From Natronosalvus halobius (GTDB lineage: Archaea; Halobacteriota; Halobacteria; Halobacteriales; Natrialbaceae), in NCBI RefSeq assembly GCF_024138145.1, contig NZ_CP099997.1, forward strand, positions 868,001 to 932,000: 64,000 nucleotides of DNA, written 5' to 3'. This document shows, piece after piece, positions 1-64,000 of this stretch. The translations under genes and the position numbers were made by a program. The number at the start of each line of letters is the position of its first letter. Position 1 is the first letter of the stretch. The notes beneath the pieces are model-generated. The model made no database searches. It had not been told where the DNA came from and was given only the letters and a program-made list of their open reading frames with translations.

Positions 1-1
1 C

Positions 2-1291
2 CACAACGTGACGACCATCGCGCCAACCGGAACGACCTCGATGGTCGGCAACACGACCGGCGGCTGTGAACCCATCTACAACGTCGCCTACTACAAGAAC
101 GTCACCGACGACGTTCAGGGCGACGAGATGCTCGTCGAGTTCGACGACTACTTCCTGCGGACGCTCGAGGCCAACGACATCGACGTTGCGGCTGTGAAAC
201 GCGAGGCCCAGGAGCAGATGGCCACGAATCAGTTCGACGGCGTCGAGGGACTCGAGACGGTCCCGGACGCCATCGGCGAACTGTTCGTCATCACCGCCGA
301 TCTCTCAGCCAAAGACCACGCCGCGGTCCAGTGTGCCTGCCAGGAAGGCGTCGACTCCGCGATTTCGAAGACGGTCAACGCGCCCAACGACTCCACGCTC
401 GAGGACGCCAAGGACGTCTTCGAGTGGGTCTACGAGAACGGTGGCAAGGGCGTCACCTACTACCGCGACGGCACCCGGACGAAGCAGGTATTGACGACGC
501 GAGCTGACAACACGGAGTTCGCCGACGAGCAGGAAGCGGCCGAAGCGTTGCTCGAACAGATCGACGACATCTTCGGCAGCCTCGAGCAGTTCCTGGAGCA
601 CGAGGACGTCCGGGAGGTACTCGAGGCCGACGGCGCGACCATCGGGAACCAGGACGAACCCGTCACGGTCGACTTCGCCGAGAAGCGCGAACGCCCCGAT
701 TCTCTCCAGGGCGTGAGTCAGCGGATCGACACCGGCTATGGCAAGGTGTACGTGACGATCAACGAGGACCCCGAGACCGGCCAGCCGTTCGAACTCTTCG
801 CGAACATCGGCCACTCCGGCGGTTTCACGAACTCCTTCACTGAGGCGCTTGCGAAGGTCATCTCCACCTCACTGCGCTCGGGCGTCGATCCCGAGGAGGT
901 CATCGACGAACTCTGTGGGACCCGGAGTCCGAAAGTCGCCTGGGACAAGGGCGAACAGATTCAGTCGATCCCGGACGCCATCGGCACCGCGATGCGCCGG
1001 TATCTCGACGACGAAATCGACAAGCCGTACCCCAAACAGCAGACGCTCGAGGAGTCAGCGGACGCCGAGATTGACACTGACGCAGACGCCGGCCTCGAGA
1101 CCGACGTTGAGGTCGTCGACGCGGACGACCACGAGACCGACGGTGGGGCGGCGACTGCGGACGAACGGGACGCCACGCAGGACCTCATCGACGCCGGCGA
1201 GTCGCCCGAGTGTCCCTCCTGTGGATCGCTCTCGCTGTACTTCTCGGAGGGCTGTAAAACCTGCGAGTCCTGCGGCTGGAGCGAGTGCTGA
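2..1291 (+). CDS. nrdJ: Adenosylcobalamin-dependent (class II) ribonucleotide reductase, C-terminal part (partial)
   Basis: The gene enters from the left edge, so only about 429 C-terminal residues are seen; the GTG at position 8 lies inside a conserved motif (HNVTTIAPTGTTSMVGNTTG) and is not the start. That motif, followed by GGCEPIYNVAYYKN, is the substrate-loop region of the reductase barrel, which makes deoxyribonucleotides. Next comes a TSCPD-type domain (about residues 225-345, GVSQRIDTGYGKVYVTINED), then an acidic linker, then a short C-terminal zinc finger made of CPSC, CKTC and CESC pairs ending WSEC. TSCPD plus terminal zinc finger is the architecture of haloarchaeal B12-dependent NrdJ. 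The reaction (radical reduction of ribonucleotides, cytosolic) is family knowledge; the radical-site cysteines lie outside the window. Confidence 0.93.
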   Translation, partial: HNVTTIAPTGTTSMVGNTTGGCEPIYNVAYYKNVTDDVQGDEMLVEFDDYFLRTLEANDIDVAAVKREAQEQMATNQFDGVEGLETVPDAIGELFVITADLSAKDHAAVQCACQEGVDSAISKTVNAPNDSTLEDAKDVFEWVYENGGKGVTYYRDGTRTKQVLTTRADNTEFADEQEAAEALLEQIDDIFGSLEQFLEHEDVREVLEADGATIGNQDEPVTVDFAEKRERPDSLQGVSQRIDTGYGKVYVTINEDPETGQPFELFANIGHSGGFTNSFTEALAKVISTSLRSGVDPEEVIDELCGTRSPKVAWDKGEQIQSIPDAIGTAMRRYLDDEIDKPYPKQQTLEESADAEIDTDADAGLETDVEVVDADDHETDGGAATADERDATQDLIDAGESPECPSCGSLSLYFSEGCKTCESCGWSEC

Positions 1292-1557
1292 TCGAGTAGC
1301 GTCGACACCGATTCGGATTTTAGCTTTCCAGAGTTTCAACGGAGGGTTCGACTTCACTGGAGGAGTAGCTCTCGAGCCAGCGGCCACACCGAAATCGAAT
1401 CGTTTCTGACTCCTACCGCGCCCGTCGAGAGGTTCTCGAGATGAGCGGCGAACGTCCGAATCAGGCCTGAACCCGACGACGTGACCACCCTGCGGGGATC
1501 TGTTGAAATGCTAGTAAATGATATTCGCGACCTTGTGCGGTCAGTACAGTGGATACA

Positions 1558-1878
1558 CTACTCGGGTGGGTCAGTGGAGTCACCGAATCCGCTTCCATAC
1601 GTTTCGATGACTTCCGTGATGGTGACTTCGTACGCGTCGTACCACTCGCTCCACCGCTGTTTCGCTCGTTTGTGGTCTGCATCCGCGCCAAACGCCTCGA
1701 GCGCGTCGAGTGACTCCCAGTAGTAGACGACGAGCACCTCGCCACTTGCTGGGTCGTTCCACGTTCGTTTACCGCGATAACCGTCCGTCTCTTCGGCAAC
1801 GGCCTGGATCGAGTCGTTCAACTCGTGGAACTCCGCATCGTACTCCCCCGGATCCAGGCGAAACGTAACCAGGTACAT
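1558..1878 (-). CDS. Antibiotic biosynthesis monooxygenase (ABM)-like domain protein
   Basis: 106 aa starting MYLVTFRLDPGEYD; longer upstream starts would add a basic, non-acidic extension untypical of this genome. The whole protein is one ferredoxin-like alpha/beta barrel of the ABM type: strand MYLVTFRL, helix with EFHELNDSIQ, strand GEVLVVYYWES, a helix of the form LDALEAFGADADHKRAKQRW, then a final EVTITEVIETYGSG strand. Such dimeric domains include heme-degrading enzymes and quinol monooxygenases, but many have no assigned reaction and no catalytic residue can be claimed here. The gene is divergent from the zinc-finger gene at 2051, and the shared intergenic region holds a short inverted repeat at 1914-1927. 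Confidence 0.75.
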   Translation of the reverse strand: MYLVTFRLDPGEYDAEFHELNDSIQAVAEETDGYRGKRTWNDPASGEVLVVYYWESLDALEAFGADADHKRAKQRWSEWYDAYEVTITEVIETYGSGFGDSTDPPE

Positions 1879-2050
1879 CGATACCTGTGCCCATGTGTTC
1901 GTAGTCAAAAAGATTCGCTTTCGCGAACACGAGATGCGCCGGAGAGGCACCCGTGACACGTATGCGCCGTCCATGCAGCAAGGGACGAGAAACACCTTCA
2001 ACAGAGCCTCCTACGGAACACTTAGCACGCCCGACTCCGAAAACGATCCA

Positions 2051-2167
2051 ATGACCGACGCTGGACCCGCGTGTCCCAGTTGCGGGGCCCACCTCTACAA
2101 ACGCCACTGCAAGTACGTTTGTCCACAACACGGCGTCGTCTACGATTGTTCCGACCCGTTTCGATAG
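2051..2167 (+). CDS. HVO_2523-type small zinc finger protein
   Basis: 38-aa microprotein starting MTDAGPACPSCG. It carries Cys at residues 8, 11, 20, 24 and 33 and His27 (CPSC, HCKYVC, PQHG, YDC), enough to bind one structural zinc. The sequence matches my memory of a conserved haloarchaeal family of very small CPxCG-type zinc-finger proteins. The reading frame is open further upstream but that extension lacks haloarchaeal composition, so the internal ATG is chosen. Role unknown; related microproteins in Haloferax have been linked to motility, biofilm and stress phenotypes. Confidence 0.8.
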   Translation: MTDAGPACPSCGAHLYKRHCKYVCPQHGVVYDCSDPFR

Positions 2168-2322
2168 CGCTACGTCGGCAGACGATTCAGCGACTTCGAT
2201 AGCTCCACGCCGACGGACGACTAAACGACTTTCGGAACGCTTCGTCGACGGACGACTCACCGACTGAGTTGACCGAAACGACTACCCCCTCGAGTGCCCC
2301 ACTTTCTGACGATTCCCGTCGC

Positions 2323-2850
2323 ATGGCAACCAAACCGACCATTCTCGTCGTCGACGACGAGCGCGAACTGGTCGACCTCTACACGAGCTGGATGCGCGAC
2401 AGTTACGCCGTTCGCACCGCCTACACGGGTCGCGGTGCACTCGAGCAGTTGAGCGACGAGGTCGACGTCGTGCTGCTCGACCGACACATGCCCGACCTCA
2501 CCGGCGACGAGGTCCTGGACGAACTCCGCCGTCGAGGCCACGACTGCTGGGTCATCATGGTTACCGCCGTCGACCCCGGACTCGACATCATCGACCTCGA
2601 TGTCGACGACTACGTGACGAAGCCAGTCTCGCGAACGACGTTGACGCGCCTGATCGAAAATCTCCGCGCGAAGTCGCGATACGGTCAACACGGCCGCCGC
2701 GAGGTGACGGCCCTCTCGAACAAGAAGGAAGCGCTCGACGATACCCTCTCGATCGACGACCTGGAGGGAACCGACCGCTATCGTCGGCTCGAGGCTGATT
2801 TGCAGGAACTCGGTGACTCGATGGGAGAGGAGTTCGCCGAAGGGGAATAG
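2323..2850 (+). CDS. HalX-domain response regulator
   Basis: 175 aa. An N-terminal receiver domain (about residues 5-115) shows the acidic pair in ILVVDDE, the phospho-acceptor Asp in VVLLDRHMPDLTG, a switch Thr in MVTAVDPG, and the conserved Lys in DDYVTKPV. The C-terminal region (about 120-170) is a helical HalX domain, a haloarchaeal output module of unknown partner. An in-frame TTG at 2269 would add 18 residues of low-complexity Thr/Ser; the ATG just before KPTILVVDD fits the family better. No histidine kinase is adjacent; the kinases at 6829 and 55053 are candidate partners only by inference. Confidence 0.9.
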   Translation: MATKPTILVVDDERELVDLYTSWMRDSYAVRTAYTGRGALEQLSDEVDVVLLDRHMPDLTGDEVLDELRRRGHDCWVIMVTAVDPGLDIIDLDVDDYVTKPVSRTTLTRLIENLRAKSRYGQHGRREVTALSNKKEALDDTLSIDDLEGTDRYRRLEADLQELGDSMGEEFAEGE

Positions 2851-2951
2851 CGCAGGGGTTCGCTGAGGGCGAGAGCGCAAGGATCCTCCAGAGGCGTGTA
2901 GCACGAATATCGTGAGTGACACAGGTGACGTGAACGGAGACGCGTCTTCGT

Positions 2952-3668
2952 TCACTCGAACGACGTCCTCACGGTCGACCCGGTCCGGAGATGGCTATAG
3001 ATCGACGGTGCGAACAGTGCAACGGCGACGACCGCTGCCGACCCGGCGAGGACGAACCCGTGCTGACCGACCCCGTCGACCAGGACGTCGCTCGTGAGCG
3101 TGGCCGCTGAGGCACCGACGAAAACAGCTGCGACCGTCCACGGCAGTTCGCCGAGTGCCGTCCCGACGACGAGGTGTCGAAGACGGACGCCGCTGACGGC
3201 CGCCGCGGCCGTCGCGACGTCCGAGGGAATCGGCGCGAGTCGCGACGCCACGACGCCGCGAACGGGGCCGACGGCGTCGTAGTACCGGTCGACCGCGTCA
3301 CGACTTCGCCCGAGGACGCCCGCGAGCGGGCGTACATCGCCGGCCGCCCGATCGCTTCCCCCGACGAGCCAGCGAACCACGAGGAAGGTCGGAATTACGG
3401 TCAGCGAGACGCCGAGCAGGGCGACAGGAAGGCCGAGAACCGCGCCGTAGCCGTAGCCGACCAGGACGGCGAGCGGCGTCGTCGGCCACGCGAAGAGGGG
3501 CCGGGCAGTGTACAGGACGGCGACCGCGAGTCCGAACCGGTACGGATCGCCGGCGACTGATTCGAGCACGCCGACTGTGGCCGACGGCGAGACGAGCAGG
3601 CTCGCGAGGAGGACGAAACCCACGAGTCCCGTCCCGAGGAGGGCTCGAGTGGTGATCGGCGACGCCAT
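2952..3668 (-). CDS. TVP38/TMEM64 (DedA superfamily) integral membrane protein
   Basis: 238 aa starting MASPITTRALLG. Hydrophobic segments fall at about residues 8-28, 45-60, 68-100, 150-180 and 205-225. The central part (ARPLFAWPTTPLAVLVGYGYGAVLG, given here in pieces: ARPLFAWPTTPL and VGYGYGAVLG) and the SRLAPIPSDV motif are typical of the VTT/SNARE-associated domain, whose members are proposed lipid scramblases or transporters. The chosen ATG removes an upstream basic stretch. It is convergent with the HalX gene, so not in its operon. Substrate unknown. Confidence 0.82.
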   Translation of the reverse strand: MASPITTRALLGTGLVGFVLLASLLVSPSATVGVLESVAGDPYRFGLAVAVLYTARPLFAWPTTPLAVLVGYGYGAVLGLPVALLGVSLTVIPTFLVVRWLVGGSDRAAGDVRPLAGVLGRSRDAVDRYYDAVGPVRGVVASRLAPIPSDVATAAAAVSGVRLRHLVVGTALGELPWTVAAVFVGASAATLTSDVLVDGVGQHGFVLAGSAAVVAVALFAPSIYSHLRTGSTVRTSFE

Positions 3669-3856
3669 CGATTGCCGGAGGTTCGAACGCCGGGGTTGAA
3701 ACCTTTCTGTCTCGTGACGTTCTCCCGAAGTGATAGCAGCGGTTCCCTTCCTTCCAATTTCCGTGTTCTTCGGTAATGAGAGCACCAATCCAGGCGATAG
3801 GGCCGGCGTCGACACAACGTTTATCACCGTCCACGGATCACTCGAGAGCGAGCACG

Positions 3857-4216
3857 ATGGCCGAAGACGACCGCGTCGACCTCGGACTCGCTCTCCTGGA
3901 GCGACTCGAGCACGAGTCGCTCCCGCTCCCAGCGGTCGTCGACCGAATCGAGACGATCACTACGGATCCCGCGGTGACGCGAACGATCCTGGACGAGGCG
4001 GAGTTGCGCGGCATCATCGACCGAGACGACGGCATCGTTCGCGTAAAGAGCCGTCAGTACGTCCGGTTCGAAGAACAGGTCATCACCAAGGAGGGCGAGT
4101 TCTCCTGTCGACGCTGTGGCGCTGGGCTCTCGACGGGTCACTTTATCAAACTCGAGGCCGGCGAGCTCGGTCCGTTCGGCTCGTCGTGTATCAGGAAGGT
4201 CACGGGGCGGGAGTGA
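3857..4216 (+). CDS. DUF5830 family protein, predicted winged helix plus zinc ribbon
   Basis: 119 aa. The N-terminal 65 residues look like a small winged-helix fold (LALLERLEHESLPLPAVVDRI, a 21-residue helix pair, followed by TRTILDEAELRGII). The C-terminal half has Cys84, Cys87, His95 and Cys111 (CRRCGAGLSTGH, then FGSSC), a zinc-ribbon arrangement. I recall the family as haloarchaeal DUF5830; no function is known. A DNA- or RNA-binding role is inference from the two modules. The ATG at 3857 is preferred over the earlier ATG at 3776, which would add a basic tail. Confidence 0.75.
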   Translation: MAEDDRVDLGLALLERLEHESLPLPAVVDRIETITTDPAVTRTILDEAELRGIIDRDDGIVRVKSRQYVRFEEQVITKEGEFSCRRCGAGLSTGHFIKLEAGELGPFGSSCIRKVTGRE

Positions 4217-4263
4217 GGGCGATGATTACGTCAGAAACGCCGCCGTAACGCCATAACTTTCCG

Positions 4264-4330
4264 TTCGGTAGTTGCCATACAGTCGGTAGCTACTATAGCT
4301 TCGGTAGTTGCTATAGTTCCGATAGCTTTG
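4264..4330. repeat. Imperfect tandem repeat, about 18-nt unit
   Basis: About three and a half degenerate copies of a unit like tcggtagttgctatag lie between two convergent genes (stop at 4216 and stop at 4341). The A/T steps stand out from the GC-rich surroundings. It may be part of both 3' untranslated regions. Confidence 0.6.
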
Positions 4331-4340
4331 CCAGCAGCAG

Positions 4341-5438
4341 TTATCGACCCTGCCGAAGCTCCTCGATCAACTGCTCGATAGTCGCCTGTTGGGCCTCGAG
4401 CAACTCGGTCTGGGCCTCGACGGCCGACTCGAGCGACTCGATCCGCTCGAGCAGTTCCGGGTCGGCCAAGGACGGGTCGGCCGTCGACGTGTCCCGGACT
4501 GCGCCGGCCGAGGCCGAAGATCGATTGGTCACGCTGGATTCGTCGTGCAGATCGCCGTCAGCAGCCTGCTGCTGGGCCGTCTGCCCGGGCACCTCGTCCG
4601 TGTTTGACCCCAAATCGAAGGCACTCGAGGAGCCGAGTGGGTCGTTGGAGGGGTCGGTCTCGGTCGGTTCCTGGCTCGCGGCCGCCTCCTCGCCGAGGTC
4701 GTCTGGTTCCCGCGGGTTCGCATCCAGCGGGTCGACGCCGATGCCGAAGTCGACGCCCGACGCTGACTCGCTCGTCGGTTCGTCCGCGTCGTCATCGTCT
4801 GCCGCAAGGAGCGCGTTGAGTTCCTCGAGCGTCTCGACGTCGTGGAACGAACAGAGCGCGCGCTTGAGGCGTTCGGCGACCTCGTCGGCCTGGTCGTTCG
4901 GCGCTTTGATCCGCTGCTGGCGACCGTCCACCCCGAGGACGACCTGTGTGGCGACGCTACCGTCCTCGAAGGACAGGTTCGTCACGTCGGCGTAGTGGTA
5001 CTGTTCGAAGTCGCTGTCCCAGACGGCCTCGCCGATGTGCTTGACGAGCCGGTCGCTCGTGATGATCAGGGTGAGTTCGCTGAACCGGAACGTCTTGAGG
5101 ACGGACTCGCCCGAGTCGGTGATGTCGTTGCCGGTGAGGACGCCGGCGAGGACGGGGTGGAGGGCCTCGTCGGTTCGATTGCCCGGAATCGTGAACTCAC
5201 GTTCGCCGTCGAGGGCGTACTCGAGCGTAAATCGGGTCTTTCGGCGGCCTTCCGAGAGCGAGAGGCGGTCGGCGTCGTGCGAGAACGTGTCGACGGATTC
5301 GTCGCTCAGCAGTCCTTCGGCGCGATAGATGATGGTCCTGGAGGGTGTGATGAACAGTTCGTCGTCACCACCGAGTGGCACTCGAGCAGCGATTTCCTCG
5401 CCCTCGAGCGTCGACTGGACGATACCGGGAACGGTCAT
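4341..5438 (-). CDS. Haloarchaeal protein with two PH-like domains and C-terminal coiled coil (DUF7115-like)
   Basis: 365 aa starting MTVPGIVQSTLEGEEI. Residues about 1-110 and 110-215 each look like a beta-rich, PH-like module (ELFITPSRTIIYRAEGLL in the first, LTLIITSDRLVKHIGEAV in the second). Residues 220-310 are a disordered acidic Ser/Glu/Asp linker. The last 45 residues form a heptad-like helix (LLERIESLESAVEAQTELLE, then AQQATIEQLIEEL), suggesting oligomerisation. No catalytic motif or signal peptide is seen. The gene is divergent from the tRNA-Met gene. I recall this as a haloarchaeal domain of unknown function; role not known. Confidence 0.78.
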   Translation of the reverse strand: MTVPGIVQSTLEGEEIAARVPLGGDDELFITPSRTIIYRAEGLLSDESVDTFSHDADRLSLSEGRRKTRFTLEYALDGEREFTIPGNRTDEALHPVLAGVLTGNDITDSGESVLKTFRFSELTLIITSDRLVKHIGEAVWDSDFEQYHYADVTNLSFEDGSVATQVVLGVDGRQQRIKAPNDQADEVAERLKRALCSFHDVETLEELNALLAADDDDADEPTSESASGVDFGIGVDPLDANPREPDDLGEEAAASQEPTETDPSNDPLGSSSAFDLGSNTDEVPGQTAQQQAADGDLHDESSVTNRSSASAGAVRDTSTADPSLADPELLERIESLESAVEAQTELLEAQQATIEQLIEELRQGR

Positions 5439-5545
5439 GCACCGTGGTTCGTATGGGCTGGTGATAAATCCGTGGGTAGGGATTACACGCCGTCGGCGAA
5501 TGGGAAGGTTAAAGAAACACAGCGAACAACCCGCTACTGCAGCAA

Positions 5546-5698
5546 GCCCGGGTGGCTTAGCTGGACATAGCGCCGCACTCATAGGGTTCAGAGATTCGGT
5601 GCGGTTTCGCCTTGGAAGCCTCCGTGTCCCTCGAGGACTCTGCCGAGCCTCGAACCTGGGACATGCGGAGATCGAGGGTTCGGAGCCCTCCCCGGGCA
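5546..5698 (+). tRNA. tRNA-Met (CAU), elongator, with 79-nt intron
   Basis: Exon 1 is 5546-5583 and exon 2 is 5663-5698, giving a 74-nt cloverleaf. The acceptor stem pairs gcccggg with cccgggc, discriminator A at 5698, CCA not encoded. The anticodon stem pairs ccgca (5573-5577) with tgcgg (5664-5668); the loop is C-T-C-A-T-A-A with anticodon CAU at 5580-5582. The T arm is gaggg/ccctc with loop TTCGGAG. The intron (5584-5662) sits after position 37. A canonical bulge-helix-bulge is visible: a 4-bp central helix pairs 5578-5581 (ctca) with 5657-5660 (tggg), flanked by bulges TA|G and AC|A, and an intron stem ggttc/gaacc closes it. It lacks the three G-C pairs of an initiator anticodon stem, so elongator Met is preferred; tRNA-Ile2(CAU) is less likely. 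Confidence 0.95.
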
Positions 5699-6114
5699 TA
5701 TTACCACTTCTACGGAGCCACTATTAACGACCTCGAGCTGAGCGTCCCCTCACTTGGTGCACGGGGTGATTAGCCTGATCCGACTTTCCCTGTTACTGTC
5801 GCTCTGTAAGGCGTACTGCGACGACTCTCCGCGCACCATTTAATCGTGGAAGGACACCGACTTCACCGTTCCAGAGTCCGACAGCTACCTCGCCGAATAC
5901 CTCGCACTCGAAGGTGGACGGGCCACAGGCCCCGGTGGGAACCTCGATCGTTGCGAGCGGGTATTCTCGAAGCAGTAGGAAACCCGCAACTACAACCGTC
6001 ATCGAATGCGATCTTCCGAGGAACCCGAGTATCGGTAAGTCCGTACGTTCTCGAAGTCGAAAAGTCGGCTCCTGCCAGGTCAGTCCTTTTTTGGCTCGAA
6101 GCCGGAGTCGAGTC
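5699..6114. other. 416-nt region without a recognised gene
   Basis: Downstream of tRNA-Met. It holds one coding-looking stretch without a start codon (5844-5981, flanked by TAA at 5841 and ending at TAG) and, at the right end, a T-rich box (6085-6094, ccttttttgg) 21-30 nt before the ATG at 6115 that is a plausible TATA element for the next gene. Nothing else is recognisable. Confidence 0.6.
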
Positions 6115-6657
6115 ATGACGACCCACGTGAGCGTTGAGCAGGTTAGGTGGTGGCTCGACGAGAACGCCATCCAGGACGTTACGCCTCACTCTCAGGAGGA
6201 AACGGAGTTCAACCTGCAGGTGACCCTCTCGCGCCTGCCGATACACCTCATCCAGGAGGAGAAGCGGGGTCCGATTCGGGTCGTCGGGCGTAGCGCGTTC
6301 GACACCGAACGGGCAAAGCGACTCATCCGGGAGGAGGAGTCGCGTACGGAGCTACTGACCCAGATCGGGCCAGTGCTTGCTGCGACGCCCGGGTTCTACA
6401 CGTTCCTCGACGAAGAGGACCGCGCCTGTGACCTTCGGAACGCCGAGGTGCTCCAGTTAGAGCACCGGATCTATCCTGGGGAGGCGACTCAACAATCGTT
6501 GATGGACAGCGTGATGGGAATTGCCACCGGAATGCGCTACGTCCAGAACGTACTGGCAGCGACACACCCCGGGTCATCAGCGGAATCCGATGAATCAACT
6601 AACGAGAGTACCTCAGAATCGGATACTCCGTCCACCGACGAAACGGACGCGGACTGA
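6115..6657 (+). CDS. DUF2299-like protein
   Basis: 180 aa starting MTTHVSVEQVRWWLDENAIQ. The body (about residues 5-145) has an initial helix, then alternating strands and helices (EFNLQVTLSRLPIHLIQEE, RGPIRVVG), a late PGEATQQSLMDSV segment and a long helix (MGIATGMRYVQNVLAATH). This order resembles the DUF2299 family, which has a class-I-chaperone-like fold, but the assignment is by eye. The last 30 residues are a disordered Ser/Thr/Glu tail. Soluble, no signal peptide. Function unknown. Confidence 0.7.
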   Translation: MTTHVSVEQVRWWLDENAIQDVTPHSQEETEFNLQVTLSRLPIHLIQEEKRGPIRVVGRSAFDTERAKRLIREEESRTELLTQIGPVLAATPGFYTFLDEEDRACDLRNAEVLQLEHRIYPGEATQQSLMDSVMGIATGMRYVQNVLAATHPGSSAESDESTNESTSESDTPSTDETDAD

Positions 6658-6828
6658 TTCCCTTCGTTTTGCCAAAAATGTATGGGTCGATGAGCCTCTT
6701 TCGTACTCACGACGCTCTTGATTGTATATTCCTGAGATGTTGGTTGTAAAAATAACTGTTACGTACGGAATTACGTCGTTCACTTGCAGCGGAGCTACCG
6801 GCTCGGCGGTGGCTCTGTCGCCCGAAAA

Positions 6829-8001
6829 TCACGTCTCGCCGTGCGCCGCCGGGAGAGCGACCGAAAATGTCGAGCCTTCGCCAGGCTCGGAATCGACCTG
6901 GATATCGCCGTCGTGGCGTTCCGCGATTCGCTTACAGAGCGCGAGGCCGATACCGGTTCCCGATACCTCGTCTTCGCTGTGAAGCCGCTGGAAAATGTCG
7001 AAGATGCGTTCCGTCTCGTCCGGATCGATTCCGATCCCTTCATCACGAACCGAGACGATCCAGTGATCGCCGTCCCGTTTGGCCGTCACGTCGACGACCG
7101 GCGGTTCGTCGCCGCTGTACTCGATCGCGTTCGAGACGAGGTTCTGGAAGAGCTGACGAAGCTGGCTCGGGTCACCCTCGATGCGAGGAAGGTCGTCCAC
7201 CTCGAGATCGGCGTCCCGCTCCCGAAGCTTGAGCTCGAGGTTTTTGCGGACGTCAGCGAAGACGTCGTTCAAGTCGACCAGTTCGAACGGTTCCCGTTGT
7301 GTCTCGACGCGCGAGTACTCGAGGAGGCCGTCGATCATCGCTCGCATTCGCTCCGCGCCATCTACGGCGTACTCGATGAATTCCTCGCCGTCCTCGTCGA
7401 GTTCGTCGGCGTAGCGACTCTCGATCAACTGGAGATAACTGGTGACCATTCGAAGCGGCTCCTGGAGGTCGTGGGAGGCGATGGACGCGAACTGTTCGAG
7501 TCGCTCGTTCGATCGCTCGAGCTGTTCGTTCGTCTCCTCGAGTTTGTCCTGGACGCGTTCGAGCGCCCGATTCCGTCGCTCGAGTTCGAGGGCGTTCGTT
7601 TTGGCCCGGGCGGCGTAGGTTCCGACGCCGAATCCGGCGACGCAACTCAGCGCGGTGAGGACGGCGAGCGACCGACGAGGATCCTCGAGGCCCATGTCCG
7701 GTTGTGCGTGATAGACTCCCAGAATAACGAGCATCCCGCCGATTCCGAGAAGCGACCAGCGAGCGACGGACGAGTAGAATCGGTGGTCGACGGCCGACGT
7801 CGGGAGACGATACCCGCCGACGAAGACGACGAGGCCCGACCCGGCGATAAACGAGAAGACGACGAATGCGGACCCGAGCGACGTTCCCTCCGACACCACG
7901 GTGACGAAGTACGTGGTGCCGACCAGGACGTACAGTAAACCGAGTCCCATCACCGCATATCGGCCGATTACTCCTACCGACAGACGAGACGAAGTCGTCA
8001 T
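6829..8001 (-). CDS. Membrane sensor histidine kinase (4TM-HisKA-HATPase)
   Basis: 390 aa. Four hydrophobic segments (about residues 12-34, 45-65, 84-100, 112-131) form a membrane anchor without a large extracellular loop. A coiled-coil signalling helix follows (133-172, Glu/Arg-rich), then a HisKA domain with phospho-acceptor His177 in SHDLQEPL and an ATPase domain with N box (QNLVSNAIEYS, Asn291), G1 box DEGIGI (320-325) and G2 box GTGIGLAL (348-355). SHDLQEPL is common in phytochrome-like haloarchaeal kinases. No cognate receiver gene is adjacent; the HTH_10 gene at 8189 is divergent. The signal sensed is unknown. Confidence 0.93.
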   Translation of the reverse strand: MTTSSRLSVGVIGRYAVMGLGLLYVLVGTTYFVTVVSEGTSLGSAFVVFSFIAGSGLVVFVGGYRLPTSAVDHRFYSSVARWSLLGIGGMLVILGVYHAQPDMGLEDPRRSLAVLTALSCVAGFGVGTYAARAKTNALELERRNRALERVQDKLEETNEQLERSNERLEQFASIASHDLQEPLRMVTSYLQLIESRYADELDEDGEEFIEYAVDGAERMRAMIDGLLEYSRVETQREPFELVDLNDVFADVRKNLELKLRERDADLEVDDLPRIEGDPSQLRQLFQNLVSNAIEYSGDEPPVVDVTAKRDGDHWIVSVRDEGIGIDPDETERIFDIFQRLHSEDEVSGTGIGLALCKRIAERHDGDIQVDSEPGEGSTFSVALPAAHGET

Positions 8002-8188
8002 CGTAATGCGCTGGGGTTGAACACGGTATCAGTTAACGATGTATGTCGGTCGTTCGAGTAGTCCGTCGTGAACGCCCGACGTGGAGGTGGTAAAACGGAG
8101 TAACCTATCTCCGAACGAGATAGTTTTCGAACAATGGTAGCGGGAACACCTACCGCTAACCGAAGCCGTCTATATGCGGTTGTGGTGA

Positions 8189-8854
8189 ATGTCGATGATG
8201 ACGACAGTCGCCGAACTCGAGGTCCCCGCCGGCCACTTCGCTGCAGCGACCGCGTTCGAGCGCATCCCGTCGCTCGAACTCCAGTTTGCAGGGGTGGTCG
8301 GAGAGGGCCCACCACTCGTGTGGGTGTCGGGGGCGAGTCGCAACGAGATCCAGGAGGCGCTCGAGGCAGATCCGACGCTCTCGGTGCTCGCCAGTCTGAC
8401 CGACGCTAGCCGCGAACGCTGGCTCTTTCGTCTCGAGTTCGACGCGCCGATCACGCAGTTCCAGAAGGTGATCGCCGATCACGGTGGAGCCATCCTCGAG
8501 ACGACCGGAGTGGACCACGACTGGACGATCGAACTGCTCTTTCACGATCGACAGTCGCTTTCGGCCGCACACGACGAACTGCTGGACCAGGAGTTCTCCG
8601 TCTCGGTGCGTCGCATGACGGAACTGGACGGCGACCTCAGCGAGGAGACGCCGCTCACGGAGACCCAGTACGAGACGATCGTCACGGCCCACGAACTGGG
8701 CTACTTCGACGTACCGCGAAAGGTGACGCTGAAAGAGCTCGCGGACGAACTCGGTATCTCTCACCAGGCGCTGTCGGAACGATTGCGGCGAAGCCACGCG
8801 GCGCTCGTGAGCGCCAAGCTATCCGATGGAGACCAGCGGAAGGTCGATCTCTAG
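8189..8854 (+). CDS. Bacterio-opsin activator-type HTH_10 transcriptional regulator
   Basis: 221 aa. Residues about 1-150 form a haloarchaeal sensor-like domain (AELEVPAGHFAAATAFERIP is its typical opening). Residues about 158-212 are an HTH_10 domain: LTETQYETIVTAHELGYFDV, then KVTLKELADELGISHQALSERL. Proteins with this layout regulate diverse haloarchaeal genes, usually of unknown identity. Two nearby in-frame ATGs (8195, 8198) are possible starts. The gene is divergent from the sensor kinase at 6829, which hints at a functional link but does not prove one. Confidence 0.88.
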   Translation: MSMMTTVAELEVPAGHFAAATAFERIPSLELQFAGVVGEGPPLVWVSGASRNEIQEALEADPTLSVLASLTDASRERWLFRLEFDAPITQFQKVIADHGGAILETTGVDHDWTIELLFHDRQSLSAAHDELLDQEFSVSVRRMTELDGDLSEETPLTETQYETIVTAHELGYFDVPRKVTLKELADELGISHQALSERLRRSHAALVSAKLSDGDQRKVDL

Positions 8855-9052
8855 CTGCCCTCCGTCGACTTCTTCGCGTAGTCGTGCACTCAATTCGAGT
8901 GGCGTGACTCGGGTTGCAAGCGGCGAGTGACGATTATCGGACACCGACGGCCGACACTGGCGTCCTGGATTGGCGGAGCGCGGATGCGTGAACATTCGGT
9001 GTAGATAGTGTAGATACTCCGTCTCGAGCATCGCCAGTGGTACCCCGTCTGA

Positions 9053-9113
9053 GTCCCGTCAGTCTGTCCCGCCTCAAGTCCCGTCAGTCTGTCCCGCCTC
9101 AAGTCCCGTCAGT
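9053..9113. repeat. 25-nt direct repeat, two full copies and a partial third
   Basis: The unit begins gtcccgtcagtctgtcccgc and occupies 9053-9077 and 9078-9102 without mismatch; a partial copy (gtcccgtcagt) follows at 9103-9113. Intergenic. Confidence 0.9.
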
Positions 9114-9391
9114 GATCAACCGAATAGTTCTGTACCAATACACCCAACATATACTGACGATCGTTTTTTCTTAGCCCCAAATATTTGTATTCGGTCTCAA
9201 AATTCCGGTAGTATTGCTAAAATTGCTTATTAAGTCGAGCTTATGAAGATATACGACCAATAGTTATCCGTCGACGGGACCTTCCGCCGACTGAGGAATC
9301 GACGCATCAACGACCCCTGTGAGTGCAAGTGGCTCGCGAACGTCCCAGTTCGGGCGCCACGTGACACAACCGACGTGTCATGGTGGATCAC

Positions 9392-9499
9392 TCATGCTCG
9401 AGCCGACCACGCCTCGCGACCATTCGTGGCTGTGTGGTCGCTGACGTGGTCGTCTTCCATAAGCGCCTCCACTGTCACATCTCGACCGGTATGTGACAT
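9392..9499 (-). CDS. Possible 35-aa small protein
   Basis: An ATG-initiated frame reads MSHTGRDVTVEALMEDDHVS then ends NGREAWSARA. In favour: an A/T-rich box (cctatagaaat on the minus strand) lies about 30 nt before the ATG, fitting a leaderless transcript, and the composition is acidic. Against: it is short, has no recognised motif, and sits in a gene-poor region where chance frames are expected. Unknown function. Confidence 0.3.
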   Translation of the reverse strand: MSHTGRDVTVEALMEDDHVSDHTATNGREAWSARA

Positions 9500-9643
9500 C
9501 GACGCGGATACTGTACAGATTTCTATAGGAATTATCTGGCTGAAGGTGGAAGACCGTCCTATGTGGAACACCGCACAGAACCGGAATCAGCCAGTTCGTG
9601 TCTCGATCGAGAATTCGAGAACGGATCAAATACGGAGAAAACG

Positions 9644-10999
9644 ATGGTAGACGTCGCCCTCTCGGTCGGTCGACTTCTCCTCGCGTTCGTCCTGGTCTTC
9701 CTGAACGGCTTTTTCGTCGCCGCGGAGTTCGCATACGTTCGAATTCGAGCGACCGCTGTCGACGCACTCGTCGAGGAAGGGCGCTCGGGGGCGGTCCTCT
9801 TACAGGACGCGATGGACAACCTCGACGATTATCTCGCCGTGACCCAGCTCGGCATTACCATCTCCTCACTCGGTCTCGGCTGGATCGGTGAGCCCGCCGT
9901 CGCGGCTCTGCTCGAACCCGTACTGTCGCCGATCTTACCCGGGGGGCTGATCCACCTCGTCTCCTTCGCCGTCGGGTTCAGCATCATCACCTTCTTGCAC
10001 GTCGTCTTCGGCGAGTTGGCTCCGAAGACGATCGCGATCGCCCAGGCAGAGCGCGTGGCGCTGATCGTCGCACGACCGATGAAGTTCTTCTACTACGTGT
10101 TTATCCCCGGACTCGTCGTCTTCAACGGGACCGCGAACTTCTTCACGCGGCTCATCGGCATCCCGCCGGCCTCCGAGAACGAGGAGGTGCTGACCGAAGA
10201 GGAGATCCTCGCCGTGCTGTCGACGGCCGGTCGGAAAGGGAACATCGAGATGGAGGAAGTCGAACTAATCGAACGCGTGTTCGACTTCGACGAACTCTCG
10301 GTCCAGGCGGTCATGGTTCCTCGACCGGACGTGATCACCATCTCTGCGGACGCGCCGCTTCCGGCCGTTCGGTCCAGAATCATCGAGGAAGGCCACACTC
10401 GGTACCCGGTCATCGATCCCGACACCGACGATCAGATCGAGGGATTCCTCGACGTGAAAGACGTTCTCCGCGTCACCCACGAAAACCCCGACGCCGACGC
10501 GCTAACGGCCGGTGACGTCGCCCGGGAGATGCTCGTCTATCCGGAAACCGGGTCGGTCACTGACCTCCTCGAGCAGATCCAGCGCGAACGAAAACAGATG
10601 GTCGCCATCGTCGACGAGTGGGGCGCGTTCGAGGGCATCGTGACCGTCGAGGACCTCGTCGAGGAACTCGTCGGCGACATTCGCGACGACTTCGACGCGG
10701 CTACGAACGAACCGTCGATCGACCGGCGAGCGGACGGCACCTACGTCGTCGACGGCGGATTCACGGTATCGAGGCTCAACGAGACGCTCGAGACCACGTT
10801 CGAGGCCGACGGCGTCGAGACAGTCGGTGGATTGGTCCTGTCCCGAGCAGGCCGCGTCCCGGACGTCGGTGACGAGTTCGAAATCGACGGGTACGAGTTC
10901 ACCGTTTCGGCAGTCGACGGGGCGCGCATCTCGGAGGTCGAGGTCCGAAACACAGGAACGGGGCCCGCCGAATCCACAGAAAATTCGAGCCTCGAGTGA
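9644..10999 (+). CDS. CNNM/CorC (hemolysin-C) family transporter, DUF21-CBS-CorC_HlyC
   Basis: 451 aa starting MVDVALSVGRLLLAFVLVFL. Residues 1-185 form the DUF21 membrane domain with about four segments and the FFVAAEFAYVRIR motif. Two CBS domains follow (about 205-325; MVPRPDVITI and FLDVKDVLRV are their typical strands), then a CorC_HlyC domain (about 350-435; GGFTVSRLNETLET). Related proteins act in Mg2+/Co2+ efflux or homeostasis. A GTG at 9563 could add 27 residues, but the ATG at 9644 has a ribosome-binding site (ggag, 6-nt spacing) and starts directly at the first membrane helix. Confidence 0.9.
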   Translation: MVDVALSVGRLLLAFVLVFLNGFFVAAEFAYVRIRATAVDALVEEGRSGAVLLQDAMDNLDDYLAVTQLGITISSLGLGWIGEPAVAALLEPVLSPILPGGLIHLVSFAVGFSIITFLHVVFGELAPKTIAIAQAERVALIVARPMKFFYYVFIPGLVVFNGTANFFTRLIGIPPASENEEVLTEEEILAVLSTAGRKGNIEMEEVELIERVFDFDELSVQAVMVPRPDVITISADAPLPAVRSRIIEEGHTRYPVIDPDTDDQIEGFLDVKDVLRVTHENPDADALTAGDVAREMLVYPETGSVTDLLEQIQRERKQMVAIVDEWGAFEGIVTVEDLVEELVGDIRDDFDAATNEPSIDRRADGTYVVDGGFTVSRLNETLETTFEADGVETVGGLVLSRAGRVPDVGDEFEIDGYEFTVSAVDGARISEVEVRNTGTGPAESTENSSLE

Positions 11000-11053
11000 T
11001 CGGCGAGAGCGCAGTCTCGGATCTTGGTGTCTCGAGTCAACAAAGGGAGAGGG

Positions 11054-11866
11054 TTACCGATTCGTCTCGAACCAATCGACGGCGAAATCGACCATCGCTC
11101 GCTGGGGAACTAACCGCGTCTCGGCGGCGCCGACCGATCCGCGTCGAACGATCGAGTCGTGTTCGTCCTCGAACGCGTCACCGAGGATCGCGAAGTCGCT
11201 GGCGTCGGTTTCGATGTCCTGGAAGGTGACCGACGTTGGCTCGCCCTCTTCGAGAACGGTAGCGACGGTATCGGTCCGTGGCAGATCGATGTCCGCCCGG
11301 TACTCGGCGAGGTGGAGCGAGGTGTTGGCACCGTGGTCGACTCCTAGCAGGAGGACCGAGCCGGAGCGGTCGTAGACGCTGGCCAGCGGCGAATGCTCCC
11401 CCAGACCATCGTCGAACCCGTGGTCGGCGACGATGGTTTCGGCGTCGGCGCCCCAGGCCGCGAACGAGACGGTCGGGTGCCGGCTCCGATAGACGTCGGG
11501 GTACGATCGAAAACACTCCGGAACCGCACCGACGCCGCGTGTCGGCGTGGTCTCCGGTCGATAGGGTGGTCGCTCCGCTCGAATCGTGTCGATCCAGTCG
11601 TCGGGAACGGGTGGATTCGACCAGACGGCCGGGTCCCCGTACTGTCCCGAGTGAGTCGGCATGACGAGTGTCCCCGCCTCAGTTACGGCGGCCATGAGCG
11701 CGTCGACGACGGTCTGGGCGTCTACGCAGACCCACCCGAGGGAACTGAGCGAGGCGTGGACGAGCACCGTCTCACCCGCCGTCAGCCCGAGCGCCCGGAG
11801 ATCGTCGACGAGCGACGACACCGTCGCGGGTTCGTCCACTGCTTCGATCGCGTCTCGTTCAGACAT
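11054..11866 (-). CDS. Aminoglycoside N(3)-acetyltransferase-like (AAC(3)) protein
   Basis: 270 aa, the usual family length. Motifs: VLVHASLSSLGWV near the N terminus, TLVMPTHSGQYGDP, then TPTRGVGAVPECFRSYP and RSRHPTVSFAAWG, the conserved GxxPE...R-S-x-HP-x-x-S core that binds acetyl-CoA, and SVLLLGVDHGANTSLHLAE. The classic reaction is acetylation of aminoglycosides at the 3-amino group; many archaeal and Bacillus (YokD-like) homologues have unknown natural substrates. Start MSERDAIEAVDEP is chosen over an ATG 4 codons earlier. It is convergent with the CorC-like gene, so independently expressed. Confidence 0.88.
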   Translation of the reverse strand: MSERDAIEAVDEPATVSSLVDDLRALGLTAGETVLVHASLSSLGWVCVDAQTVVDALMAAVTEAGTLVMPTHSGQYGDPAVWSNPPVPDDWIDTIRAERPPYRPETTPTRGVGAVPECFRSYPDVYRSRHPTVSFAAWGADAETIVADHGFDDGLGEHSPLASVYDRSGSVLLLGVDHGANTSLHLAEYRADIDLPRTDTVATVLEEGEPTSVTFQDIETDASDFAILGDAFEDEHDSIVRRGSVGAAETRLVPQRAMVDFAVDWFETNR

Positions 11867-11993
11867 AATTCGTCTCACACACAGGAATCATTTGAGTGTT
11901 CGGACGCGATCGTGAGCCGAGTACACGGACCCGCAGGACTCGTCGCTCGCTATACATCCAGGAGTTTAATACTACAGATTGCGTAGCGTCTGT

Positions 11994-12473
11994 ATGGCCG
12001 ATCCAGATACCATCACGGACGCGCTCGAAACGATCCTCGACGTTCCGGCGACCGACGCCCTCGAGTCGGCAACCGGTCTAGAGGCGGCGACCGGCGTAGA
12101 AGCCGCGACTGACGTGGAGGGAGTAAGCGAAACGGAAGGAACGACCGACGAGACGACGGACGATTCGCCAACGAAACAGGACGTTCTCACGCTCCTGGAG
12201 CGCCGACACGCGCTCTCGATTCTGCGAGCGATTACGACCGCGGGCGGGCCGAGTCGCTTCTCAGAACTCGAGGACGTGGTCTCTGCCTCCCCGAACACCC
12301 TCTCTGCACGCCTCTCTGAGTTCGTCAAGGCTGGATTGCTCGAGCGAACCGCCTACGACGAGGTTCCGCCGCGCGTGGAGTACGAACCGACCGACGCCGG
12401 GGCGACGCTGGCCCCGCTGTTCGTTTACCTCCGCCTGTGGGAGAGTCGATACGGCGACGAACTGGAAGCGTAA
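11994..12473 (+). CDS. HxlR-family winged-helix transcriptional regulator
   Basis: 159 aa starting MADPDTITDALETILDVP. The first 55 residues are a low-complexity Ala/Thr/Glu leader. The remaining hundred match HxlR: LLERRHALSILRAITTAGGP, RFSELEDVVSASPNTLSARL as recognition helix-turn-helix, KAGLLERTAYDEVPPRVEY as wing, then YEPTDAGATLAPLFVYLRLW. No Cys residues, so no thiol redox switch. The next gene in the same direction, 78 nt downstream, is an FNR-like oxidoreductase that could be a target. Confidence 0.85.
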   Translation: MADPDTITDALETILDVPATDALESATGLEAATGVEAATDVEGVSETEGTTDETTDDSPTKQDVLTLLERRHALSILRAITTAGGPSRFSELEDVVSASPNTLSARLSEFVKAGLLERTAYDEVPPRVEYEPTDAGATLAPLFVYLRLWESRYGDELEA

Positions 12474-12551
12474 CGGGATCTCGGAAACTCTAGGCTCAAA
12501 ACCGCCGCGAGGAAAGGAACTTCTTTGAGGCGGCCGCCGGTACGGTCCGGT

Positions 12552-13190
12552 ATGGAAGGCACGGCCGTTACCGTCGAGTCCGTCACCGAAGTGGGACCGT
12601 CGACCGTCGCACTCGAACTCGCGACGCCGGAAGATTTCGAGGCGCTCCCCGGGCAATTCGTCCTCCTTCGAGCGGCACCCGAGGGCGAGGAGGTCGCACG
12701 CCACTACACCCTCTCGTCGCCGACGGTCGAGGAGACGTTCGAGATCACCGTCGGCGTCGATCCCGACGGCGAACTCGCGCCGTGGCTCGCCTCCCTCGAG
12801 GGCGGCGAAACGGTTCACATTGAGGGGCCGTTCGGAACGATCACCTACAAGAACGACGGCGATGTCGTGGCGATCGCTGGCGGGCCAGGCATCGGTCCCG
12901 CAGTCGCTATCGCCGAGGCTGCCCAGGAGGCCGGCCACGACGCGGCCGTCATCTATCAGGACGACGAACCGGCCCACACCGAGCGACTCGAGGCACTTTC
13001 TGAAGCGGGAGCGGCCGTCACGGTACTCGAGTCGGGCGACGACGAGAGTCTCGAGTCGGCCGTCGACGCACACCTCGAGGACGGGCAGTGCTACGTCTTC
13101 GGGTTCGCGGACTTCGTCGACCGGGTCGCCGAGGCAATCGAGGCGGCCGGCGAGGATCCGGACGAGGCGCGCATCGAAAACTTCGGGTAG
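12552..13190 (+). CDS. FAD/NAD(P)-binding oxidoreductase (ferredoxin-NADP reductase-like)
   Basis: 212 aa starting MEGTAVTVESVTEVGPSTVA. Residues 1-95 form the flavin-binding barrel with the ARHYTLSSP motif (FAD pyrophosphate) and EITVGVDPDGELAPWLASL; residues 100-212 are the nucleotide domain with AIAGGPGIGPAVAIAEA (glycine-rich NAD(P) site) and CYVFGFADFVDRV. No 2Fe-2S binding cysteines. Similar subunits pass electrons between NAD(P)H and a partner such as ferredoxin or glutamate synthase; partner unknown here. Confidence 0.85.
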   Translation: MEGTAVTVESVTEVGPSTVALELATPEDFEALPGQFVLLRAAPEGEEVARHYTLSSPTVEETFEITVGVDPDGELAPWLASLEGGETVHIEGPFGTITYKNDGDVVAIAGGPGIGPAVAIAEAAQEAGHDAAVIYQDDEPAHTERLEALSEAGAAVTVLESGDDESLESAVDAHLEDGQCYVFGFADFVDRVAEAIEAAGEDPDEARIENFG

Positions 13191-13238
13191 GACCGGTTTT
13201 CTCGGCGCTCGCAGGTTTGCGTGAATTCTCGACTCGAG

Positions 13239-13826
13239 TTACGCCGACTCGCTGATCGTTGCAGTCTCTTCGAACGCGGACCGGCAGGACGGACAGCAGA
13301 AGAGGTAGCGATCGTCGTCGATGGTGATCGAGACGCCGTCGTCCGTCACCCGATTCGAACACTCGTCGCACGTGAAAGCGAGATCGGACGAGGCGATCGA
13401 TGGGGACCAGTGGCGGTCCTCGAGCAGGTGAACCCGGTAGCTGTCGAGAGACTCGAGGTCGACTGCGTCGGCGAGTACCGCTCGTATTCGTGCCTGCGAG
13501 ACGGTAGCGGTCGCGAGCACTCGGCCGTCTGCCGTCACGAAGACGTGTTCGATCGCCTCGAGCGAGGCCAGGCGGTCGGCGATCCGATCGTCTGCGTCCG
13601 GCGAGAGCGTGCAGTCGATCAGTACTTCGGTTCCGGCAGAGACGGTCGATCGGTCGACGGCGACGGTGAAGCCATCTATCACGCCGATATCGACGAGCCG
13701 GTCGACTCGGTTGGACACAGTCGGCGCGGAGACGTCGACCCGCTCGGCGATTTCACTGTAGGGCTGGCGGGCATCCGCGACGAGGTGGTGGAGGATCTCG
13801 ATATCAATTTTGTCCAGTGATCGCAT
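13239..13826 (-). CDS. Lrp/AsnC-family regulator with C-terminal TRASH metal-binding domain
   Basis: 195 aa. HTH at residues 1-55 (LDKIDIEILHHLVADARQPY, SAPTVSNRVDRLV), a ligand-type middle domain (60-145), then a TRASH-like finger (about 148-187) with FTCDECSN and LFCCPSCRSAF, a treble-clef arrangement known in metal sensing, mostly copper. In other haloarchaea such regulators lie beside a copper P-type ATPase and chaperone; neither is visible here. Two exact copies of cgcatatta sit at 13822 and 13845, overlapping the promoter, and may form an autoregulatory operator. Confidence 0.88.
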   Translation of the reverse strand: MRSLDKIDIEILHHLVADARQPYSEIAERVDVSAPTVSNRVDRLVDIGVIDGFTVAVDRSTVSAGTEVLIDCTLSPDADDRIADRLASLEAIEHVFVTADGRVLATATVSQARIRAVLADAVDLESLDSYRVHLLEDRHWSPSIASSDLAFTCDECSNRVTDDGVSITIDDDRYLFCCPSCRSAFEETATISESA

Positions 13827-13862
13827 ATTAATAAATCGTATTGGCGCATATTAAAATTTTTT
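13822..13862 (-). promoter_or_regulatory. Promoter and possible operator of the TRASH-Lrp gene
   Basis: Two direct copies of cgcatatta start 23 nt apart (13822-13830, 13845-13853), about two helical turns, the first overlapping the start codon of the regulator and the second next to the A/T-rich box ttttaata on the minus strand. A looser third copy (gccatattc) is at 13877-13885. The arrangement suggests autoregulation; inference only. Confidence 0.5.
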
Positions 13863-13910
13863 ATTCTATAAAAGTGCCATATTCATCTATGCAGAAACGA
13901 AGGGTCGGAC

Positions 13911-15758
13911 TCAGGCGAAGACAGCGTCTTCTCGTGACTCGAGGACGCTCTTTCGATCGTTCGAGGAGAGGTCGTCGACGATAGAAGTGATCGCAAAAAT
14001 ACGGTAGATGGCGTATTTCTCCCGGTCATTGGCAGTATCGAGGAATCGATGCAGTTCGTCGGTGTCGAGTCCGACGTCCACTTCTTCAATTCGGTCGACC
14101 TGGTGGCGTATACAGTCGATAGTGTCGGCGTCGATGTTCGAATCAGTCTCGAGGTCATTGACGGCTTTGATGATCGGCTTGAGCGTCTCCAGGACGGTAG
14201 GATATCGCGAGAGTACGTCGTCGAGGAGGGCCGCTGCGGCGTGGCGTCTCGAATTGACCGGCGCGCCGTAGACGGCGTGGGTTCGACTCGCCGCATTCGG
14301 CGACAGCGTCTCGAGGAACGAACGGTAGAGGTTGTACCGTCGTTTCTGTTCGGGTGGGCAGTTCATCGCGTAGCGGAAGAACGGTAGCGAGTAGAACGGA
14401 GTATCACTCCAGAAGAACAGTCGATTTCGGTCTTCGCCCTCGAAGAGGAAGTTTGCGGCCCGTTCGTAGAGCAGGAAGTGGATGTAGAGGCCGTCGACAG
14501 TTGTTTCGGGGTAGGTGCGGACGTGGTCGCGAATGCTCCTTCTGATCGCGTCCTCGGAGACGCGAGTGACTCGGGACACCTGATCGATGTCCAGGATGGA
14601 GTTTTCCTCGACGATGTAGTCGACGAGGGTGCCTTTACGAACTGAACCCGTCGGGGTCAAGTCCGGGAGCACCTTGTCGCCGCCGTCACCCGTGATGTAG
14701 GCCATCGACGCCCCGTAGTCGGCTTCGAGATGGCGCAAGAAGGTGAGGACGAAGGACGTCATGAGGCCGATGTGGCCGTTTTTCGTCTTCACGAGCGTGT
14801 CGAGGTCGGCCCCACGAGGCTGGCCAACGTCGTACGTTCGCCAGTCGACTTCGAAGTCCGCGGCCAGTTCCTGGGCGATATCGACGTCCGAGACGGGGAC
14901 GTACTGGGGAGACTCCATCGTTGCCGCCTCGACCGGACAACCCGCGGCGTGGTAGCCAGCGAGTACCGACCGCGAGTCGAGGCCGCCGCTCAACGAGATG
15001 AGATCTGTGTCGAAGTGGCCCGCACGACGCTCACACGCCCGAACGAACCGTGTCGCTAGCTGAGTAGCGTTCTGTTCTCGACTTCGATGGGCGTGCGCCG
15101 GGTCGTCGAAGGAGAACGTGTACACCGACTGCATGCTCGTTTTGACGGTGTCTGTTCGAACGCGAACGAGCGACCCCGGCCGGAGTCGACGCACGTTCTC
15201 GACGAGCGTTCGGTCCCCCAGGGGATAGCCGAAGAGGAGACACTGCGCAGCCCCCAGGCGGTCGAACTCCACGTCGACGGACTCGAGGACGTATCGCAGT
15301 TCTCTCGAGAAGACCATGGACTCCTTGTCGGCATAGAAGTACGTGGGTAGCCGACCGAGAACGTCGTTGCAGAGTACTAGTTCGCCAGTTGTGGTGTCGA
15401 GGACGGTCAACACGAACGCGCCGTCGACCGACAGCAGCCAATCGCGAAGCTCTTTGAACTGGTCATCGGTACCGGCGGTGGCGTTCTCGTCTTCGAACAA
15501 CAACGGCGCAACCCGCTCGAGTTCATCGCGACGATTCTCCTCGGGCACATCGTACAATTTCCCCTCGAATCGAATTCGATATCGACCGCGATCGAAGCTG
15601 TCGATGGGGTACTCGGGATACGCCGTGTGTCCTAATTGGACGACGCCCTCGTCGTAGGTAACGGTCGCCTCGAGCCGATCGGTGTGGCGGAGCGACTCCA
15701 GCGACGACGCGAACGGTTTCTCGTCTGAGCGCCCAATTCGGCCGGTGAGTCCTACCAT
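13911..15758 (-). CDS. Asparagine synthase-like protein lacking the glutaminase cysteine
   Basis: 615 aa, full AsnB length. The C-terminal ATP-pyrophosphatase domain is complete: SLSGGLDSRSVLAGYHAAG (P-loop, residues 257-262) and ITGDGGDKVLPD (357-362). The N-terminal half has the Ntn glutaminase fold (VDGAFVLTVLDTTTGELVLC, LGRLPTYFYAD), but the protein begins MVGLTG: residue 2 is Val where active enzymes expose Cys after Met removal. It therefore should not hydrolyse glutamine; it may use ammonia or an amine, or form another amide or lactam as in beta-lactam synthetase. It stands alone: divergent from the enoyl-CoA hydratase and convergent with nothing. Substrate unknown. Confidence 0.88.
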   Translation of the reverse strand: MVGLTGRIGRSDEKPFASSLESLRHTDRLEATVTYDEGVVQLGHTAYPEYPIDSFDRGRYRIRFEGKLYDVPEENRRDELERVAPLLFEDENATAGTDDQFKELRDWLLSVDGAFVLTVLDTTTGELVLCNDVLGRLPTYFYADKESMVFSRELRYVLESVDVEFDRLGAAQCLLFGYPLGDRTLVENVRRLRPGSLVRVRTDTVKTSMQSVYTFSFDDPAHAHRSREQNATQLATRFVRACERRAGHFDTDLISLSGGLDSRSVLAGYHAAGCPVEAATMESPQYVPVSDVDIAQELAADFEVDWRTYDVGQPRGADLDTLVKTKNGHIGLMTSFVLTFLRHLEADYGASMAYITGDGGDKVLPDLTPTGSVRKGTLVDYIVEENSILDIDQVSRVTRVSEDAIRRSIRDHVRTYPETTVDGLYIHFLLYERAANFLFEGEDRNRLFFWSDTPFYSLPFFRYAMNCPPEQKRRYNLYRSFLETLSPNAASRTHAVYGAPVNSRRHAAAALLDDVLSRYPTVLETLKPIIKAVNDLETDSNIDADTIDCIRHQVDRIEEVDVGLDTDELHRFLDTANDREKYAIYRIFAITSIVDDLSSNDRKSVLESREDAVFA

Positions 15759-15902
15759 AGGTCAGAAATCCAGACAACCACATATGGTTATTCGTTGGAT
15801 GGAGACTGGTAGGCGTCCGTTACTGTCTTCGACCCTGTCGCATACCCGGTCGTCGACGCTCGAACGCATACCGTTAAGCGCCTCCTGGCGAATGCTCGAT
15901 GC

Positions 15903-16667
15903 ATGCAGGTAGACGATGCAGGCGGCGTCGTTCGGATCACGTTCGATCGACCCGACGTGCTCAACGCCTTCTCGACGGAGACGGCCGTAACGCTCGCCGA
16001 GGCGATAGCCGACGTATCACCGGCTGACCACCACGCCGTCGTCCTGACGGGCGAGGGAACGGCGTTCAGCGCCGGTGGCGACATTCAGGCGATGGCCGAG
16101 CGGCGGGAGGGGCCACAGGAGGCGTTCGACCGAATCACCGAGACGTTCGGGCGGGTCGTCGAGGAGATGCTCGAGTGTCCGGTTCCGATCATCGCGAAGG
16201 TCAACGGCGACGCCGTCGGCGCCGGCCTAGCGATCGTCGCCCTCTCGGACTTCGCGTACGCCGCCCAGGACGCGACGTTCTCGTGTGCGTTCGTGCGCGT
16301 CGGACTGATTCCCGACACCGGTGGGACGTTTCTCCTGCCGAAACTCGTCGGGTTGCGTACGGCGAAGGAACTCGCGTTTACCGGAAAATTCTTCGACGCC
16401 GAGGAGGCCGCCGACCTCGACCTGATCAACGAATCGGTCGATTCCGACGACCTCGAGGAGCGCGTCCAGGAGACGGTCGATCGACTCGGCCGTCGACCGA
16501 CTGAAACCATCGCGCTGATGAAACGAGCGATGCACGAAAACCTCGGTCGGCACTGGGGGGAGGCCCTCGAGTACGAGAACCTGTTACAGGTGCAAGCGTA
16601 CACCTCTGATTCCCACGAAGAGGGCGTATCGGCGTTTCTCGAGGGGAGAGAGCCGGACTTCGACTGA
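15903..16667 (+). CDS. Enoyl-CoA hydratase/isomerase family protein
   Basis: 254 aa. Crotonase-fold signatures: FDRPDVLNAFSTETA, the first oxyanion strand FSAGGDIQAM, and AKVNGDAVGAGLAIVALSD for the second oxyanion hole. The Glu in RVGLIPDTGG region is replaced: the canonical second-glutamate position (LGIPP-E/D-GG) reads LIPDTGGTF, so a hydratase and an isomerase are both possible. Acts on CoA thioesters in fatty-acid or amino-acid breakdown. Acyl-CoA dehydrogenase (52712) and the thiolase pair (36832) in this window could serve the same pathway. Confidence 0.9.
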   Translation: MQVDDAGGVVRITFDRPDVLNAFSTETAVTLAEAIADVSPADHHAVVLTGEGTAFSAGGDIQAMAERREGPQEAFDRITETFGRVVEEMLECPVPIIAKVNGDAVGAGLAIVALSDFAYAAQDATFSCAFVRVGLIPDTGGTFLLPKLVGLRTAKELAFTGKFFDAEEAADLDLINESVDSDDLEERVQETVDRLGRRPTETIALMKRAMHENLGRHWGEALEYENLLQVQAYTSDSHEEGVSAFLEGREPDFD

Positions 16668-16733
16668 TCCCCTCGAGTGCCTGCAGCGGCAGGCAGCAGA
16701 CCCTTTATCAATTTCGTGGACTGTTCGAGTGCA

Positions 16734-17021
16734 ATGGCACACAACCTGACAGAGGACGACATCGGCAAGACAGTGGTCAACGCGAACGGCGAAACGATTG
16801 GCATGGTTTCCGCCATGCAACACGGCACGGCCCACGTTGAACCGGACCCGGGAATGACGGACACGATCAAGGCGAAACTCGGCTGGGGCGACACCAACGA
16901 GGACACCTACCCGCTCCAGGAGAACGCCATCGAGCGGGTCACTGACGACAAGATCCACCTCAGATCCGACCTCGGAAGCACGACTGGAACAGGAGGAACG
17001 GACCGAACGACCGACATCTAA
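16734..17021 (+). CDS. PRC-barrel-like haloarchaeal protein
   Basis: 95 aa starting MAHNLTEDDIGKTVVNANGE. Core of about 80 residues resembles a small PRC-type beta barrel: DIGKTVVNANGETIGMVSAM, GTAHVEPDPGMTDTIKAKLG, then ENAIERVTDDKIHLRSDL. A disordered Gly/Thr tail follows. It is a clear paralogue of the N-terminal domain of the next gene (17136), 114 nt downstream in the same direction. PRC barrels often mediate protein or RNA contacts (for example RimM, photosynthetic reaction-centre H subunit, CdpB in haloarchaeal cell division). Specific role unknown. Confidence 0.8.
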   Translation: MAHNLTEDDIGKTVVNANGETIGMVSAMQHGTAHVEPDPGMTDTIKAKLGWGDTNEDTYPLQENAIERVTDDKIHLRSDLGSTTGTGGTDRTTDI

Positions 17022-17135
17022 ACCGGTTCGAGGTGGTTTTCCGTTCGTTTTTCTCGTCGCCTCTAGCGTGTCAAGAGATAGCACGCGCATGCAAGGTCCA
17101 CTTGCATCCGTGTGCCGCCCGTTGATTCGAGCGCT

Positions 17136-18056
17136 ATGTCCGCACGATTTACGCCAGAGGACGTCGGCAAGCGCGTCATCAACGAGCACGGCGACGATGT
17201 CGGTATGGTCACGGACGTTGACGGCGCCACCGCCTACGTCGAACCCGATCCTGGGATCACCGACAGCATCAAGGCCGCCCTCAGCTGGGGGTCGCCGAGC
17301 GACGAGGCGATTACGCTCGAGGAGTCCGACGTCTCCGACGTGACCCACACGGAGGTTCACCTCCGAGGTCCGGGCGCGATGGGAGCCGAGGACGTGGACG
17401 ACTCGAGCGGTCGCGAGATGGAGACGGGGTCGGGGATGGAGGCGGAGACGGGAGCGGAGATGGGGACCGAAGCCGACGCACGTCGCCTCGACGAACGAGA
17501 GCCGAAGACTGAGACCAGGACAGGAGTCGACGAACGGGAACCAAGCGAGGGGCCGGGGAGCCGAGAGACAGAACCGAACAGGTCGGAACCGGATCGAACC
17601 CGCGGTATCGACGAGGGTCACGGCCGAGTTAGCGACGAGGACACGGAGAAGTTGTTCGATCAGGATGAAGACCTGTTCGACGAAGGCGAAGGAGTCTTCG
17701 ACGACGAGGAGTCCGCGGTCGAGGCCGACTCGAGGTCGAAGACGGCTGACCAGCACCACGGCGGCCTCGCGAGGGACCGCGACGACGAACCGAATCGTGA
17801 GCGAAGCGCAGACGGGCGAAGTGCAGACGAACGAAGCGCAGACGGGCGAAGTGCAGACGAACGAAGCGTAGACGGGCGAAACGCAGACGAACGAAGCGTG
17901 AACGATGCCGAGAGCGACAGCGCCAGAAAACGGAAGGCAGAGGAGATGGATGGAGTTTCAGATTCCGAGGGTGACCTCAGCGAGGAAGACGGTGACCGTC
18001 GACATCGTGGGAAGCGACGGAGCGCCGAGGACGAGGACGACGAGCGAATCATCTGA
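17136..18056 (+). CDS. PRC-barrel-like protein with long acidic repeat-containing tail
   Basis: 306 aa starting MSARFTPEDVGKRVINEHGD. Residues 1-85 are paralogous to the previous protein (GMVTDVDGATAYVEPDPGIT, DSIKAALSWG, THTEVHLRG). The remaining 220 residues are highly charged and predicted disordered: methionine/glutamate-rich (EMETGSGMEAETGAEMGTEA), then FDQDEDLFDEGEGVFDDEES, then a five-residue repeat (RSADG/RSADE, six copies) encoded by 15-nt DNA repeats, and a basic/acidic end. Tail function unknown; it may be a flexible linker or scaffold. Confidence 0.78.
   Translation: MSARFTPEDVGKRVINEHGDDVGMVTDVDGATAYVEPDPGITDSIKAALSWGSPSDEAITLEESDVSDVTHTEVHLRGPGAMGAEDVDDSSGREMETGSGMEAETGAEMGTEADARRLDEREPKTETRTGVDEREPSEGPGSRETEPNRSEPDRTRGIDEGHGRVSDEDTEKLFDQDEDLFDEGEGVFDDEESAVEADSRSKTADQHHGGLARDRDDEPNRERSADGRSADERSADGRSADERSVDGRNADERSVNDAESDSARKRKAEEMDGVSDSEGDLSEEDGDRRHRGKRRSAEDEDDERII
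17802..17891 (+). repeat. 15-nt coding tandem repeat (six units, alternating 30-nt higher-order pattern)
   Basis: Units cgaagcgcagacggg and cgaagtgcagacgaa alternate three times each, with a few substitutions in the last pair. In the frame of the surrounding gene they encode RSADG and RSADE. The unit length is a multiple of three, so copy changes keep the frame. Confidence 0.92.
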
Positions 18057-18172
18057 GACGTGGAGACCTGAGACCTGATGCCTTCGATCAGAGGCATGAG
18101 ACCTGAGACCAGAGGCTGAGACCTGAGATCAGAGGCATGAGGCCCAATATTTGAGATCTGAGACCAAGTCCG
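18053..18172. repeat. Degenerate direct repeats, gagacctgagaccagaggc type
   Basis: Four or so imperfect copies of a unit of about 20 nt occupy most of the space between the convergent stops at 18056 and 18205. A short hairpin (atgcc/ggcat arms, 18078-18099) is embedded. Could include transcription termination signals for both genes. Confidence 0.7.
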
Positions 18173-18204
18173 ACCGAACGAGTCGGAAGCGGCGCGGTCT
18201 CCGG

Positions 18205-19560
18205 TCACTCACGCCCGGAAAACGCCGCCAGACTCGATTGCACGCCGGCCGCGAGCTCCGACTTGCGTCGTAACCGGTCGAAGGAGACCGGCAACTGCTG
18301 AGCGACCGTCGCAACGGCATCGTGGAACGTCTCGGCAGTACCGTACTCGCCGGCGAGGCCCGCTCGGTTGCCGTCCTGGAGACCGTTTGCGGCTCCCGGC
18401 GCGCTCTCGAACGCGTTCCGAACGCTCTCTCTGACCTGCCAGACCCCCACCGGCGCCCAGTAGTCGTCGCTCACCTCCCGAAGCACCAGACACTTCGCCT
18501 GGCGACCGATCGACTCGAGGTGCTCGAGGACGCCGAGTCGGGCGGCGTAGTAGGCCCCTGCCGTCTCCTCGACGTAACTCGATCGGCCCTGGTACCCCTC
18601 CGAGGCGCTGGCCATCCAGATTCCTGCCCCTGGGTCGGGGTTCCAGATGCTGCCCGGCGCCTTCATCTCGACGAGTTCGAACTCCCAGGTGCCGGGGGCG
18701 AGGATCACCCAGTAGCGGTTGCCGACGTACTCGTTGGCCCAGACCTGGACATCGTCGATACTCGGGGCGTTCCGAATCCGGCCACGGAGGTACTGGCCGA
18801 CGGTGTCGTCGACGGCGGTAATCGACCAGCGGGTCGGGACGAGTCGCCGCTGGGCGGCCTCGCCGAGGGCGCCAGCCGAGAGGATCGAGTTGATCTCGTA
18901 GACATCGAACCCGCGCCGGTAGAGGTAGGTCATCGCCCCCTGGGCCTGCCAGTCGTCGTCCTCGAGCGTCTTCTTAACTGGTCGAGGAACGTGCGGGTTC
19001 TCGGTTAAGTCGGCCGAGCGCGCCGCCGCCCTGGGGCCTCGCGGGGTCGCCACGTCGGTGCCCGCGTCGAGGCCCAGGTCGGGTTTGCCCTCGAGACCGA
19101 TCTCGAGGTCCACCGGTCGGTCCGCGATTGCCACCTCGCGCTGGACGCCGACGAAGCCGTCCCAGACGTCCTGGACGGAGGGGGCGAGTCGGCTGGCGAT
19201 GCCCGGCGCGTCGACGTTGGCGCGCTTGTTCGAGTTGAGCAGGCCGGTCCGGCGCTGGAGCACGTCGTCGATTCCGTACCCCTGCTGGTACCAGTTCCCG
19301 TCCGTGACGTAGGACTCGGCGTCGTCCTCGTCGCCGACCGGCGAGAGCACGCCGACGGGGATGTCGGGGTAGTTCGACCGCCCGACGAAGATGGAGGGCG
19401 CTGTGGAGCCGACGAGGGTGTCGCCCGAGAGCGCCCGCTCGAAGTTGCGCTCGAAGTCCTCGAGGTGGTCCGTGATGGCGTAGGACTTCTCCTTCGCGAG
19501 GCGCCGACGCTCGGCCTCCTCGTCGGGTTCTAACTCCTCGATGTAGTCGTCGAGGCGCAT
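18205..19560 (-). CDS. nreA: DNA repair protein NreA
   Basis: 451 aa. Matches the archaeal Nre family across its length: IFVGRSNYPDIPVGVLSPVG near the N terminus, WYQQGYGIDDVLQRRTGLLN, RRLVPTRWSITAVDDTVGQY in the centre and WVILAPGTWEFELVEMKAPG. The C terminus ends with a PCNA-interacting PIP-box, Gln441-x-x-Leu444-x-x-Phe447 (QSSLAAF). A four-cysteine zinc motif seen in some relatives is not present at the N terminus here, which fits NreA rather than NreB. Family members help repair DNA damage such as that from mitomycin C. No operon partner: convergent with the PRC-barrel gene, divergent from the antiporter. Confidence 0.9.
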   Translation of the reverse strand: MRLDDYIEELEPDEEAERRRLAKEKSYAITDHLEDFERNFERALSGDTLVGSTAPSIFVGRSNYPDIPVGVLSPVGDEDDAESYVTDGNWYQQGYGIDDVLQRRTGLLNSNKRANVDAPGIASRLAPSVQDVWDGFVGVQREVAIADRPVDLEIGLEGKPDLGLDAGTDVATPRGPRAAARSADLTENPHVPRPVKKTLEDDDWQAQGAMTYLYRRGFDVYEINSILSAGALGEAAQRRLVPTRWSITAVDDTVGQYLRGRIRNAPSIDDVQVWANEYVGNRYWVILAPGTWEFELVEMKAPGSIWNPDPGAGIWMASASEGYQGRSSYVEETAGAYYAARLGVLEHLESIGRQAKCLVLREVSDDYWAPVGVWQVRESVRNAFESAPGAANGLQDGNRAGLAGEYGTAETFHDAVATVAQQLPVSFDRLRRKSELAAGVQSSLAAFSGRE

Positions 19561-19620
19561 TCACTCGAGGTAGGGGCGGCGAGGGTTTGAATGTTCGTCT
19601 CGAGGTCCCGAGTGGCGTGG

Positions 19621-19676
19621 TATCTCCCTCGGGGTATCTCCCTCGGGGCATCTCCCTCGGGGCATCTCCCTCGACG
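19621..19676. repeat. 14-nt tandem repeat, four copies
   Basis: Unit tatctccctcgggg/catctccctcgggg, four adjacent copies at 19621, 19635, 19649 and 19663, the last ending cgacg. It lies in the divergent promoter region between nreA and the antiporter gene, upstream of the antiporter TATA-like box. Confidence 0.92.
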
Positions 19677-19703
19677 AACGGTCGTCGAACTCCCACGCGG
19701 GAT

Positions 19704-19712
19704 TGATTTATC
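19704..19712 (+). promoter_or_regulatory. TATA-like box of the antiporter gene
   Basis: gatttatca lies 26-34 nt before the GTG at 19738, the spacing of a leaderless archaeal transcript. It decides the start: upstream in-frame ATG at 19591 would run translation through the 14-nt repeats. Confidence 0.6.
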
Positions 19713-19737
19713 AGGTGGAATCACATACGTCGTCGTA

Positions 19738-21588
19738 GTGGCGTCGATCCTCCCCGTCATCGTCGGCATCCTCGTCCTCGGACTGGGCGCACAGTTGCTG
19801 TCCAATCGCCTCCGCATCCCGAGCGTCCTGTTTCTCATCCTCATTGGCCTGCTGGTCGGTCCCGAAGGGCTTGGGTTCGTCTCGATCGATACCTTTGGCG
19901 CCGGCCTCTCCACCGTCGTCGGCCTGAGCGTTGCCATCATCATCTTCGACGGGGCCTTTCACCTTCGCCGGGAAAAGCTCGAGTTGGCCCCGCGAGCGAT
20001 CATCCGATTGACGACGCTCGGTGCGGCCGTCGCCCTCGGCGGAACCGCGCTCGCCGTCCGGTACTTTCTGCACACCGACTGGGGGATCGCCTTCCTGATC
20101 AGCGCCCTGCTGGTGGCGACCGGCCCGACCGTGGTGACGCCCATCCTCGAAGTGATCACCGTCCGCGAGCACGTCGAGGCCGCTCTCGAGGCCGAGGGAA
20201 TCGTCAACGACGTGACGGCCGCGCTCCTGGCCATCGTCATCTTCGAGACGGTCGTCGTCGGGGACGAGCGCTCGCACGTGCCGGTGTACTTCCTCCAGCG
20301 CTACACGGTCGGTATCGGCGTGGGAATCGTCGTCGCCATCGTCGTCTACGCCCTGCTGACGCGGGTCAAACAGCCCGCGGGCGACGCTCCACAGACCGCC
20401 CGTCTCGTCGTACTGATCGGCGCGTTAGCCGCCTTCGGACTCGCGGATTCGATCTTCGCCGAGACGGGCGTGGCCGCGGCCGGGACGGCCGGGTTCGTCC
20501 TGGGCAACCTGGATCTGCCACACCGCGAGGAAATCGAGGGGTTCAACCGCGACCTGACGCTGCTCGTACTCTCGTTCGTCTTCATCTCGCTGGCCGCGCT
20601 CATCGACGTGGAGGCGCTCCTCGGCCTCGGGTTCGGCGGCATCGCGGTCGTCGTCGCCGTCACGCTGATCGTCCGTCCGCTGATCGTCGCTGCGGCGACC
20701 ACCCACTGGCGATTTAGCGCGGGCGAACGGTACTTCTTGAGCCTGGTCGGCCCGCGAGGGATCATCCCCGCCTCCATCGCCACGCTGTTCGCCATCGAAC
20801 TCGAGACGGCCGGAAACGCCGTGGCCGCACAGACCCTCGCCGGCACCGTCTTTCTCGTCATCTTCATCACGGTCGTGCTACAGGCGGGGCTCGCCCGCCA
20901 GCTCGCGGAATACTTCGAAATCGAACCAATGCGCACCATCATCGTCGGCGGCGGTCGGGTCGGCCGAACGCTCGCCACGCGACTGGAGAACCGTGGAGAG
21001 AACGTCATCCTCGTCGACAGCGACTCGGCGACCGTCGAACGACTCCGTCAGGAGGGGTTCTCGACCCACCACGGCGACGGCACCTCGACCGAGACGCTCC
21101 AGGAGGTCGGCATCGACAACGCGAAACTGGTCGTCGCCACGACCGCCGACGACGACACCAACCTGCTGGTCTCTCAGCTCGCCTCCACGCGCTTCGACGT
21201 CGAACGCGTCCTCGCCCGGGTGAACACGCCGGAGAACGTCGACGCGTTCGAAACACTCGACGTCGACGCCATCGACGTCTCGAGCGCGACGGCCTGGACC
21301 ATCGACAACGAGATCGAACGCCCGGCGCTGGCTCACTGGATGAACGAACTCGGCGAGGGCCACGACGCCCAGGAGATCGTCGTCACCGCGGCCGAACTGG
21401 ACGGAGCGACCATCCGCGACCTCGATTCGGAGATTCCCGACGGCTGCATCGTCGCCGTGATCGCCAGAAACGGGGAGACGCACGTCCCCGAAGCCGACAC
21501 CGTCCTCGAAGCGGGCGATCGGGTCACGTTCATCGGCCGCGAAGACGCCGTTCGGACGGCCGTCAAGCGGTTTCACCCGCGCGACTGA
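19738..21588 (+). CDS. CPA1-type Na+(K+)/H+ antiporter with TrkA-N and TrkA-C domains
   Basis: 616 aa from GTG (VASILPVIVGILVLGLGAQL). About 12 membrane helices span residues 1-390; IIFDGAFHLRREKLELAPRA and ATGPTVVTPILEV (with the ion-binding region LLVATGPTVVTP) match the NhaP/KefB-like exchange domain, and LVGPRGIIPASIATLFAIEL is the conserved late helix. A TrkA-N Rossmann domain starts at about residue 398 (MRTIIVGGGRVGRTLATRLE) and binds NAD or ATP; a TrkA-C domain closes the protein (about 535-612, DLDSEIPDGCIVAVIARNG). Such proteins control pH and cation balance in high salt. Single-gene unit. Confidence 0.92.
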   Translation: MASILPVIVGILVLGLGAQLLSNRLRIPSVLFLILIGLLVGPEGLGFVSIDTFGAGLSTVVGLSVAIIIFDGAFHLRREKLELAPRAIIRLTTLGAAVALGGTALAVRYFLHTDWGIAFLISALLVATGPTVVTPILEVITVREHVEAALEAEGIVNDVTAALLAIVIFETVVVGDERSHVPVYFLQRYTVGIGVGIVVAIVVYALLTRVKQPAGDAPQTARLVVLIGALAAFGLADSIFAETGVAAAGTAGFVLGNLDLPHREEIEGFNRDLTLLVLSFVFISLAALIDVEALLGLGFGGIAVVVAVTLIVRPLIVAAATTHWRFSAGERYFLSLVGPRGIIPASIATLFAIELETAGNAVAAQTLAGTVFLVIFITVVLQAGLARQLAEYFEIEPMRTIIVGGGRVGRTLATRLENRGENVILVDSDSATVERLRQEGFSTHHGDGTSTETLQEVGIDNAKLVVATTADDDTNLLVSQLASTRFDVERVLARVNTPENVDAFETLDVDAIDVSSATAWTIDNEIERPALAHWMNELGEGHDAQEIVVTAAELDGATIRDLDSEIPDGCIVAVIARNGETHVPEADTVLEAGDRVTFIGREDAVRTAVKRFHPRD

Positions 21589-21701
21589 GTCGGGTTGTCA
21601 CGCTCGAGCGGCAGGTCCGAGTCAGAACGCTCTCGAGCGGATGTTCTGAGCCAGAAAAACCGGGGCGCTTTTGATAGCTGTGTGGGAACGACGTATCAAA
21701 C

Positions 21702-22049
21702 GTGAGTGAGGACGCCGATCCCCCCGAACTACTGGCCCTCCTCGACGACGAGTACGCCCGCGCGATCCTCACCGAAACCAGCGCCGAACCCATGTCCGCC
21801 AGCACCCTGAGCGACCGCTGTGACGCGTCGCTCCCGACGATCTACCGTCGCCTCGAGCGACTCCGGGAGTGTGACCTGATCAGCGAACAGACCGAACTCG
21901 CACCGGACGGCAACCACTACAGCGTCTACGCGGCCCGCCTCGAGCGACTCGAGGTGACCCTCGAGGACGGTGACCTGTCCCTCGAAATCACCCGGAAAGA
22001 CGAAGACGTCGCCGACAAGTTTACCCGAATGTGGGAGGGGTTGCAATGA
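21702..22049 (+). CDS. Small winged-helix (ArsR-like) regulator
   Basis: 115 aa from GTG. A winged helix covers residues 8-75: LLALLDDEYARAILTETSAE, MSASTLSDRCDASLPTIYRR (recognition helix), LRECDLISEQTELAPDGNHY (wing). The tail (GDLSLEITRKDEDVADKFTR) may reach the membrane partner. Its stop overlaps the start of the next gene (ATGA), so the two are translationally coupled. This pairing of a winged helix with a small DUF7521-type membrane protein is common in haloarchaea; target genes unknown. Confidence 0.85.
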   Translation: MSEDADPPELLALLDDEYARAILTETSAEPMSASTLSDRCDASLPTIYRRLERLRECDLISEQTELAPDGNHYSVYAARLERLEVTLEDGDLSLEITRKDEDVADKFTRMWEGLQ

Positions 22050-22357
22050 CCCGGGGCGTCGTCCGCCTCGATCAGGCGTCGACGTTCGAGTTGCTGACGG
22101 TCGCGAGTCTGCTCCTCGTCGCGCTCGTGGGGACGGTCCTTGCCGTGCAGGCCTATCGTGGGTACCGGCGAAACGACAGCCGAGCGATGAAGTATCTCGC
22201 CATCGGCTTGCTGTTGCTGACGCTCGGTCCATTCGTGATCAACGTCTCGGTGACGACGCTCACCACGGTCGACCAGGCGACGACGGTCTTCCTCGAGAAC
22301 GTGAGTCGATTGCTCGGACTGCTGGCGATCACGTACTCGCTGTACGGAACGAAGTAG
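22046..22357 (+). CDS. DUF7521-like small membrane protein
   Basis: 103 aa starting MTRGVVRLDQASTFELLTVA. Three hydrophobic helices: about residues 14-35 (LLTVASLLLVALVGTVLAVQ), 47-70 (AIGLLLLTLGPFVINVSVTT) and 80-100 (FLENVSRLLGLLAITYSLYG), separated by a short basic loop YRGYRRNDSRAMKY. Overlaps the HTH gene by 4 nt. I infer it is the membrane sensor or anchor for that regulator; no ligand-binding residues are evident. Confidence 0.8.
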   Translation: MTRGVVRLDQASTFELLTVASLLLVALVGTVLAVQAYRGYRRNDSRAMKYLAIGLLLLTLGPFVINVSVTTLTTVDQATTVFLENVSRLLGLLAITYSLYGTK

Positions 22358-22855
22358 AGGCCAAGGGGTAGGAGGTAGGGTGTCGCGGGGGCGTCGGCGG
22401 CTGGTAACGAGAGGTCAGGAGAACGACGTGTAGGCGGCGCCGATGACCGACGCGGTTCATTACAACCGATTTTCGAGAGTCCAGGACCGATTGTGCGAAA
22501 GTCGGGGGAGGTATACTCCGAGTATACCACTCGGTGGCAACTAGACCGTACATCAAGGACACGATGGTTCTTAAAGAGTCCCCGGTCTTTTCTCTTCGTG
22601 AAGTCGCTCGTCCGAATTGATTATACGTCGGTCTCAACGGATAGTTGCAGGCCGTAACCGGCGTGCTGGGCGGAGTCGGCCCTCCACTGCATCCATCAAG
22701 CCGAACGTGCCTCTGACACCACGTTCGTCACGTCACTCCGACCCATCGACGCCCGAGGTGTACGCACACACTCGACGGCTATCCTGCATCCACCCCCATT
22801 GATATTTTCCCCAACATAGAAATACTTAGATAAGCGTGTACGCGTAAGAACGAGT
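22358..22855. other. 498-nt gene-free region with a 19-nt palindrome
   Basis: No supported gene on either strand. It holds the inverted repeat at 22510-22528 and, at its right end, an A/T-rich box (aaatacttag, 22820-22829) 26-35 nt before the lipoprotein ATG at 22856. The middle (22560-22800) shows no recognised element. Confidence 0.65.
22510..22528. promoter_or_regulatory. Perfect 9-bp-arm inverted repeat (candidate operator)
   Basis: ggtatactc-c-gagtatacc: two 9-nt arms fully complementary around a single central base. Size and symmetry fit a dimeric HTH protein; the winged-helix gene ending 460 nt upstream is one candidate. No gene starts immediately next to it. Confidence 0.5.
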
Positions 22856-24016
22856 ATGGGGTGGACTCACGACGGACTAGTTCTCGCAGCGATCACACTC
22901 GTGGTCATCTGTGCCGGATGCACGGTGGCAATTTCGGGGGAGACGCAACCGGATGGGGAAATGCTTCTCCAGGAGGCGGTGACGGCCGACGGCGTACCGC
23001 CGCTGACTGGGGAGCGAGCGGTTACGTTCACTGACAGTACAGGAACGTACGAGACTACAGAACGCGTCTGGGAACGCCCGCCGTCGAAGATGCGATCGGA
23101 CGTGATCGATTCGGTCGGCTTCGAGGAGAGCCACGAGGGAGGGATCGTCGTTCGAAACGGTTCGACACTCTGGCTGGCTGACGGTGAGACCGACGACGTG
23201 ACGGTTTACGATCTCGAAGCGGAGTCCGAGACCGAGACTGAATCCGATGACGAGGCGCGATTCCTCGGGGAGCACCTCGACCAGTACGATATCAGCTACG
23301 AGGGGACCGAGACGGTCGCGAACCGAACGACCCACGTCGTCTCGGTCGAGCCAAAGGAGACGACAGTCGACCGTGGCATCGGCGTACTGGTCGGCGACAC
23401 TCGCTACGTCTACCCGCTCGAGACGAGTGCGTACGAGGAGACTGACTTCGAGGTCGGGACGTTCTGGATCGACGACGAACACGGGTATCCGCTCGCAATG
23501 CAGGGAACGTACACGGACGTCGACGGCACCGAACTCGAGGTCACCAGCGCGTTCGAGACCGTCACGTTCGGAGCGGACCTCGAGGCCGGGTTGTTCGATC
23601 TGCCAGCGGAGAACGACACGGACGACGAGCGATCCGTCGAAGAGCCGGAATTCGAACAACACGGGTTTGCGGACCGCTCGGAAGCGAACGAGTACCTGCG
23701 ATTTGAGGTTCCGAACGCGACGTTCCCCGCGGAGTACGAACGACAGTCCGTGTCCGCCGACCAGTGGAACGGCGTCCAGACCTACCACGAGGAGTACCGT
23801 GTTGGTGAGGACCTCCTCTGGTTTAGCGTCTCGGAGGGCGATCTCCGCGGCGACGATCCCGACCGCGAGGGCATCGGTGAACTCGAGGCGACCGTCTCGA
23901 CCTTCAACGGGACGACCCTCGTCACGTGGGACTGTGGCGAGTTGACCTACCAGGTGAGCAGTTCGATCGGCGAAGCGACGCTACTCGAACGGGCCGAGGA
24001 AATCGGCTGTCAGTGA
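22856..24016 (+). CDS. LolA-like/DUF4367-type lipoprotein
   Basis: 386 aa. N-terminal hydrophobic signal with a lipobox-like VICAGC, acceptor Cys22, so the mature protein is probably lipid-anchored to the outer face of the membrane. Residues about 35-255 resemble the archaeal LolA-like fold: PPLTGERAVTFTDSTGTYET, VWERPPSKMRSDVIDSVG, GGIVVRNGSTLWLADGETDD, then IDDEHGYPLAMQGTYTDVDG. Residues 275-386 form a second domain (FADRSEANEYLRFEVPNATF) like DUF4367. Ends with a Cys. Role unknown; lipid or ligand carrier is inference. Confidence 0.82.
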   Translation: MGWTHDGLVLAAITLVVICAGCTVAISGETQPDGEMLLQEAVTADGVPPLTGERAVTFTDSTGTYETTERVWERPPSKMRSDVIDSVGFEESHEGGIVVRNGSTLWLADGETDDVTVYDLEAESETETESDDEARFLGEHLDQYDISYEGTETVANRTTHVVSVEPKETTVDRGIGVLVGDTRYVYPLETSAYEETDFEVGTFWIDDEHGYPLAMQGTYTDVDGTELEVTSAFETVTFGADLEAGLFDLPAENDTDDERSVEEPEFEQHGFADRSEANEYLRFEVPNATFPAEYERQSVSADQWNGVQTYHEEYRVGEDLLWFSVSEGDLRGDDPDREGIGELEATVSTFNGTTLVTWDCGELTYQVSSSIGEATLLERAEEIGCQ

Positions 24017-24096
24017 CGCCGTTCACGCGAACGAATAGCACACAGACCGGCCACTCTCGAGCCTTTTGCCGACGGAAAACGGACGGCTAACCGGCG

Positions 24097-25059
24097 TTAG
24101 CCGTGGATGCCCATCGCTTCGATCTGTTCTTGATACCGGTTCCGGATCGTGACTTCGGTCACCTGCGCGACGTCAGCGACCTCTCGCTGAGTCTTCTTCT
24201 CGTTGCACAGCAGCGAGGCCGCGTAGATGGCCGCGGCGGCGTACCCGGTTGGTGATTTTCCGGAGAGGAGCCCTTCCTCGGCCGTCTTCTCGATGATTTC
24301 GTTGGCCTTGGACTGGACCTCTTCGGAGAGTTCGAGTTCGGAGCAAAAGCGAGGGACGTACTTTTTCGGGTCGACCGGTTTCATCTCGAGGCCGAGTTCC
24401 TGTGAGATGTATCGATAGGTGCGACCGATTTCTTTGCGTTCGACGCGGGATACCTCGGAGATTTCTTCGAGGCTGCGCGGAATGCCTTCCTTTCGGCAGG
24501 CGGCGTACAGTGCGGACGTAGCGACGCCCTCGATCGATCGTCCGCGGATCAGGTCCTCCTTGAGCGCGCGTCGGTAGATGACCGACGCGACCTCACGAAC
24601 CGATCGCGGAACGCCGAGTGCCGAGGCCATGCGATCGATCTCGGAGAGGGCGAACTGCAGGTTGCGTTCGCCGGCGTCTTTCGTCCGGATGCGTTCTTGC
24701 CACTTGCGCAGTCGATGCATCTGACTGCGCTTTTTCGAGGAAATGGATCGACCGTAGGCGTCTTTGTCCTTCCAGTCGATCGTCGTCGTGAGTCCCTTGT
24801 CGTGCATCGTCTGCGTCGTCGGCGCTCCGACGCGGGACTTGTTCTGTCGTTCCTGGTGGTTGAACGCCCGCCATTCCGGGCCGGGGTCGATCTGTTCTTC
24901 CTCCACGACGAGCCCACAGTCTTCACAGATGAGCTCACCCCGGTCGGAATCCTTGACGAGATTATCCGAGTTGCACTCGGGGCACGCACGTACCCCCTCT
25001 TGGTCCTCGGTCTCGTCCGTCTCGCGCATTCGCTCCCGCTGGCGGGTGGACCGTGTCAT
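24097..25059 (-). CDS. tfb: Transcription initiation factor IIB (TFB)
   Basis: 320 aa. N-terminal zinc ribbon with Cys26, Cys29, Cys45 and Cys48 (CPEC, CEDC), then the B-reader/linker region ([30 protein letters not shown]), then two cyclin-like repeats (about residues 125-215 and 220-312) with [20 protein letters not shown] and [23 protein letters not shown] bridges TBP at the TATA box to RNA polymerase. Haloarchaea carry several paralogues; which one this is cannot be told here. A strong TATA box precedes it. Confidence 0.97.
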
Positions 25060-25082
25060 CGCACTTTTATAGTAGTAGCACG

Positions 25083-25098
25083 GTATTATATAAACCTT
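25083..25098 (-). promoter_or_regulatory. TATA box of tfb
   Basis: On the minus strand ggtttatataatac lies about 26-38 nt upstream of the tfb ATG at 25059, in a notably A/T-rich patch. Confidence 0.65.
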
Positions 25099-25220
25099 TG
25101 GTCAGTCTATTCGTCCCAGGGATCGAATCAACCGAATTCGACGGACTCGGACGTGTTTACGCCCGGTTTTCGGAGTGAAACCACAACAGTTTTAGCCGGT
25201 GTACGGCGACAATTCCGCGT

Positions 25221-25817
25221 ATGCCGGTCATCGAGTGCGACGTCGAAGACGCCCGCGAACGTCTCCAGGACGCGGGTGTGATGGTCGAGTCGGGAAATAC
25301 CGATCACGAGCGCTGGCGGGCGTCTCACGGGGATGCGACGGCCGTCGCCTACGAGAACAAGGTCGTCATACAGGGAGGTAGGCCTCGCGACCTCGAGGCA
25401 CTCCTGCGCGATGGCGGCGGTCGCGCGCACGTCTACTTCGACGGTGGCGCGCGCGGCAACCCTGGGCCCGCCGGGATCGGCTGGGTGATCGTCACGAGCG
25501 AGGGCATCGTCGCGGACGGGAGCGAAACGATCGGTCGTGCGACGAACAACCAGGCCGAGTACGAGGCCCTGATCGCGGCGCTCGAGGGGGCCCGTGACTA
25601 CGGCTACGACGAGGTTCACGTGCGCGGCGACTCCGAACTCATCGTCAAGCAGGTCCGCGGTGAGTACAACACCAATAATCCCGAATTGCGAGAAAAGCGG
25701 GTGACCGTCCACGAACTCCTTCGCGAGTTCGACGAGTGGACGCTCGAGCACGTTCCCCGTGAGGTCAACGACCGAGCGGACGCGCTGGCGAACGAGGCGA
25801 TGGACCAGTCTCAGTGA
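25221..25817 (+). CDS. rnhA: Ribonuclease HI
   Basis: 198 aa. An N-terminal extension of about 66 residues precedes the RNase H core. Catalytic acidic residues are visible: Asp74 (VYFDGGARGNPG), Glu113 (NNQAEYEALIAAL), Asp137 (VRGDSELIVKQV) and Asp187 (NDRADALANEAM). Removes RNA from RNA/DNA hybrids. Divergent from tfb; the gene at 26765 downstream is the protein usually found near rnhA in haloarchaea. Confidence 0.95.
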   Translation: MPVIECDVEDARERLQDAGVMVESGNTDHERWRASHGDATAVAYENKVVIQGGRPRDLEALLRDGGGRAHVYFDGGARGNPGPAGIGWVIVTSEGIVADGSETIGRATNNQAEYEALIAALEGARDYGYDEVHVRGDSELIVKQVRGEYNTNNPELREKRVTVHELLREFDEWTLEHVPREVNDRADALANEAMDQSQ

Positions 25818-25877
25818 GGGGCGCGAGACCGGTTCGGCTTCCGGCTCTCGCTGGTCGGGAACGTCGACCGTCTCTCG

Positions 25878-26471
25878 TTACAGGAAATCGATGTCCACCC
25901 CGTTCTCGCCCGTACCGACGTCGATGGCACCGTTTCGGTAGATGGTGATACGGTGGCCCAGAAGTCCAAGCGAAAAGACGACGTCGTCCGATCCGCCATC
26001 GGTCCTGACCGGATCGTCGACGGCGAACACGACCGACTCGAGCGACGGCGATCCATCGGTGATGAGATCGAGCGTCTCCATCGGCACGTCTACAATTGCT
26101 CCTTCGACAGAGAAAGCTATCGCTCCAGGCGACGCGTCGGTCGACTCGGTGCCGTCGCCTGACGAAGCGGAGACCGTGTCCATCCCCGGCGAAAGATCGT
26201 CCGTATTGGGCGTTTCGACGCCGACGTCCACCGTTTCGAGCCGAAGCGAGGCCTCCTTCTCGAGATCGGTCCTGACGGTGCGTGACTCGTCGACCGAAAT
26301 ATCGACGCGTACCGGTTTCAGGGAGGCTCCCTCGAATTCGCCCAGTAACTCTCTGGTCACCGTAATCACCCCCTCGGCCGCGAATGCGACCCGATTCGGC
26401 GGTCGACACTCGATGCGTTCGTCGGTCAATCGAACGGTTCGGTTTTCGCCGATGTCAACGTGAACACTCAT
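25878..26471 (-). CDS. Haloarchaeal hypothetical protein
   Basis: 197 aa starting MSVHVDIGENRTVRLTDERI. Not recognised. Predicted mainly beta: RLTDERIECRPPNRVAFAAE, ASLKPVRVDISVDESRTVRT, LRLETVDVGVETPNTDDLSP, with a Ser/Asp linker in the middle, then repeated strand-like segments (IAFSVEGAIVDVPMETLDLI, VVFAVDDPVRTDGGSDDVVF, HRITIYRNGAIDVGTGENGV). No signal peptide or membrane helix. An ATG 12 codons upstream (26507) is possible, but the codons between have untypical third positions. Convergent with rnhA. Confidence 0.65.
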   Translation of the reverse strand: MSVHVDIGENRTVRLTDERIECRPPNRVAFAAEGVITVTRELLGEFEGASLKPVRVDISVDESRTVRTDLEKEASLRLETVDVGVETPNTDDLSPGMDTVSASSGDGTESTDASPGAIAFSVEGAIVDVPMETLDLITDGSPSLESVVFAVDDPVRTDGGSDDVVFSLGLLGHRITIYRNGAIDVGTGENGVDIDFL

Positions 26472-26764
26472 TGTCGTTCCACTCACTCGTACGTTCGCTC
26501 GCTGCATGTGAAACGGTGTCGTAACGATTTGAGACAGGTTCACTGTCGAGTAATACGCGCCGAAGAGACCGTTCTCGAACGTCGACCGCCGGGTACTGGA
26601 ATGGTCGTCGACGTGGGACAACTCCCGTCCGTCCGACGTCGGCGTGCCACCCGTTCCTCGTTGGTACCCGATTCGGGCCGAACGCGTATCGGCTCCGGCA
26701 TCGTGGCGTCGACGCGAGCAGAAACAGCACGCACAATAGCTTCGAGCCCTACCGTTCGAGACGA

Positions 26765-27409
26765 ATGACCGGCCACGACGCATTCGAGTCCGAACCGCGG
26801 GAGAACGACGCCGACGGTGCGTCCGACGCAGCACACGACCTGCCCGCCGACGTCGTCGACGAGGCCGAGCGCCTCCGACGTTTCGAGCGAAACGCCGTCG
26901 ACGAAGGGGAACGCGAGGCCTACGCCGATCGCCGGGAACGGTTGCTCGACGAACACGAGTATACGGACCACGTCCGCTCGGACGACGGCGACGAGGTGCT
27001 CGTCTTACATCCCGAGGAGTGGCACGACCAGGAGGCCGGGGTCATCAGAACGGACCGCATCGAGGACCTCACGCGCGCGGTCGAAATTCCACTCGACGGG
27101 CCGGGCGATCCCGAGGACTGGGAGACCGTCGACGAACGAAACCGGTCGCTCGCGGCCGAGGTTCGCGACGTTCACGGCGACGTTCACGGTGACACCGCCG
27201 AGGCGCTCGCGGACTTCATGGGAAACCACTACGCGAAACCGATCACGTCCGCCTCGAGCGACGAACTCGCGGAGTTCCGGTCAGAGTACTTCGTTCGCAA
27301 CGCCTGGCCCTCCGAGGAGCAACGCGACGCGATAGATGACTCTCTCGAGCGTATCTACGAGACGGCCGAAAAACCGGTGCCCGAATTCCGGTCGGAACCG
27401 TCTCAGTGA
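26765..27409 (+). CDS. rnhA-neighbourhood protein (DUF7108-like)
   Basis: 214 aa, strongly acidic. Helical N-terminal half (DVVDEAERLRRFERNAVDEG, EREAYADRRERLLDEHEYTD), then a compact domain with VLVLHPEEWHDQEAGVIRTD, and ALADFMGNHYAKPITSASSD. I recall the family as the 'rnhA operon protein' of haloarchaea. Here the minus-strand gene at 25878-26471 separates it from rnhA, so they are not one operon in this genome. No catalytic residues recognised; function unknown. Confidence 0.78.
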   Translation: MTGHDAFESEPRENDADGASDAAHDLPADVVDEAERLRRFERNAVDEGEREAYADRRERLLDEHEYTDHVRSDDGDEVLVLHPEEWHDQEAGVIRTDRIEDLTRAVEIPLDGPGDPEDWETVDERNRSLAAEVRDVHGDVHGDTAEALADFMGNHYAKPITSASSDELAEFRSEYFVRNAWPSEEQRDAIDDSLERIYETAEKPVPEFRSEPSQ

Positions 27410-27424
27410 TGTCAGAACGGGTTT

Positions 27425-27784
27425 TCAGTAGCTGCTGTCGATGATCTCGCCGATCTCGTCGGCGCGGTCGTCGCCCGTGACGACCTTCGAAAGCGACCAC
27501 TCGAGACCGTCGAGGACGGCCTCGTAGCCGTCGTCGGTCAGTTCGTACTGGTTGGTCCGCTTGTCGAGTTCGCTCTTTTCGACCAGGCCGAGGTCGACGA
27601 GTTCGTCGAGGTTGGGGTAGAGTCGACCGTGGTTGACTTCCGTCCCGTAGTAGTCCTCGAGCTCGCGCTTGATGGCCAGGCCGTACATCGGCTCCTTCGC
27701 CAGGATGACCAAAATGTTCCGCTGGAACGCTGTAAGTTCGCGTGCGATACTCTGCTCGCCGGTGATTGCTTGTGCCTCTGACAT
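27425..27784 (-). CDS. PadR-family transcriptional regulator
   Basis: 119 aa starting MSEAQAITGEQSIARELTAF. PadR-type winged helix: ELTAFQRNILVILAKEPMYG, LAIKRELEDYYGTEVNHGRL (recognition helix and GRLYPNLDELVDLGLVEKSE), wing KRTNQYELTDDGYEAVL. A short C-terminal helix ends EIIDSSY. An upstream in-frame ATG (27823) would read through the promoter. Divergent from ppa. TATA-like ttaaatatc lies on the minus strand about 30 nt before the ATG. Confidence 0.88.
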   Translation of the reverse strand: MSEAQAITGEQSIARELTAFQRNILVILAKEPMYGLAIKRELEDYYGTEVNHGRLYPNLDELVDLGLVEKSELDKRTNQYELTDDGYEAVLDGLEWSLSKVVTGDDRADEIGEIIDSSY

Positions 27785-27983
27785 GGATGTGCAAATGTCA
27801 CCAAGATATTTAAGAGTTACCAACTATTCAATTTGCGCCAGTGCGCAGTAACAGGTGCTACACGGGGCAGACGGCCCGTATGCGGGCGAATTTCGGTTCG
27901 TTGGACTCCCACGTGAAACACCAGCACGTCGTGGCTCCACGGGATTACGAAAGTACTTTTTGATCGACCGCGGACCTGCCTGT
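27785..27983. promoter_or_regulatory. Divergent promoter region of padR-like gene and ppa
   Basis: Contains the minus-strand box ttaaatatc (27806-27814), two small inverted repeats (agttaccaact at 27816-27826 and tgcgccagtgcgca at 27834-27847), and an A/T-rich box (tactttttga, 27953-27962) 22-31 nt before the ppa ATG. The inverted repeats are candidate binding sites for the PadR protein; inference. Confidence 0.45.
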
Positions 27984-28517
27984 ATGGTCAATCTCTGGGA
28001 AGACCTCGAGACCGGACCGAACGCACCGGAAACGATCTACGCCGTCGTCGAGTGTCTCAAGGGCGAGCGAAACAAGTACGAGTACGACAAGGACGTGCCG
28101 GGCGTCGTCCTGGACCGTGTACTTCACTCGAACGTCCACTATCCCTCAGACTACGGGTTCATCCCGCAGAGTTACTACGACGACGAGGATCCCTTCGACG
28201 TGCTCGTGCTCGTCGAGGACCAGACGTTCCCCGGCTGTGTCATCGAGGCTCGTCCCGTCGCACTCATGAAGATGGACGACGACGGTGAACAGGACGACAA
28301 GGTCGTTGCCGTCCCCGAAGAGGACCCCCGGTACGATCACATTCAGGACCTCGAAGACATCCCGCAACAGCAGCGCGACGAGATAGACGAGTTCTTCTCG
28401 ACGTACAAGAACCTCGAGGAGGGCAAGGAGGTCGAGACGCAGGGCTGGGAGGACAAGCAGGCTGCCCACGACGCGATCGAGCACGCCCAGGACCTCTACG
28501 AGGAGCACTTCGGGTAA
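27984..28517 (+). CDS. ppa: Inorganic pyrophosphatase (family I)
   Basis: 177 aa starting MVNLWEDLETGPNAPETIYA. Soluble family I enzyme that hydrolyses PPi to phosphate: HYPSDYGFIPQSYYDDEDPF carries the conserved metal-binding region, followed by DVLVLVEDQTFPGC and MKMDDDGEQDDKVVAVPEED with further metal-binding Asp residues; YKNLEEGKEVETQGWED near the end binds phosphate. Standard length. Start chosen at the ATG downstream of a TATA-like box; the frame is open upstream without coding character. Confidence 0.96.
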   Translation: MVNLWEDLETGPNAPETIYAVVECLKGERNKYEYDKDVPGVVLDRVLHSNVHYPSDYGFIPQSYYDDEDPFDVLVLVEDQTFPGCVIEARPVALMKMDDDGEQDDKVVAVPEEDPRYDHIQDLEDIPQQQRDEIDEFFSTYKNLEEGKEVETQGWEDKQAAHDAIEHAQDLYEEHFG

Positions 28518-28602
28518 CGTACCCCATCCGTATTGCGGCGGTTCGTCGAGTGATACTCGAGAGTTATCGACACCGTCCGAACAATGCATTATGAGCATGG
28601 GT

Positions 28603-28611
28603 AATTTTATG
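28603..28611 (+). promoter_or_regulatory. TATA-like box of the 43-aa gene
   Basis: aattttatg lies 28-36 nt before the ATG at 28639. Confidence 0.45.
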
Positions 28612-28638
28612 GGCGTCGTTGGCGTAGCTAGCATCGAG

Positions 28639-28770
28639 ATGGCGACCAACCAGCACCCGACTCACGACGCGGCGTCGGCGGACGACTCGACGGATGGGGC
28701 CGGAATGGCCCACCTGACGGTCGTGCCAACGAACTTCGATCCCGACGCGCCGAGTCAGCGTCGAGATTGA
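28639..28770 (+). CDS. Possible 43-aa small protein
   Basis: Reads MATNQHPTHDAASADDSTDG, then AGMAHLTVVPTNFDPDAPSQ and ends RRD. Acidic first half and a compact strand-like second half. Support comes from composition and the promoter-like box at 28603; the segment AHLTVVPTNFDPDAPSQRRD looks like a conserved microprotein core but I cannot name a family. Lies between ppa and the phosphatase-superfamily gene, same strand. Confidence 0.5.
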   Translation: MATNQHPTHDAASADDSTDGAGMAHLTVVPTNFDPDAPSQRRD

Positions 28771-28906
28771 ATCGGCTGCAGTGGCGTCGATCGCTCTCGG
28801 TAGTACGTGTGGCTCGATCGTTGTTGGCGAGACGCGGGGCTCTATCGTTCTCGAAAACAGTGTCTCGAGACGAACCTTCTTGTAGCCGGTCGGACTACGG
28901 ACCCCC

Positions 28907-30250
28907 ATGGGTCTGTTCGACCGATTGCGCGGCGATGAAAACCCGCGCGTCGCGTTTATCGGTATCGACGGTGTGCCGTACAGTCTGTTGACGAACAACC
29001 GCGATCGATTCCCCAACTTCGCCGCGCTCGCCGACGAGGGGACCGCGAGCGAGATCTCCAGCATCGTCCCTCCCGAATCGAGTGCCTGCTGGCCGGCGCT
29101 CACGACCGGCGTCAACCCTGGCGAGACCGGCGTCTACGGCTTCCAGGACCGGGAGGTCGGCACCTACGAGACGTACGTTCCGATGGGGCGGGAGGTACAG
29201 GCGACTCGCCTCTGGGACCGCGTAACGGAGGCGGGTCGTAAGGCGACCGTGCTCAACGTTCCCGTCACGTTCCCACCACAGCGAGACGTCCAGCGCATGG
29301 TTTCGGGATTTCTCTCCCCCGACCTCGAGAAGGCGGCCTTTCCCGACGACGTTCGCGATTACCTCGAGTCGATCGACTACCGCATCGACGTCAACCCGAA
29401 ACTCGGCCACGAACCGGACAAGACCGACTTCATCCAGGACGCCCACGAGACGCTCGACGCCCGCTTCGAGGCGTTCCGACACTACCTCGAAACGGACGAC
29501 TGGGACCTCTTCTTCGGCGTCTTCATGACCACCGACCGAGTGAACCACTTCCTGTTCAAGGACTACGAGCGCGACGGCGAGTACAGGGAGGAGTTCCTCG
29601 AGTTCTACGAGAAACTCGACGATTACATCGGGCGCATTCGCGGCCTCCTACCGGACGACGTGACGCTGATCGTCGCCTCCGATCACGGCTTCACCAGCCT
29701 CGACTACGAGGTCCACTTCAACGAGTGGCTCCGCGAGGAGGGATGGCTCTCCTTCGACACCGACAGCCCGGATGAACTGGGCGACATCGCCGACGAAACG
29801 CGCGCGTACTCGTTCATCCCCGGCCGGTTCTACCTCAATCTCGAGGGCCGGGAACCACGCGGATCGGTCCCACAAGAGGACTACGACGCGGTTCGTGACG
29901 AACTGAAGGCCATGCTCGAGGACCTCGAGGGTCCCGACGGTCGGAACGTGGTCGACCGCGTCGTCGAGAAGGAGACGGCGTTCCGTGGCGACCACGACGA
30001 CATCGCACCGGACCTCGTGGCGATTCCGGCCAAGGGCTTCGACCTCAAGTCGGGGTTCAAAGCCGACAACGACATTTTCACCACGGGCCCGCGTAACGGG
30101 ATGCACAGCTTCGACGATACCAGCCTCTTCATCGACGACCCCGAGGCCACCATCGAGGACGCCGACCTGTACGACGTCGCCCCGACGATTCTCGAGTTGC
30201 TCGAAGTCGACGTCAAGCGGTCGGCCTTCGACGGTGCAAGCCTGATCTGA
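28907..30250 (+). CDS. Alkaline phosphatase superfamily phosphodiesterase-like protein
   Basis: 447 aa. Metal site 1 begins at VAFIGIDGVPYSLL; the nucleophile region IVPPESSACWPALTTG has Ser/Thr candidates; FMTTDRVNHFLFKDYERDGE and LIVASDHGFTSLDYEVHFNE supply the later Asp/His ligands, and GMHSFDDTSLFIDDP is the usual C-terminal His motif. Length and layout match archaeal type I phosphodiesterase/nucleotide pyrophosphatase relatives. No signal peptide, so cytosolic. Substrate unknown. Confidence 0.87.
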   Translation: MGLFDRLRGDENPRVAFIGIDGVPYSLLTNNRDRFPNFAALADEGTASEISSIVPPESSACWPALTTGVNPGETGVYGFQDREVGTYETYVPMGREVQATRLWDRVTEAGRKATVLNVPVTFPPQRDVQRMVSGFLSPDLEKAAFPDDVRDYLESIDYRIDVNPKLGHEPDKTDFIQDAHETLDARFEAFRHYLETDDWDLFFGVFMTTDRVNHFLFKDYERDGEYREEFLEFYEKLDDYIGRIRGLLPDDVTLIVASDHGFTSLDYEVHFNEWLREEGWLSFDTDSPDELGDIADETRAYSFIPGRFYLNLEGREPRGSVPQEDYDAVRDELKAMLEDLEGPDGRNVVDRVVEKETAFRGDHDDIAPDLVAIPAKGFDLKSGFKADNDIFTTGPRNGMHSFDDTSLFIDDPEATIEDADLYDVAPTILELLEVDVKRSAFDGASLI

Positions 30251-30297
30251 CGACGCGGTTTCGAATCCGTTTTTACGCCGCTCGCGTTCACTCGAGT

Positions 30298-30777
30298 ATG
30301 CGCGACACAGGCGACGCCGAATCCGAACCTGCACTCGACGGCGACTCGAGCACCCTGACGGAGGTCGTCCACGCCCGCGGCCACGAGCACGTCTCTGGCA
30401 GACACGCGAGCACCTTCGAAATCACGACCGACGACTACCTCACGCCGGCTGGGGACTGCATCCTCGCCATCGACGCCGACCGCGCACCCGCCGACTTCGA
30501 TCCGGACTTCGTCGAGGCCTGTCGGGACGCCGACGCGGTAGTCACCGTCACCATCGAGGCCGACGGGCACGCCGACAGCGTGACGGGGCGAGGGGACCCC
30601 GACCTCGAGTTCGCCAGCGAGCGCAGTGCCGTCGGACGAACCAGCGAGTACGTCGACGAGCGGACGGTCATGCTCGAGGCCGACGTCGCCGCCGAGGGAT
30701 TCGACCGCGACCTGGTGGCCGCACTCGCCGAAGGTGCTGACGCCCGGGTGACATTTACCGTCTCGTCCCCCGAGTGA
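30298..30777 (+). CDS. DUF371 family protein
   Basis: 159 aa. A 20-residue acidic leader, then the DUF371 domain: EVVHARGHEHVSGRHASTFE (the GHxxVxxxHxTT-like motif), DDYLTPAGDCILAIDADRAP, and SERSAVGRTSEYVDERTVML. Widely conserved in archaea, function unknown. A TATA-like gtttttacg (30268-30276) precedes the ATG by 22-30 nt, so it may be transcribed on its own in spite of the short gap from the upstream gene. Confidence 0.85.
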   Translation: MRDTGDAESEPALDGDSSTLTEVVHARGHEHVSGRHASTFEITTDDYLTPAGDCILAIDADRAPADFDPDFVEACRDADAVVTVTIEADGHADSVTGRGDPDLEFASERSAVGRTSEYVDERTVMLEADVAAEGFDRDLVAALAEGADARVTFTVSSPE

Positions 30778-31018
30778 TCGACGGGAGCGAGATTAATCGG
30801 TGCGCCGTCCGTCGGCCGCCGAATCCTCGAGACCCGTCCGTTCCTCGCTCGCTGTTGCCGTTTCGAGTATCGAGCACATCACGGCGATTGTGATGACGAA
30901 TATCTGTGATTTATTGAGACAGATCCCAGTATTCCGGCACTGGTACACCCCTCCCTCGAACGGAGTCGCGACTGACGGTGCAGCGGACGACGACCTCTTC
31001 ACGCGTGCTCGGCCGGCC

Positions 31019-31258
31019 TCACCGCATCCCGTCGGGGAGCTCCTGCGCCGGCGGCCGACCGATAGTACGACAGATCCCGTCCAGGAGCAACAGCAGACTT
31101 TCTTTGTGCCGAGGCTTGTTGTAGTGAATCGACGTCGGAGCGACCCCACACCGATCGTACTCCTCGAACGCGCTCGGCGGTACCGTCTCGTGTTTGGTTA
31201 CGTCCTTGCGAAGTTCGACCGCGAGAGCGTGTAGATGGATGAGTTCCTGTTTGCGCAT
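31019..31258 (-). CDS. UPF0058 family protein
   Basis: 79 aa starting MRKQELIHLHALAVELRKDV, the family's characteristic opening, followed by YDRCGVAPTSIHYNKPRHKE and LLLLLDGICRTI. A small all-helical archaeal protein of unknown function. It lies 14 nt downstream of the HalOD1 gene on the same strand, so probably co-transcribed with it. Confidence 0.88.
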   Translation of the reverse strand: MRKQELIHLHALAVELRKDVTKHETVPPSAFEEYDRCGVAPTSIHYNKPRHKESLLLLLDGICRTIGRPPAQELPDGMR

Positions 31259-31272
31259 TCCATCGATTCCTC

Positions 31273-31590
31273 TCACGCAGACTCGTTTGGCTGGCCGATC
31301 TGTGGGTCCCCCTCGTAAATTCGAACGGTTCCGTCGGAACCGATGGTGATGGTGTAGCCCTCGTGTTCGAATTCGACACTGACCGTCGAATCGTGCGCGC
31401 TCGCGTGGCGGAGTAGCGTCACGACCGACTCCAGTTCGACGGATTCGTACAACGGTCCGACATCGGTTTCGGGCACCTCCTCCAGGGCCGCGATCGCCTG
31501 GACGAGTTCCCCCGTCAGCGCCTCCGTTTCGTCGTCCGTCGAGTCGAGTTCCACCTCTCCGTGGGGTGCGTGATCGAGTTGGCTGCTCAT
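31273..31590 (-). CDS. HalOD1 output domain protein
   Basis: 105 aa starting MSSQLDHAPHGEVELDSTDD. The HalOD1 domain occupies residues 30-100: LTGELVQAIAALEEVPETDV, PLYESVELESVVTLLRHASA, VSVEFEHEGYTITIGSDGTV, RIYEG. It is normally an output module of two-component proteins but also occurs, as here, as a stand-alone protein. Role unknown. An upstream in-frame ATG (31617) would add 9 residues. Confidence 0.85.
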   Translation of the reverse strand: MSSQLDHAPHGEVELDSTDDETEALTGELVQAIAALEEVPETDVGPLYESVELESVVTLLRHASAHDSTVSVEFEHEGYTITIGSDGTVRIYEGDPQIGQPNESA

Positions 31591-31773
31591 GTCTCTGGAT
31601 ATCGGGCCAACGAACACCTATGAAAGCGGTGTCCCTAAATGTCGAGGTATATCCGTCATTATCGTTAGGCGAAACAATTTCACCAGGAGAAACTGAATTA
31701 TAGCCGCTGTAAACGGGTCGGAGAACCCTCCTCGAGCACGAACTGGATTTTGGGTCGGAAAACGCGAACCCCC

Positions 31774-34587
31774 CTATCGATTATCGGCCGACGTGGCCAG
31801 CGCACTCTCGTCAATCTCCTCCAGGACGTGCTCGTGGAACGCTTGCAAGACGGCGCTCTCGTCTTCGGCCAGGACCACGTCGCTCGCCGAGAGCGTCGCC
31901 AGGCCGAACGCACGCGGCGTCGGCGAGTCGACGAGTCGTCTCGAGACCTCGAGTTCGCCCGACTCGAGGCGGGAGACGATGCCTTCGATCTCCGCGACGT
32001 TCAACTTGTCCTCGAGGAGTTCGCGGTAGGTTTCCTCGATGACGGCGAAGTCCTCGAGGCCCTCGGCGAATCCGAGCAGCATCTCGCTCGAGACCTGTTG
32101 CTCGCTGGCGGACTTCTCGTAGCCCTTGTACCGCTTGAGGATCATCAGCGAGCGCGTGGCGTTGATCCGGAAGTACCGCTGGAGGAGGTCGGTTCCCGAC
32201 AGCGCGCTTCGCAGGTCCGGGCGCACGTCCTCGGGCTCGAGGTCGTCGAGAATTCCCTCGAGGTCGACCTTCCGGTTCAGGGGCATCGAGAGGACGAACC
32301 CGTTGTCGGCGACGGCGACACGAACGTCTGCAGTCGCCTCCTGGGCACACCGGTAGGCGAGCAGTCGCGAGAGGCCGTCGTTGACGCGACGACCGTAACA
32401 GGAGTGGACGTAGTAGTGGCGCTCGTACTCGTCGCGGTCGCGTTGGACCTCGATGGCGAGTCGGTCGGGCGTGCTCACGCTCTCCGTGCCCGCGTAGCGA
32501 ATCTGGTAGTCGAACAGCCTGGACATCGCGCGGACGCTCGAGTCGTCCAGCGGGAACTGACGAAGCCAGGCGCGGACGCGTGAGGAGCCGCCCTCGGCGT
32601 AGTGCTCGAGGAGCGTTCGCTGGAACGCGAGGATCTCGCGACCCATGTCCGAGGAGAGCGGCAGGCGCTCGGAGTACCAGGACGGCACCGTCGGCCGCGC
32701 GCTCGTCCGGTCGACGTACACCTTCGGCCCGCGTCGGTAGCGGTACTCGAAGTGATCGCCGCCGAGGACGAACACGTCGCCCTTCTCGAGGGTGTCCAGA
32801 TAGCCCTCGTCGAGCTGGCCGACCCACGCGCTGTCGGCGCGCGTGTAGACGTCGCAGGTGAAGGAGTCCGGAATCGTGCCGACGTTGGTCATGTAGATGA
32901 CGCGGGCGAGTCGACCACGTTTGCCCATCAGCACCTCGCCGACGGGGTACTCTGGGTAGTGGTGCTCGCCGTCGGGTGGATCGTTGGCGTCACGCCAGAC
33001 CTTCGCGTAGACGTTCCGGTCCTCCATACCGGCGTACTCGACCGTGAGGTACGCTAGGAGTTGCTCCCAATCGTCGCCGCCGTAGCGCCGGTAGGGATAC
33101 GCCCGCCGCAGAATCTCCAGCACCTCCCGTTCCGGTCGAATCTCGGCGATCGCCATCCCGTAGACCTGCTGGGCAGCGACGTCCTGGGCGTTCTCGGGGA
33201 TCGACACGGCGTCGACGAAGCCCTCCTGGGCCTTCTTGAGCATCACGGCGCACTCGAGCAACTCGTCCCGGTCGAGGGCAATCACTCGACCCGTAACGGT
33301 CTGACCGACCCGATGGCCCGCCCGTCCAACGCGCTGGAGCAACGCGGCGACGGACTTCGGCGAGCCGACCTGCACGACGAGGTCGACGTGGGGCATGTCG
33401 ATTCCCAACTCGAGACTCGTCGAGGACGTCACCACGTCCAGGTCGCCCGCTTTGAGCTTTCCTTCGACTCGGTGTCGAACGTCCTTAGAGAGGCTCCCGT
33501 GGTGACACCCCGAGTTGTCCTCGTCGTAGGCGTCGAACCGCTCGCGAAGCGTGTGCAACACGCGTTCGGCACCCGAACGCGTGTTCGTGAAGACGAGTGT
33601 GTTGGTGTGGTCCTGGATGTGCTCGTGTAAGAGTCGGTAGAACCGGTCCTGGACGAGGTCTCGCGAGGTGTTGATCAGGTCGTCGGCAGGGCACTCGAGG
33701 CGGAGGTCGAACTCGCGGGCGAAGCGGGCGTCGACGATGTCGTAGTCTCGAGGGGTTCGTCCGTCCTCGAAATCCGAGCCTGTTCCCTCGAAGTCCGAGC
33801 CAGCCGACGCCGGATCGCCAGACGGTTCACAGCCAACCAGAAACTCCGCGACCTGCGAGAGCGGTTCGATCGTCGCCGAACAGCCGATTCGCGTGACGTC
33901 GTGGTCGACCAGCGCCTCGAGTCGCTCGAGGCTCACCGACAGGTGCGTCCCACGTTTGTTCGCCGCCAGCGAGTGAATCTCGTCGACGATGACGTACTCC
34001 ACGCTGCGCAGTTTCTCACGGAATTTGGGCGCGTTGAGCAAGATAGCCAGCGTCTCCGGCGTCGTGTTGAGAACGTGGGGCGTCGTCTCGAGCATCGCCT
34101 GGCGCTCGCTCGAACTGGTGTCGCCGTGACGAATCGCGTGGCGAATCTCGCCCATCGAATCGCCTCGCTCTTCGACGATCGATTCGATCCCCTCGAGCGG
34201 TACCTCGAGGTTTCGGTGAATGTCGTTGGCCAGCGACTTCAGCGGCGAGACGTACAGACAGTACACCGCGTTCTCGAGTCCGTCGCCGTCCCGGTCGCGC
34301 TTGAAGAGTTCGTCGATGATCGCGGTAAACGACGCGAGCGTCTTGCCAGAACCCGTGGGCGCACAGATAAGCGTGTTCGTTCCCGCGTGAATCTTTGGGA
34401 TGGCGCCGCGCTGTGGTGGAGTGAAGAAGCCGCCGTTCTCGGGGACGTACTCCCCGAAGGCCTCGAGCCACCATTCCTGGACTGCCGGCTCGAGTAACTC
34501 GAAGACATCCCAGTCAGCGACGTCGGCCGACTCGAGTGCAGGCGGCAACGACGGTCTCGTCGAGTGCGACGACTCGTCCCCATCCAT
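31774..34587 (-). CDS. lhr: Lhr-family ATP-dependent DNA helicase
   Basis: 937 aa. RecA domain 1: Q-motif region FFTPPQRGAIPKIHAG, Walker A CAPTGSGKT, Walker B VDEIHSLAANKRGTH, motif III SATIEP. RecA domain 2: LVFTNTRSGAERVLHTL, TSSTSLELGIDMP and motif VI QRVGRAGHR. A winged helix and the long Lhr core/C-terminal region follow (about 450-900, including VGTIPDSFTCDVYTR and DVFVLGGDHFEY). Lhr is a 3'-5' helicase for DNA and RNA/DNA forks linked to repair. A duplicated GSDFEGTGSDFEDG segment lies at about residue 265. Stands alone. Confidence 0.95.
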   Translation of the reverse strand: MDGDESSHSTRPSLPPALESADVADWDVFELLEPAVQEWWLEAFGEYVPENGGFFTPPQRGAIPKIHAGTNTLICAPTGSGKTLASFTAIIDELFKRDRDGDGLENAVYCLYVSPLKSLANDIHRNLEVPLEGIESIVEERGDSMGEIRHAIRHGDTSSSERQAMLETTPHVLNTTPETLAILLNAPKFREKLRSVEYVIVDEIHSLAANKRGTHLSVSLERLEALVDHDVTRIGCSATIEPLSQVAEFLVGCEPSGDPASAGSDFEGTGSDFEDGRTPRDYDIVDARFAREFDLRLECPADDLINTSRDLVQDRFYRLLHEHIQDHTNTLVFTNTRSGAERVLHTLRERFDAYDEDNSGCHHGSLSKDVRHRVEGKLKAGDLDVVTSSTSLELGIDMPHVDLVVQVGSPKSVAALLQRVGRAGHRVGQTVTGRVIALDRDELLECAVMLKKAQEGFVDAVSIPENAQDVAAQQVYGMAIAEIRPEREVLEILRRAYPYRRYGGDDWEQLLAYLTVEYAGMEDRNVYAKVWRDANDPPDGEHHYPEYPVGEVLMGKRGRLARVIYMTNVGTIPDSFTCDVYTRADSAWVGQLDEGYLDTLEKGDVFVLGGDHFEYRYRRGPKVYVDRTSARPTVPSWYSERLPLSSDMGREILAFQRTLLEHYAEGGSSRVRAWLRQFPLDDSSVRAMSRLFDYQIRYAGTESVSTPDRLAIEVQRDRDEYERHYYVHSCYGRRVNDGLSRLLAYRCAQEATADVRVAVADNGFVLSMPLNRKVDLEGILDDLEPEDVRPDLRSALSGTDLLQRYFRINATRSLMILKRYKGYEKSASEQQVSSEMLLGFAEGLEDFAVIEETYRELLEDKLNVAEIEGIVSRLESGELEVSRRLVDSPTPRAFGLATLSASDVVLAEDESAVLQAFHEHVLEEIDESALATSADNR

Positions 34588-34647
34588 CGTCAGTCACTGG
34601 GGTCCGACCGCCTAAGAGGGTTTGGTCAGCGGGGTGAAAGTGGACGG

Positions 34648-35304
34648 CTACAGTTCGAGCCACTCACTCTGGACAGTGTAGTCACGAAGGTGCCACCGTT
34701 GCTCGACGCGACCGTCGCGGCGTCGAACCTCGACGACCGCGTCGAACAGCGGTTCGAACAGGTTGACCGCGTCGTGATCGCGCGCCAGCGGGAGGTGAAA
34801 GTGGCCCATTCCCGTCGTACTTCGGACGGTGGTCGTCGTGATGTGGAGCAGTTTGAACACGTCCTCGGGGTCATACTCGCTCAGTAACGGGACGATCGAA
34901 TCGACGCAGACGCGCAGTTCGGCAGGATCGAGTCCGTCCTCCGCCGACTCGATTTCTCGAATCGCGTCGATGACGTCCGTTCCGAGGGTGGCGAGCGGCC
35001 GACCGGTCGAATCGATGGTCGGTTCCTGTTCTGGTCGGACGGTGTGTTCGATGTGACGCGTCCGTGCGTCCGTGGACTCACAGACGCAGCCGTGGCCCCG
35101 GTACGTCGCGTCTCGAGCCGTCACGGCGAGCCGATGGCGTTCGGTACCGGTGTGCGTCCCGAGCAAGCGCTGGCACGCGACTTCGTGTGCGGCTTGCTCG
35201 CTGCTCCCGACGACCAGTACAGTACTTCCGTTCCGTTTGAGTCGGTCGAGCGCCTGTGCGAAGGTGACGCCGTCTGACACACCGGTACCTGACTCAGTCT
35301 GCAT
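34648..35304 (-). CDS. DUF7504-like haloarchaeal protein
   Basis: 218 aa starting MQTESGTGVSDGVTFAQALD. The N-terminal part resembles a degenerate RecA/KaiC-like nucleotide-binding fold: GSTVLVVGSSEQAAHEVACQ occupies the first strand and loop but has no GKT/S Walker A. Later segments TLGTDVIDAIREIES and LRVCVDSIVPLLSEYDPEDV resemble the Walker B strand and helix (VDS). Ends with TGMGHFHLPLARDHDAVNLF and a beta-rich VVEVRRRDGRVEQRWHL. Likely cytosolic, possibly regulatory; no partner is evident. Confidence 0.75.
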   Translation of the reverse strand: MQTESGTGVSDGVTFAQALDRLKRNGSTVLVVGSSEQAAHEVACQRLLGTHTGTERHRLAVTARDATYRGHGCVCESTDARTRHIEHTVRPEQEPTIDSTGRPLATLGTDVIDAIREIESAEDGLDPAELRVCVDSIVPLLSEYDPEDVFKLLHITTTTVRSTTGMGHFHLPLARDHDAVNLFEPLFDAVVEVRRRDGRVEQRWHLRDYTVQSEWLEL

Positions 35305-35462
35305 CCATTTACAGCCTCATCGTCGACCGCAATAAACATTGTGGTCGTTATTCATCTAAGTACGTTCATCTCGAACAAAATACGTCCCTCGAGTCCAGTG
35401 TATGATTCGCTGCGGAGGGACCTAATCGGCCATTTTTTCACGAATGGCCACGCAGTGGTCGC

Positions 35463-36437
35463 ATGGACGACCGCGACGACCGTAACGACCGCGACGACCG
35501 CGACGACCTCGTCCAAGCACTTCGGGAGTTGAGCGCGACGCTGAACGCGCTCCGCGACGAACTCGAGGTCGACGTCCGATCGCGAGACCCCCGTCGACGG
35601 CAATTTCCGTTACGGCCGCCGACGCCGGGCGAACTCGCGCGGTTCGGCGACGAAATCGCGATTCCAGCCCTGATCGCGACTCTCGAGGCGAACATTCGCG
35701 CGCTCGAGGCCCTCAGACGAGGACTCAAGATCGCTCGAGGCCAGCGAGCGGTTCGCGACGCTGCGACGGACGCCGCCGACCGGACGGTCGACCGCTCGAG
35801 CGAACTCCGCGAGACCACGCTCACGCACCTCGACCGCGCGCTTCGAGAGTTGCAGGACGCCGTCTCGGGCGACGCCGACGAAGTCGGTATCGAGGTCGAC
35901 GACCGGACGCGAACGTTGCTCGAGGATGCCAGGCGGCTTCGCGACGATATCGATCAGCGACTGGCGGAGCGTGTCGAACGGATGGAAGCCTCCGGGTCCG
36001 ACGCCGAGTCACAGCCATATCGGATCGATATCCAGTCCGGGAACGACGACCAGCGATCCGCGAGAGACCAGCGGTCCGCGAGGGACGAGGACGGGGATAA
36101 CGTCGACCACCGGCTCTCCGAAGAATCCACAGACCCCGGCGTGGACGTCGACGCCGAACTCGAGACGCTGCGAGATCGGTATGGCGCCTCGAACGAAGAC
36201 AGAGCGGATGAAACGGATGAATCCTCGTCGACAGGGAAGGACAACGAGTCGGCGGGCAATGGGGAGTCAACTGGTGATGATTCGGATGGGACGCGCGACC
36301 CGAGTACTAGCGAAACGGGGCCGAACGACGGCTCGGATGGCGGCTCGAGTAACGGCGAAGAAAACGGCAACGACAGCGAAAACAACGGAGACGACAGAGA
36401 CGACAGAGACGACAGAGACGAAGACGCCGACGAATAG
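35463..36437 (+). CDS. DUF7547-like protein with helical core and acidic tail
   Basis: 324 aa. Opens with Asp/Arg-rich low complexity (MDDRDDRNDRDDRDDLVQAL), then a helical, coiled-coil-prone core to residue about 180: LSATLNALRDELEVDVRSRD, the conserved PPTPGELARFGDEIAIPALI, LEANIRALEALRRGLKIARG and TLTHLDRALRELQDAVSGDA. The last 130 residues are disordered Asp/Glu/Ser/Gly, ending with another DDRDD repeat. Function unknown. The terminal DDRDD stretches are encoded by cgacgac-type short repeats at both ends of the gene. Confidence 0.78.
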   Translation: MDDRDDRNDRDDRDDLVQALRELSATLNALRDELEVDVRSRDPRRRQFPLRPPTPGELARFGDEIAIPALIATLEANIRALEALRRGLKIARGQRAVRDAATDAADRTVDRSSELRETTLTHLDRALRELQDAVSGDADEVGIEVDDRTRTLLEDARRLRDDIDQRLAERVERMEASGSDAESQPYRIDIQSGNDDQRSARDQRSARDEDGDNVDHRLSEESTDPGVDVDAELETLRDRYGASNEDRADETDESSSTGKDNESAGNGESTGDDSDGTRDPSTSETGPNDGSDGGSSNGEENGNDSENNGDDRDDRDDRDEDADE

Positions 36438-36457
36438 GCCCGCAAGCGAGCAACCGC

Positions 36458-36835
36458 TCAGACTGGTTCGAACCGGTAGCCGTCCCACGCCTGACTCTCG
36501 GTCACTTTGATCCCCACACCTGGTTCTCGAAGTTCCTCCACGTAGATCGGCCGGACCTCGTCGCCGGTCTCGACGTCTCCGGTCGTGAGTTGACCCAGGG
36601 CGCGAACGGGCGGCTGGTCCACGTCCGAGGCGTCCTCGAGGTCGAATTCGACGATAGCCAGATGATTCGGCTCGCGGACACCGGGAGGGGTGGCAGTACT
36701 CGTCGTCCAGGTGACGACCGTCGCGGTGAACTCGCTCAGGTCGACCGTGTCGACGGGTTCCTCGCCGTCGGGGCCGAGGTGGTGGCCGGGGAACCCGACC
36801 GTGCCGTCGGCGTAGCGGTAGGCTTCCATCATCAT
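36458..36835 (-). CDS. Beta-ketothiolase beta subunit (OB-fold, DUF35-like)
   Basis: 125 aa. OB-fold core: VDTVDLSEFTATVVTWTTST, NHLAIVEFDLEDASDVDQPP, VRALGQLTTGDVETGDEVRP. The N-terminal zinc-ribbon cysteines of typical DUF35 proteins are absent; its place is taken by MMMEAYRYADGTVGFPGHHL. Its start overlaps the thiolase stop by 4 nt, so the two are translationally coupled and almost surely form one complex. In haloarchaea such alpha/beta pairs are known beta-ketothiolases. Confidence 0.85.
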   Translation of the reverse strand: MMMEAYRYADGTVGFPGHHLGPDGEEPVDTVDLSEFTATVVTWTTSTATPPGVREPNHLAIVEFDLEDASDVDQPPVRALGQLTTGDVETGDEVRPIYVEELREPGVGIKVTESQAWDGYRFEPV

Positions 36836-37992
36836 GCCGGCGCCTCCATGATCGTCGTGATGACGCAGTTGCCGAACCCGCCGACGTTACAGCACAGGCC
36901 GACGTCCGCGTCGACCTGTCGCGGGCCGGCCTCGCCGACGAGTTGCTCGTAGATTTCGACGCCCTGGGCGACGCCGCTGGCGCCGAGGGGGTGGCCCTTG
37001 GACTTCAGGCCGCCGGAGGTGTTGATCGGCATGTCGCCGGTCTTCTCGGTCTCACCGGCTTCGACGCGCTTCCAGGCCTCGCCGTGGTCGGCGAAGCCGA
37101 GTCCCTCCATCTGCAGGAACTCGAGAATGGTGAACATGTCGTGGAGTTCGGCCACGTCGACGTCCTCGGGGCCGTGGCCGCTCATCTCGTAGGCGGCCTC
37201 GCCGCTCTCGACGACGCCGTTCATCACGGTGGGATCGGGGCGCTCGTGGACGACGTGGGTGTCGGTCGCCCCGGCGACACCTGCGACGACGGCGTACTCG
37301 TCGGCGTACTCTTTCGCTACGGATTCCGGGCAGAACACGAGGCCCGCACTCCCGTCGGTGATCGGGCAGAAGTCGTACAGACGCAGGGGATCAGCCACGA
37401 TGGGCGACTCCAGGACGGTCTCCAGGTCTACTTCTTTCCGGAACTGGGCGTGGGGGTTGTCGACGCCATTTTTGTGATTCTTCACGGCGACCTTCCCGAG
37501 GCTCTCCCGGGGTGCGTCGAAGCGCTCGAGGTAGTGACGGGCAGTCATCCCGGCGAAGGAGGGCAGGGTGACGCCGTGTTTGTACTCCTCGGGGTGGGTG
37601 ATCGAGGCGATGATGTCGGTCGACTCCCCCGTGGTCCGGTGGGTCATCTTCTCGCCACCAACGAGCAGCGTCATCTCGCTGGCACCGCTGGCGACGGACT
37701 GCCAGGCGGCGTAGATACCGGCCCCGCCGCTCGAGGACGTCTGATCGACCCGCTGGGCGTACGCCGGCAAAAGGTCGAGGTCGTGAGCGAGCATGTTCAT
37801 GATGCCACCCTGGCCCTCGAACTCGCCGCTCGACATGTTCGCGACGTAGCAGTGCTCGACGTCGTCCGAGGCGACGCCGGCGTCCTGGAGGGCGGCGATG
37901 CCGGCCTCGGCGAGGAGGTCGCGGATCCACTCCTCACGCTGGCCGAACTGGGTCATCGACGCGCCGATGATCGCAACGCGTTCCATGCTCAC
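36832..37992 (-). CDS. Haloarchaeal-type beta-ketothiolase alpha subunit (Ser in place of Cys)
   Basis: 386 aa, thiolase fold. The active-site motif normally read as V-x-x-x-CASGG is VDQTSSSGGAG, with Ser86 at the Cys position; His284 (ELHDMF) and His334 (SKGHPLGASG) complete a Ser-His-His set, and CCNVGGFGNC is the C-terminal loop. From family knowledge, haloarchaeal beta-ketothiolases of this two-subunit kind use Ser-His-His and act in acyl-CoA metabolism, including polyhydroxyalkanoate precursors. An aldolase role, as in Cys-less Ltp2-like proteins with DUF35 partners, is an alternative. Coupled to the OB-fold gene. Confidence 0.88.
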   Translation of the reverse strand: MSMERVAIIGASMTQFGQREEWIRDLLAEAGIAALQDAGVASDDVEHCYVANMSSGEFEGQGGIMNMLAHDLDLLPAYAQRVDQTSSSGGAGIYAAWQSVASGASEMTLLVGGEKMTHRTTGESTDIIASITHPEEYKHGVTLPSFAGMTARHYLERFDAPRESLGKVAVKNHKNGVDNPHAQFRKEVDLETVLESPIVADPLRLYDFCPITDGSAGLVFCPESVAKEYADEYAVVAGVAGATDTHVVHERPDPTVMNGVVESGEAAYEMSGHGPEDVDVAELHDMFTILEFLQMEGLGFADHGEAWKRVEAGETEKTGDMPINTSGGLKSKGHPLGASGVAQGVEIYEQLVGEAGPRQVDADVGLCCNVGGFGNCVITTIMEAPA

Positions 37993-38145
37993 ACTGAGTC
38001 AGGTCACGCATTTATAGGGTGAGGATGTTGGCAGAATCGGTGTGCGTCGTTCCTGATTCGGAGATCTATCTCTCTGGATGATGTCTGGATTGGTGTGTGA
38101 ATACAGAGTCTGGATGCAGTACTACAGCGTGAGGAGAGAGAACGA

Positions 38146-38469
38146 TCAACCGATTGTAAGCACTTTATCGGCGTCCTCCACGATTCGTAAACAGTCGTCC
38201 ATCGTTGACCGTGGTCGGAGGTCGTCCGGCTCGATATCTCGTGAGTCCATACAGGTGCCACACGCAAATAGCGTTCCGTCGTTGTTCGTGTACTTGCGCA
38301 TCACCCCGTGGGGGTTGAACTTCTCGTGATCGAGGTCGGGTGCATCAACCCCATCCCCTAGCAGGAACGTCTCCACCAAGTGTCCCGCGTCGAGAGCCGT
38401 ATTCGCCAATCGAAATGCGTTCCAGACTCGTTCCGGATCGTTTGTCTCCAGGATCAGTCCAAGCTGCAT
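38146..38469 (-). CDS. DsrE-family sulfurtransferase-like protein
   Basis: 107 aa starting MQLGLILETNDPERVWNAFR, the family's Rossmann-like opening; GHLVETFLLGDGVDAPDL follows, and the active-site loop reads LFACGTCMDSRDIE with two cysteines, in place of the single Cys of DsrE/TusD. Members relay sulfur as persulfide. Small and soluble. The gene lies between the thiolase and MgtE genes in a patch of lower GC than the rest. No sulfur-oxidation or tRNA-thiolation genes are adjacent. Confidence 0.85.
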   Translation of the reverse strand: MQLGLILETNDPERVWNAFRLANTALDAGHLVETFLLGDGVDAPDLDHEKFNPHGVMRKYTNNDGTLFACGTCMDSRDIEPDDLRPRSTMDDCLRIVEDADKVLTIG

Positions 38470-38787
38470 GCTCAAGAGTAGTCGCGTCGAAAACAAAGCA
38501 ATTGTGGGGATTGTCGTTGGAGAAGTAGATCTTCCCCTTCCTCGGAGGCTATTGACTGGTTTCTCGACAGACTTGAGAGACTGCGAGATATGTGCCATGA
38601 TTCTTGCAGGACCTGACTACCCGCTGAACTGCTGTCAGATGTGGCGTACAAGATACAGACCAACTATTCACTACGTCTGGTTCCAGAGAGATTCCGTGAA
38701 GCTGTTCAGTAGATGTTTTAAATACGTGTTCGCAGGGCGAATTCGACTATCGATTATAATTTAGGGTCTGGTCTGTACGGTCCGTGT
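38470..38787. other. 318-nt region without a gene, A/T-richer than its surroundings
   Basis: Separates the divergent dsrE-like and mgtE genes. The right end has a TATA-like box (ttataattta, 38754-38763) 25-34 nt before the mgtE ATG. The rest has no recognised element; the base composition could mark a remnant of a transferred piece, but no terminal repeats were seen. Confidence 0.55.
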
Positions 38788-40047
38788 ATGTCCCAACAAT
38801 CGACAGACGTTCAGGAGACGATTGCGATGTCTTCTGCGCCGTCTGATCCCTTTACTGCTCTGCCACGAACGGAGTGGCGGGACGTATTTTTCGGACTTCC
38901 GGACGAGGTACAAGAGGTCCTCGTTGTGGATATGAGTCGGTCGGAACTGGAGACATTTATCGACCGACTCGATCCAGACGAGGTGACCGAGGTTCTCAGA
39001 CACACCGATGAAGAGACACGTGAGGCGCTCCTCGCGACGCTCGATAACCAGCGCCGCGAGAAAATCGACTTTTTGCTCTCGTTCGACCCCGAAAGTGCAG
39101 CGGGGCTGATGAGCCTCGATTACGTTACCGTCGATGAAACGCGGCAATTCCCAGAAGTGACCGAACGGGTTCGTCGCTTCGAAGAGCGAACGGGACGTGT
39201 GCCGACGATTTTCGTTACTGATGATGGTGAATTACAGGGTGAACTTCCTGGTGCGGCACTATCGATAGCCGACGACGTAACCGAGTCGATAAGTGACTAC
39301 GTACAGGAGACGCCACACGTCCGGTACGACCGCGATGACGTAGAGGTAATCGAGGTTTTCAAGCAAAACCGCGAGCGCGCCGTCGCCGTCCTCGACGAAG
39401 AGGACGACATTCTCGGAGTGATACACGCCGAGGACCTGTTGCAACTGCTCGAAGAGGCTCGAGGGGAAACGCTCTACGACTTCACTGGCGTCGCCGAAGA
39501 GGAGAGCGTCCTCGACGGTCCAGGATCGAAGATACGGAGGCGGTACAAGTGGTTGATCCTCAACCTCGGAACAGCGTTTATGGCTGCAGCGGTCGTCGGA
39601 CTGTTCGAGTCGACCATTGCCGCCGTCGCTATTTTGGCAGCGTACATGCCAGTCGTTGCCGGGATGGGCGGGAACGCTGGGACGCAGGCGATGGCAGTCA
39701 CCGTTCGCGGAATTTCACTCGGTGAGGTGTCACTCAACACCGGCAAGCGGGTGATCTTCAACGAAGTCGTTGCCGGTGCTGCCAACGGGTTCATTACCGG
39801 TGTGCTCGTGGCCGTGATCGCTATCGCCTTCTCGTTTGGCGAGTTTGGCCTCTTACTCGGGGCCGTTATTGGTGTCTCGATGGTGGCGAATCTCGTCATT
39901 GCGGGGTTTTTCGGTGCGTTGACCCCGCTGTTACTCGACCGAATCGGATACGATCCAGCCACGTCAGCGACGATCTTCATCACGACGGCAACCGACGTAC
40001 TGGGCTTTTTCGTGTTCCTCGGATTGGCTCAGGCAGTCCTGTTATAA
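38788..40047 (+). CDS. mgtE: Magnesium transporter MgtE
   Basis: 419 aa. N-terminal superhelical domain (about residues 25-125; LPDEVQEVLVVDMSRSELET and EVTEVLRHTDEETREALLAT), tandem CBS domains (about 130-250; TIFVTDDGELQGELPGAAL, AVAVLDEEDDILGVIHAEDL), a plug helix, then five membrane helices (about 270-419) with the MgtE signature AAYMPVVAGMGGNAGTQAMA. Mg2+ gates the channel through the CBS and N domains. The second signature FNEVVAGAANGFITGV and ATSATIFITTATDVLGFFVF complete the pore. Standard length and single gene. Confidence 0.95.
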   Translation: MSQQSTDVQETIAMSSAPSDPFTALPRTEWRDVFFGLPDEVQEVLVVDMSRSELETFIDRLDPDEVTEVLRHTDEETREALLATLDNQRREKIDFLLSFDPESAAGLMSLDYVTVDETRQFPEVTERVRRFEERTGRVPTIFVTDDGELQGELPGAALSIADDVTESISDYVQETPHVRYDRDDVEVIEVFKQNRERAVAVLDEEDDILGVIHAEDLLQLLEEARGETLYDFTGVAEEESVLDGPGSKIRRRYKWLILNLGTAFMAAAVVGLFESTIAAVAILAAYMPVVAGMGGNAGTQAMAVTVRGISLGEVSLNTGKRVIFNEVVAGAANGFITGVLVAVIAIAFSFGEFGLLLGAVIGVSMVANLVIAGFFGALTPLLLDRIGYDPATSATIFITTATDVLGFFVFLGLAQAVLL

Positions 40048-40100
40048 GTGTGAATCAACCGTTCAGTAGAGTTGTGTCGTAACCGCGAACGATGCGCCAC

Positions 40101-41384
40101 CTACGTACCAGTATCTGGATTCGAACGGATCGATGACTGTTCGATCGGTGACTCCCGGAGTAAGATCACGATCGAGCCGACGACCAGTATCACACCCGCT
40201 GCCGACAGGGCGATTACCGGTGAGACGAGATCCGAGATCACGCCACTCCCGAGCTGAAACGGGATCACGGTTATCGCACTCACCATCGCCATCGCGCTCA
40301 ATACGGTTGCACGACCGAGTGTCTCGATGCGGTCGTTCACGTACTGTCCTGCAAGCACTCGCGTCGGCTCAACACAGGCCCAGCCGACGAATAACGCCAC
40401 GAGCGCTATCGGCGGCACGAACACCATCGCTGCCAGAAGCCCACCAACGAGAAGCGGGATTGCGATAAACCACCGACGCAACCCGACCCACTCCTCGATA
40501 AAATTGATTCGATAGCTGATTGCCGCCGAGACGAGATTGATCGCGGCATAATACACCCCCAGAAGCGTTTCGACGTTATCGGTCGAGAGGGTGAGTGTAT
40601 AGGGGTTTCCTTGACCGGGAGCCGGGAGTGGGAGGGTGAGACTCATGTTCAGGTCGGTCACGACGGTCTCGAATATCGGCTGGAGGAAGATGAACACGAG
40701 ATAGGTAATGGCCGAGAACAGCACGAAGTAGTAGACGATGAACGACCGCAGACGACGCTGGCCGACAGCCTGTTTGACGACACCCCACGCCTCTCGGATG
40801 CCCATCTCGCTCGAACCACTGTCCTCGTACGTCACCGGTTCGTCCAGCGTCACGATCACGAGCAGGCCTAACCCGGTAAACAGCGCAGCTGCGAGAAACG
40901 GGTACGTGAGGTCGAGACCGCCGAGGTAGCCACCGACGAGTGACGCACCGACACCGGTCGTCAGGGCAATCGATTGCCCACGCCCACGAACGCGGGTGAA
41001 CTCGTCACTCGCAGACACGTCCGTGAGCGTTTCGTACACCCACGCATCCTCCGTTCCCGAGCGGAAGTTATAGCCGAGCGACCAACAGATAAAGAGGAGG
41101 GCGAACACGAGAAACGAAGATGCGAACGCGATTCCGACCAACGTCGCCGTAATGAGCACCGACCCGACGAGAAGGCTGTTTCGGCGCCCGATCCGGTCAC
41201 CGACGTATCCAGTCGGTACCTCGCCGAGGACTGTCGTCAGGTTGTAAAGCGCCTCGATGATGACGATTTGCGTGAAAGATAATCCCTGCGAGAGAAAATA
41301 GAGGTACATGATCGGTCGATAGAATTCGACCGCTTCCGTCGCTTTGTAGAGGTAATATTTGAAGACGGCTCCGGATATTGCCAT
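40101..41384 (-). CDS. MFS transporter
   Basis: 427 aa starting MAISGAVFKYYLYKATEAVE. About 11-12 membrane helices. The MFS A motif is visible between helices 2 and 3: GEVPTGYVGDRIGRRNSLLV. An early Tyr/Phe-rich helix (PIMYLYFLSQGLSFTQIVII) and a longer central loop (TYEDSGSSEMGIREAWGVVK) are typical. A periplasmic-side insertion (PLPAPGQGNPYTLTLSTDNV) is unusual. Substrate unknown. Convergent with mgtE. Longer in-frame starts would add a Cys/Arg-rich leader without coding character. Confidence 0.88.
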   Translation of the reverse strand: MAISGAVFKYYLYKATEAVEFYRPIMYLYFLSQGLSFTQIVIIEALYNLTTVLGEVPTGYVGDRIGRRNSLLVGSVLITATLVGIAFASSFLVFALLFICWSLGYNFRSGTEDAWVYETLTDVSASDEFTRVRGRGQSIALTTGVGASLVGGYLGGLDLTYPFLAAALFTGLGLLVIVTLDEPVTYEDSGSSEMGIREAWGVVKQAVGQRRLRSFIVYYFVLFSAITYLVFIFLQPIFETVVTDLNMSLTLPLPAPGQGNPYTLTLSTDNVETLLGVYYAAINLVSAAISYRINFIEEWVGLRRWFIAIPLLVGGLLAAMVFVPPIALVALFVGWACVEPTRVLAGQYVNDRIETLGRATVLSAMAMVSAITVIPFQLGSGVISDLVSPVIALSAAGVILVVGSIVILLRESPIEQSSIRSNPDTGT

Positions 41385-41571
41385 AGCCAAACGATCACAC
41401 CCACCAACCGTAGTGACTACGGTATCCACCAGCGTTCTCCGATTCTCTCTTCGAACTAATACGTATCCAGGAACGGTGATGAGTTCCGCGCACACGATAC
41501 TGACAGCTCATCACATTCATCGATCGACGTTTACCCACGCCACGACGGAGACCAGTACCGGACGCAACCAG

Positions 41572-42912
41572 TCAGACCTCTGCCGCCTGGAGGTCGCTCG
41601 CTCGAGCTCGCGCCTGGTCGATCACTGCTGGCCGGGCCAGAAACGAGATCACGACATCGTCGGCGCCGTAGGTCACGTCGTCGACGCTGGCGTGATCGTG
41701 GATCCAGGACACGAGGCTCATCGTGTCGTCGGTCATCGGCACGACGAGGCGCTCGCGTTCCCAGTTGGGGAGTTCTTCGTCGATCCGCTCGAGCAGGGCG
41801 TCGACGTTGCTTCCCTCCTGGGCGCTGACGGCGACCGGGTTCGGTGCCAGCGCCGAGAGTGTCTCGCGCTTCTCGGCGAGTTCCTCGTCGGTCACGCGGT
41901 CGATCTTGTTGAGGACGGTGACGATGGGTGCCTCGTTGCGCTCGTAGAGCGTGTCGTGGCTGGTGACGAGTTTCTCGTGTATCTCCTCGACGGGTTCACT
42001 CACGTCGACGACGAGCAGGACGAGGTCGGCCCGGTAGACCGAGTCCAGCGTCGACTTGAACGACTCGACGAGCCAGTGGGGCAGGTCGCTGATGAACCCG
42101 ACCGTGTCGGTCACGAGCACGTTTCGGGGTTCGATGTCCGCCCGTCGAGTCGTGGTCCCGAGGGTCGTAAAGAGCTTGTCCTGGGACTCAGCTGTCGCAT
42201 CGAGGTCCGGGTGGAGGTCCTCGTTCTCTTCGACCTCGAGGTCCCGCGCCAGGCGTCGGAGCAGGGTGGACTTCCCGGCGTTGGTGTACCCAGCCAGGGC
42301 GACGAGGTCGAATCCCGAGTCGCGACGTCGCTCGCGGCGGTGCTCCTCGGTCTGTTCGATCTGATCCAGTTCGTCCCCGATCCGGCTGATCTGGTCCTTG
42401 ATGTCCTGTTCGCGGCTCTCGTCGTACTCCCCGAGTCCCATGAAGCCGGGGTGTTCGTCCCGTTTGGCGAGACTCGCCTTCGCTTCGACGCGCGGGAGTT
42501 CGTACCGAAGTTCGGCGAGTTCGACCTGGAGCTGGGCCTTCCGGGTCTGGGCGCGCTGACCGAATATCTCGAGGATCAGCGTGAATCGGTCCATGACCGT
42601 GACGCCCTCGGGCAGGAGCTGGCCGAGGTTGTACGTCTGGTAGGGACCGAGCCGGTTGTCGAAGATGACCGTCTCGGCGTCGGCCCGCCGGACCGCCTCC
42701 GCCAGCTCGTTCGCCTTCCCCTCACCCAGCTGGAGGGCGGCATCCGCTGTCCTGGTCTGGGTGACCTCGTCGACGACGGTGTACCCGGCCGCACGGGCGA
42801 GGTCCGAAATCTCTTCGGTGTCGGGCACGCCGGAGTCGACGCGTTTAGCGACGATCGCTCGTTCGTCCGCCGACGCGTCCGCACTCGTCCGTTCGTGTGT
42901 GCGTTCGTTCAT
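41572..42912 (-). CDS. hflX: GTPase HflX
   Basis: 446 aa starting MNERTHERTSADASADERAI. N-terminal HflX domain (about 20-110; DSGVPDTEEISDLARAAGYT, ADAETVIFDNRLGPYQTYNL), a long coiled-coil (RKAQLQVELAELRYELPRVE), then the G domain: G1 GYTNAGKST, G2 region LFTTLGTTTRRAD, G3 VTDTVGFISDLP, G4 LNKIDRVT and a late VSAQEGSNVDALLERI. HflX binds 50S ribosomal subunits and rescues or splits stalled ribosomes. Followed downstream by the MFS gene in the same direction, but with a 187-nt gap. Confidence 0.95.
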   Translation of the reverse strand: MNERTHERTSADASADERAIVAKRVDSGVPDTEEISDLARAAGYTVVDEVTQTRTADAALQLGEGKANELAEAVRRADAETVIFDNRLGPYQTYNLGQLLPEGVTVMDRFTLILEIFGQRAQTRKAQLQVELAELRYELPRVEAKASLAKRDEHPGFMGLGEYDESREQDIKDQISRIGDELDQIEQTEEHRRERRRDSGFDLVALAGYTNAGKSTLLRRLARDLEVEENEDLHPDLDATAESQDKLFTTLGTTTRRADIEPRNVLVTDTVGFISDLPHWLVESFKSTLDSVYRADLVLLVVDVSEPVEEIHEKLVTSHDTLYERNEAPIVTVLNKIDRVTDEELAEKRETLSALAPNPVAVSAQEGSNVDALLERIDEELPNWERERLVVPMTDDTMSLVSWIHDHASVDDVTYGADDVVISFLARPAVIDQARARASDLQAAEV

Positions 42913-43253
42913 ACGAGTAGCTGATCGTGGTCGATAGGTGCGTCGACGCGATTCGACCGCTCGAGCGAGCGCCCGGAAGGACGCAGGAATGAGCGCTCGG
43001 ACTGACACTCAAACGAGCAGTCGAGCGAGCGTGCAAGTGAACGCTCGCCAACGCGATCGACGGGGGCACGCCTCGAAGCGCCGTCTCTCGAATCCGCCCA
43101 GTACCTGACCACGTCAGGGATGCCGGCCGGTCACCTCGGTTAGCTGATCGCGAATCATACCTGACCTACGTCGGGAAGGGTCTTGAATGCGGTGGCGTCC
43201 ACCCGTCAGCGCGAACCGGCGCCGTTTTTACGGCCGCGAGAGGAGAGTTGGGT
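42913..43253. other. 341-nt divergent intergenic region with two near-palindromes
   Basis: Lies between hflX (minus) and the amidohydrolase (plus). The left part (42955-43060) is rich in short gagcgagcg-type repeats. Two related symmetric sites follow (43103-43119 and 43159-43175). At the right end gttttta (43224-43230) sits 24-30 nt before the amidohydrolase ATG. Confidence 0.6.
43103..43175. promoter_or_regulatory. Pair of acctgac-type near-palindromes (candidate operators)
   Basis: acctgaccacgtcaggg at 43103-43119 contains perfect 6-bp arms (cctgac/gtcagg). acctgacctacgtcggg at 43159-43175 is a diverged copy 56 nt on. Both sit upstream of the TATA-like box of the amidohydrolase gene and downstream of no other start on the plus strand. 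Confidence 0.45.
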
Positions 43254-44135
43254 ATGACGCTTCCGGCAGCACTCGAGGCCGCCGACGGGCCGCGAGCGAT
43301 CGACACCCACGCCCATCAGCCGACCAGCGAGTTCCTCCACGACGCGGGCGGTGAGATGATGCGCGACGCGGCCGACCGCTTCGGCGCTGACCTCGAGACC
43401 GACACCTACGAGCACATGGTCGAGGAGTACCGCGAAACGGGCGTTGGCCGGGCAGTCCTCCTCGGGTGGGACGCCGAGACCAACACCGGCAATCCGCCGG
43501 TGCCCAACGACTACGTCGCCGAAGTTCGAGACACCTACGCGGACTTCTTCGTCGGCTTCGGCTCGGTCGACCCGCTCAAGGACGACTGCGTCCAGGAGGC
43601 GATCCGCTGCGTGGAAGACCTCGACCTCTCCGGATTCAAGTTCCAGCAGATCGCTCAGGGCTTCGATCCCTCCGATCCAGAACACGAGGAGCTGTGGGCG
43701 ACCATCGAAGACCTGGGCGTGCCGGTGGTCTTTCACGGCGGGAACTCGACACTGGGGGCCTGCTCGCCCGGCGGTCGCGGCCTCAAGATCAAGTACGGCA
43801 ATCCCATGCTGATCGACGACGTGGCGGCGAACTACCCCGACCTACAGATCCTGATCGCGCACCCGGCGTTCCCCTGGGAACAGGAGCAACTGGCCATCTG
43901 CCAGCAGAAGGGAAACGTCTACATGGACCTCTCGGGGTGGATGCCCCGATACATCGACGATCAGGTGCTCCATTACGCGAAGTCACTACTGAAAGACAAG
44001 GTCATGTTCGGCACCGACTACCCGATGCTCGAGCCCGGGCCCTGGCTCGAGCAGTTCGCCGAACTCGACTTCCCCGAGGACGTGCAGCGAAAGCTCCTCT
44101 GGGAGAACGCCGAGTCGTTCCTGGACCTCGAGTGA
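43254..44135 (+). CDS. Amidohydrolase family protein (ACMSD-like)
   Basis: 293 aa starting MTLPAALEAADGPRAIDTHA. TIM-barrel metal-dependent hydrolase: His19 and His21 (DTHAHQP), GFKFQQIAQGFDPSDP, VVFHGGNST (metal His), ILIAHPAFPWEQEQLAICQQ (second metal His) and MFGTDYPML (catalytic Asp). Relatives include decarboxylases such as aminocarboxymuconate-semialdehyde decarboxylase and gamma-resorcylate decarboxylase. Substrate unknown. Preceded by its own TATA-like box and two candidate operators. Confidence 0.9.
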   Translation: MTLPAALEAADGPRAIDTHAHQPTSEFLHDAGGEMMRDAADRFGADLETDTYEHMVEEYRETGVGRAVLLGWDAETNTGNPPVPNDYVAEVRDTYADFFVGFGSVDPLKDDCVQEAIRCVEDLDLSGFKFQQIAQGFDPSDPEHEELWATIEDLGVPVVFHGGNSTLGACSPGGRGLKIKYGNPMLIDDVAANYPDLQILIAHPAFPWEQEQLAICQQKGNVYMDLSGWMPRYIDDQVLHYAKSLLKDKVMFGTDYPMLEPGPWLEQFAELDFPEDVQRKLLWENAESFLDLE

Positions 44136-44228
44136 GCGGGTCGAGGAGGTGGCGTACTCGAGGAGCGACGGGCGTCTCGAACTGAAAACGAGGGCAACTG
44201 TTGTATGTGCGTCTCGAGTACGTGTGTT

Positions 44229-44543
44229 ATGTCCGTGCCGTACCGTTCGTTCAGCCATTCGTTCGACCGCTCGTTCGAGCATTCGTTCAGCTATTCGTTC
44301 GACCGCTCGTTCGAGCATTCGTTCAGCTATTCGTTCGAGCACGTCCCCGCCACCATCCCCGGCCCACCGGAACTCGAGATTGCTCTCTTCGTCCTGGTCG
44401 CGATGGTCGTTATTCCGGCGATCATGCTCGGCATCGTTCTGGTGATCGTTCGCCGACGAGCCCCGGGACTCGAGGAGATTCAGGCGTCGATGGACGCCGA
44501 ATCAGACCACTCCGAGACCGACGCGCCCGCCGACCGGGAGTAG
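44229..44543 (+). CDS. Small single-pass membrane protein with repetitive N terminus
   Basis: 104 aa starting MSVPYRSFSHSFDRSFEHSF; an ATG at 44205 would add 8 residues. Residues about 8-38 are a 12-residue repeat (FDRSFEHSFSYS, two copies and more) encoded by a 36-nt DNA repeat. Then PGPPELEIALFVLVAMVVIP and a continuous membrane helix to VIVRRRAP, followed by a short acidic tail (LEEIQASMDAESDHSETDAP). The PGPPELEIALFVLV segment resembles the TatA/small translocase opening but no amphipathic helix follows. The repeat could also be upstream DNA if an internal non-ATG start is used. Confidence 0.55.
   Translation: MSVPYRSFSHSFDRSFEHSFSYSFDRSFEHSFSYSFEHVPATIPGPPELEIALFVLVAMVVIPAIMLGIVLVIVRRRAPGLEEIQASMDAESDHSETDAPADRE
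44257..44341 (+). repeat. 36-nt tandem repeat, two full copies and a partial third
   Basis: Unit begins attcgttcgaccgctcgttc and repeats exactly at 44257-44292 and 44293-44328, then continues attcgttcgagca. It is built from shorter ttcg-type units. In frame with the small membrane protein it encodes 12 residues per unit. Confidence 0.92.
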
Positions 44544-44617
44544 CCGGGATGAGGGATGGGATGTCGGCGTAGTCGTCCCTCCGACGCGACCCTATCGTAG
44601 CGCCACTCGAACGAGAG

Positions 44618-45433
44618 TCACACCGCCAGGACAGTATCGACGACCAGCATCACCGAAAATCCAGCGAGAAACGCCATCGTCGCCGTGTCCGCGTAGCCGT
44701 GGCCGTGACTCGAGGGGATGAGTTCGCGGAACACGACCGCGATCATCGCGCCAGCGGCGAACCCCGCTGCGATCGGGAAGATACCGGTGACGAACGCCAC
44801 GAGGGCGAAACCGACCGCGGCCGCGATCGGTTCGGGGAGGCCGCCCGAGAGCGTGGTGTAGAGGATCGTCTTCGGCGTGGAAACGCCGGCTCTGATGGCC
44901 GGAATCGCCATCGCGAATCCGTCTGGAACGTTCTGGACGGCGATGGCCGTGGCGATCGCGAGTCCCAATCCCGCCTCCCCGCTGGCGAAGGCGATGCCCA
45001 CGGCGAGCCCTTCGGGGACGTTGTGGATCGTGACGGTCGCACCGACGAGCAACGCCCGCCGCCGGTTGTCGTCCATCGCCGCCCGTTCGGCCGCGGCCTC
45101 GTCGCTCTGGAGCAGGGCGATTCCCTCCATTCCGCTGGCTTCGTCTCGGAATCCGGTGTTGATGTGAAGGTGGGGAAGCGCGGCATTGACGACGAGTAAA
45201 AAGAGCCCGCCGGCGACGATGCCGATGACGACCTCGAGCGGCGAGCCGAGGTCGAGACCGGGGATGATCAGCGCGAAGACGGCCGCTCCGACCATGACGC
45301 CGGCGGCGAACCCCAGCGAACTGTCGTAGACGCTGTGGCTCACCCGGTCGGTGTAGATCGTCGGCAGGGCACCGATTCCGGTCGCACAACCGGCGAGCGT
45401 CGCGATTATGAGAACCTCAGAGAGCGTCGACAT
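44618..45433 (-). CDS. ZIP-family metal transporter
   Basis: 271 aa, eight predicted membrane helices. The ZIP binuclear metal site is visible in helices 4 and 5: GATVTIHNVPEGLAVGIAFA and IAVQNVPDGFAMAIPAIRAG. A His-containing loop follows helix 3 (NAALPHLHINTGFRDEASG), and FAAGAMIAVVFRELIPSSHG is the later conserved helix with a C-terminal His pair. Likely carries Zn2+ or Fe2+ in or out of the cytosol. Same strand as the DUF502 gene (31 nt apart) and proline dehydrogenase, a possible operon. Confidence 0.92.
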   Translation of the reverse strand: MSTLSEVLIIATLAGCATGIGALPTIYTDRVSHSVYDSSLGFAAGVMVGAAVFALIIPGLDLGSPLEVVIGIVAGGLFLLVVNAALPHLHINTGFRDEASGMEGIALLQSDEAAAERAAMDDNRRRALLVGATVTIHNVPEGLAVGIAFASGEAGLGLAIATAIAVQNVPDGFAMAIPAIRAGVSTPKTILYTTLSGGLPEPIAAAVGFALVAFVTGIFPIAAGFAAGAMIAVVFRELIPSSHGHGYADTATMAFLAGFSVMLVVDTVLAV

Positions 45434-45463
45434 AGGTGTGATGTGTCCGGAATGAACTCGGTC

Positions 45464-46180
45464 TCAGTCGTTCGCCTCCGACGGTTGATCGGAATCAGAC
45501 TCGAGGTGCTGTGTGACGCGCTCGTCGACGACGTCGATCGAGATGCCGGCGTCCATGCCCCGATCCGCGTCACCGAATCCGGCGCTGAGTACCCGAGTCA
45601 GGGCGTCTTCGACGTCCTCGTCGAGTTCGGTGATGCGGTCGGTTTCGATTTCGATGACGAATCCCGTCGTGATGTTCGGCGAGGTCGGCAAGAAGAGCAC
45701 TTCGCGGCCGTCGTCGGCCGTTTTCCCGGTCTTGAACGCCGTCATCCGGGCCCCGTTCCAGGTCTCGATCTTGACTGGCTTCTGCAGCGATTCCTGCTCC
45801 CCAAAGGCGGTTTCGGCGGCCATCTTGGAGGCGTTGTAGACGACCCGGAGGCCGGGGACGCGATTGGCGACGTTGTCCAGGACGCGTTCGACCAGCCCGC
45901 CGATGGTCGTTCGCATCAGGTATCCCATCGAGAGCGTGAGGATGATGAGCACTGTGAGGACGACGACGACCCGAAGGAACTGTGCGACCTGTTCACGGGT
46001 ACGGGCCGCACCCTCGAACGCGCCATCCGGTATAAGCGGTCTGAGCACGTCGGCGTCCAGGATCAACTCCGGGGTGACCCCCGCGATGATCCCGTAGAGC
46101 CAGTAGAGGAGGTAGAGGGTGATGAGAATGGGACCGAGAACGACGAGGCCGCTCGCAAAGTCCCGCTTCCACGAGGTCAT
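45464..46180 (-). CDS. DUF502 family membrane protein
   Basis: 238 aa. Starts SWKRDFASGLVVLGPILITL with two membrane helices (about 10-33 and 66-88), typical of DUF502; MGYLMRTTIGGLVERVLDNV and NRVPGLRVVYNASKMAAETA follow, and EVLFLPTSPNITTGFVIEIE is the conserved cytosolic strand region. The tail is acidic. Function unknown in all organisms; membrane localised. 39 nt downstream of proline dehydrogenase and upstream of the ZIP gene on the same strand. Confidence 0.9.
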   Translation of the reverse strand: MTSWKRDFASGLVVLGPILITLYLLYWLYGIIAGVTPELILDADVLRPLIPDGAFEGAARTREQVAQFLRVVVVLTVLIILTLSMGYLMRTTIGGLVERVLDNVANRVPGLRVVYNASKMAAETAFGEQESLQKPVKIETWNGARMTAFKTGKTADDGREVLFLPTSPNITTGFVIEIETDRITELDEDVEDALTRVLSAGFGDADRGMDAGISIDVVDERVTQHLESDSDQPSEAND

Positions 46181-46219
46181 GTGCTGTGGGTCACACTACG
46201 GGGTTATCAGCCCTTCCCT

Positions 46220-47056
46220 TTACCGGTCGAGGATTGCCCGCAGGGCGAAAAACAGGTTCTCCTTGCGTTCCATGACCCGCCGGTAGAAGTACGACTTCCA
46301 CCGGCCGCCGTAGGGAACGTACTGCCACATCTCGTACTCCGCTGCGAGTTCCTCCTGGGCGTCCTCGCGAACGCCCATGAGCATCTGGAGTTCGAAGTCG
46401 GTCCCGTACTCCTCGTGGAGGTCGATGGCGTGCTCAATCATCGCCGGATCGTGACTGCCGACGGCGACGCCGTCCTCGAAGTGTTCGAAGGCGTACTCGA
46501 GGAGTTCACGGTAGGCGCGGTTGACGGCCGCTTTGTCCTTGTAGGCTATTTCGGCCGGTTCGTCGTAGGCCCCCTTGACGAACCGAACCTTGCCTGGCAA
46601 GTCGGCGAGGCGTTCGACATCCTGGCGAGTCCGCTCGAGGTTCGCCTGGACGCAAATGCCGACGTTGCCGTCGTAGGTTGTCGTCATCGCTTCGAAGGCG
46701 TCGAGGGTGACGTCGGTCGTCGTGTGGTCTTCCATGTCGATCCAGACGAACACGTCTCGATCTGTGGCCTCCGCGACGATTTCCTCGAGCAGGTCGCGAA
46801 AGACGTCCTCGCCCAGGTCGAGGCCGATCTGGGAGGGTTTCACCGAGATGCAGGCCTCGAGGCTCGAGTCGCCGATCGCAGCGACGAGCGTGCGGTACTC
46901 AGCCGCGTCGGCCGCCGCCGGCGACCGGGAGTCGTAGTGTTCGCCGAGGAGGTTGACGATGGCGTTGATGTTCCGGTCGTTCAGGGTCCGCACGTGCTCG
47001 AGGGCCGTCGCGGGTGACTCACCGGCGACGAACCGATTCGCGATGGGCGGGATCAT
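46220..47056 (-). CDS. Proline dehydrogenase
   Basis: 278 aa, the length of monofunctional ProDH. TIM-barrel FAD enzyme: VFVWIDMEDHTTTDVTLDAF, NVGICVQANLERTRQDVERL, VRFVKGAYDEPAEIAYKDKA and DFELQMLMGVREDAQEELAA are the conserved strands; YFYRRVMERKENLFFAL is the C-terminal helix with the paired Arg residues that bind the proline carboxylate. Oxidises proline to pyrroline-5-carboxylate. No P5C dehydrogenase is adjacent. Confidence 0.92.
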   Translation of the reverse strand: MIPPIANRFVAGESPATALEHVRTLNDRNINAIVNLLGEHYDSRSPAAADAAEYRTLVAAIGDSSLEACISVKPSQIGLDLGEDVFRDLLEEIVAEATDRDVFVWIDMEDHTTTDVTLDAFEAMTTTYDGNVGICVQANLERTRQDVERLADLPGKVRFVKGAYDEPAEIAYKDKAAVNRAYRELLEYAFEHFEDGVAVGSHDPAMIEHAIDLHEEYGTDFELQMLMGVREDAQEELAAEYEMWQYVPYGGRWKSYFYRRVMERKENLFFALRAILDR

Positions 47057-47204
47057 GATCGAACGTGTGTCCCCCTCTTATTTGGCAGTTTGTGATTCGT
47101 CCTCGTTGAGGGATCGTCGCCTGCGACTGTCATCGGTTATCGACTCTCCGGTCGGCGGTCGAGAACCACCAGCGGTTAAGAGCCACCGGCACATCGAGGG
47201 TGAC

Positions 47205-47750
47205 ATGGCAGTACTCGAGACGATCGTAGTCGCGTTCTGGGCGATGGTGCCCGCGTACGTGCCGAACAACGCAGCGGTGCTCGCCGGCGGCGGTCGGCCG
47301 ATCGACGGAGGTCGAACCCTCAACAGAAAGCGACTGCTGGGCGACGGCAAGACCTGGCGCGGAACGGCGGTAGGGACGACGATTGGGCTGGTCCTGGCGG
47401 CGATGTTGACGCTGATCGCCGGTGACGCGAGCGCCGCGCTCGGCTTCGAGGTGCCGACGTTCACGCCGCTCGCGGCGCTCGGACTCGCCGGCGGGGCGAT
47501 GCTCGGGGACATCCTCGCGTCGTTTCTCAAGCGTCGAACGGGCCGTGACCGCGGGGCGATGTTTCCCGTCGTCGATCAACTGGATTTCGTCGTCGTCTCG
47601 CTCCCGGTGACGGCCCTGCTCGACATCGACTGGTTTCTGTCCGTATTTACGTGGGAGGTCATCCTCGTCGTCGTCGTCATTACACCGCTGTTGCACGTCC
47701 TGACGAACGTGATCGCGTACAGACTCGGGTTGAAGAACGAGCCCTGGTAG
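47205..47750 (+). CDS. carS: CDP-archaeol synthase
   Basis: 181 aa starting [20 protein letters not shown]. Five membrane helices with the CarS motifs: [40 protein letters not shown] and [31 protein letters not shown]. Transfers CMP to digeranylgeranylglyceryl phosphate in archaeal lipid synthesis, in the cytoplasmic membrane. The frame is open far upstream, but this ATG starts at the first helix and a ggttaag box lies 26-32 nt before it. Followed by pyrE, an arrangement I recall from other haloarchaea. Confidence 0.95.
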
Positions 47751-47823
47751 GCAGTCAGGTGTTTGCGTCCCGCTCTTCGAATCGACCGCTACGAGTGCTG
47801 ACATCGAGTGTCGCTCCGTTGAG

Positions 47824-47888
47824 CGAACTCCAGGCACCGACCTCGAATGCGTTCGATCTCCGAACTCCAGGCACCGACCTCGAATGCG
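47824..47888. repeat. 28-nt direct repeat, two copies 37 nt apart
   Basis: A 28-nt unit that begins cgaactccaggcaccgacct occurs at 47824-47851 and 47861-47888. It lies in the 233-nt spacer between carS and pyrE, upstream of the pyrE TATA box. Confidence 0.9.
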
Positions 47889-47952
47889 CACCTACTCCTC
47901 AACGCGCATTCGACCTCGAACCCGCCTTCGGCTACGAGCGCGCATCACATCG

Positions 47953-47959
47953 TTTATTT
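47953..47959 (+). promoter_or_regulatory. TATA-like box of pyrE
   Basis: tttattt lies 25-31 nt before the pyrE ATG at 47984, supporting that start and an independent, leaderless pyrE transcript. Confidence 0.55.
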
Positions 47960-47983
47960 CGATTCGCCACCCCACTGTCGCCA

Positions 47984-48511
47984 ATGACGAACCAGGCACT
48001 CATCGACGCACTTCGTGACGCCGACGCGGTTCGATACGGCGAGTTCGAACTCTCTCACGGTGGCACCAGCGACTACTACGTCGACAAGTACCTCTTCGAA
48101 ACCGATCCGCGCTGTCTCGAGTTGATCGCCGAGGCCTTCGCCGAGCGACTCGAGGCCGACACGAAACTCGGCGGAGTCGCTCTCGGCGGCGTCCCGCTAG
48201 CGGCCGCGACGAGCGTCGCCGCCGGTGTTCCCTACGTCATCGCCCGGAAGCAGCGCAAGGACTACGGGACGGCGAACCTGATCGAGGGTCGACTCCAGGA
48301 GGGCGAGGAGGTCGTCGTCGTCGAGGACATCGTCACGACGGGCACGAGCCTGGTGGACGCGGTCGAGGCGCTACGCGATGCGGGTGCGACGGTCGAGCGC
48401 ACGCTCGTCGTCGTGGACCGTCAGGAAGGCGGCCGCGAGAACGTCGAAGCCGCGGGCCTCGAGATGGATGCGCTGGTGACGGCCGAGGAGTTACTAGCCG
48501 ACCGCGACTGA
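47984..48511 (+). CDS. pyrE: Orotate phosphoribosyltransferase
   Basis: 175 aa starting [38 protein letters not shown] is the substrate-binding opening, [20 protein letters not shown] the PPi loop, [12 protein letters not shown] the flexible catalytic loop with Lys and the PRPP motif [20 protein letters not shown]. Converts orotate and PRPP to orotidine 5'-phosphate in pyrimidine synthesis. The upstream open frame is ignored because a TATA-like box and repeats lie within it. Confidence 0.95.
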
Positions 48512-48579
48512 GCGCTTCGCGAGCGGTGGTCTCGACGTGGCGTCGAAAACAGTTCAAATGCGAATGTTCCGATGGCTCC

Positions 48580-49299
48580 TTATTTAGATCTCGACGCTCG
48601 AACACACAGAAACGTCGGGTATTTCAACCGTTTCTCGTACGATTCTGGCTTTTTCTCTTTGAAGGACTCGTTCGGCTTCGGCTCGACCAGTTCCTCCAGT
48701 TGAAACCCAGTTTCGACGAGCGGGTTGACGACTTCGGAAAATGGCCGACGATAGAAGGGGACATCAATCTCCTCGCCGGAAGCGGACCACGTCATCCGTT
48801 CCTGTTCGACGTCGAAGTAGTTCTCGGCCTCGAATGCCACGTACTCATCGACTGGATGTTGTGCCGAAAACACGAGGAATCCTCCTGGACGAAGAATGCG
48901 GGCGAACTCCGCGAAGGGTTGTCGCCAGTCTTCGACGTAATGGAGCGAAAGGCCGCAGATAACACCGTCGAACGTTCCGTCGTCGGCAAACTCGAGAGTC
49001 GCCGTGATATCGGCCTGGCGAATTTCCGCTCGATCGCCGATTCGTCGTCTCGCCTGTTCGAGCATCTCGGTGTTCCTGTCGACAGCGAGAACGTCCGCTC
49101 CCCTCTCGGCCAACCACGCTGCGTACCGAACGTGTCCACAACCCGCATCCAGGACTCGTTTGCCTGCGACGTTTGGAACGAGTTCCGTCGTCGCAGGAAA
49201 CTCCAGATCCGCACAGTACGGGTCCTCTTCTTGCGTCTCGTACGTCTCCGCCAGTTTGTCGTATGCGTCCTCCACAGTGGGACTCTCTTCGGGTGGCAT
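48580..49299 (-). CDS. SAM-dependent methyltransferase (class I)
   Basis: 239 aa starting MPPEESPTVEDAYDKLAETY. Rossmann methyltransferase: motif I RVLDAGCGHVRYAAWLAERG, motif II VLAVDRNTEMLEQAR, motif III IRQADITATLEF, then DGVICGLSLHYVEDWRQPFA and RILRPGGFLVFSAQHPVDEY. The cap and C-terminal part (YFDVEQERMTWSASGEEIDV) resemble small-molecule (UbiE/COQ5-like) methyltransferases. Base composition is lower in GC than its neighbours. Substrate unknown. Single gene. Confidence 0.9.
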   Translation of the reverse strand: MPPEESPTVEDAYDKLAETYETQEEDPYCADLEFPATTELVPNVAGKRVLDAGCGHVRYAAWLAERGADVLAVDRNTEMLEQARRRIGDRAEIRQADITATLEFADDGTFDGVICGLSLHYVEDWRQPFAEFARILRPGGFLVFSAQHPVDEYVAFEAENYFDVEQERMTWSASGEEIDVPFYRRPFSEVVNPLVETGFQLEELVEPKPNESFKEKKPESYEKRLKYPTFLCVRASRSK

Positions 49300-49446
49300 G
49301 AACACGTTCGTGTGCCCCCTTCGAAGTAATCGTTGTGATTCCAATTCCGAATCACTACCTATCCGTAACGAGCATCGACAACAAGGCTGGTAGGTCAGCA
49401 GGTCGTTGAATGAAACGGCAAACTGTTATCGAACGCCCGATGCTCG

Positions 49447-50088
49447 CTATTGCTGGCCATAGGACTCGAACTTCGCGAGCACCGTCTCCAGCTGTTCGTC
49501 GGAGAGTCGCTGAGGCTCGAGGCCGGCCGAGCGCGCCTCCAGATAAATCCGGGCGAGGCTCTCGACGTGAGCCGTGTTCTCGAGCGCCGTCTCGAGGTCC
49601 GGTGCGGTGACAACCAGACCGTGGTTTTCGATGAGGCTCGCGGTGGCGTCGGCCTCGCGCATCGCGGTGACGATGTTCTCGGCCAGCGCGTCGGTGCCGT
49701 AGGGGGCGTACTCGGCGACCGGCACTCGCTTGCCGACGGCGACGATCATGTAGTGGATCGGCGGCAGGGGTTCGTCGGCGATCGCCAGCGTCGTCGACCA
49801 CGGCGAGTGCGTGTGGACGATGGCGCCCACATCCTCGCGGCGGTAGATGGCGCTGTGCATCGGCACCTCGCTACTGGGTTTCATCGCCCCGTCGCGGTGC
49901 TCGCCGTCGACCCCGACGACCGGTACGTCGTCGACGTCGAACGCGTCGTAGGGGACGCCAGTCGGCGTGATCGCGAAGACGTCGCCGTCGCGGACGCTCA
50001 GATTTCCGGTTCGGCCGGGGGTCAGCGATGCGAGGTCGCTCGCACGCTCGACTACCTGCTCGCGCTGGGTTTCGAGGAGTACAGTCAT
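49447..50088 (-). CDS. Class II aldolase/adducin-family protein
   Basis: 213 aa. Zinc-dependent aldolase fold of the fuculose-phosphate type: [36 protein letters not shown] (Glu74), VHTHSPWST (His92, His94) and LIENHGLVV (His156) give the metal ligands and catalytic Glu. Splits sugar 1-phosphates to DHAP plus an aldehyde. Its start overlaps the HAD gene stop by 4 nt, so the pair is translationally coupled; the substrate may be a deoxy-sugar phosphate (inference). Confidence 0.9.
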
Positions 50089-50819
50089 AGTATCAGGTCC
50101 GTTAGGTCGCCGAAGTGATCTATCCTGTGGTCGGGGATGCGATCATCCCCCGATTGATCATCGACTCCCGAGAGATCAGGGTCGTCCGGCTCCTCGCCCG
50201 CAGCGTCGAACAACACCGTCTCGAGGCCGATCGCGTTTCCGCCGACGACGTCCGAGGGGATCGAATCGCCGACCATGACTGCATCACTCGGGTGGCACTC
50301 GAGTCGCGCGAGCGGGTAGGTGAACATGACCGAGGCGGGTTTCTCCTGGCCGACCTCCTCTGAGGTCACGAGCAGGTCGATAGCGTCCGCAAGGTCCAAC
50401 CGCTCGATCTTACGCAGTTGAATCCGAGTAGTGAGGTTCGTGACGATTCCCACATCGATGCCGGCCTCGTGCACCGTCGAGAGAGTCTCCTGGACGCCCG
50501 AATGGAGCGACATCGCCTGGAGGTACCCCTCCCAGTAGGCGTCGCCCAGTGCCAGCGCGTCCGACGGTCGGGGCTCGCCCGTGTGGCGCTCGAGTGCACG
50601 CTTGAAGTACAGCAGACGGTCGTGAGACGCGGCGGTCCCCACGAGGTCGCGTTTCACGTCGCGGCGGCCGGTCTGGTAGAACGCTTCGAACTCCTCGGTG
50701 TCGAGGGCGTAGCCGCGCTCGAGGGCGGTCTCCCGAGCGGCGGCCTTGCCTGCCTCGTTACACGGTGCGTAGGGGTAGAGCGTGTCGTCGAAGTCGAAGA
50801 GGACGGCGTCGACGGTCAT
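50085..50819 (-). CDS. HAD-superfamily hydrolase
   Basis: 244 aa. Motif [14 protein letters not shown] (Asp9, Asp11), motif [21 protein letters not shown], Lys in [16 protein letters not shown] and motif [20 protein letters not shown] helical cap lies between motifs I and II. The C-terminal 30 residues are an acidic tail ([20 protein letters not shown]). Likely a phosphatase of a small phosphorylated metabolite. First gene of a two-gene unit with the class II aldolase. Confidence 0.88.
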
Positions 50820-50896
50820 AGGTGACCTGCTCGGTCATCGGTAAAACACGTGTCGGTCGAACCGAGTCGGCTCGGGGTCACGCTCGTGGGTACGTC

Positions 50897-51088
50897 GTCA
50901 CTCGAGTTGCTCGAGATATCCGCGTTATTCAAGTCACTCGAATTGCTCGAGATATCCGCGTTATTCAAGTCACTCGAATTGCTCGAGATATCCGCGTTAT
51001 TCAAGTCACTCGAATTGCTCGAGATATCCGCGTTATTCAAGTCACTCGAATTGCTCGAGATATCCGCGTTACTCGAGTCACTCGAGTC
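50897..51088. repeat. 36-bp tandem repeat, five copies plus a partial sixth
   Basis: Unit gtcactcgaattgctcgaga-tatccgcgttattcaa (shown in two pieces) at 50897, 50933, 50969, 51005 and 51041; the first has a g for a at one site and the last ends ttactcga. A short fragment follows to 51088. The unit contains the palindrome ctcgag. No spacer variation, so not CRISPR. It fills the divergence between the minus-strand HAD start (50819) and the ferritin-like stop (51104). Confidence 0.95.
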
Positions 51089-51103
51089 AGCACCGAACGC
51101 CGA

Positions 51104-51556
51104 TCAGTCGTTCGGAAACTCCTTCTGGAACCCGCGGAACTCCGTCCGGTGAGCCTCCTCGTCGGCCAGAATCGTCACGGCGACGTCCTCCGTGACCGGA
51201 TCGTTCGCCTCGCCCGCCGCCTCGAACAGCGATCGGTAGGTCTCGATGGCGTCCTCCTCCGCCTCCAGGACGCCCTCGATCACGGACTGGACATCGGTCG
51301 TGTCCTCAGGCGGCTGGAGGCTCGACTGGCGGGCCTCGAACTCCATCGAACCCGGCGGGGACTCGTCGAGTTGTTTCAGTCTGTTACCGAGCATCCGCGC
51401 GTGCTCGAGTTCCTCCTCCACGTCGGTCTCGAGACTCTCTTTGACCTCCTCGGCGTGGACGCCGTCCAGGACGATCGCGTTCGTCAGGTAGTTCATCACG
51501 GTCTCGAGTTCGTCGATGTACGCCTTCGTCAACAGGTCGGTGACTTCGTCTGCCAT
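51104..51556 (-). CDS. Ferritin-like domain protein
   Basis: 150 aa starting MADEVTDLLTKAYIDELETV. Four-helix bundle with a rubrerythrin-like pattern: DELETVMNYL, EEELEHARMLGNRLKQL, LEAEEDAIETYRSLFEAAGE and ILADEEAHRTEFRGFQKEF, which give the Glu and His ligands (ExxH twice) for a di-iron centre. May store iron or detoxify peroxide. Its downstream side abuts the 36-bp repeat. Divergent from the DapA-family gene. Confidence 0.88.
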   Translation of the reverse strand: MADEVTDLLTKAYIDELETVMNYLTNAIVLDGVHAEEVKESLETDVEEELEHARMLGNRLKQLDESPPGSMEFEARQSSLQPPEDTTDVQSVIEGVLEAEEDAIETYRSLFEAAGEANDPVTEDVAVTILADEEAHRTEFRGFQKEFPND

Positions 51557-51665
51557 AACCGGTTCTATCACGAACGACTGTATAAAGCTGACACCGGCAT
51601 CGCTCGCGCCGGAAGCCCTGCCGGCACCGCTGTCCTTTATAGCCGTGCCGAACTGAGTTGCGCGT

Positions 51666-52577
51666 ATGTCGAATCACGATCCTGGAACGGAGGATCCACT
51701 CTCGGTTCACGGCGTCGTCCCCCCGATGGTCACGGCGTTTCACGAGGACGAGTCGGTCGACTACGAGACCACGGCGGCCCACGCCCGGTTCGTCGTCGAC
51801 GGCGGCGCCCACGGCGTGTTCCCGCTCGGGACGAACGGCGAGTTTCCCCTGTTGACCGCCGAAGAACAACGGGGCGTGGTCGAAGCGGTGGTCGAGGAAA
51901 TCGACGGCGACGTGCCCGTCATCGCGGGCGTCGGCGCGCCGAGCACGCACGAGACGATCCAGCACGCGACTCACGCCGAGCGCGTCGGCGTCGACGGCCT
52001 GGTCGTCGTGACGCCGTACTACTATCCAGTCGATCACGACGCTGCCCTCCAGCACTACCGCCGGGTGGCCGAAGCGACGGATCTCCCGATCTACATCTAT
52101 CACATCCCGAGTAAAACGGGGAACGCCATCTCGCGGTCGACGCTCGACGACCTGGCAGCGATCGACGGCATCGCCGGTCTCAAGGACTCGAGCAAGGACG
52201 TCCCGTGGCTTGCTCAGTCGATCGACGCCCACCCCGAACTGACCTTCCTCTCCGGATCGGATTCGCTGCTCTTTCCAGGCCTCGAGATCGGTTGCTCGGG
52301 TATGGTTAGCGCGGTCGCGAACGTCTTTCCCGAACTCGTCGTGGATCTCTACGAGGCCTACGACGCTGGCGACGAGGACCGCGCCCGTGAACTGCAGAGC
52401 CGCGTCTACGACGTTCGAGATGCGCTCAAGACCGGCGGTGCGTACATGTCGGGCGTCAAAAGCGCGCTCCGGCTTCGTGGATTCGACGCGGGACCGCTCC
52501 GGAGTCCGCTGCGGCTGAAAGACGAGGCGAGTACGGCCGAACTCGAGGCCGAACTCGAGGCGCTGGACCTGTTGTAG
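51666..52577 (+). CDS. Dihydrodipicolinate synthase/2-keto-3-deoxygluconate aldolase family protein
   Basis: 303 aa, standard DapA/NAL length. GVVPPMVTAFHEDESVDYET, the GTNGEFPLL substrate-binding loop, catalytic Tyr145 (YIYHIPSKTG) and Schiff-base Lys173 (AGLKDSSKD) are present. GTNGEF, rather than GTTGE, and the context without lysine genes favour a sugar-acid aldolase (KDG-like) over lysine synthesis. Class I lyase, cytosolic. A tcctttatagcc box lies upstream of the ATG. Confidence 0.9.
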   Translation: MSNHDPGTEDPLSVHGVVPPMVTAFHEDESVDYETTAAHARFVVDGGAHGVFPLGTNGEFPLLTAEEQRGVVEAVVEEIDGDVPVIAGVGAPSTHETIQHATHAERVGVDGLVVVTPYYYPVDHDAALQHYRRVAEATDLPIYIYHIPSKTGNAISRSTLDDLAAIDGIAGLKDSSKDVPWLAQSIDAHPELTFLSGSDSLLFPGLEIGCSGMVSAVANVFPELVVDLYEAYDAGDEDRARELQSRVYDVRDALKTGGAYMSGVKSALRLRGFDAGPLRSPLRLKDEASTAELEAELEALDLL

Positions 52578-52711
52578 CGGACTCGTCGGCTGCCTTCGTC
52601 GTCGGCCGCCTTCGTCGTCGCCGCGTTCGCTGTCGATCGACAGAAGCGGGGAGAAGGGGACGAGGAACGCAAACCGGTGGCATTTTTTGCCGTTGCCACG
52701 GATCTCGAGGC

Positions 52712-53842
52712 ATGGAACTCACGGCCGAGCAGGAGGCGGTCAGGAACGTGGTGCACGAGTTCGCCCTCGAGGAGATCCGGCCAACGGCGCTCGAGGCCGA
52801 CCAGACGGAGACGTTCCCGGAGGACGTCTGGGACGGCCTCGCGGACATAGACCTGACGAGTCTGACGGTTCCCGAGGCGTACGGCGGGTACGACGCCGAT
52901 CCGATCACCTACGCCCTCGTCAACGAAGAGGTCGCCTACGGGATGCTGGCGATGGCGACGGCGCTCTCGGTCCACTGCCTGGCAACCTCGTGTATCGCCA
53001 CGTTCGCCGACGACGATCAGAAGGATCGCTGGCTGCCGGAGATGGCCACCGGGCGACCGGTCGGCGCCTTCGCCCTCTCGGAGCCACACGCCGGGTCGAA
53101 TCCGGCCGAGATGACGACCGAGGCCGTCAAAGACGGGAACGAGTACGTCATCAACGGCGACAAGCAATGGATTACGAACGGCCAGCGGGCGGGCGTGATC
53201 GTCCTCTTCGCGAAGACCGACCGGGACGACCCCTCGACGGTCACGCAGTTCCTGGTGCCCGCCGACGCGGACGGACTCACCGTGGGCGAGAAGGAGGACA
53301 AACTCGGGCTCAGAGCGAGCGACACGACGGGACTCCACTTCGACGACGTTCGAATCCCGGCCGAGAATCGGCTGACCGAGGAAGGACGGGGGCTCTCCGC
53401 TGCCTTCGAGATCCTGACCGGCGGCCGCATCGCCATCGCCGCCCAGTCGGTCGGGCTCGCCCAGAGCGCTCTGGACGAGGCCATCGCCTACAGCCAGGAG
53501 CGCGAACAGTTCGACAGGCCGATCGGCGATATCCAGTCGATCAGGCACAAGCTCTCGGAGATGTCGACCCGGATCGAGGCCTCGCGCCTGCTCACGCGGG
53601 AAGCGGCCCGCAAGCGAGCGGCGAACGAGGGCGACGCCGCGATGTTCGCGAACATGGCGAAGTACTTCGCCAGCGAGTCGGCGATGTTCGTCACCAACGA
53701 AGCCGTCCAGATCCACGGCGGCTACGGCTACGTGACCGAAGGCGAGGTCGAGCGCCTCTACCGGGACGCCAAAATCACCGAGATTTACGAGGGAACGACC
53801 GAGATTCAAAAGAAGATCATCGCTCGTCATCTTCTCGAGTAG
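52712..53842 (+). CDS. Acyl-CoA dehydrogenase
   Basis: 376 aa, canonical length. N-terminal helical domain (MELTAEQEAVRNVVHEFALE), FAD-binding beta domain with GAFALSEPHAGSNPAEM and KQWITNGQRAGVIVLFAKT, and the C-terminal helical domain with REQFDRPIGDIQSI and IHGGYGYVTEGEVERLYRDA. The catalytic base is Glu360 in YEGTTEIQ. Oxidises short or medium acyl-CoA. No partner is adjacent, but beta-oxidation genes occur elsewhere in the window. Confidence 0.95.
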   Translation: MELTAEQEAVRNVVHEFALEEIRPTALEADQTETFPEDVWDGLADIDLTSLTVPEAYGGYDADPITYALVNEEVAYGMLAMATALSVHCLATSCIATFADDDQKDRWLPEMATGRPVGAFALSEPHAGSNPAEMTTEAVKDGNEYVINGDKQWITNGQRAGVIVLFAKTDRDDPSTVTQFLVPADADGLTVGEKEDKLGLRASDTTGLHFDDVRIPAENRLTEEGRGLSAAFEILTGGRIAIAAQSVGLAQSALDEAIAYSQEREQFDRPIGDIQSIRHKLSEMSTRIEASRLLTREAARKRAANEGDAAMFANMAKYFASESAMFVTNEAVQIHGGYGYVTEGEVERLYRDAKITEIYEGTTEIQKKIIARHLLE

Positions 53843-53845
53843 TCC

Positions 53846-53975
53846 TCGAGTAGCCTTCGAGGCGTTCTCCGGGCATTCTTCTGTCGTTCTCCAGTGGCCG
53901 TCGAGTAACCTTCGAGGCGTTCTCTCGGCGTTCTCGAGTGCCCTTTGAGTCGTTCTCGAGTAGCCCTCGAACCCC
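53846..53975. repeat. Imperfect repeats of tcgagtagccttcgaggcgt type
   Basis: Two 24-nt near-identical copies start at 53846 and 53901 (55 nt apart), with further degenerate ttctcgagt units to 53975. Lies between the acyl-CoA dehydrogenase stop and the HAD gene. Confidence 0.8.
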
Positions 53976-54051
53976 CTCGAAACATACTTCTCGATCCTGG
54001 ACACCGGCAGCGACCGAAGCCACTATCGCCCTGACGTTCCTCTCGTCGTTC

Positions 54052-54591
54052 GTGAACGCCGACGCTTACGACGCGATCGTCTACGACCTCGACGGGACGC
54101 TGGTCGACCTCCCGGTCGACTGGGACGCCGTCACCAGCGACGTCCTCGATGTGTACCGCGCGGCGGACGTCGACCCGCCGACGTCCAGCCTATGGTCGCT
54201 GTTGGCCAGCGCGCCAGACGTCGGGCTCGCGGCTGAGGTTGAGGCGACGATCGCCGGCCACGAGCGCGAAGGGGCGCGTCGATCTACGCGACTGGCTCAC
54301 GCCGACGATCTCGAGCGGCGGGCCGAGCACGTGCCCGTCGGCGTCTGCTCGCTCAACTGCGAGGCGGCGTGTCGGATCGCCCTCGAAGAACACGCGCTCG
54401 CGTCGGCTGTCGACGCCGTGGTCGGACGGGACACCGTCGAGACGCGGAAACCACACCCGGGGCCGTTGCTCGCGGTGATCGACGGGCTCGAGTCGGTACC
54501 GTCGCGGACCCTCTTCATCGGCGACTCTCCACGCGACGAAGAGACGGCGAAACGAGCGGGCGCGAGATTCCAGTACGTCGACGGGCAGTAG
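54052..54591 (+). CDS. HAD-superfamily phosphatase
   Basis: 179 aa from GTG (VNADAYDAIVYDLDGTLVDL). Motif I YDLDGTLVD, a helical cap (DWDAVTSDVLDVYRAADVDP), motif II GVCSLNCEAACRIALEEH, then RDTVETRKPHPGPLLAVI with Lys and FIGDSPRDEETAKRAG as motif IV. Phosphoglycolate-phosphatase-like. An ATG 38 codons upstream (53938) would read through the repeats and add basic residues, so the GTG is chosen. Confidence 0.82.
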   Translation: MNADAYDAIVYDLDGTLVDLPVDWDAVTSDVLDVYRAADVDPPTSSLWSLLASAPDVGLAAEVEATIAGHEREGARRSTRLAHADDLERRAEHVPVGVCSLNCEAACRIALEEHALASAVDAVVGRDTVETRKPHPGPLLAVIDGLESVPSRTLFIGDSPRDEETAKRAGARFQYVDGQ

Positions 54592-54680
54592 ACTCTCGAG
54601 GTCGACGAACAGGTGCCCTCGAGGCGGCGGATTGCGCGGAGGGAGGTCGGCAAAATACGGACGAGAGAGGTCCCGACAGC

Positions 54681-54917
54681 CTACCGACCCTGCATCCGCT
54701 TCGCGTACGCGAAGACGGCGAGTGCTGTGAGGACCCAGACGACGGCGCCGACCCGAATGGCGAACTCGGCTCGAGCGTTCCACGTCGGCAGGTCGACAGT
54801 CGTGGACGCGAGGGCGACGAGCGGAGCGCCGACCACGATCGTCGTGACGAACGTGACCTGCATCACCCAGCCGTAGTCGACGCCCTCCGGGGAACTCGTC
54901 TCGACGCGTTGAGGCAC
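54681..54917 (-). CDS. DUF5822-like small membrane protein
   Basis: 78 aa starting MPQRVETSSPEGVDYGWVMQ. Two membrane helices (about residues 18-38 and 53-72: VTFVTTIVVGAPLVALASTT and RVGAVVWVLTALAVFAYAKR). The SPEGVDYGWVMQVTFV opening matches a haloarchaeal family I recall as DUF5822. Function unknown. Confidence 0.8.
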   Translation of the reverse strand: MPQRVETSSPEGVDYGWVMQVTFVTTIVVGAPLVALASTTVDLPTWNARAEFAIRVGAVVWVLTALAVFAYAKRMQGR

Positions 54918-55052
54918 ATCGGACGTCTCGAGTGAGCGGGCTTAACGCTACTGGCTTTGGCGTCGGTCCTTGCCCGTGAGAGTGGGCCAACGCCTTCATG
55001 TACTGGCAGAAGAGTGGTTCGTGTATGAAACAATGCTGCCGGCGGAGGACGG

Positions 55053-56759
55053 ATGACTGACCTCCGTTCCGTCTTCGTCGGGGCATTGCTCGTCGCAGCG
55101 GTACTCTCGATCGGGGTCGCTGTCTACGCCCTTCGGAATCGGCGCAATCGTCAGGATCGACTGACGACAGTTCTGGCAGTCATGATGGCGGTCACCTGTG
55201 CCTGGAGCGTCGGGTCGCTGGGCGCGCACCTGAGTGCCAGTGCGACGGCGACGTGGTTCTGGTTCGGACTGATCAACGTCGCGACGTTCGCGTTGCCCGT
55301 CTCCTGGATCGTCTTCGCTGCCCACTACGCGAACTACGACCGACACGTCACTCGACGAACGATCGGACTGTTGGCCGTCGTTCCCGCCCTCACGTTTCTC
55401 ACGATGGTGACGAACGGGTTTCACGGCTGGTTCCTGGCCGACGCCAGATTCGTCAGCGAACGCGCACTCATCGCCTACACGACCGGCTGGGTGTACGATC
55501 TCCACCTGATTTACGCCTACATTCTGATTCTCGCCGGCATAGCGCTGATCGGACACGTCGCGTACACCTCCCGTCGCGTGTATCGAAAACAGGCGATTGC
55601 GATCGCCGCCGCCGTCGTCGTCCCTCTCCTCGCGAACGTCCATTACGTCCGAATGGGCGGACCCGAATCGGTCAACTGGACGCCCGTCGCGTTCGCAATT
55701 ACCGGCGTCGCCATCGCCGCGGCCATCTTCCGCTATCGGTTGCTCGAGATCGTGCCGGTCGCCCGGGAATCCGTCGTCGAGACGATGCGCGACGGCGTAA
55801 TCGTGCTCGACGAACAGAGGCGCATCGTCGACGTGAACGCGACGGCCGAACGCATGCTCGAGGGGCCCAACCCCGGCGCAGACCTCATCGGCGCGTCTGC
55901 CAAGCAAGTCCGACTCGGCACCGAAACCGTCGAATCGATCGTCGAGACCGGCCGTGACGAACTCGCCATCGAACGGGCGGGAACCACGCAGCACGTGGCC
56001 ATTCGAAGCGAGCCGATCACGACCGGGTCGGACGCCACGCTCGTGATGATCCAGGACGAGACCTACCGACGGGAACACGAACGCGAACTCGAGCGAACGA
56101 ACGCTCGCCTGGACGAGTTCGCGAGCGTCGTCAGTCACGACCTCCGGAATCCGCTGAACATCGCGGCCGGGTATCTCGACATGCTCGAGACGTCCGTCGA
56201 CGAGGACGAACGGGAGACCCTCGACGTTATTCGCACGCAACACGACCGAATGCAGGCGATTATTGACGACGCGCTGACCCTGGCGCGGGAGGGATCGGCC
56301 GTCGACGAGACCGAGACGCTGTCGCTCGAGGCCGTCGCCCGCGAAGCCTGGGACGGTGTCGACACGGGTGCGGCGACGCTGACGGTGGTCGACGATCGGT
56401 CGCTCGAAGCAGACCGTAACCGGTTGCTTCGAGCCCTCGAGAACCTTTTTCGGAACTGTGTAGAACACGCCGGACCGACGGTATCGGTCGCGGTTGGCTC
56501 GAGCGACGAGGGCTTCTACGTCGTCGACGACGGACCCGGAATTCCGCCGGACGAACGCGAACGCGTGTTCGATTCGGGCTATTCGACCGGGACAGATGGA
56601 ACGGGCTTCGGACTCTCGATCGTCACCCAGATCGCCGATGCACACGGCTGGACCGTCGAATGTAGCGAACGCGGACGAAACAGGGACGGCGCCTGCTTCG
56701 AATTTTCGCTTCGTAACTCGACCGACCGTCTCGGACCCGCTCTGGCCCAGAAACAGTGA
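55053..56759 (+). CDS. Membrane sensor histidine kinase (7TM-PAS-HisKA-HATPase)
   Basis: 568 aa. Seven membrane segments (about residues 6-26, 38-58, 70-90, 103-120, 150-170, 180-200, 210-227) form an N-terminal 7TM receptor-like module. A PAS-like domain (235-335; VVETMRDGVIVLDEQRRIVD) follows, then HisKA with His362 (SHDLRNPLNI) and an ATPase with Asn468 (ENLFRNCVEH), G1 DDGPGIP (492-498) and G2 GTGFGLSI (516-523). Signal unknown. The panB promoter begins right at its stop. Confidence 0.93.
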   Translation: MTDLRSVFVGALLVAAVLSIGVAVYALRNRRNRQDRLTTVLAVMMAVTCAWSVGSLGAHLSASATATWFWFGLINVATFALPVSWIVFAAHYANYDRHVTRRTIGLLAVVPALTFLTMVTNGFHGWFLADARFVSERALIAYTTGWVYDLHLIYAYILILAGIALIGHVAYTSRRVYRKQAIAIAAAVVVPLLANVHYVRMGGPESVNWTPVAFAITGVAIAAAIFRYRLLEIVPVARESVVETMRDGVIVLDEQRRIVDVNATAERMLEGPNPGADLIGASAKQVRLGTETVESIVETGRDELAIERAGTTQHVAIRSEPITTGSDATLVMIQDETYRREHERELERTNARLDEFASVVSHDLRNPLNIAAGYLDMLETSVDEDERETLDVIRTQHDRMQAIIDDALTLAREGSAVDETETLSLEAVAREAWDGVDTGAATLTVVDDRSLEADRNRLLRALENLFRNCVEHAGPTVSVAVGSSDEGFYVVDDGPGIPPDERERVFDSGYSTGTDGTGFGLSIVTQIADAHGWTVECSERGRNRDGACFEFSLRNSTDRLGPALAQKQ

Positions 56760-56790
56760 CGTTTACTCGCTCGAGCGCGACTGTCGTGGT

Positions 56791-57603
56791 ATGCCAACGG
56801 TTCGTGACGTTCGCGAGAAAGCCGGAACGGAACCGATCACGATGCTCACCGCCTACGACGCGCCCACCGCCCGCATCGTCGACCGGGCCGGCGTCGACGT
56901 GATTCTCGTCGGCGACAGCGTCGGCAACACGACCCTCGGGTACGAGACGACGCTCCCGGTAAGTGTCGACCAGACGGCAAGCCACGTCGGCGCCGTCTCT
57001 CGTGCGACCGAGGACGCCCTCGTCGTCGCCGACATGCCATTTCTCTCCTTCGGCGTCGACGAGAAAGAGAGCCTCGAAAACGCCGGACGTATGCTCAAAG
57101 AAGAGGGGGCCGAAGCGGTCAAACTCGAGTCTGGGCCACACACCGTCGACCTCACCGAGAAGATGGTCCAACTCGGCATCCCGGTGATGGCCCACCTCGG
57201 ACTGACCCCCCAACACGTCAACCAGTACGGTGGTTTCCCCCGCCAGGGAACTAACGAGGAGTCCGCCCGAAAGATCGTCGACCTGGCCCAGGCCCACGAG
57301 GACGCCGGCGCGTTCTCGCTCGTCCTGGAGCACGTTCCCTCGAACGTCGCGGCACAGGTCACGGAGGCAATCGACATTCCGACGATCGGTATCGGCGCGG
57401 GCCCGGATTGCGACGGACAGGTTCTCGTGTTCCACGACGCGGTGGGACTCAGCGAGTGGAGCCCCTCGTTCTCGAAGCAGTTCGGGAACGTCCGCGAGGA
57501 GATGGAATCGGCCGTCGAGGGCTACATCGAAGCCGTCGAGGATGAGGCGTTCCCCGCGGAGGAACACAGCTACGAGCAGTCAGATCTGGATCGGATCTAC
57601 TGA
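56791..57603 (+). CDS. panB: 3-methyl-2-oxobutanoate hydroxymethyltransferase
   Basis: 270 aa starting MPTVRDVREKAGTEPITMLT. PanB motifs: MLTAYDAPTARIVDRAGVDV, ILVGDSVGNTTLGYETTLPV (metal-binding Asp), VVADMPFLSFGVDEKES, EGAEAVKLESGPHTVDLTEK, GIPVMAHLGLTPQHVNQYGG and IGIGAGPDCDGQVLVFHD. First step of pantothenate and CoA synthesis from 2-ketoisovalerate. A gtttactc box at 56761-56768 sits 23-30 nt before the ATG. Neighbouring LeuA/CimA-type gene also draws on branched-chain keto acids. Confidence 0.95.
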   Translation: MPTVRDVREKAGTEPITMLTAYDAPTARIVDRAGVDVILVGDSVGNTTLGYETTLPVSVDQTASHVGAVSRATEDALVVADMPFLSFGVDEKESLENAGRMLKEEGAEAVKLESGPHTVDLTEKMVQLGIPVMAHLGLTPQHVNQYGGFPRQGTNEESARKIVDLAQAHEDAGAFSLVLEHVPSNVAAQVTEAIDIPTIGIGAGPDCDGQVLVFHDAVGLSEWSPSFSKQFGNVREEMESAVEGYIEAVEDEAFPAEEHSYEQSDLDRIY

Positions 57604-57657
57604 GGTCGCCCCGCAGGGACGTCCGAGTAGCGCGATCGGACGGTTTCGTCCTCACCC

Positions 57658-59184
57658 TCAGTCGTCGGCTGACGCAACGACCTGCCGGTCATCTTCGTCC
57701 TCGAGCAACCGGTCGAGCGCGTCGACCATCGCCTCGACGCTGGCGCGGGTGATGTCGGCCTCGCTCCGGGCGACCGTCACGCTGCGGTCGTCTCGAGCCA
57801 TCGTGACCTCGACGGTGACGACCGCATCCGTGCCTCCGGTGACGGCGTCGACGTGGTAGGCCTCCAGATCGGCGTCCGCAGCGGATCCGATCGCCTCGCG
57901 GACGGCGGAGACGGCGGCGTCGACGGGACCCGACCCGGTCCCCGAAGCAATGCGCTCCTCGCCAGCGACGGAGAGTCGAACGCTCGCCGTTGGCACCTCG
58001 CCGCCGCTGGTCGCGTTCAGGTCGAGCAGTTCGACCGTCCGATCGCGGTCGGCGCCGGTGACGTCCTCGGCGATCGTGAGGAGGTCGGCGTCGGTCACTC
58101 GTCGGCCGCGGTCGCCGAGTTCGGTCACTCGGGTGGCGATGGTCCCGACCTGCTCGTCGGTCGCGTCGACGCCGTGTTCCTCGAGCGCGGCCCTGACGCC
58201 GGCCCGGCCGGTGTGCTTACCGAGCGCCAATCGACGTTCCCGTCCGACGGTCTCGGGCGGGTAGGGCTCGTACATCCTGTCGTCCTTCAGGGTACCGTCG
58301 GTGTGAATGCCGCTCTCGTGGGTGAACGCGTTCTGCCCGACGACGGCCTTATTGGGCGCCAGTTCGACCCCCGTCGCCCTGGCGACTCGCTGGGCGAGGT
58401 CGTAGAGTTCGCTCAGTTCGATCGTCTCGACGTCGTAGACGTGCTCGAGCGCGATGGCAACCTCCTCGAGGGCGACGTTTCCGGCACGTTCGCCGAGCCC
58501 GTTGACGGTACAGTGAACCAGGTCAGCGCCCGCGGAGACGGCGGCGAGGGCATTGGTCACGCCTAGCCCGAGGTCGTCGTGCGTGTGGGCGCTGACTGGG
58601 CCGAGTTCGGCCAGTCGGGAGACCGCCTCTGCCGTCCGCTCCGGACCCGTGTGCCCGACGGTGTCGGCGAAGCAGGTCCGGTCGGCGCCCGCCTCGAGGG
58701 CGGTCGCCATCAGGGTCTCGAGATAGTCGAGATCGGCTCGCGAGCCGTCCTCGCCGATCACTTCGACCCAGAGGCCGTGATCCGCAGCGTAGCCGACCAG
58801 GTCGGCGGTCGTTTCGAGGACATCCTCACGGGTGCTGCCGACTTTCCCCTCGACGTGGCGGTCACTCGCGGGTACGACGAGGTGGACGCCGTCGACGTCG
58901 CACTCCAGGGCGAGGTCGATATCGTTCCTGACGCCACGGCAGAAGCTCGTCACGCGAGCCTCGAGGTCGAGGTCGGTCACGCGGGAGATGGCTTTCCGCT
59001 CGCCTGCACCAGTACACGCGCTCCCGGCCTCGATGACGGCGACGCCGGCGCGCTCGAGGGCGCGAGCAATATCGACTTTCTCGTCCGGCGAGAGCGAGAC
59101 GCCGGGGGCCTGTTCGCCGTCTCGGAGGGTCGTATCCAGCAGTTCGACGGACGTGTCAGTAAGCGGGGTAGGTGGGCGGGTCAT
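57658..59184 (-). CDS. 2-isopropylmalate synthase/(R)-citramalate synthase family protein
   Basis: 508 aa. HMGL-like barrel: LLDTTLRDGEQAPGVSLSPD (active-site Arg21-Asp22), VSAHTHDDLGLGVTNALAAV (metal His pair), and VNGLGERAGNVALEEVAIAL. A LeuA-type regulatory domain (about 385-500; VELLDLNATSGGEVPTASVR) follows, so it is probably feedback controlled by Leu or Ile. I lean towards citramalate synthase (CimA, isoleucine pathway) because this form, standing apart from leuBCD, is annotated so in other haloarchaea; 2-isopropylmalate synthase is not excluded. Convergent with panB. Confidence 0.88.
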   Translation of the reverse strand: MTRPPTPLTDTSVELLDTTLRDGEQAPGVSLSPDEKVDIARALERAGVAVIEAGSACTGAGERKAISRVTDLDLEARVTSFCRGVRNDIDLALECDVDGVHLVVPASDRHVEGKVGSTREDVLETTADLVGYAADHGLWVEVIGEDGSRADLDYLETLMATALEAGADRTCFADTVGHTGPERTAEAVSRLAELGPVSAHTHDDLGLGVTNALAAVSAGADLVHCTVNGLGERAGNVALEEVAIALEHVYDVETIELSELYDLAQRVARATGVELAPNKAVVGQNAFTHESGIHTDGTLKDDRMYEPYPPETVGRERRLALGKHTGRAGVRAALEEHGVDATDEQVGTIATRVTELGDRGRRVTDADLLTIAEDVTGADRDRTVELLDLNATSGGEVPTASVRLSVAGEERIASGTGSGPVDAAVSAVREAIGSAADADLEAYHVDAVTGGTDAVVTVEVTMARDDRSVTVARSEADITRASVEAMVDALDRLLEDEDDRQVVASADD

Positions 59185-59368
59185 AGGATCGGTGGAAAAG
59201 TCGTTATCGGCGAATTTCGCGGCCAGCCGGGTCGCCCCGACTTCCTCTATCCTCTGACGATGAGAACGAGTCTCGTGTCATTGTATCTCAACCGTGGCTC
59301 CGTCGGTGGTTAAAGGCGCCGGTCACGGCACTACCTGCCACGCGACGGAGATGGCCTGACAGGACAGC

Positions 59369-59716
59369 TCAAGTTTCGAGAAGCAGTTTTTCACCGGGTT
59401 CGACCGCTTCGGCGGCGCCCGCCGGTAACTCGAGGATGAGGTCGGCCCGTGCTCGGGCGAATCCCCGCCAGGGTCGGAGGGTTTCCACCCGCTGGACGAC
59501 GCCGTCCGCGACCCAGATCACGTCGAGCGGGACGAACACGAACAGCATGTGAATGTCGCGGGTTTTCGCCCGGTCGAATCGAAAGGCGAGCGCGTAGTCG
59601 TCGGGGAGCGAGCGACGAAACATCAGCCCGCGAGTCTGCTCCAGGAGGGAGTCGGCGGTGTCGACGGTCGTCGCGAGCGTCCGCGCCGCACCGTCGGGGT
59701 CGTACACGACTGTCAC
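59369..59716 (-). CDS. DUF192 family protein
   Basis: 115 aa from GTG (VTVVYDPDGAARTLATTVDT). DUF192 hallmarks: ADSLLEQTRGLMFRRSLPDD, DIHMLFVFVPLDVIWVADGV, ARARADLILELPAGAAEAVE. The GTG start is chosen because a TATA-like ccttttac lies 23-30 nt upstream on the minus strand, and because the family begins at this point; longer frames would overlap the divergent gene. Small beta-rich protein of unknown function. Confidence 0.85.
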   Translation of the reverse strand: MTVVYDPDGAARTLATTVDTADSLLEQTRGLMFRRSLPDDYALAFRFDRAKTRDIHMLFVFVPLDVIWVADGVVQRVETLRPWRGFARARADLILELPAGAAEAVEPGEKLLLET

Positions 59717-59738
59717 GGCCTCGAGTGGCGGCGGCAAG

Positions 59739-59746
59739 GTAAAAGG
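59739..59746 (-). promoter_or_regulatory. TATA-like box of the DUF192 gene
   Basis: Minus-strand ccttttac, 23-30 nt before the GTG at 59716. It decides the start of that gene. Confidence 0.5.
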
Positions 59747-59809
59747 CGTATCGACACCGAGGGCGGGCACAGACCACAGATTCAACTTCGCTCGAACGTA
59801 CACAGTGGT

Positions 59810-60418
59810 ATGGAGAAGACGCCACGGGGAACGTCGGTCGGTGTCGACGATCCCTACGCGTTCGCCGGCGTCTGCGATCACCTCACCAGCGACGGGAAGT
59901 GCCGGTACGCCTTCGATCACTACCAGCACGACCCCGAGTTCGCCCGCGAGCGAGCCGCGGCGAACTACGCGTGCGTAGTCGCCAACGCGGACGGCGACTG
60001 TTCCGGGTGTCGCGATGCGAACGAGTCGATGTCGGATAAGAACGAACTCTCCCCCTGGGCCACATGCCCCCACTTCCGGTCCCGGACGACCGAACGCGAG
60101 TGCGCTCGCTGTGGCCTCGAGGAACACCGACTCGGCCAGGTCCCCGACGAGTCGACCATCTCCGGCGAGCGCCCACTACTCGAGGAACACCACCTGTCCT
60201 ACGCTCGAGATGGCGAGGCCGTCGGCCACGAGATCACGATCTACCTCTGTCGGTGGTGTCACGCGAAAGTGCACAACTCGTGGGCACGGATAACCGACGA
60301 TGTCGCTCCCGATCCGGAGGCACTCGCCGAGCGTGAGGGCCGTCGGTCGCTCGAGCAGTCCGAACTCGGGTTTGAGACCGCCGCTGATCGGGCAGGTCGG
60401 TCGCACGAAGAGCGCTAG
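59810..60418 (+). CDS. Cys/His-rich haloarchaeal protein with HNH-like motif (DUF7097-like)
   Basis: 202 aa starting MEKTPRGTSVGVDDPYAFAG. The first 105 residues carry many possible zinc ligands (Cys22, His24, Cys31, Cys55, Cys64, Cys67, Cys86, His88, Cys98, Cys101). Residues 120-160 read RPLLEEHHLSYARD, then ITIYLCRWCHAKVHNSW, with His127, His128, Cys147, Cys150, His151 and His155: the H...CxxCH...H layout of an HNH (beta-beta-alpha metal) fold. I recall the family as haloarchaeal DUF7097. Nuclease activity is inference; a purely structural zinc protein is possible. Divergent from DUF192. Confidence 0.78.
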   Translation: MEKTPRGTSVGVDDPYAFAGVCDHLTSDGKCRYAFDHYQHDPEFARERAAANYACVVANADGDCSGCRDANESMSDKNELSPWATCPHFRSRTTERECARCGLEEHRLGQVPDESTISGERPLLEEHHLSYARDGEAVGHEITIYLCRWCHAKVHNSWARITDDVAPDPEALAEREGRRSLEQSELGFETAADRAGRSHEER

Positions 60419-60493
60419 AATTCTATAATTGGTCGCCGACCGTGACCCACTGCCGGAGTAACGGTTTTCCCCTTTCGCGTGCCATAGTGTGGT

Positions 60494-60628
60494 ATGGTGG
60501 TCACTACCCAGCGTGACGACGCCACCTGGTACGAGTGTGAGGAGTGCGGCCTGTTGTTCGACCTCGAAGGCGACGCCGAAGAACACGAACGCCACTGTGA
60601 CGCCGAAGGCCCGTCGTACATCCAGTGA
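60494..60628 (+). CDS. DUF7128-like zinc finger microprotein
   Basis: 44 aa: MVVTTQRDDATWYECEECGL, then LFDLEGDAEEHERHCDAEGP and SYIQ. Zinc ligands Cys15, Cys18, His31 and either His34 or Cys35 form a C2HC-like finger. I recall it as a conserved haloarchaeal family (DUF7128). Lies 75 nt downstream of the HNH-like gene on the same strand. Role unknown. Confidence 0.85.
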   Translation: MVVTTQRDDATWYECEECGLLFDLEGDAEEHERHCDAEGPSYIQ

Positions 60629-60659
60629 CCTCACTCGCGGCCAGCGGCGACTCCGTCGC

Positions 60660-60914
60660 TTACTCCTCGAACCCCGCTCGAGCGCGGTGCTCGGCGGCTC
60701 GGTTCTCGGCTTCCTCGAGCGTGTGCGTCGCCTCCCAGCGCACCTGGTCGGCGCTCTCGTAGGCGAGCGCCGTCTTGAGTTCGTCCTGGAGGACGCCCGA
60801 GCCGACCGTTCGAACCTTGCCGTCCGCGTCGCCGAGTTCGTAGATCCCTGGGCGGTCCGGCGCCTGCGCGACGGCTGCACGCTTGAAATCCCGCCACTGT
60901 TTTCGAAGTGGCAT
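60660..60914 (-). CDS. DUF7508-like small protein
   Basis: 84 aa starting MPLRKQWRDFKRAAVAQAPD. RPGIYELGDADGKVRTVGSG is reminiscent of the first strands of a GIY-YIG domain (GIYEL, then VGSG), but no catalytic Arg/Tyr/Glu set can be followed to the end (AENRAAEHRARAGFEE). The ATG overlaps the stop of the upstream DUF5796-like gene as TGATG, which favours this ATG over the adjacent GTG. Function unknown. Confidence 0.8.
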   Translation of the reverse strand: MPLRKQWRDFKRAAVAQAPDRPGIYELGDADGKVRTVGSGVLQDELKTALAYESADQVRWEATHTLEEAENRAAEHRARAGFEE

Positions 60915-61450
60915 CACTCGGACCCGTGTTTCTCGTCTCGTTCGTTTCGCTCGTCTCGCCCGTCTCGTTCGTTTCGCTCGTCTCGCCCGTCTCGTTTGTC
61001 TCGTTTGTCTCGTTCGTCTCGCCCCTCTCCCTCGACCAGTTCGTACGCGTGCTCGCTCATCTCGTCCTCGGCGAATACGAACACCCGGCCGTCGACGACG
61101 TCGTGATCCGCCTCAACCCGAACGGAGTAGCCCTCGGTGGTCACGGTAACCCCGGGAAACAACTCCTCCTCGTCCGTCGACTCGAGCATGACTCGCCCGA
61201 CACCCGTCGCCTCGAGGATGTCCTCGTGGGTGTTTCGATCGTTGACGTAGGTCATCACGCCCTCGACGCCGTCGGGACCGGTGACCAGGACGTGGACTTC
61301 CTTTCCCGGCGGGGACCGAACGCTTCCCTCCTTCGGTTCCGGAACGCCGTTGTAGAACGTCTCCCGTCCGTCGAGGTAGCGAACGACGACGCCGCCGTCG
61401 ACCAGTTCGACCGGCAGCGTGCTCGGGGCGACGTTGCTTCGCGTGCTCAT
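60914..61450 (-). CDS. DUF5796-like protein with repetitive charged tail
   Basis: 178 aa starting MSTRSNVAPSTLPVELVDGG. Beta-rich core of 130 residues: VVVRYLDGRETFYNGVPEPK, GKEVHVLVTGPDGVEGVMTY, FPGVTVTTEGYSVRVEADHD and GRVFVFAEDEMSEHAYELVE. The last 40 residues are Arg/Asp/Glu repeats (GRDERNERD) encoded by a 27-nt DNA repeat. I recall the core as DUF5796, haloarchaeal, function unknown. Translationally coupled to DUF7508. Confidence 0.8.
   Translation of the reverse strand: MSTRSNVAPSTLPVELVDGGVVVRYLDGRETFYNGVPEPKEGSVRSPPGKEVHVLVTGPDGVEGVMTYVNDRNTHEDILEATGVGRVMLESTDEEELFPGVTVTTEGYSVRVEADHDVVDGRVFVFAEDEMSEHAYELVEGEGRDERDKRDKRDGRDERNERDGRDERNERDEKHGSE
60934..61023. repeat. 27-nt tandem repeat built of 9-nt units, in the DUF5796-like gene 3' end
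   Basis: A 27-nt unit beginning cgtctcgttcgtttcgctcg is exact at 60934-60960 and 60961-60987, followed by 9-nt variants (cgtctcgtt, tgtctcgtt) to 61023. All units are multiples of three in the coding frame on the minus strand. Confidence 0.9.
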
Positions 61451-61651
61451 ACGCACCTCTTGGGGGCGGGCGGCAAAAGCACCACGGACTGTCCGTGGCA
61501 CTCGAGGGCGGGACGATGGCGCTGCTACCGGTAACGCACGACGCCGCTGCTATCGCCGACACACGTTGGCACTCCTATCGTCGACTCCGCAATTGCGGCC
61601 AGAACCGCACCGACCATCAGCCGTAAATAGCCCGTACAAGAGAGACACCGT

Positions 61652-62530
61652 ATGGAAGGCCGGGCGACCGCACCCGCTGCTGGGACGATACTCAACGCCC
61701 TGGCGACCGGCACGGGCGCTGCGTTCGCGATCGACCTCGAGACGACCGCGACGGTCGAACTCGACGGTTCGGAAGACGTCTCCGGGACGGTCGGGAGCGC
61801 TCCCGACGCCGACACCACGTTGATCGAACGCTGCATCGAGCGCACGCTCGAGCACTACCGCGAAGCAGCCGACCTCGAGGCGTCGATTCGCGGCGGAACG
61901 GTCGCGACCGAGAGCGAGGTACCCCTTGCCTCGGGGCTGAAGAGTTCGAGCGCCGCCGCCAACGCGACGGTGCTCGCGACGCTCGACGCACTCGGACTCG
62001 CCGACGACGTGGACCGACTCGAGGCCTGCCTGATCGGCGTCGAGGCCGCCAGGGACGCGGGCGTCACCGTCACCGGTGCGCTCGACGACGCGAGCGCGAG
62101 CATGCTCGGGGGCGTCACGATCACCGACAACACGGAGGACCGGTTGCTCGAACACGACCGAGCGGGACTCGGGGACCACGCCGCCATATACACCCCGCCG
62201 GAACAGTCGTTCAGCGCCGACGCCGACGTCGACGCCTGCAAACGGATCGACTCGATGGCTACCCTCGTTGCCGAACTCGCCCTCGACGGACGCTACGCCG
62301 AAGCGATGACCGTCAACGGCTTTGCGTTCTGTGGCGCTCTCGAGTGTTCGACCCAACCGGTGCTCGAGGCGCTTCCGGACGCTGCAGGCGTCTCACTCTC
62401 CGGGACGGGACCGAGTTACGTAGCCGTTGGTGAGCGGAACGCACTCGAGAGAGTGTGTGAGCGGTGGCGAGACAGACCTGGGACAGCGCGGCTGGTTCGA
62501 ACGCGAACCGACGGAGCCACAACGTTATGA
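61652..62530 (+). CDS. aroK: Shikimate kinase, archaeal GHMP type
   Basis: 292 aa starting MEGRATAPAAGTILNALATG. GHMP-kinase motifs: ATAPAAGTILNALATGTGAA near the start, the ATP-binding VPLASGLKSSSAAANATVLA loop and SLSGTGPSYVAVGERNALER near the end. Phosphorylates shikimate at the 3-hydroxyl in aromatic amino-acid synthesis; unrelated in fold to bacterial AroK. Its stop (TGA, 62528-62530) overlaps the chorismate mutase ATG. Confidence 0.95.
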   Translation: MEGRATAPAAGTILNALATGTGAAFAIDLETTATVELDGSEDVSGTVGSAPDADTTLIERCIERTLEHYREAADLEASIRGGTVATESEVPLASGLKSSSAAANATVLATLDALGLADDVDRLEACLIGVEAARDAGVTVTGALDDASASMLGGVTITDNTEDRLLEHDRAGLGDHAAIYTPPEQSFSADADVDACKRIDSMATLVAELALDGRYAEAMTVNGFAFCGALECSTQPVLEALPDAAGVSLSGTGPSYVAVGERNALERVCERWRDRPGTARLVRTRTDGATTL

Positions 62531-62856
62531 CGAACGATTCAGAGACCACGACTGACGAACCGAACGACGAAGGACGGGCACCCGAGGAGATGGACCTCCA
62601 GGAGCTACGCGAGGAGATCCAGGACATCGACCAGGATCTCGTCGAGTTGATCGCTCGACGGACGTACGTCGCGGACACGATCGCGAAGGTGAAAGCCGCC
62701 GAGGGGTTACCGACGACGGACGAAACGCAGGAGGCTCGAGTGATGGAGCGAGCGGGTGAGAACGCAAATCGGTTCGACGTCGACGACAACCTGGTCAAGG
62801 CGATCTTCAGGTTACTGATCGAGTTGAACAAAGTAGAACAGCGCGAGTCTCGGTAA
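62527..62856 (+). CDS. Chorismate mutase (AroQ class)
   Basis: 109 aa. An acidic 18-residue leader, then the all-helical AroQ domain: LQELREEIQDIDQDLVELIA, RRTYVADTIAKVKAAEGLPT, TDETQEARVMERAGENANRF and LVKAIFRLLIELNKVEQRES. Converts chorismate to prephenate. ATGA overlap with aroK shows the two pathway steps are made together. Confidence 0.93.
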   Translation: MTNDSETTTDEPNDEGRAPEEMDLQELREEIQDIDQDLVELIARRTYVADTIAKVKAAEGLPTTDETQEARVMERAGENANRFDVDDNLVKAIFRLLIELNKVEQRESR

Positions 62857-62906
62857 CCTGTCACGAATCGTCCAGGTTTAAGGTGTTAATCCTCGAGCAC
62901 TAGTGC

Positions 62907-63539
62907 ATGTTAGAACCAGGTGTCGTCCTTGCGTTCATTCCCGTCGCAATCGCCCTCATCGTCTCACCTGGGCCGGACAGTATCTACACGCTAACTCGGA
63001 GTATCAGCGACGGACGTACCGTCGGTGTCACTGCCGCATTTGGATCTTCGACGGGGAGTGTCGTACACACGACAGCGGCCATGCTTGGACTCTCGGCAAT
63101 TCTCCAAACGTCCGCGCTGGCATTCACCGTCGTCAAATTCGTCGGTGCGGCGTATCTCGTGTATCTCGGCGTGCAGACGTTGAGAAATTCGGAGGAATTC
63201 GAGATCTCGCCGGAGAGCACTACCTACACGCCGAGTGAGTCGTTTCGAAGTGCCCTGCTAATTAACGTCCTGAATCCGAAGGTGGCGGTGTTCTTCCTCG
63301 CTTTCCTGCCGCAGTTCGTCCGGCCAGGAAGTTCTACCGCCCTCCAGATTTTCACGCTCGGCGTGTTGTTTGCGAGTCTCGGATTCCTTTATCAGGCAAT
63401 GCTCGCGGTATTCTCCGCCCGAGCAAGGCGAGTGATTACTGAACGCGAACTCGTGAAAGATGCCCTTCGTGTGGCCAGCGGAAGCGTCCTCATCGGATTC
63501 GGGGTTAAACTGGCGCTCGAACGAAGAACTTCGGCTTAG
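62907..63539 (+). CDS. LysE-family translocator
   Basis: 210 aa. Five to six membrane helices: PGVVLAFIPVAIALIVSPGP with the family motif SPGPDSIYTLTRSI, RTVGVTAAFGSSTGSVVHTT, KFVGAAYLVYLGVQTLRNS, RSALLINVLNPKVAVFFLAF (LNPK motif) and the C-terminal VASGSVLIGFGVKLALER. Exports amino acids or related amines. Substrate unknown. Its DNA is less GC-biased than that of the aro genes before it. Confidence 0.9.
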   Translation: MLEPGVVLAFIPVAIALIVSPGPDSIYTLTRSISDGRTVGVTAAFGSSTGSVVHTTAAMLGLSAILQTSALAFTVVKFVGAAYLVYLGVQTLRNSEEFEISPESTTYTPSESFRSALLINVLNPKVAVFFLAFLPQFVRPGSSTALQIFTLGVLFASLGFLYQAMLAVFSARARRVITERELVKDALRVASGSVLIGFGVKLALERRTSA

Positions 63540-63712
63540 GTTTACGAGAGAATACTTACGTTGCCAACTGCCATTCCGGACGCTATGAAGAATGCGGCAA
63601 AGTAGATGGAATCTGTAACGTCAGTCCGAGACCTGACCAAGGTTTCCCAAAGGGCAGCACGCGAAGACCGATAGCGCCAGTCGCAGGTGTAGTTGACCCG
63701 GAATTCGGTGAC

Positions 63713-64000
63713 TCAATCCAGCCCGAGACTCAGTTTCAGTGCTTCGTCCACCTCGGCCATGGTCGTCTCGCTCAGACTCCCGACAACCGAGTGAAGCCGC
63801 TTTTCAATAGAGACGACGCGAATCTGGTCGAGGCGAACTGAGGAGTTCTTCTCGAACGGTGACCCATCCTCTTCGACCAGCACCTCGAACGGGTAGCCTC
63901 GATACGTACCTGTCGCCGGAGCAACGATGGTCGTACTGGAGTTGCGATTTCCAATATCATTTTGCACAATCACCGCAGGTCGAGTCTTTTTCATCTCATG
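63713..64000 (-). CDS. PemK/MazF-family toxin-like protein (partial)
   Basis: The visible 95 or so residues read HEMKKTRPAVIVQNDIGNRN, then TTIVAPATGTYRGYPFEVLV, a loop with EEDGSPFEKNSSVRLDQIRV and SIEKRLHSVVGSLSETTMAE. KTRPAVIVQND, the Pro-rich loop, LDQIRVVS and the ending VGSLSETTMAEVDEALKLSL are typical of MazF/PemK mRNA interferases. The frame continues without a stop to the window edge; the internal ATG at 63994 lies inside the conserved motif, so the true start is outside. The antitoxin, normally just upstream, is not visible. Confidence 0.85.
   Translation of the reverse strand, partial: HEMKKTRPAVIVQNDIGNRNSSTTIVAPATGTYRGYPFEVLVEEDGSPFEKNSSVRLDQIRVVSIEKRLHSVVGSLSETTMAEVDEALKLSLGLD

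Follow-up and report, generated by a model that had tools for sequence, protein, structure and literature searches.

Five nearly identical units of 36 bp follow one another between two genes of Natronosalvus halobius, and the question that such a locus raises is whether the repeats do something for the genes beside them or are simply the trace of a recent duplication. We have approached it from the window (the whole stretch of 64,000 nucleotides that was analysed) and from a collection of 61 genomes. The array is genuine and ordinary in kind. We consider it very probable that it is a young, neutral and lineage-specific minisatellite without a function required by its neighbours, most likely the product of neutral slippage or unequal exchange rather than a conserved regulatory element.

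Anatomy and setting of the array

Tandem Repeats Finder places the array at 50897-51085 (period 36, 5.2 copies, 98% match, score 357) and gives it the top score of all tandem arrays in the window. By repeat finding and alignment of the units, five of them were delimited (50901..51080, no strand), each composed of four 9-bp sub-units that in the inner copies read, in order, CTCGAATTG, CTCGAGATA, TCCGCGTTA and TTCAAGTCA. Units 2-4 are identical, with one substitution in unit 1 and two in unit 5 with respect to them, so that the preliminary description of five near-exact repeats holds; these are head-to-tail, near-identical units of at least 7 bp, as in minisatellites or VNTRs. One first-order Markov shuffle per sampled stretch from eight genomes yielded no array at all (period at least 7, at least 2.4 copies, score at least 80), and the array is therefore beyond chance.

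Each inner unit contains one exact CTCGAG, the palindrome to which the same description had drawn attention, as well as a second palindrome, GATATC. The unit can be read as four decayed 9-mers of the form CTCGAG plus three bases. When compared with itself at a lag of 9, the inner unit matches at 20 of 36 positions (P 0.004 with respect to shuffles, lags 1-18 considered), and a seed reconstructed from both edge units at 24 of 36 (P 0.0001). The importance given earlier to 36 being a multiple of twelve was thus misplaced, the inner period being 9 and not 12 (20/36 vs. 6/36 matches). At the right edge of the array there is an extra 9-mer, CTCGAGTCA (51081..51089, no strand), represented by CTCGAGTCG in the close congener G007, which is probably a remnant of the older 9-bp repeat.

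All four inner junctions show the same three differences from CTCGAG, and the intact motif is retained at both outer edges of the array (on the left in unit 1, on the right in unit 5); besides these junction and edge differences, no others were found among the five copies over 180 bp. If CTCGAG is taken as the older form, the junction differences would be three G:C to A:T transitions. As the inner junctions share these changes and the outer edges lack them, the simplest history would be duplication, then mutation at the junction and then expansion. To judge from this anatomy, a short intergenic run of CTCGAG-N3 9-mers would have been tandemly duplicated over 36 bp, the three transitions would next have arisen at the duplication junction, and the mutated unit would then have multiplied to five copies, through slippage in replication or unequal recombination between chromosome copies. 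The palindromic CTCGAG folds computationally into single-strand hairpins, which might have helped the polymerase to slip. This mechanism of birth would fit the slippage that one study describes for Pyrococcus PolB and PolD in vitro when the template carries a hairpin and short direct repeats, although the inhibition of this slippage by PCNA, described there too, counts against it (PMC4134008). Similarly, the repeat-mediated deletions that an excerpt on Haloquadratum describes fit recombination between short repeats, yet they are a different case (PMC3119063).

The genes around the array are all on the minus strand: a ferritin-like gene (51104..51556; Pfam PF00210, E 3.6e-23), a HAD-family hydrolase gene (50085..50819; PF13419, E 7.2e-23) and a class II aldolase gene (49447..50088; PF00596, E 2.6e-49) that overlaps the HAD gene at its end. 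In the direction of transcription the array follows the first and precedes the HAD-aldolase pair; its place upstream of this pair had been noticed from the start. It fills ca. two thirds of the 284 bp gap between ferritin-like and HAD genes, with its right edge 14 bp from the ferritin-like stop codon and the first unit 81 bp from the HAD start codon. The presumed core promoter of the HAD gene (50820..50870, minus strand, with GTTTTACCGATG ca. 26 bp before the ATG) lies outside the array. Near the HAD start, also on the minus strand, there is a TATA-like GTTTTACC within a stretch that is similar in N. halobius, G007 and a second congener, G002, and that we presume to be the HAD promoter. A Pfam scan of the genes called between 44.6 and 59.2 kb (15 of 16, without that of 78 aa at 54681-54917) found no initiator or partition protein, such as would accompany the iterons of a replication origin or partition system.

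The same site in related genomes

Allowing up to three mismatches, the 36-bp unit was found in only one of the 61 genomes, that of N. halobius itself, and there at a single place; the whole array used as a DNA query also found one place in this genome. The search for further copies that the preliminary description had proposed therefore gave none. The exact unit had no match in viral contigs, nor the array in plasmids at E 1e-3, in collections that may omit records from this same genome. Partial matches to the 1487-bp region were detected in 49 of the 61 genomes, and judging by the match coordinates in these 49 the ferritin-like and HAD genes are side by side only in N. halobius, G007 and G002. 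In G007 (DNA ca. 90% identical; HAD 90%, ferritin 91%) the gap is reduced to 97 bp and the array is absent, with CTCGAGTCGCTCGAGTCG kept, matching the right edge of the array. In G002 (HAD 87%, ferritin 93%) the array is also absent, and the gap of ca. 950 bp contains VIT-family and DUF211 genes (L038:5600-6500), which suggests an iron-handling group gained or lost at this site. The presence of the array is thus lineage-specific, as in a minisatellite or VNTR. Because the edge-unit seed finds no alignment over its full length in G007, the ancestral state of the site is unsure.

If the copies were as old as the split from G007, nine private changes would be expected among them (assuming 5% substitution per lineage). 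They show none, and the expansion would therefore be younger than about one third of the time since that split, a bound that would be weaker if gene conversion keeps the copies alike, as it could. With no substitution private to a copy beyond the edge differences, and with two close congeners devoid of the array, the recent expansion suggested in the preliminary description is well supported. The selection that it offered as the alternative is not, since the array is not conserved whereas the adjoining presumed promoter is. Variation in copy number among strains would be the direct mark of slippage, and our collection contains one genome per species.

Other explanations for the array

The position of the array just beyond the presumed core promoter, and the two palindromes in the unit, would suit an upstream regulatory array in which a protein binds each unit and the copy number tunes the HAD-aldolase promoter. 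However, G007 and G002 have the HAD gene and a similar presumed promoter without any array, which argues against a needed regulatory role, and a second unit is absent from the rest of the genome at up to three mismatches; we regard this explanation as improbable. Also improbable, and slightly more so, is that the ferritin transcript has, in its 3' region, an RNA structure that would affect the stability of this transcript or the formation of its 3' end. The array lies 14 bp past the ferritin stop, its minus-strand RNA folds at -86.6 kcal/mol (shuffle mean -62.7; plus strand -71.7; z-scores -5.45 for minus-strand RNA and -2.91 for plus-strand DNA), and in the junction hairpin the three inner substitutions preserve 6/6 pairs when the minus strand is folded and 5/6 when the plus strand is. 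Such substitutions might point to an RNA structure under selection, which would count against neutrality. As proof of such selection we have rejected them, as random sets of three transitions retain 6/6 pairs in 23-29%. Besides, tandem palindromes fold well trivially, the minus strand of the array has no T-run, the sole terminator-like site found (50853-50865) is outside the array, Rfam gave no match at gathering scores over 50700-51300, and the array is not conserved.

Two further explanations are much less probable. Tandem arrays are error-prone in assemblies, but the differences between edge and inner units are orderly, and we give very little credit to an artefact. Hardly any remains for a coding repeat belonging to a small protein with NNADISSNSSDL repeats encoded by the minus-strand ORF 50816-51040, which is open and has a stop overlapping the HAD start codon. 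Its codon score is negative (-0.16 per codon, vs. +0.22 to +0.38 in three neighbouring genes), for which we rejected it; its earliest start codon is a TTG within the repeat, and two congeners lack the array. The earlier statement that all six frames stay open through the array was incorrect. Only the three plus-strand frames and one on the minus strand are open, the other two containing 11 and 4 stops, and the circular unit has three stops, both strands together. Open frames are cheap here in any case, since 27% of the 36-mers sampled from the window are stop-free in every frame when circularised. In the neutral minisatellite that we favour, the neighbours, to judge from the congeners whose presumed promoter is intact without the array, would need nothing from it.

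Tandem arrays in the genome and in other systems

The excess of tandem arrays in this genome with respect to its close congeners is, in our opinion, a more interesting point than the array itself. We sampled 464 kb of N. halobius (20 stretches, L066-L085, amounting to 400 kb, plus the window) and, for comparison, parts of G007 (400 kb), G002 and G003 (200 kb each), G001 and G016 (120 kb each), G027 (100 kb) and G060 (60 kb), calling genes by a simple codon-usage script and using the array threshold given above for the shuffles. With the window left out, 20 arrays lie in the 78 kb of intergenic DNA of the 20 stretches, against 12 in 224 kb for four congeners (G007 5, G002 1, G003 4, G001 2), a density ratio of 4.8 (P 1e-5; P values are guides only here, because the stretches are partly dependent on one another and no sequencing method is stated for the assemblies). 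The ratio goes from 2.1 (score 50, any copy number) to 7.1 (score 100, 2.5 copies) at other cut-offs and is 12.9 for near-perfect arrays with at least 95% match (9 vs. 2 in the four congeners). Other genera gave 0 (G016), 1 (G027) and 0 (G060) intergenic arrays. Within called genes the excess is weaker (17 in 373 kb, window included, vs. 10 in 696 kb, P 0.004, again as a guide). The window alone has nine arrays at a score of at least 80 (six intergenic, three in called genes), against one for G007 and two for G002, in 100 kb of each that include the syntenic region. The intervals corresponding to these nine sites are shorter at seven in G007 (that at 9052 is equal and that at 19622 longer) and at eight in G002, where the exception, longer, is the site of the 36-bp array.

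With the window included, 26 of the 43 arrays in the N. halobius sample are intergenic, with periods from 14 to 50 bp and units unlike by eye. A good share of the arrays in this genome may be nested, with short units inside longer ones, and nine of the 26 show an inner sub-period (P <0.05, no correction for 26 tests). CTCGAG is present in seven of the 26; with respect to shuffled counts the motif is over-represented in this genome (4.6 times) as well as in the four congeners (4.6 to 5.9 times), so that it does not by itself explain the excess. Within the window, 53883-53970 is a nested array (units of 33 bp, sub-period of 11 bp), and 44246-44338 has nested 36-bp units (period 12 is also reported by Tandem Repeats Finder) in a called ORF without Pfam match. 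The coding array at 60932 is not private, having a counterpart at the same place and with the same 27-bp period in G002. The array at 9052-9113 (25-bp period) and one at L056:11966-12057 in G007 occupy the same intergenic interval by alignment offsets and are unlike by eye, as though certain intervals acted as hot spots for arrays. A 357-bp repeat (2.9 copies) at L068:7538-8570 is inside a called gene, perhaps coding for a protein with long repeats.

It is possible, although we hold the idea only tentatively and think it more doubtful than not, that the array reflects a burst of tandem duplication across the genome, peculiar to this lineage, in which a changed step of replication or repair would make or keep arrays several times faster than in the congeners. 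As far as four repair domains are concerned, we rejected the loss of a repair gene as its cause. NucS and MutL domains were each found in seven of eight genomes of the genus (both misses are in G006, 66% complete) and MutS and FEN1-type XPG_I domains in all eight; as N. halobius has all four, the excess is not explained by the simple loss of one of these genes. A repair protein may still be weakened despite the presence of its domain. The NucS match spans one TGA in N. halobius, G002 and G004, which may be just the gene end, and a search for the Rad50 hook gave no genome of the eight over the cut-off and is uninformative, as a Haloferax control was also below it.

The practical meaning of the array is that of a possible strain-typing marker and of a caution against taking promoter-side repeats as regulation. 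If the raised density were confirmed genome-wide, the genus would be a natural comparison for the control of repeat birth in archaea. Like CRISPR repeats, the unit has a length within the usual range, but the units abut without unique spacers and none recurs elsewhere in the genome within three mismatches, so that the preliminary description was correct in excluding a CRISPR array. The closest comparison is with the prokaryotic minisatellites or "satellites" surveyed by Subirana and Messeguer (2019), whose birth is attributed, in the portion of the text available, to anomalies of DNA replication and whose table of selected species includes Natrialba magadii and Halorubrum lacusprofundi (PMC6749651). 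Among the matches listed in our literature search, outside which most subscription journals lie, no other paper dealt with haloarchaeal intergenic minisatellites. Like those satellites, as far as that portion describes them, the arrays found here are short, scattered, tandem and mostly unique (PMC6749651). Unlike the short-repeat satellites of Halobacteria, which according to the same portion appear mainly coding with lengths multiple of three (PMC6749651), they are for the most part intergenic (26/43), and the lengths of only 9 of those 26 are divisible by three; there being no enrichment, the significance earlier attached to 36 as a multiple of three also falls. The constant-size tandem repeats of Bacillus, from what the available part of their description indicates, are similar in that a single genome carries arrays of unlike sequence, and different in that their size is constant, while here the periods vary (PMC8161180).
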